Shown: positions 1-64,000 of the stretch, one piece after another
Position numbering within the stretch: position 1 is the stretch's first letter
How the letters are laid out: each line of letters begins with the position of its first letter
DNA from: an uncultured Burkholderiales bacterium
GTDB taxonomy: Bacteria; Pseudomonadota; Gammaproteobacteria; Burkholderiales; Burkholderiaceae_C
NCBI GenBank assembly: GCA_903880855.1
Contig: CAIRQX010000114.1
Span: forward strand, 1-64,000
Direction of reading: 5' to 3'
DNA: 64,000 nucleotides
Made by a program: the position numbers and the translations under genes
The notes under the pieces: generated by a model
Seen by the model: the letters and a program-made list of their open reading frames with translations, nothing else
The model's database searches: none
Told to the model about the DNA's origin: nothing

Positions 1-261
1 GGCAACCTATTAGGAAAGAGCCCCGACGCATTGGACGGGTTCTTCTAGGATTGAGAAATCGTAAAAGTTAGCAAAACCGAAATCTTCGTTTTTGGATTTT
101 GCAACCAGGTTAGTAGGGCGGAGTAAAAATTACGTAGGCTTTTTCAAAAGTTGAATTGGCGACTGAGCAGTTACATTATGTAACTTTTCACATTATGAGA
201 AACCTACGCATTATTCGTGTAATAACCGTGTAATTGATACTTTAGGTTAAATATGCCTTAT

Positions 262-289
262 AAGTCGTTGAATTTAAACGACTTTTTTA
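262..289 (+). terminator. Rho-independent terminator-like hairpin
   Basis: AAGTCGTT-gaattta-AACGACTT perfect 8-bp stem followed by TTTTTA. Confidence 0.6.
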
Positions 290-323
290 TGGAAATTTTG
301 GGGGTTTGCCTATTGCCGCGGAC

Positions 324-361
324 TTAACAGTCCGGTGCTCTACCAACTGAGCTATCGAGGA
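324..361 (-). pseudogene. 5' half of tRNA-Asn(GTT), truncated after the anticodon loop
   Basis: Reverse complement reads TCCTCGATAGCTCAGTTGGTAGAGCACCGGACTGTTAA, a typical betaproteobacterial tRNA-Asn 5' half; no T-arm or acceptor 3' strand follows. Confidence 0.6.
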
Positions 362-739
362 ATATATTTGGTTGTAGCGGGTAATTTAGTGGTTATTAAG
401 CAGCGCTTAAAGCCACAAAGTATTACTTTTTTCGCTAGTCAATTATTGTAGCAAATAATTTAAGGGTTTCAGAGCGATGACTTTGTTAGATTACAACTCT
501 AGACGCCAATAAGTTTTCAAGAACTTGTCACACATCAATTTGTCTAGACCAGCTAGATAAGTACCTTTCTGATGAATTCGACTTTCTGCTACAACGTGTA
601 TCCAGCGCATCCATAAACAGCAAAGTCAGACTGAACGCGTCCATGGCCAGTAATGCTTTTTGCCAAGGGAAATAATTGCAAGCTTTCAATCTGTTTACAA
701 AGGCATGTCTAAACATATGGCTTCTAAATCCATAAGGCT

Positions 740-1668
740 TCATTGATTTGTTGAGGGTAGAGAAGTCGGGATATTTAGTCGATAAAACTTCGCAGCATTG
801 TTCACGAAAAAGTCTTGCTGCTGATTCAAAGAATAACCTTCAATCATTTGCGCTACAGAATTAACCAATGTTTCGAAGGTTACGCGCAAACCTGCTACGG
901 GAAAATTGGATGCAAACATGCAACGTTCAATGCCAAAAATTGAAAGAGCATCTTGAACGATAATTTTATTATCTGAGTAACTCCAAGGCATGTCTTTCAG
1001 GCCAAATTCCGATACTTTTAACCATACATTTGAACATCTTGCAATGCGTTCCATGGCAACATGCCATGCCTTTAGGCCTTCTGCACTTCTGTCCCAAGGA
1101 AAGCCCGTATGGTTCAAAACAATCTGGGTTTCAGGAAATAGTTTAGCCACTTCAGCTGCTTCGGCAAGATGCCAATAGGGCACACGTAAGTCCCAGCTAA
1201 GTTTGTATTTGGAAAGTCTAGAGAAACCTTCAAGCCATCGAGGGTCTTGCATACCGGCAGGATGATGGGGTTTCATGGCGGAAGGGCTAGATGCAGTAAC
1301 CGGCTTTGAACGGATTCCTTTGACAAGAGGAAATGAAGCCTGCCGTGCCAATATCTCTTCACTGTTTTCAGTGTGAAACCAAGCGTGCGCCACAATCGCA
1401 GAAGGATGCCCAATGAGCTGATGCATCTCTGTCAACCACTGGGTTTCGCCTACTTGATCTTCACGCGTCCATTCTGTTTCGCAGTGCACTGTTGCGATGA
1501 CATTATGCATAGAAGTATCGCTTTGATAATCGGGCCATAAATAATTTTTCCTCAAGGCATCGTAATTGCCCAAAAAAAGTACGGCTCTTTAGCTTCATGC
1601 AACCATGGATGGGAATTCTTTCGTAAATCCCATAAGTGATGGTGTGCGTCAATAAGGGTGACGCTCAT
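740..1668 (-). pseudogene. Amidohydrolase family 2 (PDC lactonase/LigI-like), frameshifted at an A7 tract (1572-1578)
   Basis: The ORF 740-1573 continues upstream in another frame as MSVTLIDAHHHLWDLRKNSHPWLHEAKEPYFF; closely similar to the intact paralog at 16867-17793. Confidence 0.8.
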
Positions 1669-1670
1669 GA

Positions 1671-2651
1671 TTATTTCATTGCATCAATCTTGGAAAGAAT
1701 ATCTCCACCGAATTTCTCTATGTACATTTTTCGAACAGGCTCATAAGCTGTTGCACGAAACGGTTCGGTGTTTATATTCTCAATAACTTCTACACCCGCT
1801 CTCCGAATCGTTGCCAAACTTTCCGCTTCGAGGCTAGCATTGTTCTGACGCTCGGCTATAGCACCCTCCTTAGCTGCCTTAATAAACATAGCCTGTTGTT
1901 GAGGGTTGAGAGCTTTGAATTTTGCCAAATTCATTACCATGGGTGCTGCTGTGAATGCATGTCGCGTCACGCTCATGTATTTTTGAACTTCTTGAAACTT
2001 CAGCTTGGAAATGTGAACTGTTGGATTTTCTTGCCCATCGACTGTCTTGGTGTTGAGTGCTAAGTAGACTTCAGAAATTGGCATGGGTGTTGGATTAGCG
2101 CCCCAAATTTTGAATGCTTCAATGTGCATGGGATTAGGAGTGGTACGAAGCTTGATACCTTTGAGATCTGCTGGCGTTCGAATGGGGCGAACTGAGTTAG
2201 TGATATTTCTAAATCCAATTTCCCAATAGGCTAAACCTTTCAGCCCACGTGCATCAAATTTGTCCATGAGTTCTCGACCCAATGGTCCGTCAATCACGCG
2301 GTAGGCATGATCTACATTTCGGAACAAGAAGGGAATGTCAAGCGCTGCTTGCTCTGGTGATACGCCACCATAGAAAGGATTACCTGTGACACTCACGTCA
2401 ATACTGCCCACTTGGGTGCCAATGATCATGTCAGCACCTTTTCCCAATTGTTCTTGGGGGAAGATTTCTACTTTGTAGGTGCCGCCACTTTCTTTTTCTA
2501 AAACCTCTTTGAACTTCAAGGCGCCCACATGGACGGGGTCTGATATGGGGCCGTAATGTGCAAACTTGATGATGGTTTGTGCGAAGGACAAATTGCCAAA
2601 TACAGCAGTTATTGCAATGAAGACTTTTAAAAATTTATTGAAATTTTTCAT
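1671..2651 (-). CDS. TRAP transporter substrate-binding protein, DctP family
   Basis: Signal peptide MKNFNKFLKVFIAITAVFGNLSFAQ; DctP-type motifs (FAHYGP..DPVH, QEQLGKGADMI, GLKLRTTPNPMH, VDGQENP). Confidence 0.9.
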   Translation of the reverse strand: MKNFNKFLKVFIAITAVFGNLSFAQTIIKFAHYGPISDPVHVGALKFKEVLEKESGGTYKVEIFPQEQLGKGADMIIGTQVGSIDVSVTGNPFYGGVSPEQAALDIPFLFRNVDHAYRVIDGPLGRELMDKFDARGLKGLAYWEIGFRNITNSVRPIRTPADLKGIKLRTTPNPMHIEAFKIWGANPTPMPISEVYLALNTKTVDGQENPTVHISKLKFQEVQKYMSVTRHAFTAAPMVMNLAKFKALNPQQQAMFIKAAKEGAIAERQNNASLEAESLATIRRAGVEVIENINTEPFRATAYEPVRKMYIEKFGGDILSKIDAMK

Positions 2652-2712
2652 TTTCTTTTCCTCAATATTTATTGAAAGGTGGGTGATACGAAGCGAAAAT
2701 TGATACAAAAAA

Positions 2713-3675
2713 TTACATCTTAATATTGGCCTGTTTGATTAGTTTTCCAAATCTCTCAAACTCTTGCCTGTTAATTTTGCTAAATTCTTCAGGGCTAATA
2801 TTGCCTGGCTCGCCGCCCAAGCCTTTTAGTTTGGCTTGAACATCAGATAACTTGATGATGCGCGCCAGTTCGGTTTGCAACTTAGCAACTACATCTGGGG
2901 GTGTACCAGTTGTAACAAATACCCCGTACCAGGTACTCATCTCAAACCCAGTTACTCCAGCTTCGGCAAGAGTAGGCACGTTTGGTAGTTCTGCGCTTCT
3001 TTGCGCAGTTGTAACCGCAAGAGGTTTAAATTTCCCCGCCTTAATTTGCCCCATGGCAGATGATGTAGTATCAAACATCATCTGAACATTACCTGCAATA
3101 ACATCTAAATGAGCTTGCGAGCTTCCTTTGTATGGGACATGAATGCTTTTGACACCAGCAGCAATGTCAAAACCCTCTCCAGCGATATGCTGAGTACTTC
3201 CTACACCTGACGATGCATATTTGAATTCTTCTGGTTTGTTTTTCATTAATGTCACTAATTCTTTAACCGTATTTGCTGGAACAGAAGTACTTACGACCAA
3301 AACGTTAGGAACAGTTACTACCAGTGCAATCGGCGTGAGATCCTTCATTGGGTCAAAACTTAATTTGATTAGATGCGGTGCAATCGCTTGACCTGTATTG
3401 GTTGCAACTAACAGGGTATGTCCGTCTGGTGGTGCTTTTGCGGTAAGTTCTGCTGCTATCGTGTTTGAGGCTCCAGGCTTGTTTTCAACAATAAAAGTAC
3501 CCTTTAGTGAATCCGTCAGTTTTTCAGCCAACATACGCGCAATGATGTCAGTTCCGCCTCCTGCACCTGCACCAACCATTAGTTTTACTGGTTTAGTAGG
3601 GTACGTTTGTGTAAAGCCAGAGAGAGTCCAGAAACTAAGAGAAATAAAGCAAATAAGGCGATAGATAAGTTGCAT
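2713..3675 (-). CDS. Bug/TctC family tripartite tricarboxylate transporter substrate-binding protein
   Basis: YPTKPVKLMVGAGAGGGTDIIARMLAEKL, VENKPGA, VPYKGSSQAHLD motifs. Confidence 0.93.
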   Translation of the reverse strand: MQLIYRLICFISLSFWTLSGFTQTYPTKPVKLMVGAGAGGGTDIIARMLAEKLTDSLKGTFIVENKPGASNTIAAELTAKAPPDGHTLLVATNTGQAIAPHLIKLSFDPMKDLTPIALVVTVPNVLVVSTSVPANTVKELVTLMKNKPEEFKYASSGVGSTQHIAGEGFDIAAGVKSIHVPYKGSSQAHLDVIAGNVQMMFDTTSSAMGQIKAGKFKPLAVTTAQRSAELPNVPTLAEAGVTGFEMSTWYGVFVTTGTPPDVVAKLQTELARIIKLSDVQAKLKGLGGEPGNISPEEFSKINRQEFERFGKLIKQANIKM

Positions 3676-3693
3676 GGTGTATTTCCTTTGGGC

Positions 3694-4656
3694 TTAAGCG
3701 CTAAGTGAATAATTGTCTCGATGTGAGACACCCATCTTGCAAGCCAGTTCGAATGCGTTTAGCATCGCCCCAATATTGGCTTTATCCTGACCTACGATGT
3801 CGTAAGCTGTTCCATGTGCTGGGGTGGAAATGGGTATAGGCAGGCCGCCATGGACGGTTACGCCTTTTTCGAATCCCATTAATTTCATAGCAATTTGACC
3901 TTGATCGTGATACATGGTTACAACACCGTCATAACCATTGTCTTTTCTAATCGCGCGTACGAATGCAGTGTCTGCCGGGAATGGTCCTTCTGCTTCAACG
4001 CCTTGTTTAGCTGCAAGTGCTACACCGGGTGAAATGATGCGAATCTCTTCATCTCCAAAATTTCCGTTGTCACCGTTATGGGGATTGAGTCCACAGACCG
4101 CTAAGCGAGGATGTGATGTGCCTGCATTCTTTAATGCGTTGTGAATCATGAGAATAGCCTCTGCTACTTTCTCCGGCGTTATCAAGTGACTGACTTCCTT
4201 TAAAGCTACGTGCGAGGTCACTCGAGCGGTCCACAAATTCTCTAGTACGTTAAGTTCACCGCATACACCGTCAAACTTCAGCAACTCTGCAAACCAACGT
4301 AATTCATCCTCTGATTCCATGCCACCGAGCCTAAGAGCAGTTTTGTTGAGCGGAGCAAAACAAAAAGCATCAGCTTTGCCAGAGGTGACTAGATGCACGC
4401 CCTCGGCTAGGCCTTCCATCATGTACTTTCCGTTCTCCTTGCCTGCATGCTTTGGTTGGAAGCGGCCAGCATCCAATCCAGACCAAGGGTGGACTTCTAC
4501 ATAAGAAGGAAAAGCAAAAGAATTTTTCTGGCCAATCAAAATGATATTGGCTTTATCTGCAGTGTCTGATCGATTTAGCAGTTTCTCCACCAATTCAGGG
4601 CCAATGCCCGCTGGATCGCCCGTAAATAATGCAATGGTAGGTTTTGATTTCGACAT
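3694..4656 (-). CDS. pdxA: 4-hydroxythreonine-4-phosphate dehydrogenase PdxA-like (PdxA2 type)
   Basis: IALFTGDPAGIGPELVEKLL, CGLNPHNGDNGNFGDEE, TMYHDQGQIAMKLMGF motifs. Confidence 0.9.
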   Translation of the reverse strand: MSKSKPTIALFTGDPAGIGPELVEKLLNRSDTADKANIILIGQKNSFAFPSYVEVHPWSGLDAGRFQPKHAGKENGKYMMEGLAEGVHLVTSGKADAFCFAPLNKTALRLGGMESEDELRWFAELLKFDGVCGELNVLENLWTARVTSHVALKEVSHLITPEKVAEAILMIHNALKNAGTSHPRLAVCGLNPHNGDNGNFGDEEIRIISPGVALAAKQGVEAEGPFPADTAFVRAIRKDNGYDGVVTMYHDQGQIAMKLMGFEKGVTVHGGLPIPISTPAHGTAYDIVGQDKANIGAMLNAFELACKMGVSHRDNYSLSA

Positions 4657-5943
4657 TTAGTTGTTTCCGATAAAGTATTTAGGAATGACGGTGGTGATCC
4701 AAGGGACGTAGGTGATGAGTAACAAGGTTCCCACGAGTGGAATGTAAAAAGGCAACATTTCACGGAGTACGTCACGCATTTTGACTTTTGCGATATCTGA
4801 GACGAGATACAGGGATAGCCCCATCGGTGGGGTTACTAATCCGATCATTAAATTAAAAACTACCACCATACCTAAGTGCACAGGATCGACACCAGCTGCA
4901 ATTAGAGGCTTGGCAATGATGGGGGCAATTACCAAAATTGCAGTCGTGCTATCCAAGAACATACCTACTACTATGAGCATTACATTGACTATCATAAGTA
5001 ACACAAAGGGATCTTTGGAGACTGACAGCATGGCAGCTGTGATTTGTTGTGGTATCTGTTCTACCGACAAAATCCACCCAAATAAGGCTGCAATTGACAC
5101 TATTAGCAAAATGCCAGAAGTCGCACGAATCGTTTCAAATGCAGCGAGGCGCAGACCCTCAAGGGTGAGTTTTTTATAATAAACAATGCCAATAAATAAG
5201 GTGTAGGCAACAGTTACAGACGCCACCTCAGTGGGCGTAAACCATCCTATCAACATACCAACTGTTAATAATACCGGCGCTGCCAACGCTGGCATTGCTG
5301 GCCACATATCTGTCCAGAATTCCTGAACGCTGGGCCATCTGTCTGCACGTGGGTAATTTCGCTTTTTGGCTAGCCATGCGGCCATAAGCATTAACATCAC
5401 AGTGCACATCAGGCCCGGCAAAATTCCACCTAATAGCAATTGCAGTACTGAGGCGCCTGTCACTGTGCCATAAATAATCAAAGGAATGCTTGGCGGAAAT
5501 ATGGGCCCAATGATGGCCGACGAGCAGGTTACTGCGCAAGCAAAAGGTACATTGAACCCTTTTTCTCGCATAGCATCGATTTCAATACGGCCTAATCCGC
5601 CAATATCTGCTAACGCAGATCCTGAAATACCTGAAAAGACTAAGCTTCCGAAAATATTGACTTGAGCTAAGCCTCCGGGCAATCGTCCAACAGCAGTGTC
5701 CGCAAACTTATAGATGTAATGTGAAATACCTGAGCAATTCATGATGCTGCCGACAAACAAAAATACAGGGACTGCAATAAGTGGAAATGAGTCTAGAGAG
5801 TAGAGCATTCGCTGCGCCACCATATCAGCAGGAATGCCGTTTGCAAATAAATAGACCAAGCAGGGTAAGCCAATCGCCAAGACCACGGGAAAGCCCAGTA
5901 GGAATAGACCTAGAAACGAAGCAATTACAAGATATCCAGCCAC
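4657..5943 (-). CDS. TRAP transporter large permease DctM
   Basis: 428 aa polytopic protein; GSLVFSGISGSALADIGGLG and FPPSIPLIIYG motifs. Confidence 0.95.
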   Translation of the reverse strand: MAGYLVIASFLGLFLLGFPVVLAIGLPCLVYLFANGIPADMVAQRMLYSLDSFPLIAVPVFLFVGSIMNCSGISHYIYKFADTAVGRLPGGLAQVNIFGSLVFSGISGSALADIGGLGRIEIDAMREKGFNVPFACAVTCSSAIIGPIFPPSIPLIIYGTVTGASVLQLLLGGILPGLMCTVMLMLMAAWLAKKRNYPRADRWPSVQEFWTDMWPAMPALAAPVLLTVGMLIGWFTPTEVASVTVAYTLFIGIVYYKKLTLEGLRLAAFETIRATSGILLIVSIAALFGWILSVEQIPQQITAAMLSVSKDPFVLLMIVNVMLIVVGMFLDSTTAILVIAPIIAKPLIAAGVDPVHLGMVVVFNLMIGLVTPPMGLSLYLVSDIAKVKMRDVLREMLPFYIPLVGTLLLITYVPWITTVIPKYFIGNN

Positions 5944-5953
5944 TGGGTATTCC

Positions 5954-6448
5954 TTAGGTTAGGTTAGTTGTTTTTGCGTTTGCATGTCCAGATTGGATCA
6001 GATGCAGTAATACCATCAATGTTTCAAGCGTCAGCAAAAACATGCCCAATGCAAGAGGTGCCATAAAAATAGGGAAGGGCATTTCAAGCGTGGCCGTTTG
6101 GTTATCTAGATTTCGTGAAATGGTAATAACGGCGGATATGCCAATTGCCGTAAAAAAAACTACGCCTGAAAACTCCACCAGCATTTGTGTCCACCAACGG
6201 ATACGGTCAGGCAAAAACGCTTGGACTTCTTCCATACAGATTTGCCCACCATCCCTCGTGACGTAGGACGCAGCAAGAAATGATAGGCAAATTAAGAAGT
6301 AGCGCGCCAACTCTTCCGCACCACTCATAGGTACATTGAAGACGCTACGCATAATCACTTGCGCCAGTGGCGTTGCAATCAATAAAAAAAGCAATAACAG
6401 ACTGATCCAACGAACCGAGGCCCTAATTTTTTGAATAACAAACTGCAT
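5954..6448 (-). CDS. TRAP transporter small permease DctQ
   Basis: 164 aa with 4 TM segments; adjacent to DctM; AEELARYFLICLSFL motif. Confidence 0.9.
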   Translation of the reverse strand: MQFVIQKIRASVRWISLLLLFLLIATPLAQVIMRSVFNVPMSGAEELARYFLICLSFLAASYVTRDGGQICMEEVQAFLPDRIRWWTQMLVEFSGVVFFTAIGISAVITISRNLDNQTATLEMPFPIFMAPLALGMFLLTLETLMVLLHLIQSGHANAKTTNLT

Positions 6449-6454
6449 TTCGAT

Positions 6455-7453
6455 TTACTTAACAGCGCGAATTTCTTCGATATAGGTAGACCACTCAGGA
6501 AAGTCTTTGTTGATTTGCGTCAACACAGCTTTACGAAACGCCTCTAAATCCAAGCCATCTTTTGCTTCCACAAAAATCATACCTTTGGCTTCCAAGTCTT
6601 TTCTGTACTGTGCAGATGATTCGCGATCCCAATCGAGCGTCTTCTTGCCAACTTCAGCCATCGTGTCTTCCATGATCTTGCGGTCAGCGGCAGAAACACC
6701 TTGCCAAACTCGTTCATTGATGAAAACAGAAAGAACTGATTGCATGTGATTCGTCATCATCACGTATTTCTGTCCCTCATAAAGTTTCAGGTTGTAAATA
6801 TTTGGTAAAGGATTTTCCTGTCCAATCACCAAACCAGTGGCTAATGCAGTTGCCAATTCTGATACTTCCACAGGAGTTGCAACGGCACCCATACCTGTCA
6901 GCATGGATGACCAAAGTTTGACAGGTACACCGCGGTATTTTTTGCCCGCCATGTCCTTTGGCGACAAGACTTTTTCTTTGGATGTGAGTTGGCGAGCGCC
7001 TTGAAAGAAGCTACCAACAATGCGCATGCCGCCTTTATCGATAAGCTGCTTATTGATTTCTTGTAGCGCTTTAGAAGTTCTGGAGTCAGTTGCACGCAAA
7101 CTATGCTCTGCATCGCGGTAAACAAATGGCGTATTAAATACGGCTGTTGCTGGCAATATCTTGCCAAGTGATGCGAAATCGTGATGGCCCATAGCGATCG
7201 CTCCAGACTTGATGCCATCTACCATTTCGCCTACACCGCCCAATTGAGAGTTTGGGTAGACCTGAATTTCAATACGGCCATTAGTGCGTTCCTTGACGAG
7301 TTTTGCAACTTCATCTGCATAAAGAGTTTGCGGTGCGTTCGCAACACCTACGTGCGCATAGCGTAATTTTGTTTGAGCCCAAGCCGATTGGCAGGTGATC
7401 GCGCAAGCAGTTACTAGAGTTACGAGCGCCCAAGTAGCGGTATTCTTTTTCAT
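6455..7453 (-). CDS. TRAP transporter substrate-binding protein, DctP family
   Basis: Signal peptide MKKNTATWALVTLVTACAITCQSAWAQ; DctP motifs; adjacent to DctQ. Confidence 0.92.
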   Translation of the reverse strand: MKKNTATWALVTLVTACAITCQSAWAQTKLRYAHVGVANAPQTLYADEVAKLVKERTNGRIEIQVYPNSQLGGVGEMVDGIKSGAIAMGHHDFASLGKILPATAVFNTPFVYRDAEHSLRATDSRTSKALQEINKQLIDKGGMRIVGSFFQGARQLTSKEKVLSPKDMAGKKYRGVPVKLWSSMLTGMGAVATPVEVSELATALATGLVIGQENPLPNIYNLKLYEGQKYVMMTNHMQSVLSVFINERVWQGVSAADRKIMEDTMAEVGKKTLDWDRESSAQYRKDLEAKGMIFVEAKDGLDLEAFRKAVLTQINKDFPEWSTYIEEIRAVK

Positions 7454-7481
7454 ATAAAGTCTCCTTCTTTGGTGGTTTAAA

Positions 7482-8357
7482 TTAACGATCAATCACTTTG
7501 ACAATAGCGGAAGTGTCTAGTTCAGCATGGCCCATATGAACCAACATTCGGTACAACGTTTGTGCCTGTGCCGTCATGGGTGTAGGAATCTTCAAGTCTG
7601 AAGCAAAGCTCTGCACCATGTCTAGGTCTTTAAGCAGTTGCCTTGCATAGCCACGTGGGGAAAAATCTTTCGCCAACATCCTAGGGAATATTTGTTGGAA
7701 TAGGATGCCATCAGCATGGCCTCCTGCTAACGCGACTGGGATACAAGATGCATCAATTCCTGCTTGTTCAGCCAATACGGCAGATTCCGCAATAACTGCA
7801 TGTAAACAACCGACTATCAATTGGTTCAATGTTTTTGCCACTAGACCACTACCTGGAGGTCCTACTAAAGTAAGCCGAGCCGATACGTTTCTCAATAAAT
7901 CTTCTACTCGCGCGAAATCTTGCGTATTAGCACCAACCATAACAGTCAAGCTTCCATTGCCAGAGGCTACTGGGCCACCTGAAACTGGGGCGTCAATCCA
8001 AGCGCAACCTGTTTGTTTGCTTAGAGCATCAATAAAGACACGACCTTGATTCACTGGATTAGTAGAAAAATCTATGATGCATTGAGGTGGACGAATGACT
8101 TTTGCGACTCCATGATCGCCAAAAATTACTTCCTCTACTGCATGGAAAGTAGGTAAATTTAAAAGAACAATGTTGCCTGCCAACACAGTAGATTGGATAT
8201 CGGCATGGATTTCTACACCAATTTTTTTTGCTTTTTGCTGCGCCTCTGGGCTTATGTCGTAGCCATGCACTGAATAGCCTTGGCTTTGCAAATGCTTAGC
8301 CATTGGTAATCCCATTAAGCCCAGACCGATATAACTTAGAACGGGTTTGTCGTTCAT
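7482..8357 (-). CDS. NAD(P)-dependent 3-hydroxyisobutyrate dehydrogenase/tartronate semialdehyde reductase-like
   Basis: GLGLMGLPMAKHLQSQGYSVHGYD, DAPVSGGPVASGNGSLTVMVG, GLVAKTLNQL motifs. Confidence 0.9.
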   Translation of the reverse strand: MNDKPVLSYIGLGLMGLPMAKHLQSQGYSVHGYDISPEAQQKAKKIGVEIHADIQSTVLAGNIVLLNLPTFHAVEEVIFGDHGVAKVIRPPQCIIDFSTNPVNQGRVFIDALSKQTGCAWIDAPVSGGPVASGNGSLTVMVGANTQDFARVEDLLRNVSARLTLVGPPGSGLVAKTLNQLIVGCLHAVIAESAVLAEQAGIDASCIPVALAGGHADGILFQQIFPRMLAKDFSPRGYARQLLKDLDMVQSFASDLKIPTPMTAQAQTLYRMLVHMGHAELDTSAIVKVIDR

Positions 8358-9277
8358 TCCAGTCCCATGTCGTAAATACGATTTGCATTAGATCTAAAAA
8401 GCATGTCTTTTTCTTGTTCAGTAAAGCTAGCCACAATTATTTCAAACCCACCGTAGATTTCATCAAAAGATGCGCATACCTTATCGACAGGAAAATTACT
8501 TGCAAACATGCATCGTGTGATCCCAAATAATTCAATTAATGTTTCAACAATCCACCCATTGGCTGCTATGGTCCAAGGACTTTTAGGTATGCCAATGCCA
8601 GAAATCTTGATGGATACATTCGGACACTCGCTTACTTTTTGCATGGCTTGTTTCCATTGTTGTAATCCAGCGCTGCTTCTATCCGCTGGTAAGCCTGAGT
8701 GGTTAATGATGATTGATGTCTCAGGATAGGCGCTTGCAAGCGCATGTGCTTCATGCATATGCCACCAAGGTGTTTGCAAATCAAACCGCAGGTCCAATCG
8801 ACTGAGGGAATCAAAGCCAATACGCCATTGCGCGTTTTCCATACCGCCTGGTTCGTTACTACCAGGATTTGCGTGGGCTTTGGGTTTGTGACGAATGCTT
8901 CTTACAAAATGAAATTGGCTTTGAAACTCTAATTTTTCTTCTGCGTCCAGGTCGTCTAGTCGCACGTGCATCACTGCGACGGTCGGTAGTCTTTGAACTT
9001 TTCTCATTTCAGCAAAGTAGAGAGCTTCACCCTTGTCATCTAAGGGATCCCATTCGGTTTCAACGTAGACACTACCTTGTATTTGGTAATTCTGAGCATC
9101 ATTTAAATAATCTGCTAACAAGTAATTTTTGCGTATTGCTGTGTAGTCGCCGTATCGAAAGGGGATAGGTGTGGCATCGCATAGCCAGGGGTGGTAGTTT
9201 TTTGACAAATCCCAAAGATGGTGGTGCGCATCAACGATTCTTCTTTGACGCGGTGATTGACCAGCTCCAGAGTTCAT
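8354..9277 (-). CDS. Amidohydrolase family 2 protein
   Basis: RRIVDAHHHLWDLSKNYHPWL N-terminal metal motif; INHSGLPADRS; CMFASNFPVDK; start placed at internal ATG 9277. Confidence 0.88.
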   Translation of the reverse strand: MNSGAGQSPRQRRIVDAHHHLWDLSKNYHPWLCDATPIPFRYGDYTAIRKNYLLADYLNDAQNYQIQGSVYVETEWDPLDDKGEALYFAEMRKVQRLPTVAVMHVRLDDLDAEEKLEFQSQFHFVRSIRHKPKAHANPGSNEPGGMENAQWRIGFDSLSRLDLRFDLQTPWWHMHEAHALASAYPETSIIINHSGLPADRSSAGLQQWKQAMQKVSECPNVSIKISGIGIPKSPWTIAANGWIVETLIELFGITRCMFASNFPVDKVCASFDEIYGGFEIIVASFTEQEKDMLFRSNANRIYDMGLE

Positions 9278-9311
9278 GCAAAATAACTTCCCTAATCTGT
9301 AATTACGCATT

Positions 9312-10034
9312 ATGCTAAGTACCTTCCAGTCAATATTGCCTATGGTTAACCCTTCCTCTACCAAGAAACTTGCGTTTACTCCCCAACCAGCCATTAGTCG
9401 CTTGGCCTTACATGACGAAGTCACATTGCGCCTGCGAGACATGATCGTAGAGGGCCTACTCGAAGCAGGTGCGCGTATACAAGAAATGGAATTAGCTCAG
9501 GTCCTAGGGGTATCGCGTACCCCAATACGTGAAGCCATCAAAGTTCTGGCATCTGAAGGATTGGTGGATATGCTTCCGCTCAAAGGAGCTGTTGTAAAAC
9601 AATTCTCTGATAAAGATGCGCAAGACATGCTGAAAGTGATCGCGGTATTGGAATCATTTGCAGCCAAGCAGGCTAAGGCAGCCAGTCAAGCTGAGATAGA
9701 TCATATTTTGGCTTTACATCAAAAGATGCAGTCGCATTACAAGCGCAAAAACCGCAGCGAATATTTTGCTTTGAATCAAAAAATTCACGATAGTTTGATT
9801 GCTCTTTCTGGCAATGACACCTTAATAGGCTTGCACGCTACTTTAAGTAAGCGGATGAGGCGTATTCGTTTTACAGGCAACACAATGCAAGTCAATTGGG
9901 ATGAAGCCATGCAAGAACATGAATCAATGATGGATGCATTGAACTCGAAAGACTTCAGCCGCCTAGCTAAAACTATGGAGCAACATATTTTGAATACATG
10001 GCCGCGATTGCAAAGAATTGCTTTAACCAATTAA
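9312..10034 (+). CDS. GntR family transcriptional regulator, FCD domain
   Basis: ARIQEMELAQVLGVSRTPIREAIKVLASEGLV wHTH plus helical C-terminal domain; divergent from the 9277-740 operon. Confidence 0.93.
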   Translation: MLSTFQSILPMVNPSSTKKLAFTPQPAISRLALHDEVTLRLRDMIVEGLLEAGARIQEMELAQVLGVSRTPIREAIKVLASEGLVDMLPLKGAVVKQFSDKDAQDMLKVIAVLESFAAKQAKAASQAEIDHILALHQKMQSHYKRKNRSEYFALNQKIHDSLIALSGNDTLIGLHATLSKRMRRIRFTGNTMQVNWDEAMQEHESMMDALNSKDFSRLAKTMEQHILNTWPRLQRIALTN

Positions 10035-10115
10035 TTACAGCAATGTGCAAGACAAACATTTTTTTGGGTTGGCAATCATCATTAGTAGAATAGTTTTATT
10101 CTTTAACGTCTAGAT

Positions 10116-10201
10116 TCTGGACGATCAGGGTACTCTGGACACCCTTAGGGCGTCCAGATTCTTGACGCTTGCATTGCTCTGAACGGGTAGGGGTGTCCAG
10201 A
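10116..10201. repeat. Palindromic repeat, copy A (TCTGGAC/GTCCAGA heptamers)
   Basis: TCTGGAC at 10116 and 10134; GTCCAGA at 10152 and 10195; two degenerate copies between. Confidence 0.75.
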
Positions 10202-10230
10202 GTGAATGCAAGTTTGAAGTTATAGATTAG

Positions 10231-10253
10231 TTCGAGTCCAGGTGGGCCCACCA
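10231..10253 (+). pseudogene. tRNA 3'-end fragment (T-loop to CCA), isotype unassigned
   Basis: TTCGAGTCCAGGTGGGCCCACCA reads as T-loop, T-stem 3' strand, acceptor 3' strand and CCA; no matching 5' body upstream. Confidence 0.5.
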
Positions 10254-10282
10254 TTTAAATAGTCAACCTTGAGTGGCTTTTT

Positions 10283-10316
10283 TTAAAAATAAAAAAGGGC
10301 GAATGTCTCGCCCCCT
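10283..10316 (-). terminator. Rho-independent terminator of the 10327 ORF
   Basis: On minus: GGGCGA-gacat-TCGCCC followed by TTTTTTATTTTT. Confidence 0.7.
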
Positions 10317-10326
10317 TTGGTATTTT

Positions 10327-10956
10327 TTAAGCCGCTCCGTGGGAGTCCACGTACAAGGCATAAATGGAATGGCAACTTCCCGTGTAGAGCCTGTTTTTCT
10401 TTGGTCCGCCAAAAACCAAATTAGCACAACGTTCTGGCAACTTAATGAAGCCGATGGCCTTTCCTTCAAGGTTAAAGATCTTCACACCATCGAGGTCTTC
10501 AGACTTGCCTTTTAAGTTGTAAACCTTGCGTGTTGCATTGTCTTTGGGCTCTGAGGCAAGCGCTCCGTTGCTACCCCATCCGCACCACAAGTTACCAGCT
10601 ATATCGACTTTGAAACCATCCAACGCGCCTTGGTCGTCAGCATCAATCAACATGGTCTTGTTAGAAACTGAACCATCTGCATTGACGTCATAGCTCCAAA
10701 TGTTGCGGTTGGGCGTACCTTTCCACTCAACGACATAGAGCTTCTTTTCATCTGGAGAGAAGGCGATACCATTGGGGTTAACCAAATCAGAAATCACTGC
10801 TGTGAGCTTGCCGTCCGTACCGATGCGGAAAACGTTCGTATTGGTTTGCTCGCGCTTACCCTTAAAGCCTTCCCACATCTCAAGCGACACCGCGTTGTGA
10901 CGAGCATGGTTGTGAAACGTGAGCCACCCGATGTGCTTGTCTTTATGGGCAAGCAT
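10327..10956 (-). pseudogene. Chimeric ORF: enoyl-CoA hydratase N-terminus fused to SMP-30/gluconolactonase C-terminal part
   Basis: MLAHKDKHIGWLTFHNHARHNAVSLEMWEGF is crotonase-like; KGKREQTNTNVFRIGTDGKL..YALYVDSHGAA aligns with the C-terminal part of the 22972-24072 protein. Confidence 0.8.
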
Positions 10957-10985
10957 CTTGTCTGATTTAATACGACGCTTACCTT

Positions 10986-11756
10986 CTAACCTAAAGTGCC
11001 CGCATCCACCGTGAGGCAACTTCCCGTCATAAAAGAGGCCTCCGAAGAAGCCAGCCAAAGGATGGGATATGCAATCTCCACGGGATCTGCCCAGCGCTTC
11101 AGCAGATTTTGTTCATATCGTTGGTGGTCAATTTCAATGCCAGACTTTCGAGCTTCTACCGCGCGCTTGATGTGAAAGGGCGTAAGTGTTGCACCCGGAC
11201 AAATTGCGTTCACACGAACTTGGTGCTGCGCTTCTTCATAGGCCAAAGTTTTGGTCAATGAAACAATGCCAGCCTTGGTCACATCGTATTGCCCCATCCC
11301 TACCCTAGGATGGAACGCGTGTGTTGAAGACACGTTCACAATACTGCCAGCTTTACTTTGTCGCAAGCTGGGCAATGCCTCTCTGGCCATGTACACATAA
11401 CTGAGCAAATTCACAGCAATGATTTGATTCCAAACTTCAGCCGTTGAGTCTGCCAGTGGCTCATAAGAGCGCATGCCCGCGTTGTTCACCAAGATGTCCA
11501 GTTGCCCCCAATGTGACACAACGCGCGAGATCACTTCTGCTGCTGAAGCTTCAATGGCAAGATCGACAGGGATGCAAATAACTTCAGCACCCGGGATGGC
11601 GTCTTGAACAGATTTGGAAACTGCCTCTAAGGGTGAATCTGGCAAGTCGACCAACGCCACCTTGGCACCATGTTCACAAAAAAGTTTGGCAGTGGCCGCG
11701 CCAATACCGCCAGCGCCCCCCGTCACAATGGCTACTTTGCTGGCAAGTCTTTTCAT
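10986..11756 (-). CDS. SDR family oxidoreductase
   Basis: VAIVTGGAGGIGAATAKLF, NNAGMRS, YDVTKAG, SFMTGSCLTVDAGTLG motifs. Confidence 0.93.
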   Translation of the reverse strand: MKRLASKVAIVTGGAGGIGAATAKLFCEHGAKVALVDLPDSPLEAVSKSVQDAIPGAEVICIPVDLAIEASAAEVISRVVSHWGQLDILVNNAGMRSYEPLADSTAEVWNQIIAVNLLSYVYMAREALPSLRQSKAGSIVNVSSTHAFHPRVGMGQYDVTKAGIVSLTKTLAYEEAQHQVRVNAICPGATLTPFHIKRAVEARKSGIEIDHQRYEQNLLKRWADPVEIAYPILWLASSEASFMTGSCLTVDAGTLG

Positions 11757-11766
11757 ATGGAGGGGC

Positions 11767-12273
11767 CTATCCTAGGGTACTGATTTCTTGATGTTCGACG
11801 AAATCTGGATGTCGATAAATTCGCAAAATTGCGACGATGCTGTAGACGCTCATCAACAATGCAGTCAAGGGTATCGCGACGTACCAGTAAATTTTGTTAA
11901 CCTGAAGATAGGGTGTGGTTTCGCCTGAATTAAAGCCAAATTCTGCGCCGTAATACACCAAGATCCAAAGCAAAAATAGCATCGATAAATGAATGGCGAC
12001 TGAAATCAATCGCTTCAGATCAGGGCGCCAGATTTTGTCGAATGCGCCCACTCTGTAAAGTGATCCTTCGCGCCAAAGCGCAGCCGTTCCAGCAAATGTC
12101 AGCCATACAAACAGAAGGTCAATGAGCTCGTCGTAACCCGAGACGCTGATACTGGGAAAACTTCTTTGTACGATTCCAAAACCCAATAGCAAAAAGAGTC
12201 CAAAGAAGCATGCAATGACAGTCCATTTCAACACATGGGCGATTGTTTTATCGAGCTGAATGAGGAATGTCAT
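11767..12273 (-). CDS. TRAP transporter small permease DctQ
   Basis: 4 TM segments; overlaps the end of DctM; start at MTFLIQLDKT. Confidence 0.88.
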   Translation of the reverse strand: MTFLIQLDKTIAHVLKWTVIACFFGLFLLLGFGIVQRSFPSISVSGYDELIDLLFVWLTFAGTAALWREGSLYRVGAFDKIWRPDLKRLISVAIHLSMLFLLWILVYYGAEFGFNSGETTPYLQVNKIYWYVAIPLTALLMSVYSIVAILRIYRHPDFVEHQEISTLG

Positions 12274-13568
12274 TTGATGAGACCAAAACCGAATAATTGC
12301 GGCAACCACATTGAGAAGCTAGGCACATACGTGACAAGACCCAATACCACCACCATGGCCAGTAAATAGGGCGCCAGTTCACTCACAATGTCAGCAATGG
12401 GAACCTTCGCAATGCCCGACACCACAAACAAACAAAGTCCTACTGGCGGCGTGACCAATCCAATCATCATGTTGACGACCATGATCACACCAAAATGGAT
12501 GGGGTCAATTCCGATAGCGGCAATCACAGGTGCAAGGATGGGGTACGTGATGATCATGATGGCAATTGTTTCTAGGAACATGCCTAAAAACAGTAGGACC
12601 AAATTGATGATGAGCAAAATCATGATGGGATCGGCCGACAACTTCATGAGTGCCTGCAGAATTTGATTGGGCACTTGTTGCTGAATCAGTACCCATCCAA
12701 ATGGGGCAGACATTGCAATGATGAACAGCACTTGAGCTGTTTGTGTTCCCGACTCCCACACCGTGTCAACCAAAGCTTGCCAGGTCAGTTCGCGATAGAT
12801 GAACTGACCCAACACAAAGGCATACGCAGTCGCCAAAACAGCCGCTTCAGTGGGGGTGACAACACCAGAAAAGATGGCAACCAGAATGGCTGGCGGCATC
12901 GCGAGAGCCGGAATGGCTTTAATGAACGTGTTCAATGCTTCACTGTCAAATCGCACGCCCTCAGAGACTGGCAAATTCAATTTCTTGGCTTGCAGGCCAA
13001 TGGCCACCATCAAGCCAATGCCCATCAAAAGACCAGGAATAATGCCAGCCAAAAACAAAGCGCCCACCGAAACATTGGCCAAGCTGCCATAAATCACAAA
13101 CGGAATGCTAGGGGGAATGATGGGACCAATGGTGGCCGATACAGCAGAGATGGTGGCCGAAAATTTGGCCGTGTACCCCTCTTTGATCATTGCCCGAATT
13201 TCAATGACGCCCAAGCCTGCAGCGTCCGCAACGGCCGAGCCCGACATGCCTGCAAAAATCATGCTGCCAATGACATTGACGTGGGCTAAGCCGCCTCTGA
13301 CTCGGCCCACCAGCAGTTTTGCAACTTCAAAAATGCGTTCGGTGGTGCCGCCCACATTCATCAAGTTGCCGGCCAATATGAAAAACGGAATGGCCAGCAG
13401 CGGAAATGATGTGGTGGCGACGTAGGTTCTTTGAATAAAAATTAACAGCAGGTCCGTGCCGCTTGTTGCGATCATGATGACCGCAGCGATCAGACCCAAT
13501 GCGCCTGCAATTGGAAATCCTAAAAGAATTGTGATGCAGGTGGCAATGAGGATGAACGCAACAAGCAT
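12270..13568 (-). CDS. TRAP transporter large permease DctM
   Basis: GSMIFAGMSGSAVADAAGLG; IIPPSIPFVIYG; 432 aa. Confidence 0.95.
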   Translation of the reverse strand: MLVAFILIATCITILLGFPIAGALGLIAAVIMIATSGTDLLLIFIQRTYVATTSFPLLAIPFFILAGNLMNVGGTTERIFEVAKLLVGRVRGGLAHVNVIGSMIFAGMSGSAVADAAGLGVIEIRAMIKEGYTAKFSATISAVSATIGPIIPPSIPFVIYGSLANVSVGALFLAGIIPGLLMGIGLMVAIGLQAKKLNLPVSEGVRFDSEALNTFIKAIPALAMPPAILVAIFSGVVTPTEAAVLATAYAFVLGQFIYRELTWQALVDTVWESGTQTAQVLFIIAMSAPFGWVLIQQQVPNQILQALMKLSADPIMILLIINLVLLFLGMFLETIAIMIITYPILAPVIAAIGIDPIHFGVIMVVNMMIGLVTPPVGLCLFVVSGIAKVPIADIVSELAPYLLAMVVVLGLVTYVPSFSMWLPQLFGFGLIK

Positions 13569-13584
13569 TGCAGAACAGACTGAA

Positions 13585-14606
13585 TTAAGTTTTAGCGGCT
13601 GATACTGCGCGTGACCAATTGGTCCAGTTTTCGTCGCCTATGCTCTTGCGCAACACATCGTATGCAGGGGCCATTTTGTCTCGGAAGGGCGCAACATCGG
13701 GTCGGGTAATGGCCAAGCCAGCCTTCTGCATGATCGCAATTTGCTCTTCCTCTTTTTCGCGAACTGCTTTTCTGGCTGCTTGCCCAGCAACCGTTGCTTC
13801 TTCTGAAATAATTTTGCGCTGCGCTTCATTCAGCTTGCTTTGCCAAGCACGCTGATTGGCGACCAACATGATGGACGTGTAGATGTGTTTGGTCAGCGCA
13901 ATATGGCTCTGCACTTCAAAAAACTTAGCTGCAAAAGTGGTGCCAATGGGATTGTCTTGGCCATCAACCGTTTTGTTGGCCAGCGCCAGGTAAACCTCTT
14001 GGAAGGCAATCGTTTGTGTATTGGCACCCAAGGCTTCAAAGGCAGACTTGATGGCCAATTCTGGCGGTACACGCAGCTTCAGACCTTTGATGTCGTCTGG
14101 GGTGCGAATGGCTTTGCGGCTGTTGGACAGTGCACGGAAGCCCCACTCAAAGTTGGCAATCCAGCTGAAACCTACCGCTGTTAATTGTTGAGCCAACCAA
14201 TCACGTCCAGTGACATCGAGGGCTTTGTGGGCGTGCTCGTAACTGTCGAAATGATAAGGGATATTGATAACGCCAAGAGGCTTGGAAATTGACTCGATGT
14301 TGGATGGGTTCATCAAAATCATGTCGATGGCGCCAAGCCTTGTTTGCTGGGCTGTCTCGACGGGTGAGCCAAGTGTGTTGTTGGGATAAATGGTGATTTT
14401 GATTTCGCCATTGGTGCGGTCGCTGATGCGCTTCACCATTTTTCGGCTTCGGTGTGGACGGGGTGAGAGAGGTCGGCAGGGTGCGTGAGTTTCAGTTCTA
14501 CGGCTGCTTTTGCCGGTATCCATAAAGAGCCGATGGATGCTGCAGCCCCTGCTTGCAAAACACTGCGTCTGTTGAGGGAAGAAGTTTTTGGGGTTGAGTT
14601 TGTCAT
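13585..14606 (-). pseudogene. TRAP substrate-binding protein DctP, frameshifted at a T5 tract (14439-14443)
   Basis: N-terminus MTNSTPKTSSLNRRSVLQAGAAASIGSLWIPAKAAVELKLTHPADLSHPVHTEAEK is in one frame and MVKRISDRTNGEIKITIYPNNTLGSP onward in another. Confidence 0.8.
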
Positions 14607-14629
14607 GTCTGTCTCCTTTTTAAATAATT

Positions 14630-14641
14630 CTTGCATACAAG
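14630..14641. promoter_or_regulatory. Candidate GntR operator (CTTGCATACAAG)
   Basis: Reverse complement of the CTTGTATGCAAG core at the other end of the same GntR gene; upstream of the DctP SD. Confidence 0.6.
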
Positions 14642-14651
14642 ATTTTGGTCG

Positions 14652-15413
14652 TCAAGTATTCTTTGCGCGGGTCTTGAGTTTCTCTTTGATGGGTTTGGAT
14701 TGGTCCCGAATTGACTTCACAACAATAGAGAGTCCATTCTGAACATGCGACTTCATGGCCTTTGCTGTCCCTGCGCTGTCGTGCTGTTTGATGCGTTCAA
14801 GAATGGCGCCGTGTTCAACCATGGCTTTGTCCCAGCGTTCAGGCCATAAGTTGGATGCGTATCGGGCGCGATCGATCCGCAGTGCCAATAAGTTCCAGAC
14901 CCACAGCAGGACGGGGTTGCCAGAGTATTTCAATATCAAACGGTGAAATGCTTTGTTGGCTTTGAAGTAATCTGGCAGCTGATCTTGGGCACGGTGCTTC
15001 AGCATCGTGTAGTGAAGGATGCCCAATTCTGCTGTTTCTTCCTCTGTAATTCGCACAGCAGCCAATTCGCCTGCAAGGGCCTCAATGGCGGCGACCACAT
15101 CGATCAATGCGGCAGTTTCTTCTGCATCCAGTCGGGTGACTGTGGGTGAGCGATTGGGGTTTATATCTAGCAAGCCTTCTTGCGCCAAAGTTTTGATGGC
15201 TTCGCGTACGGGTGTTCTGGATACATTCAGGCGCTCGCACAATTCGCGTTCATTTAATTTTTCACCTGGGCCAATGGCACCGGCAACGATCAGGTTGCGC
15301 AATGTTTGTACGGTGCTGGCATGCATGTCCCCTTTACGCAAAGTGGCGCTCTTTTTTGTTTCAGCCGACAGGCTGTCTAGCGGGGTAGGGGTGTTGGTTT
15401 TATGTTTCGTCAT
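14652..15413 (-). CDS. GntR family transcriptional regulator, FCD domain
   Basis: GPGEKLNERELCERLNVSRTPVREAIKTLAQEGLL; start at MTKHKTNTPT (15413), not the 15911 ORF start. Confidence 0.9.
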   Translation of the reverse strand: MTKHKTNTPTPLDSLSAETKKSATLRKGDMHASTVQTLRNLIVAGAIGPGEKLNERELCERLNVSRTPVREAIKTLAQEGLLDINPNRSPTVTRLDAEETAALIDVVAAIEALAGELAAVRITEEETAELGILHYTMLKHRAQDQLPDYFKANKAFHRLILKYSGNPVLLWVWNLLALRIDRARYASNLWPERWDKAMVEHGAILERIKQHDSAGTAKAMKSHVQNGLSIVVKSIRDQSKPIKEKLKTRAKNT

Positions 15414-15435
15414 GACTGGGCTCAGTTTGACAGAC

Positions 15436-15459
15436 TTTATTCTTGTATGCAAGAATAAA
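15436..15459. promoter_or_regulatory. Candidate GntR operator, 10-bp inverted repeat
   Basis: TTTATTCTTG-TATG-CAAGAATAAA between divergent genes 14652-15413 and 15462-16856. Confidence 0.65.
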
Positions 15460-15461
15460 GC

Positions 15462-16856
15462 ATGAACATTGAGTCTATTTTCCATCAATTTTCTACGATC
15501 GACTCCACTGAGTCTGGCGTGGGGCTCGTCGGTGCTGGTGAATTTGGGGCTACTTTTGTCTCTCAGATTCATCGAATGAAGGGCGTCAAGGTGGTTGCCA
15601 TCTGCGACCAACAACCTGAAAAAGCCTTCCAAGTGGCAGTTCAGTCTGGCATCGACAAGGCAAGAATTTTTGTGGCACAAGATCTTGAATCTGCAAAAAA
15701 CGCCATCTCTCAAAACCAGTGTGTTGTTCTTAGCCGTGCAGACTGGCTTGCTCAACTGCCATTGCAGGCAGTACTCGAGGCCACGGGCGACCCTGAAAGT
15801 GCTGCGGCCACTGCATTGGCGTGCATCAAGTCGGGTAAGCATGTGGTCATGGCCACCAAGGAGGCTGAAATTGTGGTGGGTGCTGAGTTGGCCAGACTGG
15901 CCAAGCAACACAAGGTGGTCGTCTCCCCAGTAGATGGTGACCAGCCTAGTTTGTTGATCGGCCTCATTGAGTGGGCCCGGCTCTTGGGCTTGCCGGTCAT
16001 TGCTGCAGGTAAATCTAGCGAGTCAGATTTTGTATGGACGCCTGCTACAAACGAGGTGAAGGCTTGGGGCCAAACTGTGGTTTCAAAAGAAGTAGGGCAA
16101 AACTTTATTCCCAACGACCCTCATTCATGGGGTGACGTTTTAGCAAATCGAGCAAGTGTTCCTTTTGACCTGACCACAGTGCCAGACCTTTGCGAAATGG
16201 GCATCGTTGCCAACCACACCGGGTTGTTGCCCGATTGCGCAAGCCTGCACGCGCCAATGGCCAGAACCGTTGAGTTGCCCAGTATTTTTAGGCCCAAGGA
16301 AGAGGGCGGCATTCTCAGTGGCAAAGGCCGTGTAGACATGTTCAACTGTTTGCGCAGGCCCGATGAGCTTAGTTTTGCAGGCGGTGTTTTTGTGGTGATA
16401 GAGGCGCCCGATTTAGAAACAGGAAAGCTTTTTGCAGCCAAGGGCATACCAACTTGCCCCAACGGCAAATATGTCTTGATTCACAACCCAGTGCATTTGC
16501 TAGGTGCTGAGGCTGCCATGTCAATTCTCTCGGCGGTCAAAATGGGCACAAGCTGCGGCGGCCGAGACGTACGCCCCGTTGTCGATTTAATTGCAGTTGC
16601 GCAGCGTCAAATTCAAGTGGGTGAATTGTTTGAGATTGGTACAAGGCATGTCATTTCAGGCTTGGGTCACCAACTCATTGGCGCCAAGCCAATGTCGCAC
16701 GACAATCCGTTGCCCTATTATTTGTGCGCTGGTGCAAAAGTAATTCGTCCTATTCCAAAAGGAAAAATTGTCAGATGTGGAGATGTTGAAATAGATTCCA
16801 GCAGCGTCTTGTACCAACTTAGACAATCACAAGATCAACACTTCTTTCCTCACTGA
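15462..16856 (+). CDS. NAD(P)-dependent oxidoreductase/homoserine dehydrogenase-like protein with SAF-type C-terminus
   Basis: GVGLVGAGEFGATFVSQIHRMKGVKVVAICD Rossmann motif; C-terminal AGAKVIRPIPKGKIVRCGDVEID SAF-like segment. Confidence 0.82.
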   Translation: MNIESIFHQFSTIDSTESGVGLVGAGEFGATFVSQIHRMKGVKVVAICDQQPEKAFQVAVQSGIDKARIFVAQDLESAKNAISQNQCVVLSRADWLAQLPLQAVLEATGDPESAAATALACIKSGKHVVMATKEAEIVVGAELARLAKQHKVVVSPVDGDQPSLLIGLIEWARLLGLPVIAAGKSSESDFVWTPATNEVKAWGQTVVSKEVGQNFIPNDPHSWGDVLANRASVPFDLTTVPDLCEMGIVANHTGLLPDCASLHAPMARTVELPSIFRPKEEGGILSGKGRVDMFNCLRRPDELSFAGGVFVVIEAPDLETGKLFAAKGIPTCPNGKYVLIHNPVHLLGAEAAMSILSAVKMGTSCGGRDVRPVVDLIAVAQRQIQVGELFEIGTRHVISGLGHQLIGAKPMSHDNPLPYYLCAGAKVIRPIPKGKIVRCGDVEIDSSSVLYQLRQSQDQHFFPH

Positions 16857-16866
16857 TCTCACAGAT

Positions 16867-17793
16867 ATGACGCAAGTAAATTCCGAGAAAAAAAAGCTGC
16901 AATTCATAGATGCGCACCATCATTTTTGGGATTTAGAAAAAAATGACTACCCGTGGCTCAAAGACCATGAAGAACCCAACTTCTTCTTGGGCAATTACGA
17001 TGCCATCAAGCGTAATTATTTATACAAAGACTATTTGCAAGACAGCCAAGACTTTCAAGTGCTGGCCACCGTGCATTGCGAGGCTGAGTGGGACCGAGAT
17101 GATCAAGTAGGTGAGACCCAATGGCTTACAGACATTAACAAGCAAACTGGTTTGCCCACAGCCATTGTTGCGCACGCTTGGTTTGATACTGACAACGCGG
17201 CGGAGGTATTGGCAAAGCAAGCCGCTTTTCCTTTGGTGAAGGGCATTCGGTCCAAACCCAAGACCACGCTACAGCCCGATCTTTTGACAAACAATTTGCC
17301 TGGTGGCATGCAAGATCAGAGATGGTTGGAAGGGTATGCTCGATTAGAAAAGTACGGCCTTAGTTGGGACTTGAGGGTGCCGTACTGGCACCTTTATGAA
17401 GCTGCTGAAGTTGCTCGGCAATTTCCCAATACGCCCATTGTTTTAAACCATACCGGATTTCCTTGGGATCGAAGTGCGGAGGGCATCAGTGCTTGGAGCA
17501 AAGCCATGGAGGCGTTGGCCAAGCACCACCATGTGCACCTCAAGGTTTCTGAGTTTGGTCTGAAAGACCGCGCTTGGGACTATGCTTCCAACAAGGAAAT
17601 TGTGCTGCGTGCCATCAGCATTTTTGGCATTGAGCGGTGTATGTTCGCGTCCAATTTTCCTGTGGCTGGGTTGAGGGTTGATTTTGCGACTTTGTTAAAT
17701 TCGGTTGCCAACATGGTTTCAGGATTTACGGAGAAGCAGCAGCATGATTTTTTTGTTGGGAATGCTGCGCGGTTTTATCGCTTAGGTATCTGA
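16867..17793 (+). CDS. Amidohydrolase family 2 protein (PDC lactonase/LigI-like)
   Basis: QFIDAHHHFWDLEKNDYPWLKDHEEPNFFLGNYDAIKRNYL; LNHTGFPWDRSAEG; CMFASNFPVAGLRV. Confidence 0.92.
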   Translation: MTQVNSEKKKLQFIDAHHHFWDLEKNDYPWLKDHEEPNFFLGNYDAIKRNYLYKDYLQDSQDFQVLATVHCEAEWDRDDQVGETQWLTDINKQTGLPTAIVAHAWFDTDNAAEVLAKQAAFPLVKGIRSKPKTTLQPDLLTNNLPGGMQDQRWLEGYARLEKYGLSWDLRVPYWHLYEAAEVARQFPNTPIVLNHTGFPWDRSAEGISAWSKAMEALAKHHHVHLKVSEFGLKDRAWDYASNKEIVLRAISIFGIERCMFASNFPVAGLRVDFATLLNSVANMVSGFTEKQQHDFFVGNAARFYRLGI

Positions 17794-18072
17794 AAACGGA
17801 TGCGCATGTTGAAGCATGCCAAAACAATATTATTCTTACCCCCAATTAGCTTATGCTTAACTAAAACTCAATAGGGCATGCCAGTGGTGAACATGCGTAT
17901 TTCAACTCTTTCGATGGAAATGCATCGACCCAATGAGCGCGCATGGTCTAGTTCCTTTTGTGTTTTGCAAAGGTAAACTTCTGCCACTCACTGCAAAATG
18001 ATGACGTTTATTTCGATATGTCAGGTCTGGAGCCTGTAATTCAGAAATTACCAAAGTAACACTATTGGATGC

Positions 18073-18158
18073 TCTGGACACCCCCCAAGCGTCCAGAATC
18101 TGGACGCTTGGGACACTCTGGACGGTACCGGTGCTCTGGACGCTTTGGGGTGTCCAGA
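18073..18158. repeat. Palindromic repeat, copy B (TCTGGAC/GTCCAGA heptamers)
   Basis: Six perfect heptamers: TCTGGAC at 18073, 18099, 18117, 18135; GTCCAGA at 18091, 18152. Confidence 0.8.
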
Positions 18159-18379
18159 CCAGGGTGGTACTAATTAATTGCTGCATCCCCAAGTATGTCG
18201 AGATGGTTTGACGCCCCGCCCAGCAGAAAAACTGTTGGGGCTGTTTAACGGTACTTAGATACGCACGTTACGAATGACTACGACTTGATAACCTAAGACG
18301 TTAGCGCTGTTTTTTTTCACTTTAGAAAGAGGGCGGGGTATTAGCAAGCCCAAGCCATTAACCCCTCGGATCCTCTTCT

Positions 18380-18706
18380 TTACGCAGCAGGCTGAACAGG
18401 AGTGAGGCGTTTTGAGAGGTTGCGAAGAATTATCAAGATGGCGGCTCCTTGAGCTGTCTTTCCTATATTTCCGACGATAGCCTCTAAGTAGCTTCCAATC
18501 TCTGGTACGGCAGTCATTGCACTAGCAAATGCAGTGAGTGCAAGCGCGCTGAGAATCACTCTCACTTGAAATTCTGAAGGGGTGTAATAGCCAAACACAC
18601 AGCCACATGCAAGGAGCAGCAACGAGCCAAAAGGAATGGTGACCCCGACAGCCATTAAGACGGCAATCAGTAGACCTACTAACCCAACGATTTTGTCTGT
18701 ATTCAT
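18380..18706 (-). CDS. Small hydrophobic membrane protein, unknown function
   Basis: MNTDKIVGLVGLLIAVLMAVGVTIPFGSLLLLACGC; internal ATG with upstream GGAGC. Confidence 0.55.
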   Translation of the reverse strand: MNTDKIVGLVGLLIAVLMAVGVTIPFGSLLLLACGCVFGYYTPSEFQVRVILSALALTAFASAMTAVPEIGSYLEAIVGNIGKTAQGAAILIILRNLSKRLTPVQPAA

Positions 18707-18959
18707 GGAAGCTCCTAAATAGTTTTTGCAAATAAAAAGCCATGCACCACAAGTGTGCAAAACCGAATGTATAGACCTATTAAGTGAATAACTCGAGATA
18801 AACCCTTGTACAAATGCCAAAAATGCTTAATCTGAGTTGCATATGAGTACTAAATTCGGTACTTTGAGAAATTCGATGAGATTAGATTCTTGATTAAAGT
18901 TATACAAGTTGGTGCCGATATACACAATGCTAGTAATTTAAAACCTATGGAGCCTCGCT

Positions 18960-19292
18960 GTGAATTTGGCATTTGGAGATCTACAACTTTCGTCAGTGAC
19001 AGGTAAGCCTGTTGCTAGCGAAGCTGTACCCAAGCCTATTCGGTCCTTGCCTAAGGTCGAGGAGCCTGTGAAGCCCAAGCCACAAGAGTCGGCTCCCATA
19101 AGTCCCGAAAAACTAGTGGCTGATACAACCAATATGAGTTATTCAGTTGATTCAGCTGCTAGCGCATTCACTATAAAAATCACCAATAAATCTACAGGCG
19201 AAGTCATCAGAAAACTTGATTTCAAGGGGTTTTCTCCAGACGTTCACCTAAGATCAAAATTGAGTGGTAGTTTCGTGGATGTCAAAAGCTAA
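18960..19292 (+). CDS. FlaG-like small protein (GTG start)
   Basis: C-terminal AFTIKITNKSTGEVIRKLDFKGF resembles the FlaG core; preceded by GGAG. Confidence 0.5.
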   Translation: MNLAFGDLQLSSVTGKPVASEAVPKPIRSLPKVEEPVKPKPQESAPISPEKLVADTTNMSYSVDSAASAFTIKITNKSTGEVIRKLDFKGFSPDVHLRSKLSGSFVDVKS

Positions 19293-19318
19293 GACTTTAC
19301 AAATCTTAAATTCAACTT

Positions 19319-20278
19319 TTATAAAAGAGTTGAAACATGTTTGAAAATCTGATTTGGTGTTGTCATCCAAATTAAATTTTCAACTCTGAATTTACATATA
19401 TGTTTTAAGGCTTTTCGTAAATGTCTTAAACGGTAGGGCTGCCCAACAATATAGGGGTGTAGTGCAATGCCCATCACAAGAGGTTGCTGTTTCGACTGTT
19501 CAAGCATTTCGTCAAATTGATCAATAATCATTTGAGCAAAATCCTTTCCATCCATTTGCCTGGAAATGATCATGGGTATGTCATTGATCTCTTGAGGGTA
19601 AGGGATTGACCATAAAGTTTTACCGCTTCTGGTTTGCATTGGAATAGGCTGGTCATCGTGGCACCAATTCAGTGTGTATTCATAACCAGTTTCAACGAGA
19701 AGGTCAGGTGTTACTTTGCTTTCACTGATCCATGGCGATAACCAGCCGGAAGTTTGACGATTACTTTCTAAATGTATGCGGCGCTTACACATTTCCAGCA
19801 ACTCTTTTTCGTCACTCTCGCTCCAAGAACCTTGTCTTTCAGCGTTGCTATGACCGTGACCAACTAATTCATCGCCGCGGTCTACGCACGCTTGTATGAG
19901 TTCAGGACAGTGGTCGTATAGCGCCGTGTTCATGAGTGTTGCAGCAGGCAATTTAAGTTCATCAAAAAGGTCAAGGCAACGCCAAGCGCCTACCCGGTTT
20001 CCATATTCACGCCAGCTGAAATTAAGTACATCTGGCTGAGGCGAAGCAGGGCCGATCATGGCGCCCGCACCTTCACCAAACGCAAAGTGCTCCAAGTTCA
20101 ACGCTAAGTAAACAGCTAATTTCGAATGATTCGGCCATTGGTAAATAGGTCTTTTATGAATTGCGCTGTAAGGAAACCTGCCATGGTCATTTAGTTTCCC
20201 TAGAAATATTGGGCTTGATGAAGACACGATCCTGTCCTTTATGTTTGGATATCTAGATTTATAGCAATCTGAGTTCAC
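19319..20278 (-). CDS. Polysaccharide deacetylase/PuuE allantoinase-like protein
   Basis: NHSKLAVYLALNLEHFAFGEG, WREYGNRVGAWRCLDLFDEL, VGHGHSNAERQGSWSESDE, LHPYIVGQPYRLRHLRKAL. Confidence 0.85.
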   Translation of the reverse strand: MNSDCYKSRYPNIKDRIVSSSSPIFLGKLNDHGRFPYSAIHKRPIYQWPNHSKLAVYLALNLEHFAFGEGAGAMIGPASPQPDVLNFSWREYGNRVGAWRCLDLFDELKLPAATLMNTALYDHCPELIQACVDRGDELVGHGHSNAERQGSWSESDEKELLEMCKRRIHLESNRQTSGWLSPWISESKVTPDLLVETGYEYTLNWCHDDQPIPMQTRSGKTLWSIPYPQEINDIPMIISRQMDGKDFAQMIIDQFDEMLEQSKQQPLVMGIALHPYIVGQPYRLRHLRKALKHICKFRVENLIWMTTPNQIFKHVSTLL

Positions 20279-20521
20279 GATTGTGGTGCTTGGTTACGAA
20301 CAAACAACATCTTGATGCATTTAAATGGATTTCAAATGCACCAATTCGGCGCATGGTTGTATCGAATTAAACACTACGAGATTACTAAATTAGAACAGTG
20401 AGTGTTGCAATTAGTGTTCCAGATTAAATGTCTAAATTTGGCATGAAAACTGCTCAAACTTGATGCCGTTCTTATCCTCATTTTTTCATTTCTCTTAACA
20501 AGAGGCACTAAAGGAGTTTTC

Positions 20522-21508
20522 ATGAAGCGTCGTCAGATTCTTGCCGCAGTTGGTGCGGCAATGTTGTCATCTCCAGCAATTACCCAGGCTCAAAGTTCAA
20601 ATTGGCCCAGTAAAGGCCCTATTAGATTAATCGCTCAATTTCCGCCAGGCGGATTAGTAGATACAGTTTCACGACTTATGGCTCCGCACTTGTCGCAAGC
20701 TTTAGGGCAAACAGTGATCGTTGAGAATAAGGCGGGCGCCGGCGGATTGATTGGCACAGATTACGTGGCTAAACAACCTGCAGACGGTTATTGTTTACTT
20801 GTTAGTCATGCATCAGTACACATATACGCTGCTGCTACACGTAGCTCTATGCCATTTGATCCCATCGCTGACTTTTCCCATATGGCAATGTTGGTCGAAG
20901 CGCCAATGGTTATCTTAGTAAGAGCCCAGTCACCCTACAAAACACTTGCACAATATCTTGATGCAGCTAAAACTAAGCCGGTACGGTATGGAACTTCCGG
21001 CATAGGCTCAGCCAACCATTTATACGGCGAGCTTTTAAAAATTGAAGGGCCAGCACCAGAGCATGACCATGTTCCATACCAAGGAAGTGCTCCAGCTATG
21101 CAAGATTTACTCAGCGGCCAGATTGACAGTTTATTTGACCCAATCACTACTAACGTAGCGCAACTTAAAGCGGGAACGTTAAGGGCTTTAGCTGTTTCCA
21201 CGCCTCAACGACTACCTGCATTGCCTAGCATTCCTACATTTGCAGAAGCCGGATTTCCATCGATGACGGGCTCACAATGGCTTGGGTTGTCTGCGCCGAA
21301 AAATTTACCGGCACCAATTGCGCAAAAGCTTTCATCTCTCATGCCTGAAATATTAGCTAAGCCGGATATCATGGCGCGTTTAGAGGAATTACAAACACTT
21401 CCGCGTAAAACGCCCGTCGTTGGAGATGAGTTTGTAAAGGTTATCCAATCCCAAATTAACACGTGGACAAAGGTTGCTAAGCGTGCAAAAGTCGAGGTCA
21501 TTGTTTGA
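20522..21508 (+). CDS. Bug/TctC family substrate-binding protein
   Basis: WPSKGPIRLIAQFPPGGLVDTVSRLMAPHLSQALGQTVIVENKAGAGG. Confidence 0.93.
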   Translation: MKRRQILAAVGAAMLSSPAITQAQSSNWPSKGPIRLIAQFPPGGLVDTVSRLMAPHLSQALGQTVIVENKAGAGGLIGTDYVAKQPADGYCLLVSHASVHIYAAATRSSMPFDPIADFSHMAMLVEAPMVILVRAQSPYKTLAQYLDAAKTKPVRYGTSGIGSANHLYGELLKIEGPAPEHDHVPYQGSAPAMQDLLSGQIDSLFDPITTNVAQLKAGTLRALAVSTPQRLPALPSIPTFAEAGFPSMTGSQWLGLSAPKNLPAPIAQKLSSLMPEILAKPDIMARLEELQTLPRKTPVVGDEFVKVIQSQINTWTKVAKRAKVEVIV

Positions 21509-22155
21509 ATCTGAAAGCGAATACAGAAGTTAATTTTGACAATCTAACGGCCTATCAGCGTTATAAACTGATGGCCAGTTTGATTGTTCCAAGACCTATC
21601 GCATTAGTAACCACTATCGGATCTTCAGGGGTCGCAAACGCGGCCCCTTTTTCAATGTTCAATATGCTGGGTGAAGATCCGCCGATTTTGATGATCAGTA
21701 TCAATAAGCACAGCGATGGCAAGTTAAAAGACACTGCTACGAACATATTGGATAACGGTGAATTTGTAGTCCACATCTCAGATGAACCTATGGTTGAAAA
21801 AATGCATGCTTGTGGTGAAGCATTCCCCTCAAATATCAGTGAATTGACTGCTGTTGGACTTACACCGGTACCTTCGCAATGTGTACGTCCTCCAAGAATT
21901 CAAGAGGCGCCAGTCTCGTTTGAGTGCGTATTAGATGAAACTCTTGAAACACTGAGCAGATACATTTTTATCGGGAAAATCAAATGGCTTTCCGCTAGAG
22001 ATGGTTTGATCGATACTGAAACATGGAGGGTTAACCTTCGCGATTACTCCCCTGTAGCGCGCTTTGGGGCTAGTTATTACATTCGCACCTCTGATCGATT
22101 TTCTATTGACCAAGAGGGGAAATCCTCTTCAGAGAGTCAAATTGATTCACTTTAA
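21505..22155 (+). CDS. Flavin reductase family protein
   Basis: YKLMASLIVPRPIALVTTIGSSGVANAAPFSMFNMLGEDPPILMISI; TTG start overlapping the previous stop. Confidence 0.85.
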   Translation: MNLKANTEVNFDNLTAYQRYKLMASLIVPRPIALVTTIGSSGVANAAPFSMFNMLGEDPPILMISINKHSDGKLKDTATNILDNGEFVVHISDEPMVEKMHACGEAFPSNISELTAVGLTPVPSQCVRPPRIQEAPVSFECVLDETLETLSRYIFIGKIKWLSARDGLIDTETWRVNLRDYSPVARFGASYYIRTSDRFSIDQEGKSSSESQIDSL

Positions 22156-22208
22156 ACAAACAACGCTAGATACGCCCACCAATATTTAAATATTTTGATG
22201 GAGGTCTT

Positions 22209-22940
22209 ATTTCTCGCTTTTTACTTATCAACCCAAATACAAGTATTGAAACAACAAAAAAGTTGCTTTCAAATTTAGAACCATTGCTGTTGCCAGGCAT
22301 GGTTCTAGATTCTCGAACTGCTATGCGAGGTGCGTCTTATATTGCGTGTGAAGCAAGCCATGCCTTTGCTGGAGCGCATCTATTAGAAATTTGGGCAGAT
22401 TACTTGAAAGAGGAAAGTGCTCCTCTAGACGGAGTATTGATCGGATGTTTTGGAGACCCGGGCTTGTTCGCACTGCGTGAATCTAGTTCTTCTCCGGTCA
22501 CTGGTTTAGCAGAAGCCTCATTTATTCAAGCGTCAAAGCTAGGCCCATTTTCTGTTGTTACAGGCGGAGCTCGCTGGAAGCCTATGTTGAAACGCTTAGC
22601 GATGGCATTAGGTTTTAACCATCAACTACTGCACATTGAAACAGTCGAGGCAAGTGGAGCAGAGTTACAAGCTAATCCAAAGATGGCTATTGAATGTTTA
22701 ACAAACGCTTGTAGGGCAGCTGCAGTACCTGAAGCAAAATCGATCATCCTTGGAGGTGCAGGATTGGCTGGTTATGCTTCTCTGATTCAATCACACATTC
22801 AAATTCCACTGATTGATAGTGCGGTAGCCGGGCTAACTGTTTTACTGTCCAAATCGACCCTGGCGCCGCAACGTATTTCCAATGGATTCATGGCTAAATG
22901 GACGAATGTCCCCGAATCAATGCAGGGACTGTCCAAATAG
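22209..22940 (+). CDS. Asp/Glu/hydantoin racemase family protein, possible ATT start
   Basis: In-frame ISRFLLINPNTSIETTKKL precedes the TTG at 22263; ILGGAGLAGY motif; GGAGG upstream of ATT. Confidence 0.75.
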   Translation: MSRFLLINPNTSIETTKKLLSNLEPLLLPGMVLDSRTAMRGASYIACEASHAFAGAHLLEIWADYLKEESAPLDGVLIGCFGDPGLFALRESSSSPVTGLAEASFIQASKLGPFSVVTGGARWKPMLKRLAMALGFNHQLLHIETVEASGAELQANPKMAIECLTNACRAAAVPEAKSIILGGAGLAGYASLIQSHIQIPLIDSAVAGLTVLLSKSTLAPQRISNGFMAKWTNVPESMQGLSK

Positions 22941-22971
22941 AGTCCACGAAAAGGCGAATAGTCAAATTACT

Positions 22972-24072
22972 TTATGTCGCCCCGTGTGCTTCCACATAAA
23001 GCGCGTAGATGGAATGAGAACTGGTCATATAAAGTCGGTTTTTCTTCGGTCCACCAAAAGCCAAATTGGCGCAACGCTCAGGCAGTTTGATAAAACCAAT
23101 GGCTTTGCCTTGTGGGTTAAAAACCATCACGCCATCCAAATCTTCAGATTTACCTTTGAGTTGGAAGACCTTTCTGCCGTTCATATCAGTAGGTTCAGGC
23201 TGCAACGCGCCGTTACTTCCCCAGCCGCACCATAGGTTTCCGTCTCTGTCTACTCTAAAGCCATCTAGTGAGCCTTGGTCTGCAGCGTCAACCACTTTTG
23301 TTTTGTTCGTTAAAGTGCTGTCTGCATTAACGTCGAAGCTCCAAATGCTTCGGTTGGGAGTTCCTTTCCATTCCACGACGTAGAGTTTTTTCTCGTCTGG
23401 GGAAAAAGCGAGGCCATTCGGATTTACCAAATCTGTAATCGCTGCAGATATTTTTCCATCTGAACCAATTCGATAAACATTGGTGGTTGCCTGCTCTGGT
23501 TTGGCCCGTGTGCCTTCCCATTCCCCATTGATACCAAACAACGGATCCGTAAACCAAATAGAGTCATCTGATTTAACGACCACGTCATTGGGTGCATTCA
23601 GGCGCTTGCCTTCAAAGCTATCGGCCAATACGGTAATTTTTCCGTTTGCTTCTGTACGTGTAACTCTGCGTGTTACAGAGTGCTCGCAGGTAATAAGTCT
23701 GCCTTGGCGGTCAAATGTATTGCCATTAGCGTAGTTTGATTTCTCGCGAAAGACGCTGGTTTTACCGGTTGCTTCATCAAACTTCATGATGCGGTTATTG
23801 GGAATATCGCTAAAAAGCAAATATCCACCCTTAGAAGAATACGCAGGGCCCTCGACCCACCTGAATCCCGTTGCAACTTGCTCGATAGTGCTGCTGTAAA
23901 TACGGTACTTGGCAAAGCTTGGATCCAATATCAAAACATTTGGATCTGGGTAGCGCTGGTTTGGCAGGAAACTAAATGCTTGGGCTCCAGCGGCCAAGCT
24001 GATTGCAGTTAGACCTCCACCTGCAGCTACTTTTAAAAAACTCCGGCGTTCATTCGTTAATTGATTTTGCAT
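22972..24072 (-). CDS. SMP-30/gluconolactonase family protein, twin-arginine-like signal
   Basis: RRSFLKVAAGGGL; FRWVEGPAYSSKGGYLLFSDIPNNRIMKFDEATGKTSVFREKSNYANGNTFDRQGRLITCEH. Confidence 0.92.
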   Translation of the reverse strand: MQNQLTNERRSFLKVAAGGGLTAISLAAGAQAFSFLPNQRYPDPNVLILDPSFAKYRIYSSTIEQVATGFRWVEGPAYSSKGGYLLFSDIPNNRIMKFDEATGKTSVFREKSNYANGNTFDRQGRLITCEHSVTRRVTRTEANGKITVLADSFEGKRLNAPNDVVVKSDDSIWFTDPLFGINGEWEGTRAKPEQATTNVYRIGSDGKISAAITDLVNPNGLAFSPDEKKLYVVEWKGTPNRSIWSFDVNADSTLTNKTKVVDAADQGSLDGFRVDRDGNLWCGWGSNGALQPEPTDMNGRKVFQLKGKSEDLDGVMVFNPQGKAIGFIKLPERCANLAFGGPKKNRLYMTSSHSIYALYVEAHGAT

Positions 24073-24165
24073 TTTGTCTCCTTTGGAATAATAGTTTTGT
24101 AAGCTTAGTTACGCATTCGAATGTACACCTTGAAAGGGATATGTAGTCCCCTTCAAATTTGGCGC

Positions 24166-24519
24166 TTACTTCTTAGGAGGTTTACCGCCACTCTTCACAC
24201 ATTCATCCATAGAGTTAAATGGTGTGAAGTTTTTAGTTTTTTCGTAGTGCGGGCTACTCTTGTCGTGGCAAATACCCGAATCAGACTTCTTAACTGGGTC
24301 GGCTGCAGCGGCAGGTGCTTTGGCTCCAGCAGGTAATTTGCCGCCGCTTTTTATACATTCGTCCATCGAATTGAATGGGGTAAATTTTTTGGTGTTGCCA
24401 TAAGAACTGCTTGAGGCATCATGACAAATGCCACTGTCAGACTTTTTAACGGCAGGATCTGCAGCAAAGACAGATAAGGCGGTGATGGTGGCGATTGCAA
24501 TCAGGGTTTTTTTCAACAT
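24166..24519 (-). CDS. Secreted small protein with tandem duplicated Cys motif
   Basis: Signal peptide, then two copies of KKSDSGICHDxSSxxYxxTKxFTPFNSMDECxKSGGKxP. Confidence 0.8.
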   Translation of the reverse strand: MLKKTLIAIATITALSVFAADPAVKKSDSGICHDASSSSYGNTKKFTPFNSMDECIKSGGKLPAGAKAPAAAADPVKKSDSGICHDKSSPHYEKTKNFTPFNSMDECVKSGGKPPKK

Positions 24520-24657
24520 AAGTTATTCCTTTCGTTTTTCACTAGCTCACTTTTTAACTTTAAATCATATTCAAGTGCCAAACTAATGATCTCTAATCAA
24601 GGATAACCCTACCTCCCAGCATGTACATAATCGCATTTGTAACTCTGGAGAAATATC

Positions 24658-25611
24658 ATGAAAAAATTCATAGCAAGCTTGATAACAAGTTTTTGCCTTA
24701 CATCTGCATGGGCTTGGCCAGATAAACCTGTCACCATCATTGTTCCGTTTCCTCCAGGCGGTTCAACAGATTTAATCGCGCGAACTCTCGCGCCCAAACT
24801 TCAAGAAAAATTTGGTGGAACCTTTATTACCGACAATAAAGCAGGCGCGACGGGAACCATTGGTGCTGCGATCGTTGCCAAAGCACCGCCAGATGGGCAT
24901 ACCTTATTCGTTTCATCTTTGGGACCATTTGTCATAGCGCCGCATTTGCTGCAAAAGGTTGCTTACGATGCTTTAAAGGATTTCGACTACATCACGATTG
25001 CCGTGCAAGCCCCTAACGTATTGGTTGTGCCCGCCAATTCATCCCATAAGTCCATGGCGCAAGTGGTTACTTATTTAAAGGCTAATCCAGAAAAAATGAC
25101 TTTTGCTTCTTCTGGTAACGGAAGCAGTGACCACCTGACCGCCGAATTATTTTGGCTGCAGACTGGTACTACTGGTATCCACGTGCCTTATAAAGGCGGT
25201 GGCCCCGTCATGACTGACTTACTGGGCAGTCAGGTAGATTCTTCTTTCATGAACGTCAATACCGCCATGCCGCAAATCTTGGCGGGTAAGTTGCGCGCAC
25301 TCTCCATCACCAGTGCCAAGCGTTCGCCTTTGCTACCCAATGTGCCTACCTTGGAAGAGTTGGGTATTAAAGAGGCCAATGTGTATTCATGGCAGGCTGT
25401 TGCTGCGCCCAAGGGTTTACCCTCTGATCTCAAGGCAAAGTTACACGCAGCCATCGTCTCGAGCCTGAATGACCCCCAAGTCAAACCCAAGTTACTCGAA
25501 TTAGGATTTGAAATCGTGGGCAACACCCCAGAACAATTCACCTCATACCAAGCGGCAGAATTCGCCCGCTGGAAGAAATTGATCGAAACCCGCAACATCA
25601 AAGCAGATTAA
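24658..25611 (+). CDS. Bug/TctC family substrate-binding protein
   Basis: WPDKPVTIIVPFPPGGSTDLIARTLAPKLQEKFGGTFITDNKAGATG. Confidence 0.94.
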   Translation: MKKFIASLITSFCLTSAWAWPDKPVTIIVPFPPGGSTDLIARTLAPKLQEKFGGTFITDNKAGATGTIGAAIVAKAPPDGHTLFVSSLGPFVIAPHLLQKVAYDALKDFDYITIAVQAPNVLVVPANSSHKSMAQVVTYLKANPEKMTFASSGNGSSDHLTAELFWLQTGTTGIHVPYKGGGPVMTDLLGSQVDSSFMNVNTAMPQILAGKLRALSITSAKRSPLLPNVPTLEELGIKEANVYSWQAVAAPKGLPSDLKAKLHAAIVSSLNDPQVKPKLLELGFEIVGNTPEQFTSYQAAEFARWKKLIETRNIKAD

Positions 25612-25800
25612 ATATAGATAGGTGGGTGTCATTTAAAAGTTGGCATCCCTTTTGCTATATATAAAACGATTGGCCGGTTTCTTGACATTCAATTTTTCAA
25701 TTGAGCTTAATAAAACAGGTCTACAGAGCCAGCCAATCACTTTCTCGCTATTGCTAACAAAAGGAAAAAGCACAGACAGATAAAACTAAAGGAGCCCGTT

Positions 25801-26196
25801 ATGGATACCTCGAATGCATTGCGAATAGATGCCAACTCCCGTCAGTGGGGAGGGCAACACCATGGGTCAGACGACCGCAAAAAGCAACGCGCGAGCAAAT
25901 TACAAGCTCTTTTTTCAGCGATCGAATCTGGTGATTTAGAGTTGGCAAAACAAGCGCTTGCTGCATTAACAGCGTTTGAAACGCCTAACGTACAAGACGC
26001 CGATATGGCCAAAATTGTTTCTGCCTTGCAAGATGGCAATATCTATTCAGCCCAGTACTTCATGCGCGAGTACAAAACCAAATCCATCAATGCGCAAAGT
26101 TTGAGTGCTTTTAAAGTGCCTAAAAACTTAGCTGGACCAGGAAACCAAACGACGTATGAGTTACCGGGTTTTCACCGCGTGGATATACGAGCCTAG
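25801..26196 (+). CDS. Conserved hypothetical small protein
   Basis: 131 aa, start preceded by AAGGAG; no family recognised. Confidence 0.6.
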   Translation: MDTSNALRIDANSRQWGGQHHGSDDRKKQRASKLQALFSAIESGDLELAKQALAALTAFETPNVQDADMAKIVSALQDGNIYSAQYFMREYKTKSINAQSLSAFKVPKNLAGPGNQTTYELPGFHRVDIRA

Positions 26197-26220
26197 TTGA
26201 GGCCTAGGCTGGCTTAGCCG

Positions 26221-26667
26221 CTAAATTTGTACCTCTATATAGATACGCCAATTACCTAAAGAATCTTGGATTAATGGGTGTGCCGACATTTCATGTTTCA
26301 GTTTTAAATCTGTAGTTTTATCAGCGTTGCTAGTTTCAATATTAAGTTGGTAATTTGCATCAATGAAATCGGCGGCTGAAGTTTTAAGGCAAAAACGGCC
26401 GTCAGCATCCGTTGTAGTCGTCACTTGTTTGTTATCAAGTGCAATGCTCTTATTGGGTAATGGTGATTGGTCTAACCCAACAACGCGTCCCGACAAGATA
26501 AGTGGCTCATTTGTTTTGGGCAGTCTCTGGAACTTTTCAATTTCAGAGATATTTTCAATATTGAATGGTGTACCAGAGGGCGTTGCCCATGAAGCTAAAG
26601 GCATAGAGCCAACGCCAACGGCGACTTTTATAAAAGAGCGTCTGGGTTGAATAGTTACTAAGGGCAT
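26221..26667 (-). CDS. Hypothetical exported protein, weakly resembling an intradiol dioxygenase/carboxypeptidase-regulatory fold
   Basis: RRSFIKVAVGVG signal; LSGRVVGLDQSPLPNKSIALDNKQVTTTTDADGRFCLKT. Confidence 0.5.
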   Translation of the reverse strand: MPLVTIQPRRSFIKVAVGVGSMPLASWATPSGTPFNIENISEIEKFQRLPKTNEPLILSGRVVGLDQSPLPNKSIALDNKQVTTTTDADGRFCLKTSAADFIDANYQLNIETSNADKTTDLKLKHEMSAHPLIQDSLGNWRIYIEVQI

Positions 26668-26831
26668 TGGATTCTCCTGAATTGCCTAATTATTGGAATA
26701 AGTGACGTGTTCAGTCGATTAGGGTAAACAGTAGTTATTTAGCGCAATCTAGCATTGCTTAGACAAATCAGCTTAACTATCATCAGTTGATTCATTGTGA
26801 AACTTAAAACACCAACTTGAGGGGCGCCTTT

Positions 26832-27761
26832 ATGAAGATCATGCTTTTTAATGACTACAGAATTGGAATTATTAAAGGAGAGAGCGTAGTTGATGTCACC
26901 TCTGTGGTTAGCAATATTCCCCACCACGGCATTGGCGATTTAATGAATGGGCTCATTGCATCCTTCGATAAAGTTCGCCCCCGAATAGAGAAAGCAGTTG
27001 CCACTGGCAAAGGTGTTCCAATTAACCGCGTCAAAATTCGTCCACCACTACCTAAACCCGTCAATATTGAATGCATGGCGGTCAATTACATGGAGGACGG
27101 AACTCGAAAAGAGCCAGCCCTTATCAATGCATTTCATAAATCGCCAGGATGCATCATCGGTCATGGCGACACAATGGTACTTCCCGATATTCCATCCACT
27201 ATCTTTGAGGGTGAAGCTGAACTTGCTTTGATTATCGGAAAAGGTGGCAGTTTTATTCCTGCAGCTAAAGCCATGGAACATATTTTTGGCTATGTGAATT
27301 TCATCGATGGCTCTGCCAGAGGTGTTCAGCCAGAAAACAATTCTTTCTATCAAATGAAGTCACGTGCGACTTTTGCGCCAATTGGTCCCTATATCGTTAC
27401 GGCCGATGAAGTCAAAGATCCACAAAAGCTACAAGTGAAGTTATGGGTTAACGGTGTTTTGAAACAAAACTTCAACACCGACGATATGGCGCACAAGATT
27501 CCGCGTTGTATTGAGTGGGTTTCAAGTATCCATGCGCTTGAGCCAGGTGACATTCTCGCGACGGGTACCAACCACAGAGGTTTATCGGCTTTCCAAGATG
27601 GAGACAAAGTCGATCTCGAAGTGGAAGGTATGGGCAAATTAACAATTGGTGTCAAAGACGACTTAAAGCGAACTTGGGCCAGAGAATCTCGCCTTGAACG
27701 CGAACAGCGTGGACTGACTGGAACTACGCCTCAGTTAACTGGTAAATATGCCAAGTCATGA
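26832..27761 (+). CDS. Fumarylacetoacetate hydrolase family protein
   Basis: FEGEAELALIIGKGGSFIPAAKAMEHIFGYVNFIDGSARG; LEPGDILATGTNHRG. Confidence 0.92.
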   Translation: MKIMLFNDYRIGIIKGESVVDVTSVVSNIPHHGIGDLMNGLIASFDKVRPRIEKAVATGKGVPINRVKIRPPLPKPVNIECMAVNYMEDGTRKEPALINAFHKSPGCIIGHGDTMVLPDIPSTIFEGEAELALIIGKGGSFIPAAKAMEHIFGYVNFIDGSARGVQPENNSFYQMKSRATFAPIGPYIVTADEVKDPQKLQVKLWVNGVLKQNFNTDDMAHKIPRCIEWVSSIHALEPGDILATGTNHRGLSAFQDGDKVDLEVEGMGKLTIGVKDDLKRTWARESRLEREQRGLTGTTPQLTGKYAKS

Positions 27762-28897
27762 ACACTATCTCTATGCCTAAATATTTAGCTTACTATTTCC
27801 GTTTTTTATTCCTCGCTCTTGTTTTTTGTGTTGTTGGATGTACAAATTTAGCTACTTCTCAGCGTGTAGAAGGCGCAAAACTTGGAGCAGGTCCTGCTTA
27901 CGCAGTCGACCCCTATTGGCCTAAGCCATTGCCAAATCAGTGGTTGCTAGGCCAAGTTGCTGGAATAGCCACGGATAAGAACCAAAACATTTGGGTGATT
28001 CACCGTCCCAATACATTGACGGAAGACGAGCGCGGTGCGACTTTGTCTCCAGCACGCTCCCGTTGCTGTGTTGCTGCACCGCCTGTCTTGCAATTCGATC
28101 CAGCAGGTAACTTATTGCAATCTTGGGGTGGTCCAGATGCTGGGTATGAGTGGCCTAAAAATGAACACGGCATTTATGCCGATCCAGAAGGAAATATTTG
28201 GTTAGGTGGCAATGATGCCAAAGACCATATGATTTTGAAATTCACAGCCCAAGGCAAATTCTTGATGCAGATTGGGTATGCCGGACAGAGTGAAGGAAGT
28301 TTGTCGCAAAAGCAATTGGGACGCCCAGCACATATGGAAATGGATGTTGCTGCGCGGGAGTTGTATGTGGCAGATGGTTACCAAAACAGGCGCGTGGTGG
28401 TATTTAACTCTGACACTGGGGCATTCAAGCGTATGTGGGGCGCTTATGGACAACCGCCTAAAGATGGGCAATTTCCTTCTTACGACCCGCAGGCCAATTA
28501 TTTTGGTAACCCAGTCCACTGCGTTCGTTTGATGCGTGACGGCACAGTGCTGGTCTGTGACCGCATGAACAACCGAATTCAGGTATTCACGAAGGAAGGT
28601 CAATTTATTCGACAAATGGTGTTTGAACCCAACACACGAGGTTCCGGTTCAGTTTGGGACTTGGTGGTGAGTGAAGACCCAAGCCAAACATTCATGCTGA
28701 TTGCCGATGGCACCAATAACGAAGTTCGAATCGCCAAGCGTGACTCGGGTGAAGTGGTTGGAACTTTTGGTAGATCAGGCAGGCAAGCTGGCGACTTCCA
28801 TTGGGTGCACAACATTGCAATCGACAACCAAGGCAATCTTTACACCGCCGAAGTCGACACGGGTAAGCGTGCACAAAAATTTATGAAAGTGCGCTAG
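27758..28897 (+). CDS. NHL-repeat lipoprotein (peptidyl-alpha-hydroxyglycine lyase-like)
   Basis: Lipobox VVGC; repeated D..GNIWLGG, VADGYQNRRVVVF, VCDRMNNRIQVFTKEGQF blades. Confidence 0.85.
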   Translation: MNTISMPKYLAYYFRFLFLALVFCVVGCTNLATSQRVEGAKLGAGPAYAVDPYWPKPLPNQWLLGQVAGIATDKNQNIWVIHRPNTLTEDERGATLSPARSRCCVAAPPVLQFDPAGNLLQSWGGPDAGYEWPKNEHGIYADPEGNIWLGGNDAKDHMILKFTAQGKFLMQIGYAGQSEGSLSQKQLGRPAHMEMDVAARELYVADGYQNRRVVVFNSDTGAFKRMWGAYGQPPKDGQFPSYDPQANYFGNPVHCVRLMRDGTVLVCDRMNNRIQVFTKEGQFIRQMVFEPNTRGSGSVWDLVVSEDPSQTFMLIADGTNNEVRIAKRDSGEVVGTFGRSGRQAGDFHWVHNIAIDNQGNLYTAEVDTGKRAQKFMKVR

Positions 28898-29852
28898 CGC
28901 TGGAATTTTTTTGAATGGCTTGTTGAAATGCAATAACTGTCGTCTCAGGTGACTCAGACTCAGTGATTGCTCTGACAACTGCTACGGAACCCACGCCGGT
29001 TTTTACGACAGACGGCAATCGGTCAAGGTCGATTCCACCGATGCCCACCAGCGGATAGCCCTGCATAAGTTGCGCATAGCGTTCTAACCTACCAAGTCCT
29101 TGCGGCGCAGTCACCATTCGCTTGAGGGTGGTTGGAAACACTGCGCCTAAAGCTATGTAACTGGGTGAATGGCGATCGGCCAACAGCATTTCTTTATATC
29201 CATGGGTGCTTAAACCTAAGCGAAGCCCAGCAGATCGAATCTTGTCTAAAGGCGCCTCTTGCATGTCTTCTTGACCAAGGTGAACGCCGTAAGCACCGGC
29301 AGCTATGGCTTCTTCCCAATGGTCATTGATGAAGAGCAAAGTGTTTGTACCTTGCGTGGCTGCAACGGATGCAGCTATTTCTTTCGCAACTGCAGCTTTA
29401 TCGTCTGATTTAAAACGTAACTGAACGGTGGGAACGCCCGCTTTTGCCATACGTGCCACCCATTGTGCGTTTGGTAATACTGCGTAAAGACCCAGTTGTT
29501 TTGGACAAGGTGCAAATGCATTGAGTCTAGGAAAAGGCGATATGCCAAAGTCACTGGGTTGCGATGGCCATTGCTCAATATCCAATGCACCCATACGCTC
29601 ACTTTGTATTTGCCAAGCCTGCATGATGCATTGGGCATCATGCGCTACAAAACCCAGCATACGGCACCCAACAAGTACGCCTTGCATCTCCTTTGAAAGT
29701 GAAGCGATTTGAGGAGTGGCTGTGGAATCCCCCAAACATTGTGAATAGCTAAGTGCTTCACCCACTTTTAAATGGGCGTAGTGCTCTGCGATGCCTTGAG
29801 CGATAGCTGACGCAGAATTAGAAGTAGGTGTGGTGTTCATGAGTGATGCCAA
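28881..29852 (-). CDS. thiE: Thiamine phosphate synthase ThiE with N-terminal extension
   Basis: VPTVQLRFKSDD, LFINDHWEEAIAAGAYGVHLGQEDM, LGLSTHGYKEM, YIALGAVFPTTLK, LVGIGGIDLDRLP. Confidence 0.93.
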   Translation of the reverse strand: MASLMNTTPTSNSASAIAQGIAEHYAHLKVGEALSYSQCLGDSTATPQIASLSKEMQGVLVGCRMLGFVAHDAQCIMQAWQIQSERMGALDIEQWPSQPSDFGISPFPRLNAFAPCPKQLGLYAVLPNAQWVARMAKAGVPTVQLRFKSDDKAAVAKEIAASVAATQGTNTLLFINDHWEEAIAAGAYGVHLGQEDMQEAPLDKIRSAGLRLGLSTHGYKEMLLADRHSPSYIALGAVFPTTLKRMVTAPQGLGRLERYAQLMQGYPLVGIGGIDLDRLPSVVKTGVGSVAVVRAITESESPETTVIAFQQAIQKNSSASALS

Positions 29853-30649
29853 AAAGGTGTCCCTAAAACAGGTGTGCTGGGTTGAGCCGTTTCTTGCGCT
29901 TGCATAGCACCTGCCAAGAATGCGTTGTGCCCCGCTTGAACAGCATCAGCGAATGCGCCTGCCATAGCGACAGGGTCTTGTGCCAGAGCTACAGCGGTGT
30001 TGAGCAATACAGCGTCGTAACCCCACTCCATGACTTGGCATGCGTGTGAAGGTAGGCCTAAGCCTGCATCTACGATCAGCGGCACTTGCAGGCGCTCTCT
30101 TAGTGTGCGCAATGCCGTGGGATTGACGGGTCCTTTGCCGGTGCCTATAGGTGCTGCCCATGGCATGACCGCCTGACAACCGACATCAACCAATCGCTGG
30201 CACAACACCAAATCTTCGGTGCAGTAGGGTAGTACTTTGAAGCCGGCTTTGATGAGTCGACTGGCAGCTTCAGGCAAATTTAAGGTGTCGGGTTGCAAGG
30301 TGTAATCGTCACCAATCAACTCGAGTTTTATCCAATCGGTGTGAAAGACTTCACGTGCCATTTCAGCTGTCGTAATCGCCTCTTGCATGCTATGACAACC
30401 AGCGGTGTTCGGAAGTACGGGCACCTTGGCTTCGCGAAGCAAGTTCCAGAAACTTTGCGACGCTTCGCCACCAGCGCCTGTTTGCCGACGCAACGAAGCT
30501 GTCAACATCGCAGGTTGTGCACGCTCGATGGCAGCTAGCAAAACACTGGGAGAAGGGTAGCGCGAGGTACCCAAAAGTAGACGGCTTGTAAAAGTCTCGC
30601 CATACAGCGTGAGAGGTGAGGAAGTAGACATTGGTAATTCCATGGACAT
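29837..30649 (-). CDS. thiG: Thiazole synthase ThiG
   Basis: SRLLLGTSRYPSPSVLLAAI, NTAGCHSMQEAITTAEMARE, IVDAGLGLPSHACQVMEWGYDAVLLNTAVA. Confidence 0.97.
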   Translation of the reverse strand: MSMELPMSTSSPLTLYGETFTSRLLLGTSRYPSPSVLLAAIERAQPAMLTASLRRQTGAGGEASQSFWNLLREAKVPVLPNTAGCHSMQEAITTAEMAREVFHTDWIKLELIGDDYTLQPDTLNLPEAASRLIKAGFKVLPYCTEDLVLCQRLVDVGCQAVMPWAAPIGTGKGPVNPTALRTLRERLQVPLIVDAGLGLPSHACQVMEWGYDAVLLNTAVALAQDPVAMAGAFADAVQAGHNAFLAGAMQAQETAQPSTPVLGTPFWHHS

Positions 30650-30870
30650 TAACCGCCCGTGATAGGCGCGATGAGTTCTATCTGGTCGTTCGCTTGCAGC
30701 ACATGGCTTGCGTATTGCGTTTTAGGAACAAACTGCAGATTGACCGCAGCAGCAAATGGTGGCGCAATACCCATACTTTTCACAGCGTCAGCCAATGTGG
30801 CATCGGCTGGAAGTTCGTGAGGCGCTTGGTTGATGAGCACCTGGATAGTGGCTTTATCAGACATGTTCAA
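30649..30870 (-). CDS. thiS: Sulfur carrier protein ThiS
   Basis: 73 aa, C-terminal ITGG; between thiO and thiG. Confidence 0.93.
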   Translation of the reverse strand: MNMSDKATIQVLINQAPHELPADATLADAVKSMGIAPPFAAAVNLQFVPKTQYASHVLQANDQIELIAPITGG

Positions 30871-31942
30871 ACTTCAAAGCAAATTGATCGGCGAGTGTTG
30901 TCTTATGTGACTGCACCCACTCCAAAACAATATCAAGCATGGCCGGTGCAATTAAAAAACCATGCCGGTACAAACCATTGATTTGTAATGTGCGGGCTCC
31001 GAGTTGGCGAATGGCGGGTAAGTTATTTGTCAAAGTGGGTCTTGCTTGGGTACTAATTTCTAAAATGCGAGCCTCAGCAAACCCGCTATGTACGGTGTAG
31101 GCAGCACTGAGTAGCTCCAAAGTCGAACGAACACTCGCAGGGGACAGGTCTTCTGTTTCTATTTCAGTTGCACCTATAACAAAGACGTGGTCTGGTTTAG
31201 GTGCTATGTAGATGGGGTAGCGCGGATGAATCAAGCGCGTTGGTCTTTGTAATGTGACTTCAGGTGCATGCAAGCGAATCACTTCTCCACGAACACCACG
31301 CAGCGCCTTCCAATCTTGTCTCGCACCGAGGCCTCGGCAATCAAATACCCAGTCGGGTTGACCTGTTGTTCCTAGCGAGAAATCTTCGGGTGCTTTGGCG
31401 GTATTCCAATGGAGGCCAACCTTTTGCGTTTGAAGGCTGTCTAGCAATGCAGCCAGCAGTTCGCGGTTGTCTAGTTGTCCTTCGTCAGGCAAGTAGAGGG
31501 CATTTTGAAAACGGTCTTGCAATGCGGGTTCCATCGCCGAGAGCTTTGCATTGTCAAGAGATTGCAATGTAGGCAAGCTCGGCAATTGGGTTTGGGTTCG
31601 TGCAAGTAACTGCGCGAATCGTTGGGCTTCAGGGGCATCTTGGCGATGCCAAACAATCAGGGTACCGTTTTGTTGAAAGAAAACAGCTTGCTGTAATTCT
31701 TTCAATAACTCAGGCCAACGCTTGAGCGCATGTTGGCCCATCTGCACGACTGGCAATTCAGTAATCGCGGACTCTGCAAGCGGCGCCAACATGGCAGCAG
31801 CCACACGGGCCGCAGCTCCTTGCGCATCGGGTCCTTGCGCTTCATACACATCGACACGATGCCCCAAGCGAGCCAAGCTATGGGCGAGCAAACGTCCCAT
31901 CAAACCTGCACCTAAAACAACGCTGTGGAGTTGGGTAGTCAT
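30857..31942 (-). CDS. thiO: FAD-dependent glycine oxidase ThiO
   Basis: VVLGAGLMGRLLAHSLARLGHRVDVYEA; ARPTLTNNLPAIRQLG; INGLYRHGFLIAPAM. Confidence 0.93.
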   Translation of the reverse strand: MTTQLHSVVLGAGLMGRLLAHSLARLGHRVDVYEAQGPDAQGAAARVAAAMLAPLAESAITELPVVQMGQHALKRWPELLKELQQAVFFQQNGTLIVWHRQDAPEAQRFAQLLARTQTQLPSLPTLQSLDNAKLSAMEPALQDRFQNALYLPDEGQLDNRELLAALLDSLQTQKVGLHWNTAKAPEDFSLGTTGQPDWVFDCRGLGARQDWKALRGVRGEVIRLHAPEVTLQRPTRLIHPRYPIYIAPKPDHVFVIGATEIETEDLSPASVRSTLELLSAAYTVHSGFAEARILEISTQARPTLTNNLPAIRQLGARTLQINGLYRHGFLIAPAMLDIVLEWVQSHKTTLADQFALKFEHV

Positions 31943-31995
31943 CTATCTTGCAAGCCACATAAAGAGTTAGCTAAGCATTGCGCATAATTACGTCT

Positions 31996-32841
31996 ATGAC
32001 TAGCCAACAACATTCTTCTAAGCACTACGCCCGTGTATTGACCATTGCAGGTTCGGACAGCGGCGGCGGAGCGGGTATCCAAGCCGACTTGAAAACCTTT
32101 GCTGCCTTGGGCTGCTACGGCATGACTGCCATCACGGCTTTGACTGCGCAAAACACTAAGGGTGTGCAAGGTATTCACGGCATTCCAGCTGAATTCTTGA
32201 AAGCACAAATTCAATCTGTCATGGATGACATTGGCGTTGACGCCCTCAAGATTGGCATGTTGCATGCCCCTGAAATTGTCGATGTGGTGGCATGGGCTAT
32301 TGACCATTACCAATTGAAAAACGTGGTGTTGGATCCTGTGATGGTGGCTACCAGCGGAGACCGCTTGATTGCCAGTGAAACGGTGCAAGTCTTGGTACGC
32401 GAGTTGTTTCCCCGCGCGAGCCTCATCACCCCCAATTTGGATGAAGCGGTTTTGCTGTTGGGCCGTGAGATTTCGGACGCTAGTGTGTTGGAGACGGCAG
32501 GACGTGATTTGCTGGCGATGGGCGCGCGCGCCGTATTGCTCAAAGGTGGGCATTTGCCCGGCGACGATGTGATGGATTTGCTGGTGCAACCCAATACGCC
32601 GTCTGAGCGTTTGTCTTCGCGTCGTATTCAAAGTTGCAATGTGCATGGCACTGGGTGCACGTTGTCGTCTGCGATTGCAGCCTATTTGGCTTTGGGATTG
32701 GGTTTGTCTGAGGCCGTGCATTGCGCGCGCCAATTTATTGTGCAAGCCATTGCGCACGGTGCAGACATCACCACGGGACAAGGTCATGGACCCTTGAACC
32801 ATGGGTTTGCACCAGTGCCTATGCATGCTCTGCATGGTTAA
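31996..32841 (+). CDS. thiD: Hydroxymethylpyrimidine (phosphate) kinase ThiD
   Basis: VLTIAGSDSGGGAGIQADLKTFAALGCYGMTAITALTAQNT; VLDPVMVATSGDRLI; VHGTGCTLSSAIAA. Confidence 0.97.
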   Translation: MTSQQHSSKHYARVLTIAGSDSGGGAGIQADLKTFAALGCYGMTAITALTAQNTKGVQGIHGIPAEFLKAQIQSVMDDIGVDALKIGMLHAPEIVDVVAWAIDHYQLKNVVLDPVMVATSGDRLIASETVQVLVRELFPRASLITPNLDEAVLLLGREISDASVLETAGRDLLAMGARAVLLKGGHLPGDDVMDLLVQPNTPSERLSSRRIQSCNVHGTGCTLSSAIAAYLALGLGLSEAVHCARQFIVQAIAHGADITTGQGHGPLNHGFAPVPMHALHG

Positions 32842-33614
32842 GCCATCACCAATCCACCGTCGACAACCAAGACTTGTCCGGTCATAAATTGGCTCTCGTC
32901 TGACGCTAAAAACAAAACAGGGCCCGCCACATCTGCTGGAGTGGCTAACCTTCCTAATGGGGTCTTAGCGATCAACATATCTTTGACAGATTCTTTGGTG
33001 TGCGCGCTAGAAGCGGTAGGACTGACCAAGCCCGGTGCAAGACAGTTCACGCGAATGCCACAGGGGCCTAGCTCTGTGGCTAAATTTCTACTAAAGCCCA
33101 CTAAAGCAGACTTGGCCGTGGAGTAGTCGTGATAAGGAATGCTGGGTCGGTAGACCAAGTCACTCACCATATTGATGATGCTGCCTTTTGCGCGTTGACG
33201 CATATTCGGAATCACAGACTGACAAACGTTGTAGCTAGCCTGAACTGCACCATCAAATTGGGTTTGGTAGTCAGCCCATGGCGTTTCCCAAAAGCGTTTG
33301 CGGTTTTCAGGGTCAAACGCATAGGGGCTAAATGCGTTGTTCACCAGTACATCGATACGCCCAACTTCATGCATGGCTTGGTCCACCATATCTTGCACAG
33401 CCTTAGGATCACGCACATCGGCCTTCAAGGCAAGGGCAGTGCCGCCTAGCTTTTCACAATCGCTCACCACTCCATTTGCTGCATTGGCATTCGCAAGATA
33501 GTTCACCAATACACAAGCACCCTCAGCCGCAAATGCTTTGGCAATAGCAGCACCGATGCCACGGCTAGCACCCGTTACTAAAACAGTTTGATTATGAAAA
33601 CGCTTGAACGACAT
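32838..33614 (-). CDS. SDR family (FabG-like) oxidoreductase, last gene of the TPP-riboswitch unit
   Basis: VLVTGASRGIGAAIAKAFAAEG, NNAFSPY, YSTAKSALVGFSRNLATELG; start at MSFKRFHNQ 2 nt after the preceding stop. Confidence 0.92.
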   Translation of the reverse strand: MSFKRFHNQTVLVTGASRGIGAAIAKAFAAEGACVLVNYLANANAANGVVSDCEKLGGTALALKADVRDPKAVQDMVDQAMHEVGRIDVLVNNAFSPYAFDPENRKRFWETPWADYQTQFDGAVQASYNVCQSVIPNMRQRAKGSIINMVSDLVYRPSIPYHDYSTAKSALVGFSRNLATELGPCGIRVNCLAPGLVSPTASSAHTKESVKDMLIAKTPLGRLATPADVAGPVLFLASDESQFMTGQVLVVDGGLVMA

Positions 33615-33615
33615 C

Positions 33616-34656
33616 TTATTTTTTGCCTGGTAACAAGTCTTGGCTAATGACATCTGCAACTTTGATGTCGCGTTGAATCAAACCAAATGCTTTGTAGGCA
33701 TTGGCACCCTTTTGAATGACGTTCATATCAAAAGCACCTAAGCCTTTTTGTTGGGTCACGGGTGAAACGCTGGTGGCATTGCGTAACTTAATTACTTCTA
33801 AATTAGCGGCTTCGTTTTGGCCATCAAGCGCAAATTTCACAGCCAACTTGGCTGCTTCTTGGGGTGAGCGCATCATCCATTCAGCGCTGTCTCGGTAGGC
33901 TTGTAAAAACCGCTTCAATACGTCTTTCTTTTGTTGGTAAGTTTCTTCTCGCACAACAAAGAAATCGCTGGAGATATTCACATAATTTTTAACTTCCATC
34001 ACGTTCACATCACCCAGACCTTTTTGCTTTCCAACCAGAAGACCTGTATCGGTAGCGGCTGTGGCATCTACTTGGCCTTGCATGAGGGGTAAAAAGTTCA
34101 ATAACCCAGTCACAACGATGGTGACGTCGGCCTCGGTCAAACCTGCTTGGTGCAGCAAAATTTGCAGGTTTTGCCTTGTCCCACTGGCCAAGCTATAAAC
34201 GCCAATGCGCTTGCCTTTGAGGTCCGATGGTTTGGTGATGTTTTGAGATTTAAGCGATACCAAATTAAAAATATTTTGTGGGTATATATCGTAAATAGCC
34301 CTTAATTTCTCACCTTTGTCGATAGCTGTAAAAAAAGATGCGGGGTCCGTAAACGCTACATCGGCTTGGCCACTCAGTAAATTGCGTATCGCGTCTGCAC
34401 CACCTGCGCCAGGAATAATCGCCATCTCAATACCTCTGGATTTGAAGAAGCCTTTGTCTTCTTCGACCAATAAATTGGTAATTTCAGTGATGGGTTTGCC
34501 CCAACTGGCGATGACAACTTTGTCGAGCTTTGCAGGTGTTTGGGCATAGCCTGTCGCTGTAATCAGTAAACCCAAAACACAGGTGATGGTGCCAGCGATA
34601 GTTAATCGGAAACTGTGAAACGCGCAAGACATGTGGAAACTTTCTGGAAGAATCAA
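33616..34656 (-). CDS. ABC transporter substrate-binding protein, NMT1/THI5-like (ThiY-type)
   Basis: TNLLVEEDKGFFKSRGIEMAIIPGAGGADAIRNLLSGQADVAFTDPASFF; DLKGKRIGVYSLASGT. Confidence 0.9.
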   Translation of the reverse strand: MILPESFHMSCAFHSFRLTIAGTITCVLGLLITATGYAQTPAKLDKVVIASWGKPITEITNLLVEEDKGFFKSRGIEMAIIPGAGGADAIRNLLSGQADVAFTDPASFFTAIDKGEKLRAIYDIYPQNIFNLVSLKSQNITKPSDLKGKRIGVYSLASGTRQNLQILLHQAGLTEADVTIVVTGLLNFLPLMQGQVDATAATDTGLLVGKQKGLGDVNVMEVKNYVNISSDFFVVREETYQQKKDVLKRFLQAYRDSAEWMMRSPQEAAKLAVKFALDGQNEAANLEVIKLRNATSVSPVTQQKGLGAFDMNVIQKGANAYKAFGLIQRDIKVADVISQDLLPGKK

Positions 34657-34659
34657 AAA

Positions 34660-35403
34660 TTAAGATTGCAAAAATCGACGTTCAAATGTTTGAAACATCC
34701 AATAACTTGAGATGCCGAGGAAGGTGATGACTACTAAGACAGCAAACATCAAAGGCGTGTCCATAGATCCTTGCGCAGCGATGATCAATGCGCCAAGTCC
34801 TTTGCTGGACCCAATGAACTCACCCACAACAGCACCTACCCATGCCAGCACCAAAGCGACCCGAAAGCCCGCCAATATATTAGGCATACCCGAGGGAATT
34901 TTTAAGCGCCACAGCGTTTGCCACCTATTTGCACGCAGCATTTTGAAAAGTTCTAATTTTTGTGAATCCACTTGTTGCATGCTGGTCACTGTGTTTTCAA
35001 GCAATGGAAAAAAACAAATTAACGCAGTCATGACAACGGTGGGTAGTACGCCAAAGCCAAACCAGACAATGAACAAAGGAGCAAGTGCCAATTTGGGTAT
35101 GACTTGGCTCAAGACAACATAGGGCATGAGGAGAGAACGTAAATGCTTCGATTCACCTAAAACAATGCCGCCAACGCACCCCATTAACCCACCCAGCAGA
35201 ATCCCCCAAAAAACTTCTACCAGTGTTTGCCAAATATGCGGCCACAGGTAACCATTTACTAAGCCCTTCCATAAAACATCTGCAATTCGCGAAGGGGCTG
35301 GCATGACCAACTCTGAGGTGCCAAGTGTGCGTACCAAAACTTCCCAAGTTGTTAAGAAAACTACACCTACCAAGAATGTCCAGAAATAAGACTTTGATTT
35401 CAT
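34660..35403 (-). CDS. ABC transporter permease (ThiX/SsuC type)
   Basis: LPTVVMTALICFFPLLENTVTSMQQVD; PSGMPNILAGFRVALVLAWVGAVVGEFIGSSKGLG. Confidence 0.93.
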   Translation of the reverse strand: MKSKSYFWTFLVGVVFLTTWEVLVRTLGTSELVMPAPSRIADVLWKGLVNGYLWPHIWQTLVEVFWGILLGGLMGCVGGIVLGESKHLRSLLMPYVVLSQVIPKLALAPLFIVWFGFGVLPTVVMTALICFFPLLENTVTSMQQVDSQKLELFKMLRANRWQTLWRLKIPSGMPNILAGFRVALVLAWVGAVVGEFIGSSKGLGALIIAAQGSMDTPLMFAVLVVITFLGISSYWMFQTFERRFLQS

Positions 35404-36185
35404 GCAACCACCTCCATGGCATGACGCAGTTTTGCACTGAAATGATTGAACTCTGGGCTATGGCGCATGGAGTTTTGACGCGGTTGCGGCAGGTCGATTG
35501 GGAGTGTGTGGTGAATTTTTCCTTGCGCCATCACAGAGACCTGGTTACCCAGGTAGACCGCTTCGCCAATATCGTGCGTCACAAACAAGATGGAGGTTTT
35601 GTGTTCTGCACAAATTCCCATCAGGTCATGTTGTAGTTCTTCTCGGGTTATCGCATCTAAAGAGGCAAAAGGTTCGTCCATGAACAAGATATGTGGACTG
35701 GTGATCAGCGCGCGCGCAATTGCAACGCGGCTTTGTTGTCCGCCTGATAGTTCAGTTGGTTTGCCATGGAATTTATGTGCAAGCCCCATGCGTTGCAGCA
35801 ATTCTTTGGCCTTTTGGAGGTCTGAGGCTTCAATTCTTCTATGCAATGCAATTGGCAGTAACACATTGTCTAAAACGTCTAACCACTCAAGAAGCGTTGG
35901 ACGTTGGAATACAAACCCCATATCGCTTTGCGGCGTAATTAACGGTTGGTTATTCCACACCACTTCGCCCTGCTGGGCGGAAAGTAGGCCAGCTGCTAAT
36001 TTGAGCAAGCTGGTTTTTCCGCAACCACTGCGACCTAGCAGGCAGTGGAATTCGCCCGGCGCTAAATCTAGGTTGATGTTTTGCAGTGTTTCAACACCCT
36101 CTAAGTAGGAGAACGACACATTTCGCAGACGCAAAAGATGCTGCGCCTTGGATTCAATTGGAGTCATGCTTGAATCAGAGTTCAT
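35400..36185 (-). CDS. ABC transporter ATP-binding protein (ThiZ/SsuB type)
   Basis: Walker A LLGRSGCGKTSLL; ELSGGQQSRVAIARAL; Walker B HILFMDEPFASLD. Confidence 0.95.
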   Translation of the reverse strand: MNSDSSMTPIESKAQHLLRLRNVSFSYLEGVETLQNINLDLAPGEFHCLLGRSGCGKTSLLKLAAGLLSAQQGEVVWNNQPLITPQSDMGFVFQRPTLLEWLDVLDNVLLPIALHRRIEASDLQKAKELLQRMGLAHKFHGKPTELSGGQQSRVAIARALITSPHILFMDEPFASLDAITREELQHDLMGICAEHKTSILFVTHDIGEAVYLGNQVSVMAQGKIHHTLPIDLPQPRQNSMRHSPEFNHFSAKLRHAMEVVA

Positions 36186-37635
36186 AGTGGGTTAACTGAT
36201 TCGCTGCAACTTCAGTCGATGTTTCAATGTCGACCATGTTTACCAAATCAGCCAGGCTGAATCGTCCATCGTGGTGCCAACCAGCAGCAGGAGAGGTCAT
36301 TTCGCCAATCGCACAAATGCGTGTGACACCAGCAAGCGCTAGTGCTTCACCTAATTGAAGCAATTTTTCTGGATCTGTTGCCAGGCCTGTTGTTTGTAAA
36401 TACGGGCGTTGGTCTTTCAACAAAGGGATTACGTCTAGCAAGGAATCAACTGCAACTACGGTGACGCATCGGTTGAGCGGACTGGGGTTGAGCGACAGAG
36501 GTGCATCGCTATAAACCACCACAAACGCATCCTGCTTATCTCCCAGCACCTGAATTCCAGAGTTTTGCAGCATGGCAAATTCATGCGATTCACGCCAACT
36601 GGCGATGTGTGAAGCCTCTTCTAGTGACAAAGAGGCCCTTGGGTATTTGTGTGCCAACGCGGCTAATTCGCTGGCAAGTGACTGAGCAAATTCTTGAGGA
36701 CTCAACTGAGCGCCACGTTCTACATAGAACATTTGTGGCGAGTAACAGCCTTGCTGTTCATACCGAGCGATATCTAACGCGGCTTGAGAAGCCACACGTT
36801 TTGCACGCACAACAGAAAGCGCCGATGTAGACACCATGCCAAAACTCAGTTTGTGACCGTGCGGTAAGAAGCGCGTGGTCACGGGTACATGGCTTTGAAT
36901 TGCCGACAGTGCGCTGTTTCCGCCGTAGGCGAGCACGATGTCTGATTGTTGGAATAAATAGCTGGCAATATCGACGTCTTCGGTCGGCCACCAAATAATG
37001 GACAGACAGTCTGCAAGTCGAGGTTCTATATCTGCCAATACTTTGGCAAAAATAGATGCGCAGATGGGCTCAGTACTCGACACCTTACCTACCGTTCCGG
37101 CTTTCACCAATAGGCTCGAGATCAAACTCCACAAAGGTAAACCAGGAACGTTTCCAGCCCAAATATGCGTGACGAGGTCTGCACCTACCGCCTTGGTCCA
37201 TCCTCCGGTAATGCGTGGCTGAAATTCATCCAGCATTTTGGGATTGCTGAAGTCCTCGGCGATAAACCGATGCAATTGCAGTGCACGAAATGTTTGCAAA
37301 TATTCGCTGAAGTTATGGCGCAACATGGTTGCGTCCATGCCCGTGGCAATGGGTAATATTGTGTCTATGCGTTTTCTATCTTCATGGTTGACGTCAAGCA
37401 ATCTGAGAATAGCTACATCGATAGCACGCACGATGTCTGACACGGCCATGGTTTTGATATGCGTTTGGACGGCACTCTTAATGTGTTGCGACAAAGCCAG
37501 TATTTGTGCAGGCGTCAAGATGGGGACTTTCACCTCCAATCGTGTATCGCCTGCTCCATATGTCAGCATGTGCCACGCAAGGTCTTTGTGCGCAATGCTT
37601 GGAACGTAGCCGGCTGTGAACTGCAAAACGGTCAT
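36175..37635 (-). CDS. LuxC-like acyl-CoA reductase family protein
   Basis: WAGNVPGLPLWSLISSLLVKAGTVGKVSSTEPICASIFAKVL; DIVLAYGGNSALSAI; 486 aa; adjacent to LuxE-like gene. Confidence 0.87.
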   Translation of the reverse strand: MTVLQFTAGYVPSIAHKDLAWHMLTYGAGDTRLEVKVPILTPAQILALSQHIKSAVQTHIKTMAVSDIVRAIDVAILRLLDVNHEDRKRIDTILPIATGMDATMLRHNFSEYLQTFRALQLHRFIAEDFSNPKMLDEFQPRITGGWTKAVGADLVTHIWAGNVPGLPLWSLISSLLVKAGTVGKVSSTEPICASIFAKVLADIEPRLADCLSIIWWPTEDVDIASYLFQQSDIVLAYGGNSALSAIQSHVPVTTRFLPHGHKLSFGMVSTSALSVVRAKRVASQAALDIARYEQQGCYSPQMFYVERGAQLSPQEFAQSLASELAALAHKYPRASLSLEEASHIASWRESHEFAMLQNSGIQVLGDKQDAFVVVYSDAPLSLNPSPLNRCVTVVAVDSLLDVIPLLKDQRPYLQTTGLATDPEKLLQLGEALALAGVTRICAIGEMTSPAAGWHHDGRFSLADLVNMVDIETSTEVAANQLTHYEL

Positions 37636-38726
37636 ACGCGCGCCGCCTGCAGAAAATCTTCAACTGCCAAAGAGCATCCTTTTGCTTGTGCGCCCTGTGC
37701 GCGGCCCAGCAAAATAAAACCGTCGTCCGTGGCGATACCAACGTCCTCTGTCAAAAGTGTGGTGACAGAGTTGTAGTTGGCCAGGTCCGTGTGTACCAAG
37801 ATGCCACGTTCGCCCTTTGGCATGTCTTGGCCGCTTATGGGGTCGATGACTCTGGTGCGTATCCAGTGTGGTCCACGCTTGACGGAAGTTGTAGTGCTGT
37901 TACCTGCGTCATACAACTGGGTACTCAACTCAGTCATGCCGTACATATTGAAGCATTGCGAACGCGGCACGCCAAATGTGTTGGAGAGTTGGCTGTAGAA
38001 GCTATCCATTTCAATCTCACGCGATTGGCCTTTGAATCCGCCCGTATCAAACAACCAACTTGATGCGGGCAGTTTGAAATACAGCCCCGAAGCGTTCAGA
38101 GCGTCCATGGCGTGGACCATGCTGTAGCTAGCGCCAAGGAGTGCGATAGGCTCATGATTTTTTTCAGCCTGTTGCAGAGCTTGCGCGAGTCCTTCTATGT
38201 CTAAGCCGCTAGGTCCTATGAAATATTGGCTGTTGGGGGTACCAAAATGCGCGAGGGCTAATTGGAGGTAATGCGCCAACGATGAGTTAGGCATCATGTC
38301 TACCGTTGGGAAAAGAATTCCAATGCGTATTTTTGATTTTTGAGACATTAACTGCCGTTCAAAATTTAAACGCATGGATGCGTCGTAGACCCTGAGCGAC
38401 GGGTGGTAATGACGGCCTTTGACATCACCACGGGTCGTTCCGCTGGTCATGAAGACGCGGCCACATTGGCTAGTAGGTGTGCATGTCAGATCTAAGTCTT
38501 TGAATGCATTGATAGGCACGGCCGGGATGTCGTGCCAATGCGTGACAGTGCGCGGGGTTTTACCGCGCATTTGGCAAAACCGTTGGAAAGGTAAATTAAA
38601 TTGCGCTTGGTGTTTAAAAAGACGCAAAGCCATGGCATTGAAGGCGGCATCGTCTGATGCGTTCATCTGCATGAAAGCCATTACTTCGTCTTCGATCACT
38701 GACGCGTTGTTTGCCATGTTGTCCAT
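37632..38726 (-). CDS. LuxE-like acyl-protein synthetase family protein
   Basis: VFMTSGTTRGDVKGRHYHPSLRVYDASM; CFNMYGMTELSTQLYD; GERGILVHTDLANYNSVTTLLTEDVG. Confidence 0.87.
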   Translation of the reverse strand: MDNMANNASVIEDEVMAFMQMNASDDAAFNAMALRLFKHQAQFNLPFQRFCQMRGKTPRTVTHWHDIPAVPINAFKDLDLTCTPTSQCGRVFMTSGTTRGDVKGRHYHPSLRVYDASMRLNFERQLMSQKSKIRIGILFPTVDMMPNSSLAHYLQLALAHFGTPNSQYFIGPSGLDIEGLAQALQQAEKNHEPIALLGASYSMVHAMDALNASGLYFKLPASSWLFDTGGFKGQSREIEMDSFYSQLSNTFGVPRSQCFNMYGMTELSTQLYDAGNSTTTSVKRGPHWIRTRVIDPISGQDMPKGERGILVHTDLANYNSVTTLLTEDVGIATDDGFILLGRAQGAQAKGCSLAVEDFLQAARV

Positions 38727-38790
38727 AACTGGAGCAGGGGGCTAACGCAGATTCGGAGAATGTGGGCGAATACCCAGTTCCGGCACTTGT

Positions 38791-38880
38791 AACTAGCTTC
38801 CCTGCGCGAGGATTACCTCAATCAGGTTCAAAGGGACTTTCTCAGCCAGTGCCACCTTGTTGACACCAACACCCCTAGCG
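38791..38880 (-). ncRNA. TPP (THI-box) riboswitch
   Basis: On minus: CTAGGGGTGTTGGTG...GGCTGAGAAAGTCCCTTTGAACCTGATTGAGGTAATCCTCGCGCAGGGAAGCTAG, with the conserved CTGAGA and CCTTTGAACCTGAT segments. Confidence 0.95.
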
Positions 38881-38955
38881 GATGCACCCAAACTTTGAGC
38901 GCTGGTGCATTCTAAAGTATCTGCCCTCGTTGGAAATTCGTTAATCCTTTTGGAT

Positions 38956-40011
38956 TCATCTGCCTAAAGTCACGATGCGTCCACTCTGGGCACTGGACTT
39001 GATAGCCTCTAAAGTTGCTGCAATGTCTAAACTGGCAGCAGTGGTTTTAGTGATGGCTTCCGTATCTTTTTCTCTGACGACCTGGGCAAACGCTTCCGCT
39101 GCAAATCGAAATCCACTGCCGGTGACCGAGTGAATATCTTCGTAGGGAATGGTGTTGAGAATCCCCTTGCGAATGCGCATCTGACTAGGTAAGTAGTTCC
39201 ATGGGTGTTCATTGGACTCACTGGTGTGGTTCAGGTACTCGGTCTCAATCGTTCCATGTGATCCCACAATCGTTGCCCGCCTATGGGTGGCGCCATCCAT
39301 AGCGCATGACATTTGCGCCCGGCGGCCATCTGCATAAATCAAGGTGGCCATCATGGCAATATCTACGCCGCTCGATGCCCAATTGGCGTGGGCCATAACT
39401 TGTTGCGGGGCGCAACCCATGACTAGTCGAATCAAACTTAAAGGGTAACTGCCAGCATCTAGCAAAGCACCACCACCTAATTCAGGTTTCATGCGGATAT
39501 TCGTTTCAGGATTACCCACGGTAAATCCAAAACTAGCATGCACACTTCGGATGTGTCCAATGCCAGTTCCATCAGTAGCGGTGAGATGTTTGACCAAGTC
39601 ACCTGTTTGCGGTTGGAACCAGTAGGGATATGACTCAAGCAACATGACGCCATTTGCACGCGCTGCATTGAACATGCTTCTCGCTTCAGCAAGGCTCAAG
39701 GCTAATGGTTTTTCGCATAAAACATGTTTACCCGCTTGCAAAGCTTTGATAGCCCACTCAGCGTGCATGCTGTTGGGTAGGGGAATATAGATGGCATCCA
39801 GTTGAGGGTCTATCAACATGGATTCATAGTTTCCCATGGTGCGAGCAATACCAAATTGGTTAGCAAACTCTTTGGCTTTCGAAAGTTGCCTGCTGGCCAC
39901 AGCATCAATATGTACTGAAGGGCTGCCTAAAACATCCCGCACGAATTGTTTGGCGATATTGGCGCTACTTAAGATACCAATTCGTAGGCGGTTTGCGGGT
40001 TTTGTTGGCAT
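38956..40011 (-). CDS. Gfo/Idh/MocA family oxidoreductase
   Basis: LRIGILSSANIAKQFVRDVLG; DAIYIPLPNSMHAEWAIKALQAGKHVLCEKPLAL. Confidence 0.95.
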   Translation of the reverse strand: MPTKPANRLRIGILSSANIAKQFVRDVLGSPSVHIDAVASRQLSKAKEFANQFGIARTMGNYESMLIDPQLDAIYIPLPNSMHAEWAIKALQAGKHVLCEKPLALSLAEARSMFNAARANGVMLLESYPYWFQPQTGDLVKHLTATDGTGIGHIRSVHASFGFTVGNPETNIRMKPELGGGALLDAGSYPLSLIRLVMGCAPQQVMAHANWASSGVDIAMMATLIYADGRRAQMSCAMDGATHRRATIVGSHGTIETEYLNHTSESNEHPWNYLPSQMRIRKGILNTIPYEDIHSVTGSGFRFAAEAFAQVVREKDTEAITKTTAASLDIAATLEAIKSSAQSGRIVTLGR

Positions 40012-40037
40012 ATGCTTATCTCCGATTTATTTCATTA

Positions 40038-40841
40038 TTAGGATGCAAAAAAATAGTCAACGATTTTTGATATTTGCCCCAGCATCATTTCTCTGCCTCT
40101 TACAACTTCACAACCGCAGGTTTGAGCCAGCGATATTAGGGGAGTGTTCTCAGGCATGACGATGGCATCAAAAACGATCAACTCTTTTTTGAATTGTTCA
40201 ACTGCTAAGGGAAGTCGTGCGTCGCTCAGCATGCCAACTGGGGATGCATTGAGCAAGATGTCTATGCCTTCTGCATGGGGCAATCCAACTTCGACCAAAG
40301 TCTGTGGGCTGATGGTGTTCACCATCTTGGCCATACGTTCAGTGGTTTGAGGGTTGATATCAAAGAGGCGCAAAAGCTTTGGTTTTTCATACGCCAAAGC
40401 AACACAAATAGCCGATCCAGCGCCACCTAAACCTATGAGTTGTAGACGCTTGTCTTGGAGAGTGATGCCTCGTTGTTTGAAGGCTTCTACACATCCCATT
40501 CCGTCAAATATTTCGCCACTCCATGCACCGTTGCTGTGTTTTTTGAGTGCATTGATAGCGCCAATCTGTGAGGCCTGAGGACCTAAGGTTTTTGCTAGCG
40601 CAATGGCCTGGGCTTTAAAGGGAATGGTAAAAATCAAGCCATCTAAATTCTGCATGCGCATGATGTTGGGCATCACAGAGTCAAACTCGTCGCGCGCGAT
40701 ATGTATAGGTATCAGTACGGCATTGTGATGGCGCTTTTGCATTTCCCAAGTAACCATTTCGGGCGAACGAACCTGCTCAATGGGGTCACCCACAATTCCA
40801 TAAACACGGGTTTTTCCATTTACAAAATCGACTTGGTTCAT
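40038..40841 (-). CDS. Shikimate dehydrogenase (AroE)-like protein
   Basis: YGIVGDPIEQVRSPEM; FTIPFKAQA; LIGLGGAGSAICVALA; LLNASPVGM. Confidence 0.92.
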   Translation of the reverse strand: MNQVDFVNGKTRVYGIVGDPIEQVRSPEMVTWEMQKRHHNAVLIPIHIARDEFDSVMPNIMRMQNLDGLIFTIPFKAQAIALAKTLGPQASQIGAINALKKHSNGAWSGEIFDGMGCVEAFKQRGITLQDKRLQLIGLGGAGSAICVALAYEKPKLLRLFDINPQTTERMAKMVNTISPQTLVEVGLPHAEGIDILLNASPVGMLSDARLPLAVEQFKKELIVFDAIVMPENTPLISLAQTCGCEVVRGREMMLGQISKIVDYFFAS

Positions 40842-40894
40842 AGGAATATTTGCATATGTTTCTAACAATTTTTCCAGTATAGGTGGCGAAAAAA

Positions 40895-40914
40895 AAGCCA
40901 CCCTAGGGTGGCTT
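40895..40914 (-). terminator. Rho-independent terminator after the BMP transporter operon
   Basis: On minus: AAGCCACC-CTAG-GGTGGCTT followed by an uninterrupted T run. Confidence 0.85.
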
Positions 40915-40939
40915 TATATGAATTCAAAAGAACTATTTA

Positions 40940-42082
40940 TTACTTGCCGCCTGGCACTTTTCCATCAACGCCTTTGACGTAAAAATTGACGCCACTCAAA
41001 AACTTGTCGTCAGCAACGCTGTCCTTGCTGAGTACTTCTTTCCCGGTGTTGTCCATCAGTGGGCCTTTCCAGATGGCAAAACTTCCATCCGTCAAACCTT
41101 TTTTGATTTCCTCTACCTTGGCTTTGGTTTCAGCGGGTACATCGTCAGCAATTGAGACAATGTCAATGGCACCGTCTTTCACGCCCGACCACGTGTGTCC
41201 GCCGCCAGTCCACTTGCCCTCGAGTGCTTCGCGTGTGGCTTTGATGTAGTAGGGCGTCCAGTTGATGATGGCTGAGGCCAAATGGGCTTTAGGGCCGTAG
41301 GCTGTCATGTCAGAGTCCCATCCAAAAGCGCGTTTGCCTTTGTCTTGCGCTGTTTTGAGTACGGCAGGGGAATCCGTATTTTGGAAAAGTACGTCGGCAC
41401 CGCCGTTGATCAAACTGGTGGCGGCTTCTGTTTCTTTGGGTGGATTGAACCATTCATTGACCCACACCACTTTGGTTTTGATTTTGGGGTTGCTCGATTG
41501 CGCGCCCAATGTAAAGCTATTGATATTGCGAATAACTTCTGGAATTGGGATCGATGCCACAACACCTAATGTGTTGGTCTTGGTCATCTTGCCAGCGATC
41601 ACGCCAGCCATGTACGCACCCTCATAGGTTCGGCTGTCGTAGGTGCGCATATTGTCGGCTTGCTTGTAACCTGTAGCGTGCTCAAACTTCACGTCTTTGT
41701 TGTCCGATGCAACCTTGAGCATGGGATCCATGTAGCCAAATGTGGTGCCAAAAATAAGCTTATTGCCTTGGCCGACCATATCGCGAATCACGCGCTCTGC
41801 ATCCGCTGATTCAGGCACGTTTTCAACAAACGTAGTTTGAATTTTGTCGCCAAATTCTTTTTCTAGAGCTTTGCGTGCGTTGTCGTGGGCGAATGTCCAG
41901 CCGCCATCTCCTACAGGCCCGACATAGGTAAACGCGATTTTGAGAGGTTCAGCTTTCACTTCTGCTTTAGCGGGCTCTGCCGGTTTAGCTTCTTCTTTTT
42001 TACCGCATGCAACTAACGCGGCGGCAGTAACGGCACATACAGAGGCAGTGATGATCCAACTGCGTTTCTTGAAATCAACCAT
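40940..42082 (-). CDS. BMP family ABC transporter substrate-binding lipoprotein
   Basis: Lipobox ALVACGKK; FTYVGPVGDGGWTFAHDNARKALE; SADAERVIRDMVGQGNKLIFGTTFGYMD. Confidence 0.94.
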   Translation of the reverse strand: MVDFKKRSWIITASVCAVTAAALVACGKKEEAKPAEPAKAEVKAEPLKIAFTYVGPVGDGGWTFAHDNARKALEKEFGDKIQTTFVENVPESADAERVIRDMVGQGNKLIFGTTFGYMDPMLKVASDNKDVKFEHATGYKQADNMRTYDSRTYEGAYMAGVIAGKMTKTNTLGVVASIPIPEVIRNINSFTLGAQSSNPKIKTKVVWVNEWFNPPKETEAATSLINGGADVLFQNTDSPAVLKTAQDKGKRAFGWDSDMTAYGPKAHLASAIINWTPYYIKATREALEGKWTGGGHTWSGVKDGAIDIVSIADDVPAETKAKVEEIKKGLTDGSFAIWKGPLMDNTGKEVLSKDSVADDKFLSGVNFYVKGVDGKVPGGK

Positions 42083-42118
42083 GAAAACTCCTTAGTGAGA
42101 TGGTGAAAAAAATATTGT

Positions 42119-43111
42119 TCAAGGCGAGAAGGGCTTGCCAAGCGAAGCAGGCATGTTAGCGCGTAACCACCTGGGATTTTGCGAGATAAGGCACAGCACC
42201 ACAATGGTAGATACATAGGGCAACATGCTTAAAAATTGGCTGGGAACGTCAACGCCTGAGGCCTGCAAATGAAACTGCAGCATGGTGACACCACCAAATA
42301 GGTATGCGCCCCACAACACCCGAGCAGGCCGCCAAGTGGCAAATGTTGTAAGGGCTAGGGCAATCCAGCCCTTACCAGCGATCATGCCTTCTACCCATAG
42401 CGGTGTGTAAATGATGGAGATGTAAGCACCCGATAAGCCACATAAGGCGCCACCAGCCATAACAGCAAGAAAACGGACTTTACGAACTGAAAATCCAAGC
42501 GCATGCGAAGAGTGGGGTGATTCACCCACAGCACGCAACACCAAGCCAAGCCGTGTGCGGTAGAGAAACCATGACAACCCAATGGCCAATGCTGCAGCAC
42601 CATAAACCAAGGGGTGTTGGCGAAACAAGGCAGTTCCGAGCCAGGGTATGTCGCTTAAAAATGGAACAACATATTGAACCCGTTCTGGTAATTTGGCTTG
42701 GACAAATGCCACACCCACAAATGCTGAAAATCCCGCTCCAAATAAACTCAATGCCAGACCTGTTGCATATTGGTTGGTATTCAAACAAATCACAAAAAAA
42801 CCAAAAATAACCGCCATCACAGCACCAGCTGTGATGCCTGCCATGAAGCCTAGTAAATCGTTACCAGTGACAGATACCGCAGCAAAACCGGCAATGGCCG
42901 CACACAGCATCATGCCCTCTGCACCCAGATTCACAATGCCCGCTTTTTCATTGATTAACAGTCCGAGAGACGCAAGTGCCAACACCGTACCTGCGTTCAA
43001 AGTGGCTGCTAAGAGAAGTGCGTAGGTTTCCATCAGCGTAACTCGGTATGTGTGGCGTGTATGGCTGTCATAGCGGTCCAACGGATGCGAAACAACAGCA
43101 AGGTGTCGCAA
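42119..43111 (-). CDS. ABC transporter permease (BMP/nucleoside type)
   Basis: ALASLGLLINEKAGIVNLGAEGMMLCAAIAGF. Confidence 0.94.
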   Translation of the reverse strand: MRHLAVVSHPLDRYDSHTRHTYRVTLMETYALLLAATLNAGTVLALASLGLLINEKAGIVNLGAEGMMLCAAIAGFAAVSVTGNDLLGFMAGITAGAVMAVIFGFFVICLNTNQYATGLALSLFGAGFSAFVGVAFVQAKLPERVQYVVPFLSDIPWLGTALFRQHPLVYGAAALAIGLSWFLYRTRLGLVLRAVGESPHSSHALGFSVRKVRFLAVMAGGALCGLSGAYISIIYTPLWVEGMIAGKGWIALALTTFATWRPARVLWGAYLFGGVTMLQFHLQASGVDVPSQFLSMLPYVSTIVVLCLISQNPRWLRANMPASLGKPFSP

Positions 43112-44124
43112 GCAAGCAGACTAAACAAGAGCAGTCCTTGGAATACGCCCGTCAAAGATCGCGGTAAACCAAGTCGCGACTGCGCTAACTCGCCACCGAT
43201 AAAAAACATACTCATCAATAGCGCAGATAACACCATGCCAAAAGGGTGAAGCCTACCTACAAAGGCCACGATGATGGCTGCAAAACCATAGCCTGCAGGA
43301 ACAAAAGGTGTGAGTTGTCTCAAAGGCCCCGCAACTTCGAATGCACCCGCCAATCCTGCACAACCACCGGATATCAACATGGCAATCCATAAAGCTCGGC
43401 GAGAAGAAAAGCCTGCATAGCGGGCAGCGTCTGGCGCTAACCCCCCAACTTGTAAAGCGAACCCTGCATGGGTACGAAACATAAATAGCCACAACGCAGC
43501 AGCACCAATGAGTGCCAATAGCGCTCCAATATTGACGCGGGTGCCTGCAATCAATTTTGGGATTTGAGTTACTGCATCAAATGTCTTAGTTTGTGGAAAG
43601 TTATAGCCCAATGGATCTTTCCAAGAGCCATACACCAGATAGTTCAAGAACATCACTGAGACATACACCAGCATCAAACTGACTAAGATTTCATTTGCGT
43701 TGAATGTGTCGCGAAGAAAAGCAGTGATACCCGCCCACACCATGCCACCCAACATACCAGCCAAAACCACCCATACCCAATAACCTGCATGGCTATCCAC
43801 TTCTGCCGTGAGGGCAACACCTGCCGCAAATATGGCGCCCATGACAAATTGCCCTTCGGCACCGATATTCCAAATATTGGATTTAAAGCAAACCGATAAA
43901 CCTAAAGCAATCAATAGCAACGGTGTAGCTTTGACAAGTAATTCAGATAAGGCGTAAACACTTTTAATCGGCTCCCAAAAAAACATGGACAAACCTTTGG
44001 TAGGTGAAATGCCCATGCCCATAAACAAGGCTGAATCCAATGCGCACGTAACAGCCAAGGCCAGCAAAGGAGAGGCATAACGCCAAATCACAGAGGCTTC
44101 TTGGCGGGCTTCAAGTCGTAGCAT
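43033..44124 (-). CDS. ABC transporter permease (BMP/nucleoside type)
   Basis: LGLSVCFKSNIWNIGAEGQFVMGAIFAAGVAL. Confidence 0.94.
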   Translation of the reverse strand: MLRLEARQEASVIWRYASPLLALAVTCALDSALFMGMGISPTKGLSMFFWEPIKSVYALSELLVKATPLLLIALGLSVCFKSNIWNIGAEGQFVMGAIFAAGVALTAEVDSHAGYWVWVVLAGMLGGMVWAGITAFLRDTFNANEILVSLMLVYVSVMFLNYLVYGSWKDPLGYNFPQTKTFDAVTQIPKLIAGTRVNIGALLALIGAAALWLFMFRTHAGFALQVGGLAPDAARYAGFSSRRALWIAMLISGGCAGLAGAFEVAGPLRQLTPFVPAGYGFAAIIVAFVGRLHPFGMVLSALLMSMFFIGGELAQSRLGLPRSLTGVFQGLLLFSLLACDTLLLFRIRWTAMTAIHATHTELR

Positions 44125-45655
44125 CTTGTGTATTCCATAACCCGCTCATCCAAGTACCGATGGTCGAGACTTTTGCATGGGTTCTCGAGAGCGCGGGAGA
44201 TAACTTACCGTTTGCAATCACATGCAACTGATCTGAAAGCAAGAGCAATTCGTCGAGTTCTTCGCTCAACACAAGCACGGCACATCCTTGGTCGCGCAGT
44301 GCCATCAGTTCAGAGCGGATATTGGCTGCTGCAGATACATCTACGCCCCATGTAGGCTGCGACACAATTAAAAGCGCGGGGCGAGCATCGATTTCGCGAC
44401 CTATAAGAAATTTTTGTAAATTACCTCCAGATAAAGAACTCGCCAGTGCATGTGAACCAGAGGCTTTGACTCGGAAGTGGTCTATCAGTGCTTGTGCTTG
44501 TTTGTGTAGTGCGTAGTTGCTTATCCAGCCTATAAAACGCAAGAAACTCTTAGTTTGTAAAGATTCTTTTCGTGTGAGTAAAACATTACTCGCAAGGCTT
44601 AAGCTTGGCACTGCACCACGCCCCAAACGCTCTTCAGGTACAAAGTGCAAGCCCAGTGCACGTCTTTGCAATGGATTGAGGTGGCCAATATTTTGTCCCT
44701 GCAAGCCAATAGCACCCACTGGGGCACGCGTATCTTCACCAGAGAGTGCAAATAGCAATTCGCGTTGGCCATTGCCTGAAACACCGGCTATTCCAACGAT
44801 CTCACCTGCGTGGACTGATAAGTGGATGCCGTCAAGGTCTGTACCAAAGATATCTTCAGAGGCCAAGCACAAGTTATTCACGCTAAGTACCGCTTTGCCT
44901 GGTTGTGCAGGAGAGATCGAGAGGTCAGGTAATGTGCTGCCCACCATCAGTTCGCTCAGCGACGCATCGCTCTCGTGGCGTGGGTCACAAACTCCAGTGA
45001 CGCGCCCAAATCGCATGACCGTACATGCACTGCACAGGGTTCGAATTTCATGTAATTTATGGCTGATGTAAATTATGCTGCGACCCTCATCTGCCAATTG
45101 CCGCAAGACCAAAAAAAGCTTATCAACTGCCTGAGGGGTTAACACGGATGTGGGTTCATCCAAAATGAGTAATTGCGGATTTGTCAAAAGGGCACGAATA
45201 ATTTCAACGCGCTGCATCTCTCCAACACATAAGGTGTGAACGGGTCTATGGGGATCGATGTCTAAACCATATTGCGAAGCCACGCGAGAAATTTGCGCGA
45301 TCACTTCTTGTAAATTTTGTGTGTGATCTAGGCCTAACCAGACGTTCTCTGCAACGGTGAATGAATCAAAGAGACTGAAATGCTGAAACACCATGGCAAT
45401 GCCAAGTTGCTTGGCTTGCTTAGGATTTTGGATATTGATGGGTTGCCCGTTAAATTGAACCATTCCCGAATCAGGCTTCACCATACCAAATATGATTTTC
45501 ATCAAGGTGGATTTACCAGCCCCGTTTTCACCCAAGACAGCATGTATTTCACCGGGTTGAACAGTTAAAGACACATCGTCATTTGCCACAACGCCTGGAT
45601 AACGTTTGGAGATATGGGTAAGCGCGAGTCTTGCGGGCTGCATAGTTACTGTCAA
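44111..45655 (-). CDS. ABC transporter ATP-binding protein with two ATPase domains (BMP/nucleoside type)
   Basis: VLGENGAGKSTLMKIIFGMVKPDSG; LLILDEPTSVLTPQ; SLSGGNLQKFLIGREI. Confidence 0.95.
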   Translation of the reverse strand: MTVTMQPARLALTHISKRYPGVVANDDVSLTVQPGEIHAVLGENGAGKSTLMKIIFGMVKPDSGMVQFNGQPINIQNPKQAKQLGIAMVFQHFSLFDSFTVAENVWLGLDHTQNLQEVIAQISRVASQYGLDIDPHRPVHTLCVGEMQRVEIIRALLTNPQLLILDEPTSVLTPQAVDKLFLVLRQLADEGRSIIYISHKLHEIRTLCSACTVMRFGRVTGVCDPRHESDASLSELMVGSTLPDLSISPAQPGKAVLSVNNLCLASEDIFGTDLDGIHLSVHAGEIVGIAGVSGNGQRELLFALSGEDTRAPVGAIGLQGQNIGHLNPLQRRALGLHFVPEERLGRGAVPSLSLASNVLLTRKESLQTKSFLRFIGWISNYALHKQAQALIDHFRVKASGSHALASSLSGGNLQKFLIGREIDARPALLIVSQPTWGVDVSAAANIRSELMALRDQGCAVLVLSEELDELLLLSDQLHVIANGKLSPALSRTHAKVSTIGTWMSGLWNTQDATT

Positions 45656-45695
45656 TGCGATATTTTGGGCTTCGCGATCAAAATCTTCTAAAAAT

Positions 45696-46868
45696 TTATG
45701 TGTGAATTTTCAAATACGACTGCATGCGGGCATGGGCGAGTTCTGGATTTATAAATAGGCCTGCTTTGTCAGCTAGGACAAAGAGATCGCATAAATGTTG
45801 CACAGAGCGTGCACTTTGTTGTCCACCCACCATTGAAAAATGTGATTGGTGTCCGTTGAGCCATGCCATGAATACCACGCCAGTCTTATAAAAACGGGTG
45901 GGTGCTTGAAAGATATGCCGCGAAAGCGCCAAAGTAGGTTCTAGAGTTTGAATAAATTTCTCAGAATTACCAAGAGCAAGTTGCTGTAGCGCATTGCTAG
46001 CCGTCGGAGCGATGGCATCAAAAATTCCAAGTAAGGCGTCACTTTGCTGGTGGACTGTTTCTGCACCAATGCCATCTCCAGCAATCAACTCGGGGTAATT
46101 GAAGTCATCACCCGTGTACATCCTCACGCCTGCCGGTAGACGTCTACGCATATTGATTTCACGGTGTTTGTCTAAAAGTGAAACTTTGATACCGTCTACT
46201 TTGTTTTTATAGGCGTGAATGATGTCGAGCGCAGTTTGTGTGGCCTTGTCTAAGTCTTGGTATCCCCAGTAGCCGTTCAATGCCGGGTCAAACATATCGC
46301 CCAACCAATGCAAAATGACGGGCTGCTTGGCTTGCGAAATGATGCGTGCATAGACTTTTTCATAGTCATCTGGACCTTTCGCAACTTTGACCAATGCGCG
46401 GCTTGCCATGATGATGAGCTTTCCCCCTAAAGCCTCTATCGCTTCCATTTGGTGTTCATAGGCGCGGATAACTTCGTCTAGTGATTTAACTTGGTCTGGC
46501 TCGAGATGGTCGGTGCCGCAACCTGACGCGACTAGCGCATTAGGAAATTCTTTGGCCGTATCTAAGGTGTGTTGAATTAACTCTAGCGAAGTAGGCCAAT
46601 CCAAACCCATGCCGCGTTGCGCTGTATCCATGGCCTCTGCCACACCAAAACCCAACGACCATAAGTAACGGCGATAGGCTAGGGTTGCTTCCCAATCTAA
46701 GGGTGTGGAAATCCAAGGGTCTGCCGCGGCAAGGGGGTTGGACACTACGTGGGCAGCTGAATAAACAATTCGGTTGAAACTAGGAGCCTCTTTGGGTATA
46801 GCTGTTGCTTTCGCCAACAATGTATAGCTATACGGATTGCCTAGGTTGTTGATTAATTGAATATCCAT
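45696..46868 (-). CDS. Dihydrodipicolinate synthase-like, DUF993 family
   Basis: FNRIVYSAAHVVSNPLAAADPW, RRYLWSLGFGVAEAMDTAQRGMGLDWP, QPVILHWLGDMFDPALNGYWG. Confidence 0.85.
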   Translation of the reverse strand: MDIQLINNLGNPYSYTLLAKATAIPKEAPSFNRIVYSAAHVVSNPLAAADPWISTPLDWEATLAYRRYLWSLGFGVAEAMDTAQRGMGLDWPTSLELIQHTLDTAKEFPNALVASGCGTDHLEPDQVKSLDEVIRAYEHQMEAIEALGGKLIIMASRALVKVAKGPDDYEKVYARIISQAKQPVILHWLGDMFDPALNGYWGYQDLDKATQTALDIIHAYKNKVDGIKVSLLDKHREINMRRRLPAGVRMYTGDDFNYPELIAGDGIGAETVHQQSDALLGIFDAIAPTASNALQQLALGNSEKFIQTLEPTLALSRHIFQAPTRFYKTGVVFMAWLNGHQSHFSMVGGQQSARSVQHLCDLFVLADKAGLFINPELAHARMQSYLKIHT

Positions 46869-46891
46869 TGATTTCTACAAGAACTTTTAAG

Positions 46892-47722
46892 TCATTTATT
46901 ATTTTCAATCAGCCCGTTCAAATACCCGATAGATTGCGCAGCGCAAGTGGGTCCGTCTGGTAAGTATTCAAATGGCTCGATAGCCAATTCGCCAATGTAG
47001 TTATTTGCCTTTAAGGCTTGCAAAATAGCGCCAAATTGCATTTCGCCTTGTCCTGGCCCTCTTCGATTTGGATCATTGAGTTGCACATGCGCAATATGTC
47101 CGGTTGGCATGTATTGATGAATTAACTCTGGAATAGATATGCTTTCAGTTAATCCAGCTGAACTTGTATCGAGCATAGTTTTAAGATGAGGGGAGCCAAT
47201 TTTTTCAACAATTTCAATAGCCTCTGACATCTTATTGATGATCGGCGTCTGGTCGATTGAAAGTGGTTCGATGCAATAAGTTACTTTAAATTCTTGTGCG
47301 CTACTGGAAGCGTATTCAAAAAATTCAATGGCCCGCGCTAGTGCATCTGCATGCGTTTGGCCAACTGAAACAAGACGTTGCTTTGGTGAGCCATGTACTA
47401 AATAATTTCCGCCAAATGCATGGCAGAGTTCGCATAATTTAGATGCAAAGCGCTTTGTTTTTTCAAATATTTCTTTATCGGGTGTAGTAATCGAAAGTCC
47501 AACTGGTTTAACTAGTAGCCAATGGAGCCCCGTAATAACAAGTCCCTCTTCTTGGGCAATTTTTCGAAAATTCTCCGCTTCTCGAACGGTTAATTTCTCT
47601 GGGTTGTCTGAAACGGTAAATGGGGCAATTTCTAGACCTTTGTAGCCCAAAGATCGCGCTAACTTACATTGCGCATCAAAAGGCAGAGGTTCAAGCACCT
47701 CATTACACAAAGATACTTTCAT
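46892..47722 (-). CDS. Sugar phosphate isomerase/epimerase (xylose isomerase-like TIM barrel)
   Basis: LCNEVLEPLPFDAQCKLARSLGYKGLEIAPFT; LDTSSAG; HVQLNDPNRRGPGQGEM. Confidence 0.92.
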   Translation of the reverse strand: MKVSLCNEVLEPLPFDAQCKLARSLGYKGLEIAPFTVSDNPEKLTVREAENFRKIAQEEGLVITGLHWLLVKPVGLSITTPDKEIFEKTKRFASKLCELCHAFGGNYLVHGSPKQRLVSVGQTHADALARAIEFFEYASSSAQEFKVTYCIEPLSIDQTPIINKMSEAIEIVEKIGSPHLKTMLDTSSAGLTESISIPELIHQYMPTGHIAHVQLNDPNRRGPGQGEMQFGAILQALKANNYIGELAIEPFEYLPDGPTCAAQSIGYLNGLIENNK

Positions 47723-47844
47723 AAAGTTGAAAGAAACAGCTGGTTTATCTGTGACATGTGTATCAATTTAAAACACGGGTTTTCTCTAATGTTGCCCATG
47801 GTTCGTGATCCTAGAATGAATTTTTAGCCCCATATGGTTTCAAA

Positions 47845-48837
47845 ATGATCAAAATCTGTTTAACTTTCATCACAACAATTTTTTTGTCTGCCTCTGCATT
47901 TAGTCAGTGGAAGCCAAACAAGCCTATAAACATCATAGTTCCTTGGGCTGCTGGTGGTGTGACAGATCAGATGATTCGAATCACTGCAGGTGATCTTGAA
48001 GCTGAGCTGGGCCAAAAGATTATTGTTCTGAATCAGCCAGGTGCATCAGGATCTATTGGAACAAAAAACGCTTTAGAAGCACCAAAAGATGGTTATACCT
48101 GGACCTCTGGTGCTCCCAAAGATGTTGGCTCTTACAAAATCATGGGCATGCTGGACACAACATTGCAGGACTGGCATCTTTATTTGCATCTTGCTGTTCC
48201 AAGCATTATTAGTGTCCCTGCTAGCTCCCCATACAAAGATATGAAAGCTTTGCTGGACGCTATCAAAGCGCGTCCAAGTCAAATATCCATTGCAACTGCG
48301 GGCGTCAATTCGAGCGGACATACGGCTGCTGAGCAAATGGCCGCCTCATCTGGTATCAAATATAAACATGTAACTTACGATGGTGGAAATCCTGCAGTCA
48401 TAGCAACTGTTGCTGGCGAAACGGATGTGACCACCCAGTTATCAACTGAACAATCCGAAATGATCAAAGGTAAACGTTTACGTCCCTTGGCTGTTGTAGG
48501 CGATAAACCTATCGAGATTGAAGGTTACGGAAAAATCCCTCCTCTTTCTGACTTTATTCCTGGCTTTAAAGTCCCTGTGAGTTATTTTGGAATTTTCATT
48601 CCCAAGGGCGTTCCTCCCGAGGTCATAACAACACTTGACAAGATTTGGGCTGACAAAATCGCAAAATCTGAAGTAATTAAGAAATATGCCACCAGTCGTG
48701 GTGCCTTAATGGTTGTTTCTGCTGGTGCTGAAGCCCAAAAAATTTCCATGCCGGCTGTCGCTGATGCTGCTTGGCAAAAATTTGATGCTGGTCAGGCAAA
48801 AATTTCTCCCGCTACTGTAGGCATACCTAGGCCTTAA
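47845..48837 (+). CDS. tctC: TTT substrate-binding protein TctC/Bug
   Basis: WKPNKPINIIVPWAAGGVTDQMIRITAGDLEAELGQKIIVLNQPGASGSIG; followed by TctB and TctA. Confidence 0.92.
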   Translation: MIKICLTFITTIFLSASAFSQWKPNKPINIIVPWAAGGVTDQMIRITAGDLEAELGQKIIVLNQPGASGSIGTKNALEAPKDGYTWTSGAPKDVGSYKIMGMLDTTLQDWHLYLHLAVPSIISVPASSPYKDMKALLDAIKARPSQISIATAGVNSSGHTAAEQMAASSGIKYKHVTYDGGNPAVIATVAGETDVTTQLSTEQSEMIKGKRLRPLAVVGDKPIEIEGYGKIPPLSDFIPGFKVPVSYFGIFIPKGVPPEVITTLDKIWADKIAKSEVIKKYATSRGALMVVSAGAEAQKISMPAVADAAWQKFDAGQAKISPATVGIPRP

Positions 48838-48846
48838 GTAGTTCTT

Positions 48847-49410
48847 ATGAATACCAGCGATGTTTCTGACGAGAATAAAGAGGAATTGAGCGATATTTCA
48901 TCGGTATCACCGCTATCTGATTTTGTCTTTTCACTTTTTTGGATAGCCCTCGGCAGTTTGATCATGTTGGCGAGTTGGCAGATGGATCGATTAGAGGGGC
49001 AAGGATCTTCTCTGTACACTGCGCCGGGTTCTTATCCTGGTCTACTCGGTGGCATTCTGTTGATTTTGGGAGTGCTGCTTGCCGCTCGCTCTTTTAAAGC
49101 GGGCGGGCATAGGTTTGTGCAATTGGATTTACATGTATCGAAGATTCAGCTCGCCTCTTTTTTGCGTGTTGGAGTTTTTCTTGCATTTGCCCTAATCTAT
49201 TGCGTTGGTTTGATAGGACGTAGTGGAATCCCATTTTGGGTGGCAACATTTTTATTTGTAACTACTTTTATTATTTTATTTAATTGGCAGGCTATTTCTA
49301 GTGAAGGTTTTGTTAAGAAAGTGCTCGTGCTCGCTATTTCTATGGGTTTTGGCACATCTTTTGTAGTTAGTTATGTTTTTCAAGAACTTTTTTTAGTTCG
49401 TCTACCTTAA
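48847..49410 (+). CDS. tctB: TTT small permease TctB
   Basis: 4 TM protein; YTAPGSYPGLLGGILLILGVLLA; between tctC and tctA. Confidence 0.9.
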   Translation: MNTSDVSDENKEELSDISSVSPLSDFVFSLFWIALGSLIMLASWQMDRLEGQGSSLYTAPGSYPGLLGGILLILGVLLAARSFKAGGHRFVQLDLHVSKIQLASFLRVGVFLAFALIYCVGLIGRSGIPFWVATFLFVTTFIILFNWQAISSEGFVKKVLVLAISMGFGTSFVVSYVFQELFLVRLP

Positions 49411-49419
49411 TGGTGAATT

Positions 49420-50916
49420 ATGTTTAGCGGATTGGTTGCCTTTGGTGAATCTATTGGCAATTTCTTAACGCCAGTTTCTTTGTTCTACGTATTTGCATCA
49501 ACGCTGGTGGGTCTAATTATTGGCGCGCTTCCTGGGCTAACTGCCACCATGGGACTTGCGTTGATGACGACATTAACCTTGAAGATGCCTTCTTCACAAG
49601 CCTTGCTTGTTTTGATATGCACCTACGTTGGTGCAATTTATGGAGGTTCCCGTTCTGCAATACTTTTAAATATTCCTGGTACGCCTGCATCTGCTGCTTC
49701 GTGTCTTGACGGATACGCCTTGGCGCGCCAAGGCCAAGCAGGCCGAGCGATGGGTATTGCAACAACAGGCTCGGTGCTTGGAACGCTCATTGGAATGTTT
49801 TTCCTTGCTTTGTTCACCCCTCTACTTGGTGAGGCGGCACTTAAGTTTGGAGCTTATGAGTTTTTTTGGCTGGCATTATTTGGAGTGCTTATATCGGGCA
49901 CTTTGACTGGTGATGATCCGATCAAAGGCTGGTTAGTTGGCCTGCTGGGTTTATTGGTTGCAACCGTGGGCCAAGAGAGTATTTATGCATATGAGCGCTT
50001 CAATTTCGGAATTAGAGACTTAGCAGGTGGTATTTCTCTTGTCCCCGCATTAGTTGGTGCTTTCGGCTTTGCTGAGCTATTGGTGATTATGAAAACCAGT
50101 CGGCCGACTGTAAAGATCAATCCATTTGACTCTGTCATTCCTAAGCTGGTAGACATCGTTACCCATTGGAAAACCATTTTGCGATCTGGATGTATTGGCA
50201 CTGCAATTGGTGTGATTCCGGGAGTTGGGGAGGATATTGCCGCTTGGAGTTCATACGCTGCAGCAAAACGTGCCAGCAATGAACCTGAGAAATTTGGTAA
50301 AGGTTCAATTGATGGACTGATGGCCGCTGAAACAGGCGATAACGCATGTGTGCCTGGTGCCGTTATACCCGTGCTTACGCTGGCTATTCCGGGTTCTGCA
50401 CCAGCGGCCGTTTTAATGGCTGCAATGCTCATTCATGGGGTACAGCCTGGGCCGATGATCATGGTGCAATCTCCACAATTTGTGTATGACGTTGTGGCGA
50501 TGATGATGTTTGCAACCTTGGGCATACTTTTCTATGGCCTAACTTTGACCAAACTCATGACCCGTGTCTTGCAAGTTCCTCAAACCTTGCTGGTGCCCGT
50601 AATTTTGGTTTTATGTACTGTGGGCTCTTTTGCAATAGCAGGCCGTCTTTTTGATATTTGGGTGATGTTGGGTTTTGGATTTATAGGATTTATTCTTCGG
50701 CAATTTAACTATCCCATGGCACCTTTGGTACTAGGAATTGTGTTGGGAGATTTGATGGAAAAAAATCTTCGTAGAGGGCTTGTGCTGTCTGACGGAAATA
50801 TAGAGCCATTTTTCACTCGCCCTATATCGCTAGTTATTTGGGTCACTATTGTTTTACTAATTGCTTTGAAGCTGGATCTTTTCTCGAAATTTACCAAGAA
50901 GGTATCTAGGACATGA
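49420..50916 (+). CDS. tctA: TTT large permease TctA
   Basis: GLIIGALPGLTATMGLALMTTLTLKMPSSQALLVLICTYVGAIYGGSRSAILLNIPGTPASAASCLDGY. Confidence 0.97.
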   Translation: MFSGLVAFGESIGNFLTPVSLFYVFASTLVGLIIGALPGLTATMGLALMTTLTLKMPSSQALLVLICTYVGAIYGGSRSAILLNIPGTPASAASCLDGYALARQGQAGRAMGIATTGSVLGTLIGMFFLALFTPLLGEAALKFGAYEFFWLALFGVLISGTLTGDDPIKGWLVGLLGLLVATVGQESIYAYERFNFGIRDLAGGISLVPALVGAFGFAELLVIMKTSRPTVKINPFDSVIPKLVDIVTHWKTILRSGCIGTAIGVIPGVGEDIAAWSSYAAAKRASNEPEKFGKGSIDGLMAAETGDNACVPGAVIPVLTLAIPGSAPAAVLMAAMLIHGVQPGPMIMVQSPQFVYDVVAMMMFATLGILFYGLTLTKLMTRVLQVPQTLLVPVILVLCTVGSFAIAGRLFDIWVMLGFGFIGFILRQFNYPMAPLVLGIVLGDLMEKNLRRGLVLSDGNIEPFFTRPISLVIWVTIVLLIALKLDLFSKFTKKVSRT

Positions 50917-51574
50917 TTCCTGTCTGCAGTGCATAAATACCTGTTGATGAATGCATCAGTTTCGGAATGTGCGCAGTGATTTTTGACAAGGCATGGCGCA
51001 ATGGAGCCTCTCCGCTAAAACTCTCAAGTAATAAGACCATATGAGGTTCATTTTGATCACCCGTGCGAACAGCGCGTTCAGCAGTGGGTAGTTGACTAGC
51101 GGTAGGAGTTGTTAGAACCAGACGCGCTCTGAGTAATTCGGCAAAGCACTGCTCTGGGCTGTTTGCCAAAGAATTTAGATACTCAGTCAATATTGTTAGA
51201 TCCTCCAATTCGGTAATTCGAATTGCGAGAATATGACCGCCATATCCTTTTTTTGAACCATACTCCCACATCACTTCGCCAGCTGCACGGCAGGTATGAC
51301 GAAATGCTGCAACGGTTTTGAGTGTCCAGGGTGTTGGATCATTTAATCTCTGAATATATGCGTCGCTTGTCAAAACCCCCGTGTTTTGCGTGACATAGGT
51401 TGTCAGGTATTGGGGGCTTGCATGTTCTCCATACCAGCGCTGCCCGCTTATAAATCCTGGTATCGAAACTCTTTCCGGAAGATGTTCAGACGAATGCCAT
51501 TGAACAAATTCATCGCGCATCTCTTCTTTGATATCGTTCCAAATAACGATCATTCCAGTACGTGAGTCGGACAT
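50906..51574 (-). CDS. Dimeric alpha/beta-barrel-like protein (DUF4286/EthD-like)
   Basis: GMIVIWNDIKEEMRDEFVQWHSSEHLPERVSIPGFISGQRW. Confidence 0.7.
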   Translation of the reverse strand: MSDSRTGMIVIWNDIKEEMRDEFVQWHSSEHLPERVSIPGFISGQRWYGEHASPQYLTTYVTQNTGVLTSDAYIQRLNDPTPWTLKTVAAFRHTCRAAGEVMWEYGSKKGYGGHILAIRITELEDLTILTEYLNSLANSPEQCFAELLRARLVLTTPTASQLPTAERAVRTGDQNEPHMVLLLESFSGEAPLRHALSKITAHIPKLMHSSTGIYALQTGIMS

Positions 51575-51593
51575 AGCTTGATAATTTATATCG

Positions 51594-53066
51594 TCAAGAA
51601 AGCTTTGCTGCTTTTTTGATTTGCGTCAATTGAACCATCTGGGGTGATTTTTTGTAATGCGCGTCTAGTGGGTAGCAACCAGAGACCATTCCATTTCTTG
51701 GGGCTGTGGTGCAGTCGCTAAAGGTACGGCACAACCGTTTTCTTTGAAAAGGACGTCCTGCAAGCACATCTGCGGGCAACTCTGGGTAAGACAGCACCAT
51801 ACGCCCAAGGCCTACAAAATCGGTCCATCCCTCTCGTACTGTTGCCTGTGCGACATTCGGTAGGAATTCTTGCAAATAGGTATAACCGCTGCCGACAAAA
51901 GCCATTTTTGGAAAACGATTTTTCAACTGACGCACTGCATCGAGATGTCTTGCCACGCCAACAAGTGGGTCCTCAGGTGGTTGGTAGCCATCAGACGGCG
52001 GATACATGGCCGGGCGTGTGAGGTGGGGGTTGTAATAAGGACTGCCCAAAGTGATATTCATCAATTGAATATTCAGACTTTCTACAACTTCAAGAAATTC
52101 AAATGTTTCGTTCAGTGCGATTTGTGTTGGGTTTGTTTCGTTGATGCCAAAACCGTATTGGTATGGCATGGAAGCAGAGGCGTCGACAGCAATGCCGGGC
52201 CCAAGTTCGTCGGGTTTAGAAAGGGCAGGGTCAGGGCGGAAGGGTAAAAAGTCAAAAGCAGATAGCCTGACACCTAGCCCAAGTTGCGGCACCTCAGCAC
52301 GAATACCTGCAACAAGTTCTTTTAAAAAGCGTGTGCGATGTTCCATGGAACCGCCGTATTTACCCGCTCTAGTTTTGGCGCCCAGGAATTCATGGCCTAA
52401 ATAACCATGGCAATGCTTGAGATCTACAAACTGATAGCCGCAGTCCCAAGCACGTTTTGCTGCGATGACGAAGTCTTCGATCAATCGTTCTATTTCATCA
52501 TCCCGCAGGACAACGATGTTTTGTGCTGGGCCAAACCGTCCATCTAAGAGTGGATGGTTGAACAAGACACGCGGCTCCATCTGGTTCGTGTTGGGCTTGC
52601 AAAAACGTCCTGAATGCGTGAGTTGTAGACCTATCAACAAGTCTTTGTCGTCGCCCATAACTTCTTTATGGGAAGCCACGAGTGTCTCGCGCAATTGCGC
52701 TATCGCAGATTGATTTTTGGCATCCATCATCAATTGCTGTGGGTTGGCGCGACCATCGTGTCTGACGGCGACTGCTTCACCACCCCAAATTAATTTGGCC
52801 CCTGATTTCCCAAAGTGACTCCAGCGACGCCGCGTGTTGTCGGATGGACTACCGTCTGCGTTGCCATCCCAACCCTCCATGGGATGGATGGCGTATCGAT
52901 TACCAATGGTGAATTCACCTACTTGGAGTGGCTTTGCCATGGGAGATGCATCTCCTGTGACTAATTCCTCATCGCAGGGAATATCCAAACCTAAATCTTG
53001 AAGGCTCCTTTTGAAATTCTCCACAGATTGCAGCGATTTCACTTTGACAAAGTCACCAAATTTCAT
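51594..53066 (-). CDS. NADH:flavin oxidoreductase/Old Yellow Enzyme family
   Basis: [76 protein letters not shown]. Confidence 0.92.
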
Positions 53067-53106
53067 AATTTAAGCCTGGGTTCGCAATCAATATCAGCGC
53101 AAGAAT

Positions 53107-53481
53107 TTAAAAGAAATGGTTGGGTTTAAGAAAAAACCCAAGAACCAAAGCTCCGTTTGGTGAATGCGCTACATGTCTACTTCCCGCAGGACGCCACACA
53201 TAGTTACCTGCGGTCACTTCACCCTCATGGTCAACCAAAGAGCCCTCCAAGACCCAGCTTTGTTCAACTGCAACATGCTGATGGTCTGTCAACACTGATC
53301 CAGGTTCCATCTTCGTTAAAACGGTTTGAAGTCCGGTGTCTGGATCTTCCATCAACACCTTGATCCATATTCCTTTGAATTTAGTTTCCTGCCAAGGTAT
53401 GTCATCTACAGTGACATAGCGTGAAGACAACGCAGCCAATGCTTGGTGTTGCTTTTCATAACCCGGTGTGCGAATAGCCAT
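53107..53481 (-). CDS. Cupin domain protein
   Basis: MEPGSVLTDHQHVAVEQSWVLEGSLVDHEGEVTAGNYVWRPAGSRH. Confidence 0.87.
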   Translation of the reverse strand: MAIRTPGYEKQHQALAALSSRYVTVDDIPWQETKFKGIWIKVLMEDPDTGLQTVLTKMEPGSVLTDHQHVAVEQSWVLEGSLVDHEGEVTAGNYVWRPAGSRHVAHSPNGALVLGFFLKPNHFF

Positions 53482-53587
53482 CGATACCTCCCTTTCAAAC
53501 CATCATAAACAAACAGGTAAATGTTTCTAAGAATGGTTTACCCCATAAACCCTTAATCTAAAAGAGTGCATGGCGTGCTAACCTAAA

Positions 53588-54829
53588 GTGATGCCGCATA
53601 CACCCGCTTCTGAAGATTTAATTGACTCGCCCTACGCGGCATGGAGACTTCTCATAACCTTGTGCTTGGTCACATTGGGAAGTAGTTGCATGTATGTGGT
53701 TGCCGTAGTGTTGCCCCCTGTGCAAGCCGAATTTGGCGTAGACAGGGCCAATGCCTCTTTGCCCTATACCTTGATGATGATTTGTTTGGGTGTGGGCGGT
53801 ATGTGGACAGGCAAATTGGCGGATCGTTTCGGTATCACCCCTGTTCTGTGGGTCGGTTCAGTCGCTGTCACAGCTGGATTTGTTATCGCTGGCTTAGCCC
53901 CGAATATTTGGGTGTTTGGCTTAGCGCATGGGATTTTGTTGGGTCTGCTGGGTAGTTCGTCGACCTTTGCACCATTGATGGCCGACACTTCGCTTTGGTG
54001 GAACAAGCGCAGAGGCATTGCGGTGGCTATTTGTGCATGTGGCAATTACGTGGCGGGAGCCTTTTGGCCACCTGTTGCCCAATGGGGCATAGAGACCATC
54101 GGTTGGCGTCATACCTATATTTATATGGGCATATTTTGTGGTGTTTGCATGCTTTTTCTGTCATTCTTGATGCGACAGCGTCCTCCGTTGGTATCGCAAA
54201 ATGATGCTTCAGTTTCTGACTCAGGATTTATTTCTTCGCAACCTTTTGGTTTGCAATTAGGCCAAGCGCAACTTCTGTTGTGCGTTGCAGCTATTGCATG
54301 TTGCGTGGCTATGTCGATGCCGCAAGTGCATATCGTGGCCTATTGCGCTGATTTAGGCTATGGCGCAGCGAGAGGCGCTGAAATGTTGTCATTGATGCTG
54401 ACCTGCGGAATCATCAGCAGATTGGTGTCTGGTTGGATTTGTGACCGTATCGGCGGCATTCGAACTTTGCTGCTGGGCTCAGCTTTGCAAGGAATCGCTT
54501 TGGTGTTGTTTCTACCATTCGATGGTTTGGTGCCGCTCTACGTTATCTCCGGCATGTTCGGGCTATTTCAAGGCGGCATAGTGCCTGCCTACGCCATCAT
54601 TGTTCGCGAACACTTTCCGCCACAAGAGGCAGGCGCCAGGGTAGGGTCTGTGATCATGGCCAGCTTGGTGGGTATGGCTTTAGGCGGTTGGATGTCCGGC
54701 AAAATCTTTGATTTAACCGGCTCCTACCATGCCGCATTTATGAACGGTATTGCTTGGAACCTGCTCAACTTAACAATCAGTGGATGGTTGTTTTGGCGGA
54801 TTCGCGCTTCAAACCGGAACTTCACCTAA
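53588..54829 (+). CDS. MFS transporter
   Basis: 12-TM-like; GVGGMWTGKLADRFGITPVLWVG; VSGWICDRIGGIRTLLLGS. Confidence 0.93.
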   Translation: MMPHTPASEDLIDSPYAAWRLLITLCLVTLGSSCMYVVAVVLPPVQAEFGVDRANASLPYTLMMICLGVGGMWTGKLADRFGITPVLWVGSVAVTAGFVIAGLAPNIWVFGLAHGILLGLLGSSSTFAPLMADTSLWWNKRRGIAVAICACGNYVAGAFWPPVAQWGIETIGWRHTYIYMGIFCGVCMLFLSFLMRQRPPLVSQNDASVSDSGFISSQPFGLQLGQAQLLLCVAAIACCVAMSMPQVHIVAYCADLGYGAARGAEMLSLMLTCGIISRLVSGWICDRIGGIRTLLLGSALQGIALVLFLPFDGLVPLYVISGMFGLFQGGIVPAYAIIVREHFPPQEAGARVGSVIMASLVGMALGGWMSGKIFDLTGSYHAAFMNGIAWNLLNLTISGWLFWRIRASNRNFT

Positions 54830-55696
54830 TACGGTACAGCGACGAATCACACGGCTTTGCTTGTGTGGATCGTAAGGCGTAGCTTTATGGACCAAACAAC
54901 GGTTGTCCCAAACAATGAGCTGTTTGATTTGCCAGTCATGCTCATACGTCAAGTCGGGATGGATGGCCAATCGATTGAGCTCTTCAATCAGAGCACGTCC
55001 TTCTTCGTAAGGCATACCAACTACATATTCCGCATGGTCACCTAAATACAGACATTTGCGACCAGTTTCTGTATGGGTTCGAACAATAGGTTGGTCGACT
55101 GGAGGTACAGCTTTGCGTTGGTCTTCAGTCATAGGGTCTTCGCCATGCCTACGTGTACGAGAAAAATCTAGGCTATGCACTGCGCGTAAATTCGCGATGC
55201 GTTCTTTCCACTCAGGAGATAGGCGTTCATAGGCACCATACATATCGCAGAAGTGGGTTTGTCCACCTTGTCCAGGTTCAGGCATCACCTCTCCGTAAAT
55301 CACAGTGGCATGTCCAGTGACGCGTTGCCAAGAGCCATCGGTATGCCATTCCAAAGTGCCTCTGTCAGGGTGCTTGCCATTAGGCTTGCCCTCGGCGTTC
55401 AGATTGGAGAGTCGATACAGCTCAGGAAATCCGTCAGCATGGTATTGGTTCATCACATGGATCTGAACTTTTCCAAAGCATTGTGCCAACTTCACTTGTT
55501 GTGCAGGAGGAACATCTTGCGGTGGAAATAAAAGCACTTGGTATTGCAAGAACGCCTTGTGAATGCCGGCAAGGACTTCGGGAGTCATTTCCTCTGACAG
55601 ATTGACTCCGCTGATCTCCGCCCCTAAATGGGGAGTAAGGGGTCGAACGCTAAAAGGCCAATCAGTTTTTGTAGATGCAAATTGTGTATGGCCCAT
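54809..55696 (-). CDS. TauD/TfdA family Fe(II)/2-oxoglutarate dioxygenase
   Basis: LTPHLGAEISGVNLSEEM; LEWHTDGSW; IVWDNRCLVHKATPYD. Confidence 0.95.
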   Translation of the reverse strand: MGHTQFASTKTDWPFSVRPLTPHLGAEISGVNLSEEMTPEVLAGIHKAFLQYQVLLFPPQDVPPAQQVKLAQCFGKVQIHVMNQYHADGFPELYRLSNLNAEGKPNGKHPDRGTLEWHTDGSWQRVTGHATVIYGEVMPEPGQGGQTHFCDMYGAYERLSPEWKERIANLRAVHSLDFSRTRRHGEDPMTEDQRKAVPPVDQPIVRTHTETGRKCLYLGDHAEYVVGMPYEEGRALIEELNRLAIHPDLTYEHDWQIKQLIVWDNRCLVHKATPYDPHKQSRVIRRCTVLGEVPV

Positions 55697-55711
55697 GGAG
55701 TTCTCCGATAT

Positions 55712-57058
55712 TTAGTTAGGACAGATATATCCAGATCCACCGGGTGCCTTGAAGCATCCGACAGATTCCGGTAACAGCAACTTTGGCAGATACAAGACGA
55801 CGTCTGGGAAGAGCACTACAAATGCGATGGTCAAGAGGAACACACCGTACAAAGGAAGCGATCTCACAACTGCTCGCCCAAAGCCAACGCCAACATATTT
55901 AGACGCTACCAATAAAGATAAGCCGTATGGAGGTGTAATCAAACCAAAAACTAAGGTGGTAATTAGGACTACGCCCATATGCAAAGGGTTGATATTTCCA
56001 ATTTCAGTTAATTTATTGATGATGGGCATGAAAATGATGATGGCGGGCACCGCATCAATAAAGTCACCCACAATAATAAATAACACTACAAGAGAGAACA
56101 TGATCATCGGACCACTGGTGCCGGCAATACTAGTGATGTAAGTAGACACAATGTCTGGTCCGCGCAAATAAGCCACCATCCAGCCAAATGCAGATGCTGC
56201 TGCAACAGCCGCTAAGGGCAAGCTATACAAAAGACCTGCGTACATAAAGTCCCGAGGTAATTCGTACACATGGCGAGGCCGGTAAATCGGAATCAAAACA
56301 AGTAATACATAGACGCAAGCAATCATGCCGGCTTCAGTGGGAGTGAACCACCCGGACAAAATGCCGCCCATGATGATGACAGGAATCATCAATGGCATGG
56401 CAGCTTCTTTGGATGCGAGTGCAATTTCAGAGTAGGAAGCGCGTTTCTTTTTGAATCCAGGTGGACCCCATACATAGCTATAGACCATTAAACCTAGCCC
56501 AATCAACACGCCCGGTACTACGCCCGCTAAAAATAATCCACCAATCGATACATTTCCAGTAGCGCCATAAACAATGGCCATGATGCTTGGAGGTATCAAA
56601 TTGGCCATGGTGGAAGCAGAGGCGATCAACGCTGCGGTGAACGCACGGTCATAACCCTCGCGGTCCATCTCTGGTGCAACAGTCCTGCTCAAAACTGCAA
56701 CGTCTGCCGTAGAAGAGCCAGAAATACCCGCAAAGAACATACTAAATAAAGTAACGACCTGTGCTAAGCCCCCGCGGAAGTGTCCTACCAAGGTTTGAGC
56801 CAGTCGAATCATGCGATGAACAACATCGGATGACGCCATCAATTCGCCAACCAGTAAAAAGAAGGGAACTGCTAACAGAGCTTCAGAGTCAATGCCATGG
56901 AAGAGTTGCCCCACCATCGACTGCATGCTGATTTGGGTAAATTGCACGGCTAGTAATACGCCTGCAATCAATGCAAAGGTTACAGGAACTCCCATGTAGC
57001 CTAGAAATAAAAACAAAAAGGCCATAAAGACCAGAATGCCACCGTTACTCATGCCCAT
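55712..57058 (-). CDS. TRAP transporter large permease DctM
   Basis: SMFFAGISGSSTADVAVLSRTVAPEM; LIPPSIMAIVYG. Confidence 0.95.
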   Translation of the reverse strand: MGMSNGGILVFMAFLFLFLGYMGVPVTFALIAGVLLAVQFTQISMQSMVGQLFHGIDSEALLAVPFFLLVGELMASSDVVHRMIRLAQTLVGHFRGGLAQVVTLFSMFFAGISGSSTADVAVLSRTVAPEMDREGYDRAFTAALIASASTMANLIPPSIMAIVYGATGNVSIGGLFLAGVVPGVLIGLGLMVYSYVWGPPGFKKKRASYSEIALASKEAAMPLMIPVIIMGGILSGWFTPTEAGMIACVYVLLVLIPIYRPRHVYELPRDFMYAGLLYSLPLAAVAAASAFGWMVAYLRGPDIVSTYITSIAGTSGPMIMFSLVVLFIIVGDFIDAVPAIIIFMPIINKLTEIGNINPLHMGVVLITTLVFGLITPPYGLSLLVASKYVGVGFGRAVVRSLPLYGVFLLTIAFVVLFPDVVLYLPKLLLPESVGCFKAPGGSGYICPN

Positions 57059-57611
57059 CTCCCTCGGTGACTACGTTCTCAAGATCTTCTGGGCCCTCGA
57101 AACCATTTTGTAAGCCATTGATTAACTGCTCTAAGGTAAAGAGGCCAATCATGATGCCGGCTAAGGGCACGATACCGGTATAAACCGTCAAGGGAATGAG
57201 GGACGGCATGCGAAAACTACCCATATCGAGCAGTGCATTTTGCCAACCATAGTAGGTGAGCAAAACGGAGACTACCAAAACAACTATGCGGTTAAACGCT
57301 TCAATCACACTTCGCGATGTGCCTTTCATGCGCTTTGTGATCTCAGTCAAATAAAAGTGATCATTGCGCCGTGTTGCAGCTGCCATTCCAATGAATACGC
57401 CCCAGCAAAAAAATGCGGTGGTAACTTGTTGTAACCACACCCACGGATCGCCCAATGTGCGGGTGATGACATCTGCGAACACCGATAAGGTGAACATGAA
57501 GATGCAAACTCCGCATAAAACCATCAGAATAGCTTCTAGTGAGTCAAAAGCCTTCCATTTGAGATGACGGTGTCTTTCTAAGACAAGCGATCTAAAGTGT
57601 GTGTCAGACAT
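57045..57611 (-). CDS. TRAP transporter small permease DctQ
   Basis: 4 TM; WLQQVTTAFFCWGVFIGMAAATRRNDHFYL; overlaps DctM. Confidence 0.9.
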   Translation of the reverse strand: MSDTHFRSLVLERHRHLKWKAFDSLEAILMVLCGVCIFMFTLSVFADVITRTLGDPWVWLQQVTTAFFCWGVFIGMAAATRRNDHFYLTEITKRMKGTSRSVIEAFNRIVVLVVSVLLTYYGWQNALLDMGSFRMPSLIPLTVYTGIVPLAGIMIGLFTLEQLINGLQNGFEGPEDLENVVTEGDGHE

Positions 57612-57617
57612 GTTGGG

Positions 57618-58616
57618 TTATTTCACTTCGCGAACTAATTTCAAAATCTTGACTGCATGTGGGCCAAGTTCTGCAGCGAGTTGGTCTTGAATCGGTGCGG
57701 CAGCTTTCATGAATCCGCTTTTGTCTACGTTTTCAATAACTTTGACACCCATTTTTTTGAGCTTCTCGGCTGAGTCTTTTTCTAACTGCAAAGCCATCAA
57801 AGGCTCTTTCTTAGACACTTCATCCGCTGCTGCTTGTACCCATTTCTGCTGTTCTGGCGTTAAGCTGTTCCAGGTTTTGTCACTGATCCACAGGCAATTG
57901 TTATTAGCTTCGTGTTCTGTGATGGATAGAACAGGGGCTACTTCGTAATGTTTGTTGGCTAAGTAAACGTTCACGCCGTTTTCAGCAATATTGACTACGC
58001 CTGTTTGCAAAGATGTGTAGACATCTCCGAATGGCATATGAACAACTTGTGCGCCGTATGCTGGGAAGTGGGTATCTTCGGTTTTGGTGGCTTGCACACG
58101 AATTTTTTGGCCTTTGATGTCGTTAACGCTATTGACTTCTTTTTTGCTGTACATATTACGCAGCCCCATAGTCAGCAGACCCAATGTGCGCGCGCCGGTG
58201 ACTGACTCTTTGGTCATGTCTCTAAATGCTTGGGCAATACCAGGGTCCGCTAAAGATTTAGCCAAATGGTTTTGGTCGCGAAAAATAAAATGTAAAGAAA
58301 GAACACCAGCTTGTGGAGCTACTGTCGAAGCATTGGCCGTTGATGTGATGACAAAGTCGATATCACCTGCTCGCATTTTCTGGAGCATTTGCGGCTCTTG
58401 CCCAAGTTGAGCTCCAGGAAACTGGTTGATGCTCATCTTGCCGCCGCTCAACTCTTTGAGCTTGGTGTCAAAAATATTTGCTGCTATGCCATAAGCTGTG
58501 GTGGGTGGTTGGTCATAGGCGAAAGAGAAGGTTCGGTTTTGGGCTGAAGCTGTTGATGCAAAGCCAAGGAGGGAAGCCAGCGCTATTGCACTGAGAATAT
58601 GTCTACGAAAAGCCAT
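57618..58616 (-). CDS. TRAP transporter substrate-binding protein DctP
   Basis: Signal peptide; FPGAQLGQEPQMLQKMRAGDIDFV; DIKGQKIRVQATKTEDTHF. Confidence 0.93.
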   Translation of the reverse strand: MAFRRHILSAIALASLLGFASTASAQNRTFSFAYDQPPTTAYGIAANIFDTKLKELSGGKMSINQFPGAQLGQEPQMLQKMRAGDIDFVITSTANASTVAPQAGVLSLHFIFRDQNHLAKSLADPGIAQAFRDMTKESVTGARTLGLLTMGLRNMYSKKEVNSVNDIKGQKIRVQATKTEDTHFPAYGAQVVHMPFGDVYTSLQTGVVNIAENGVNVYLANKHYEVAPVLSITEHEANNNCLWISDKTWNSLTPEQQKWVQAAADEVSKKEPLMALQLEKDSAEKLKKMGVKVIENVDKSGFMKAAAPIQDQLAAELGPHAVKILKLVREVK

Positions 58617-58716
58617 GTTTGTCTCCTGTTGATGGGTATGTTTGATAACGCAAAAATGCTATCACCGATGCACAAAACATACAGTAGGGATTACATCCCC
58701 CCTGACAAACCGGTGA

Positions 58717-60480
58717 CTAGTTACGTGGGGTTTTCCCGTTCTTTTCTGTAGCGCGCAGAAAATCAAAATCAACGCCATGTTCTGCCTGAGTCACCGTATC
58801 TAAAAAGAGTTTGAGATAACCGCGTTGTGCAGTAGGGGGCTCGATAGGATGCTTATCTCTTCTAGATTGAAGTTCTTGTTCAGAAACCAACACACTGATT
58901 TCTCTATTTTTCACGCTTAAACGAATGCGGTCACCTGTTTGCACATAAGCCAAGGTTCCGCCTATTGCTGCTTCTGGAGTGACGTGCAAAACGATGGTTC
59001 CAAATGCTGTTCCGCTCATGCGCCCGTCTGAAATGCGCACCATGTCTTTGACGCCAGCGCGAGCGAGCTTCATGGGGATTGGGATGTAGCCGGCTTCTGG
59101 CATTCCAGGTGCGCCCTTGGGACCGATATTCTTGAGAACCAAAATATCTTCGGCATGGACGTCTAGGTCGTCGCTATCAATGCGCGTCACCAAGTCTTCG
59201 CTGTTTTCGAACACCACTGCGCGTCCTTCGTGCTCCATGAGTTGTGGATCTGCAGCAGACTGTTTGATGATGGCGCCATTGGGTGCTAGGTTGCCCGCCA
59301 AGACCGCAATGCCGCCTTGTGGGTAGATAGGGTTGTTGAAAGGCCGCACCACATCTTGTTTAAAACCTGGGCCTGCAATGTCTAACTCTTCACCAAGCGA
59401 TCTGCCAGTTACCGTCATGGCGTTGAGTTTGAGTAAAGGCTTGAGTTCTCTAAGCAAAGTGGCCATGCCACCAGCTTTGTGGAAGTCTTCCATATAGTGT
59501 TGGCCAGACGGTTTGAGGTCGAGCAAAACAGGAGTTTCACGGCCCATACGATCAAGGGCTTGCATATCAATGTCAAGGCCGACCCGCCCAGCAATGGCAG
59601 CCAAGTGCACGATGCCATTGGTGGATCCGCCAATTGCCAATAGAACACGCATAGCGTTCTCAAATGCATCCGCAGTCAAAATTTTGTCGATGGTTAATCC
59701 AGTAAGCGCCATTTCTACAGCGCGCGCACCAGTTTCTTCTGCGATACGAATGCGGTCTGCCGTAACCGCAGGAGGCGATGCGCCACCAGGCACCGTCATG
59801 CCCAACGCTTCAGCAATGCACGCCATGGTGCTGGCAGTGCCCATCACAGAACAAGTACCGACACTGGCAACGAGTTGGTTATTCACATCGTCTTTTTCTT
59901 GATCATCGATTTCGCCCGCGCGAAACTTGCCCCAATAGCGGCGGCAGTCTGTGCAAGCGCCGACGCGTTCGCTGCGGTGCGAGCCTGTCAACATGGACCC
60001 GGTAATTAATTGAATGGCGGGTATGCCAGCAGATGCTGCACCCATGAGTTGCGCGGGAACGGTTTTATCGCAACCACCGATCATCACGATCGAATCCATA
60101 GGTTGTGCACGGATCATTTCTTCGGTGTCCATAGACATCAAATTGCGCAGATACATGCTGGTGGGTGCGGCAAAACTCTCGTGGATGGAGATGGTGGGGA
60201 AGTCCATCGGTAATCCTCCCGCCAACATCACGCCGCGTTTGACGGCTTCTATCAATTGGGGGGCATTGCCATGGCAGGGGTTGTAGGCGCTGCCCGTATT
60301 GGCGATACCCACGACGGGGCGATCTAGCGCTTTGTCTGTGTAGCCAGCACCTTTGATAAAGGCTTTTCGTAGGAAGAGTGAGAAACCTTTGTCACCATAA
60401 GAGGTAAGACCTTTGCGCAAGCCTGATTCAGGTTTGTTGGGTGTGGCGGGGGAGGGATTTGTTTTTTTGGGGGAAGTCAT
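58717..60480 (-). CDS. IlvD/Edd family dehydratase (sugar-acid dehydratase-like)
   Basis: GIANTGSAYNPCHGNAPQLIEAVKRGV; GGCDKTVPAQLMGAASAGIPAI; GTCSVMGTASTMACIAEALG; SDGRMSGTAFGTIVLHVTPEA. Confidence 0.95.
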   Translation of the reverse strand: MTSPKKTNPSPATPNKPESGLRKGLTSYGDKGFSLFLRKAFIKGAGYTDKALDRPVVGIANTGSAYNPCHGNAPQLIEAVKRGVMLAGGLPMDFPTISIHESFAAPTSMYLRNLMSMDTEEMIRAQPMDSIVMIGGCDKTVPAQLMGAASAGIPAIQLITGSMLTGSHRSERVGACTDCRRYWGKFRAGEIDDQEKDDVNNQLVASVGTCSVMGTASTMACIAEALGMTVPGGASPPAVTADRIRIAEETGARAVEMALTGLTIDKILTADAFENAMRVLLAIGGSTNGIVHLAAIAGRVGLDIDMQALDRMGRETPVLLDLKPSGQHYMEDFHKAGGMATLLRELKPLLKLNAMTVTGRSLGEELDIAGPGFKQDVVRPFNNPIYPQGGIAVLAGNLAPNGAIIKQSAADPQLMEHEGRAVVFENSEDLVTRIDSDDLDVHAEDILVLKNIGPKGAPGMPEAGYIPIPMKLARAGVKDMVRISDGRMSGTAFGTIVLHVTPEAAIGGTLAYVQTGDRIRLSVKNREISVLVSEQELQSRRDKHPIEPPTAQRGYLKLFLDTVTQAEHGVDFDFLRATEKNGKTPRN

Positions 60481-60613
60481 ACAGGCGAATAAGCTAGGAA
60501 ATGCAAAACCTTGGACTGTAGTAGCAAACCCGCACGTATGGGCGTCTTTGAGGGAAAGCCATTAGGTAGTTTTAGGGGGTAGCGTGACAGAATGTTTAAT
60601 GTTTCAAGGAGCA

Positions 60614-61576
60614 TGTATGAACCGCATCTTTTCATTCGCCAGTGGGTTAGTTCTCAGCTTTAGCTTGTGTCTGTGTGCTTATGCGCAAAATATTTCCATC
60701 GCGACAGGTGGTACGGGCGGTGTTTACTACCCGATGGGCGGTGGCATGGCCTCTGTGCTTTCCAAATATGTGCCAGGTATGCAGGCGACAGCAGAAGTTA
60801 CTGGCGGGTCCGTGGATAACTTGAAATTAGTAGCAACAGGAAAGTCTTATATTGGCTTTTCGATGACTGACGCAGGTCAAGACGCTTACCGTGGCGAAGA
60901 CAAATTTAAAGGTAACAAAGTTCCTTTAAAGACGCTCATGGTGCTTTACCCCAATCGCATGCATGTAGTCAGCGTTGACGGTAAAGGCATCAGCAAGATG
61001 GGCGACCTGAAAGGCAAGCGGGTTTCAACGGGCTCACCAGGCAGTGCTACTGAGGTGATGGCGTTTCGATTGATCGAGGCGGCAGGTCTTGACAAAGACA
61101 AAGACATGAAGCGTGAGCGTCTAGGTGTTGCTGAATCAGTCAACGCTATCAAGGACGGCAAGATTGATGCATTCTTTTGGGTAGGTGGTTTGCCTACTGC
61201 AGGTGTGACGGATCTCGCCAATACGCCGGGTACAAAAATTAAAATGGTGGACCATGCCGAGGTCGTTGCTGCAATGAATAAAAAATACGGCAACTTGTAT
61301 GTCGAAGACGTGATTCAAAAAGAAATGTACCGTGGAATGGACACAGACAACAAACAAGCAACGGTCATGAATATATTAGTGGCCCATGAGACGATGGATG
61401 AAAAGACGGCATACAACATTGTGAAAACAATTTTTGATAAACGTGATGACTTGATTGCAGTGCATAAAGAGGCTTTGAACTTCAAACTCAGCAACCAAAC
61501 CAATGCTGCCACCCCCATACCTTTTCACCCAGGTGCTATCAAGTACTTTGCTGAAAAAGGCATCAAGCTCAACTGA
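60614..61576 (+). CDS. TAXI family TRAP transporter substrate-binding protein
   Basis: ISIATGGTGGVYYPMGGGMASVLSKYVPGMQATAEVTGGSVDNLKLVATGKSYIGFSMTDA; start estimated at MNRIFSF. Confidence 0.94.
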   Translation, partial: CMNRIFSFASGLVLSFSLCLCAYAQNISIATGGTGGVYYPMGGGMASVLSKYVPGMQATAEVTGGSVDNLKLVATGKSYIGFSMTDAGQDAYRGEDKFKGNKVPLKTLMVLYPNRMHVVSVDGKGISKMGDLKGKRVSTGSPGSATEVMAFRLIEAAGLDKDKDMKRERLGVAESVNAIKDGKIDAFFWVGGLPTAGVTDLANTPGTKIKMVDHAEVVAAMNKKYGNLYVEDVIQKEMYRGMDTDNKQATVMNILVAHETMDEKTAYNIVKTIFDKRDDLIAVHKEALNFKLSNQTNAATPIPFHPGAIKYFAEKGIKLN

Positions 61577-63630
61577 TGAGCGATACACCTACAACCCCCA
61601 ACTCCTCGCAAACTAAGCTTTCGCAAGAAGTAGTCATCAGTGAAGAGGCGCTGCAAAAAGCAGAAGAGTTCATTGAGGCAGAAGAAGGTGCCGCGAACAA
61701 GTTAAGGGGTTGGCTAGGTGTTTTAGTCACTACCTTGGCGGTGGTGATGTCGGTTTTTCATCTCTACACCGCTTACGCCATTGTTCCCACGCAAACATTA
61801 AGACCAGTGCATGTGGGCTTTGTGCTCGTGCTGTGCTTTTTGATGTTCCCCATTGCAAGCAAATATCGCCACCGCATCATGTGGTGGGATTGGTTGGCGG
61901 CTTTGCTCTCGATTGCGGTGGTGGTGTATTTGATTATGGGTGGTGACGATTTCACCGACCGCAACACCTTGCCAGATTATTGGGATGTGGTGTTGGGCAT
62001 CGCCTTGATCGTCATGGTGATGGAAGCGATGCGACGCACCAATGGTTGGATCATGCCCATCATCACGATGTGCTTTATTTTGTACGCCTTGTATGGCCCG
62101 CTATTACCCGCACCCTGGACGCACAAAGGCTATGCAGTAGGCCGCTTGGTCGGTGTGATGTACATGACGCTAGAGGGAATTTATGGGGTGGCAGTCGATG
62201 TGTCGTCCTCTTTGATTATTTTGTTCACCATCTTCGGTGCGTTCTTGCAGTACTCAGGAGCGGGCAAGTTTTATATCGACTTTTCTTTTTCAGCGATGGG
62301 TGGCAAACCCACAGGTGCTGGACGCACGGTGGTGTTGGCGTCGTTCCTCTTAGGTGGTCCATCTGGCTCGGGTGTAGCGACCACAGTGACTTTGGGATCC
62401 GTGGCTTACCCCATGCTCGCCAAAGCTGGCTATGAACGCAATGCAGCCGGTGGCTTGTTGGCTGCCGGCGGTTTGGGCGCGATTATTTCGCCACCGGTGT
62501 TGGGCGCTGCTGCATTTTTAATTGCCGAGTTTTTAAAAATCTCTTACCTTGACGTGTTGTTGATGGCGGTCATACCGACCTGCATGTTTTATTTGGCGCT
62601 GTTCTTGATGGTGGAAATTGATGCGCGTAAATATGGCATGGGTGAAACCGCTTTTGACAAAGTGGACACGGTGTGGAACTTAACTAAAAATTACGGCTTC
62701 CACTTTTTGTCACTGGTCTCGATCATCTTTTTCATGATGTGGGGCTTCTCTCCCGTGCTCTCTGTATTTTGGGCGACGGTAGTGTCATTCTTAAGTAGCT
62801 TCTTACGACGCGACTGCGCTTTGATCTCGTATGACTTGTTTCAAGGCAAAGGATCGTTTTGGTCGTTGCTTTTGAAGTCACCCTTTATTAAGGCGATGGA
62901 AGCAGGCTCTGTTGGCGTCTTGAATGTCGCTGCGACATGCGCGGGTGCTGGGATCATTGTGGGTGTTGTCACACTCACAGGTTTGGGTTTGAAGTTCAGC
63001 ACGATCGTGATTGATTACGCTGGGGGTTCTTTGCTGTTAACTGCGATCTTCACTTCCTTGGTGGTTTGGATTGTGGGCTTGGCAGTTCCTGTCACTGCGT
63101 CTTACATTATTTGTGCGGTGATCGCTGCACCTGCTTTGATCAAATTAGGTGTGCCAGATTTCGCTGCGCATATGTTTATCTTTTATTACGCGGTGTTGTC
63201 TGAAGTGTCCCCTCCAACAGCGTTGTCGCCTTTTGCTGCAGCGGCGATCACAGGAGGTGATCCCTACAAAACAACATTGCAATGTTGGAAGTACACCATT
63301 CCTGCTTTCTTAGTCCCGTTTATGTTTGTGCTGGATCCGAGCGGACAGGGCTTGCTATTGATGGGGTCTACCAAAGCGCTGGCTAATGCAGACTGGGTAT
63401 CTATCGCACAAGTGACCGCCACTTGCGCGGTAGGTATTGCATCATTGGCGGTGGGTTTCCAAGGATGGGCTTGGTTAAAAACCACTTTCGTGGAACGTTG
63501 GATGTTTATCGTGGCTGGGTTTGCTTTGGTGTATCCAGGCGCGATTGCAGATTTAATCGGTTTCGGACTGGTGATCGCCGCGATGTCCATGCAGTATGTT
63601 CGCTTTAAAAATAGCAGGAGTTTGATTTGA
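61576..63630 (+). CDS. TRAP transporter fused permease (4TM/12TM)
   Basis: 684 aa polytopic; SASGSGVATTVTLG-like LLGGPSGSGVATTVTLGSVAYPML; GGLGAIISPPVLGAAAFLIAEFL. Confidence 0.95.
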   Translation: MSDTPTTPNSSQTKLSQEVVISEEALQKAEEFIEAEEGAANKLRGWLGVLVTTLAVVMSVFHLYTAYAIVPTQTLRPVHVGFVLVLCFLMFPIASKYRHRIMWWDWLAALLSIAVVVYLIMGGDDFTDRNTLPDYWDVVLGIALIVMVMEAMRRTNGWIMPIITMCFILYALYGPLLPAPWTHKGYAVGRLVGVMYMTLEGIYGVAVDVSSSLIILFTIFGAFLQYSGAGKFYIDFSFSAMGGKPTGAGRTVVLASFLLGGPSGSGVATTVTLGSVAYPMLAKAGYERNAAGGLLAAGGLGAIISPPVLGAAAFLIAEFLKISYLDVLLMAVIPTCMFYLALFLMVEIDARKYGMGETAFDKVDTVWNLTKNYGFHFLSLVSIIFFMMWGFSPVLSVFWATVVSFLSSFLRRDCALISYDLFQGKGSFWSLLLKSPFIKAMEAGSVGVLNVAATCAGAGIIVGVVTLTGLGLKFSTIVIDYAGGSLLLTAIFTSLVVWIVGLAVPVTASYIICAVIAAPALIKLGVPDFAAHMFIFYYAVLSEVSPPTALSPFAAAAITGGDPYKTTLQCWKYTIPAFLVPFMFVLDPSGQGLLLMGSTKALANADWVSIAQVTATCAVGIASLAVGFQGWAWLKTTFVERWMFIVAGFALVYPGAIADLIGFGLVIAAMSMQYVRFKNSRSLI

Positions 63631-64000
63631 AAACATTGGATGCTACGGCTAAGGGTGTTTACCTGATTACTGTCACACCGTTTACTGATTCGGGCGCGTT
63701 AGATTTACCCAGTACTGACCGCATGGTGGACTTTTGCTTAGAAGCCGGCGTGACAGGGTTGACAGTGCTCGGCATCATGGGAGAGGCTACCAAACTCACA
63801 GCAGAAGAATCACGTACCTATGTGAAACAAGTGCTTGCGCGTGTCGCAGGTCGCGTGCCAGTTGTGGTGGGTGCATCTGCTGCAGGCTTTGCGCCTATGA
63901 AAGAGCTCACGCAAAGCGTGATGGATTTGGGCGCATCTGGTGTGATGGTGGCTCCGCCACCGACTGTGAAAACAGACGACCAAATCGTCAGCTACTTTGA
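63627..64000 (+). CDS. DapA/dihydrodipicolinate synthase family protein, truncated by window end, TTG start
   Basis: LKTLDATAKGVYLITVTPFTDSGALDLPSTDRMVDFCLEAGVTGLTVLGIMGEATKLTAEE; missing from the ORF track in this frame. Confidence 0.9.
   Translation, partial: MKTLDATAKGVYLITVTPFTDSGALDLPSTDRMVDFCLEAGVTGLTVLGIMGEATKLTAEESRTYVKQVLARVAGRVPVVVGASAAGFAPMKELTQSVMDLGASGVMVAPPPTVKTDDQIVSYF

Follow-up and report, generated by a model that had tools for sequence, protein, structure and literature searches.

A TPP riboswitch-controlled luxE-luxC operon with a proposed role in salvage of the pyrimidine half of thiamine

The luxE- and luxC-like genes described here come from an uncultured Burkholderiales bacterium and belong to a six-gene operon that is preceded by a TPP riboswitch and has thiamine biosynthesis genes as neighbours. 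We consider it quite likely that this operon is a riboswitch-controlled system for salvage of the pyrimidine half of thiamine, most likely by way of 4-amino-2-methylpyrimidine-5-carboxylate or a close relative. It is also probable that in Pseudomonadota and Bacillota LuxE, LuxC and a short-chain dehydrogenase/reductase (SDR) reduce HMP-carboxylate to the pyrimidine HMP for thiamine salvage, which would represent a second physiological role for the LuxC/LuxE pair and would give pyrimidine auxotrophs a new nutrient.

Results

A LuxE/LuxC pair distinct from the bioluminescence enzymes

The window analyzed is a 64,000-nucleotide stretch of contig CAIRQX010000114.1. ORF and Pfam analyses of the window confirm what an earlier note on this DNA had read from the sequence, namely a LuxE/LuxC pair encoded by two genes that overlap by 4 bp:

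37632-38726, minus strand: luxE-like adenylating acyl-protein synthetase, 364 aa, assigned by PF04443, 7xc6_E and conservation; motifs TSGTT and YGMTE
36175-37635, minus strand: luxC-like acyl-thioester reductase, 486 aa, assigned by PF05893, by 7xc6_A in both sequence and fold, and by trees

The Pfam scores, 68.7 bits for LuxE against PF04443 (cut-off 24.9) and 323.6 bits for LuxC against PF05893 (cut-off 21), place the two proteins in the LuxE and LuxC superfamilies. When both were searched against PDB sequences, nothing scored above chance except the two chains of 7xc6, the LuxC-LuxE complex from Photobacterium phosphoreum. The cysteines expected to carry the acyl group are retained in both proteins. 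The catalytic cysteine of LuxC, C297, aligns to the 7xc6 cysteine and is present in 90 of 90 ungapped rows of the subfamily alignment, and the C-terminal acyl cysteine of LuxE, C351, also aligns to its 7xc6 counterpart and is present in all 89 subfamily rows. A predicted model of LuxC (mean pLDDT 80.9) has 7xc6 as its top fold match, with a TM of 0.70 and 19% identity over the model, and confirms the LuxC fold at the level of prediction; its low-confidence segments, residues 130-150 and 451-467, cover the conserved C-terminal motif.

A role in bioluminescence, which the earlier note had considered unlikely, can be rejected on both protein scores and operon content. Against the NCBI bioluminescence equivalogs NF052251 and NF052244, LuxC reaches 129.8 bits where 750 are required and LuxE 57.4 where 550 are required. 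The operon consists of the lux pair, ABC transporter genes and an SDR gene, and luxA, luxB and luxD were not found in it. A Pfam scan of the 32 larger proteins of the window, several ORFs, mostly evident transporters, lying outside this set, showed no luciferase and no LuxD family; the absence of such genes stated in the note thus holds for the proteins scanned. The same note had suggested a distinct subfamily, and this is borne out by the trees: the thiamine-type LuxC proteins form one clade, supported at 100/100 in one tree and at 100/99 in another, and the Photobacterium-type LuxC lies outside it.

A six-gene operon headed by a TPP riboswitch

The genes of the operon are tightly packed, overlapping or abutting one another, in the order luxE, luxC, ABC ATPase, permease, THI5/ThiY-like binding protein and SDR. 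Upstream and downstream of the lux pair, the following features were annotated:

38782-38886, minus strand: TPP riboswitch (THI element) in the leader ahead of luxE, matching Rfam RF00059 at 57.8 bits (gathering threshold 54.3, E 2.5e-9)
35400-36185, minus strand: ABC transporter ATPase of SsuB/TauB type (PF00005), overlapping luxC by 11 bp
34660-35403, minus strand: ABC transporter permease of SsuC/TauC type (PF00528)
33616-34656, minus strand: periplasmic substrate-binding protein, NMT1/THI5/ThiY-like (PF09084), with a signal-peptide-like N terminus
32838-33659, minus strand: SDR (PF13561/PF00106), near NF006393 (287, cut-off 292)
31978-32841, plus strand: thiD, HMP/HMP-P kinase (TIGR00097, 323.9 bits, over cut-off), convergent to the lux operon
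30857-31942, minus strand: thiO, glycine oxidase (TIGR02352, 243 bits, slightly below the cut-off of 250.8)
30649-30870, minus strand: thiS, sulfur carrier with a GG end (TIGR01683, over cut-off)
29837-30649, minus strand: thiG, thiazole synthase (PF05690, 332 bits)
28881-29852, minus strand: thiE, thiamine phosphate synthase (TIGR00693, 149 bits, over cut-off; PF02581)

The riboswitch is located 56 nt upstream of luxE; searches of the window and of the genome found no other TPP riboswitch. It would act by repressing the operon; single-strand folding of the leader in search of an expression platform gave nothing above shuffled sequences. The binding protein matches PF09084 at 171 bits and is weakly ThiY-like, its PDB matches including the FAMP-binding protein 3ix1 (33 bits, weak) and yeast THI5/THI13. 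We also considered that it might be an HMP-P synthase of the THI5 type; this is unlikely, given its signal-peptide-like N terminus, the lack of a cysteine-rich motif and its absence from the Pantoea loci. In the SDR, judged by subfamily conservation, Y179 and K183 are invariant and N108 and S/T166 are kept.

Two further observations concern other proteins of the window. ThiE is extended at its N terminus by about 100 residues before the TMP synthase domain, and a DUF993 protein (45696-46868, 593 bits) has as neighbours a gene resembling sugar isomerases, an ABC transporter of the BMP type and a Gfo/Idh/MocA oxidoreductase.

Thiamine genes of the genome and its genus

The assembly (2.8 Mb, a draft of 168 contigs) is estimated to be 100% complete with 2.94% contamination. 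Neither thiC nor genes for TenA or thiamine pyrophosphokinase (TPK) were found in the genome, absences that lean on this completeness estimate, and thiD, thiO, thiS, thiG, thiE and thiL were all found, ThiL being split across two contigs. As the thiazole branch and ThiL are present and ThiC, TenA and TPK are not, the only missing input for TPP synthesis is the pyrimidine HMP. Limnohabitans, to which the genus of this genome is closest in our LuxC trees, is reported to have no thiC and to need an external supply of pyrimidine (PMC12637900).

Within 37 genomes of the genus, luxC of the thiamine type (full or fragmentary) occurs in 10, a CytX-family permease in 16 and thiC in 3, and no two of these were found together in the same genome. 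The complete lack of overlap of luxC with cytX or thiC has a hypergeometric probability of 1.3e-4, a value that treats the genomes as independent despite their shared phylogeny; it becomes 0.003 when the set is restricted to genomes of at least 90% completeness. Wherever the contig of a genus luxC genome is long enough, the riboswitch lies immediately before luxE. At the same locus, genus-mates carry the arrangement riboswitch, CytX-family (putative HMP) permease, thiD and thiOSGE. We keep to the name CytX-family, since these genes score 219-251 bits against TIGR02358, under its curated cut-off of 309.85. In wider relatives (L051 and L044, some Limnohabitans), CytX-like genes and the lux module occur together.

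Taking into account that thiC accompanies the lux operon in 27 of the 33 carriers tested, we do not regard the operon as a mere stand-in for ThiC, and its interpretation as an obligate replacement was rejected. It is better seen as a salvage system that becomes essential once thiC is lost.

Distribution of the module beyond the genus

Outside the genus, named genomes yielded 80 loci when scanned. In nearly all of them the order luxE-luxC-ATPase-permease-SBP-SDR is maintained, at about 50-97% identity and often beside thiD, thiO, thiG or thiE. Riboswitches were searched for in the relatives with a covariance model built mainly from those of the genus, together with Rfam. Of the 73 related loci, 68 have a detected TPP riboswitch ahead of luxE or, in Ramlibacter, ahead of thiD-luxE, and these include loci of Azospirillum, Pantoea and Bacillaceae; none was detected at the four other testable loci (L036, L083, L090 and L093), and L030 offers too little sequence. 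The riboswitch accompanies all thiamine-type LuxC genes examined across the order and the phylum (L126, L127, L129-L132, L141 and L145; L128 through L161).

At 23 loci with other LuxC-like matches, five of which are probably not true LuxC, no TPP riboswitch was found within the approximately 1.5 kb of upstream sequence covered. Several LuxC-family matches (L133, L135-L138, L142, L143, L146, L147, L149 and L150) lie in frames of about 800-830 residues, possibly fusions to a second domain, with the LuxC part at the N terminus in one group and at the C terminus in the other; no TPP riboswitch is nearby. In two relatives lacking thiC, TPP riboswitches (L116, 10648-10773; L117, 1175-1316) are followed by ORFs, about 735 residues long, that resemble TonB-dependent receptors.

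The transporter varies more than the enzymes. In Pantoea and in G809 the riboswitch is followed by luxE-luxC-SDR alone, which argues that the three enzymes are the core and that the transporter is exchangeable. On small plasmids of Lactiplantibacillus plantarum and Levilactobacillus brevis and on a megaplasmid of Niallia taxi, an NCS2 nucleobase permease replaces the ABC genes, with one or two TPP riboswitches ahead of the NCS2 permease and luxE-luxC-SDR; in the Niallia taxi operon, ThiW, a thiazole transporter component, is encoded between riboswitch and permease.

Many copies of the thiamine-type lux genes are plasmid-borne. In the trees, Bacillota LuxC sequences nest among those of Pseudomonadota, a placement that suggests horizontal transfer of these genes. 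The Lactobacillus plasmids L167 and L168 (compare L169, Niallia taxi) carry a complete cassette of riboswitch, NCS2 permease, luxE, luxC and SDR, with identical protein accessions in two species, which indicates that the salvage cassette is mobile.

Discussion

Proposed pathway and alternatives

The earlier note had suggested that the substrate of the pair may differ from the tetradecanoyl chains of Vibrio-type LuxCE. The riboswitch ahead of luxE, the other four genes of the operon, the thiamine neighbours and the missing thiC all point to a substrate that is probably not a fatty acid, and they turn that suggestion into a specific proposal. Ligase, thioester reductase and SDR, acting one after the other, would convert an acid to an alcohol, the LuxCE part of this chemistry being established and the SDR part presumed. 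The alcohol used by ThiD is HMP, so that the acid is most simply 4-amino-2-methylpyrimidine-5-carboxylate, which is a thiamine metabolite in rat urine according to Neal and Pearson (1964), as cited in PMC7780320. That CytX and NCS2, both nucleobase-type permeases, are found at these loci also indicates a pyrimidine substrate.

In the proposed pathway, the oxidised pyrimidine, most likely this carboxylate, would enter the cell by way of the ABC transporter and its THI5/ThiY-like binding protein. LuxE would adenylate the carboxylate at the expense of ATP and take up the acyl group on Cys351; LuxC would receive it on Cys297 and reduce it with a nicotinamide cofactor to the pyrimidine aldehyde, which the SDR would convert to HMP. 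ThiD would then phosphorylate HMP, and ThiE would couple it to the thiazole. The identity of the substrate, the cofactor and the direction of the reactions are those that we infer.

Thiamine acetic acid and 4-methylthiazole-5-acetic acid are known oxidation products of thiamine, and the three enzymes might instead reduce one of these, yielding thiamine or HET, respectively. Control by a TPP riboswitch would likewise be called for, and ThiW in the Niallia taxi operon fits a thiazole-side substrate. With thiO, thiS and thiG, however, the present genome makes thiazole itself, and it has no detected TPK, so that thiamine or HET would not supply the missing HMP, and the alternative transporters, CytX and NCS2, are of nucleobase types; we regard such a substrate as quite unlikely. 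The same regulatory and genomic evidence would fit another pyrimidine-related acid (e.g., a 5-carboxymethyl or N-acyl compound), or an aldehyde feeding ThiC-independent pyrimidine synthesis, within the thiamine pathway but other than by reduction of HMP-carboxylate. The kinship of the binding protein with THI5, the yeast HMP-P synthase, agrees with this too. Such a role appears unlikely when set against the plain acid-to-alcohol logic of an ATP-dependent ligase, a thioester reductase and an SDR, the use of HMP by ThiD, the signal-peptide-like N terminus and missing cysteine-rich motif of the binding protein, and the occurrence of the three enzymes in Pantoea without it.

A fatty acid reductase producing fatty aldehydes, placed beside thiamine genes by accident, is what the fold and catalytic residues of LuxC/LuxE and the public automatic annotation of these genes ('acyl-CoA reductase', 'long-chain fatty acid-CoA ligase' and '3-oxoacyl-ACP reductase') would lead one to expect. 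Conservation of riboswitch and operon across two phyla, the separate LuxC clade and the low scores against the bioluminescence equivalogs make this highly improbable. Reduction of the pyrimidine carboxylate to HMP is the reading that we favour.

Comparison with known systems

With the fatty acid reductase LuxC-LuxE of Photobacterium and Vibrio (7xc6), the present pair shares families, fold, acyl cysteines and the logic of ligase plus thioester reductase. It differs in that no LuxA, LuxB or LuxD was found nearby, in its separate clade, in the TPP riboswitch, and in the presence of an ABC or NCS2 transporter and an SDR in the operon; an invariant W/H-rich C-terminal motif reads WHHDGRF here and GAHDGM in 7xc6. 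The Bacillus ThiXYZ-TenA/YlmB system salvages FAMP/AmMP. As proposed here for the lux operon, it combines ABC import of a breakdown product of the thiamine pyrimidine with TPP control and ends in HMP; instead of hydrolysing an amine or formamide, the LuxE-LuxC-SDR route would reduce a carboxylate, in a genome in which TenA was not found. The CytX (TIGR02358) loci of the genus-mates hold the same position between riboswitch and thiD with a single putative permease for ready-made HMP and without enzymes, unlike the lux operon. Carboxylic acid reductase (CAR), a single PPant-dependent protein, converts acids to aldehydes with ATP and a nicotinamide cofactor, as would LuxE and LuxC, but its reductase fold is unrelated.

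The protein families are known; their combination, regulation and proposed pathway appear to be new. A search of open-access full-text literature (subscription journals being outside its scope) for LuxC, LuxE, acyl-CoA reductase or acyl-protein synthetase together with thiamine or TPP riboswitch returned no relevant paper.

Implications

In fresh water and in the sea, many bacteria have no thiC and rely on pyrimidine from outside, the usable forms known being HMP, AmMP and FAMP (PMC10881298, PMC12637900). If the carboxylate can be reclaimed as well, a vitamer that has so far gone unmeasured would join the B1 cycle, and a nutrient would be identified for the abundant bacteria of the Limnohabitans type. 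LuxC and LuxE, today annotated as fatty acid enzymes, would acquire a second biological role; annotations would have to be corrected in Azospirillum, Pantoea, Variovorax, Polaromonas and lactobacilli, and the three enzymes would provide an ATP- and nicotinamide-driven route for the reduction of heteroaromatic acids.
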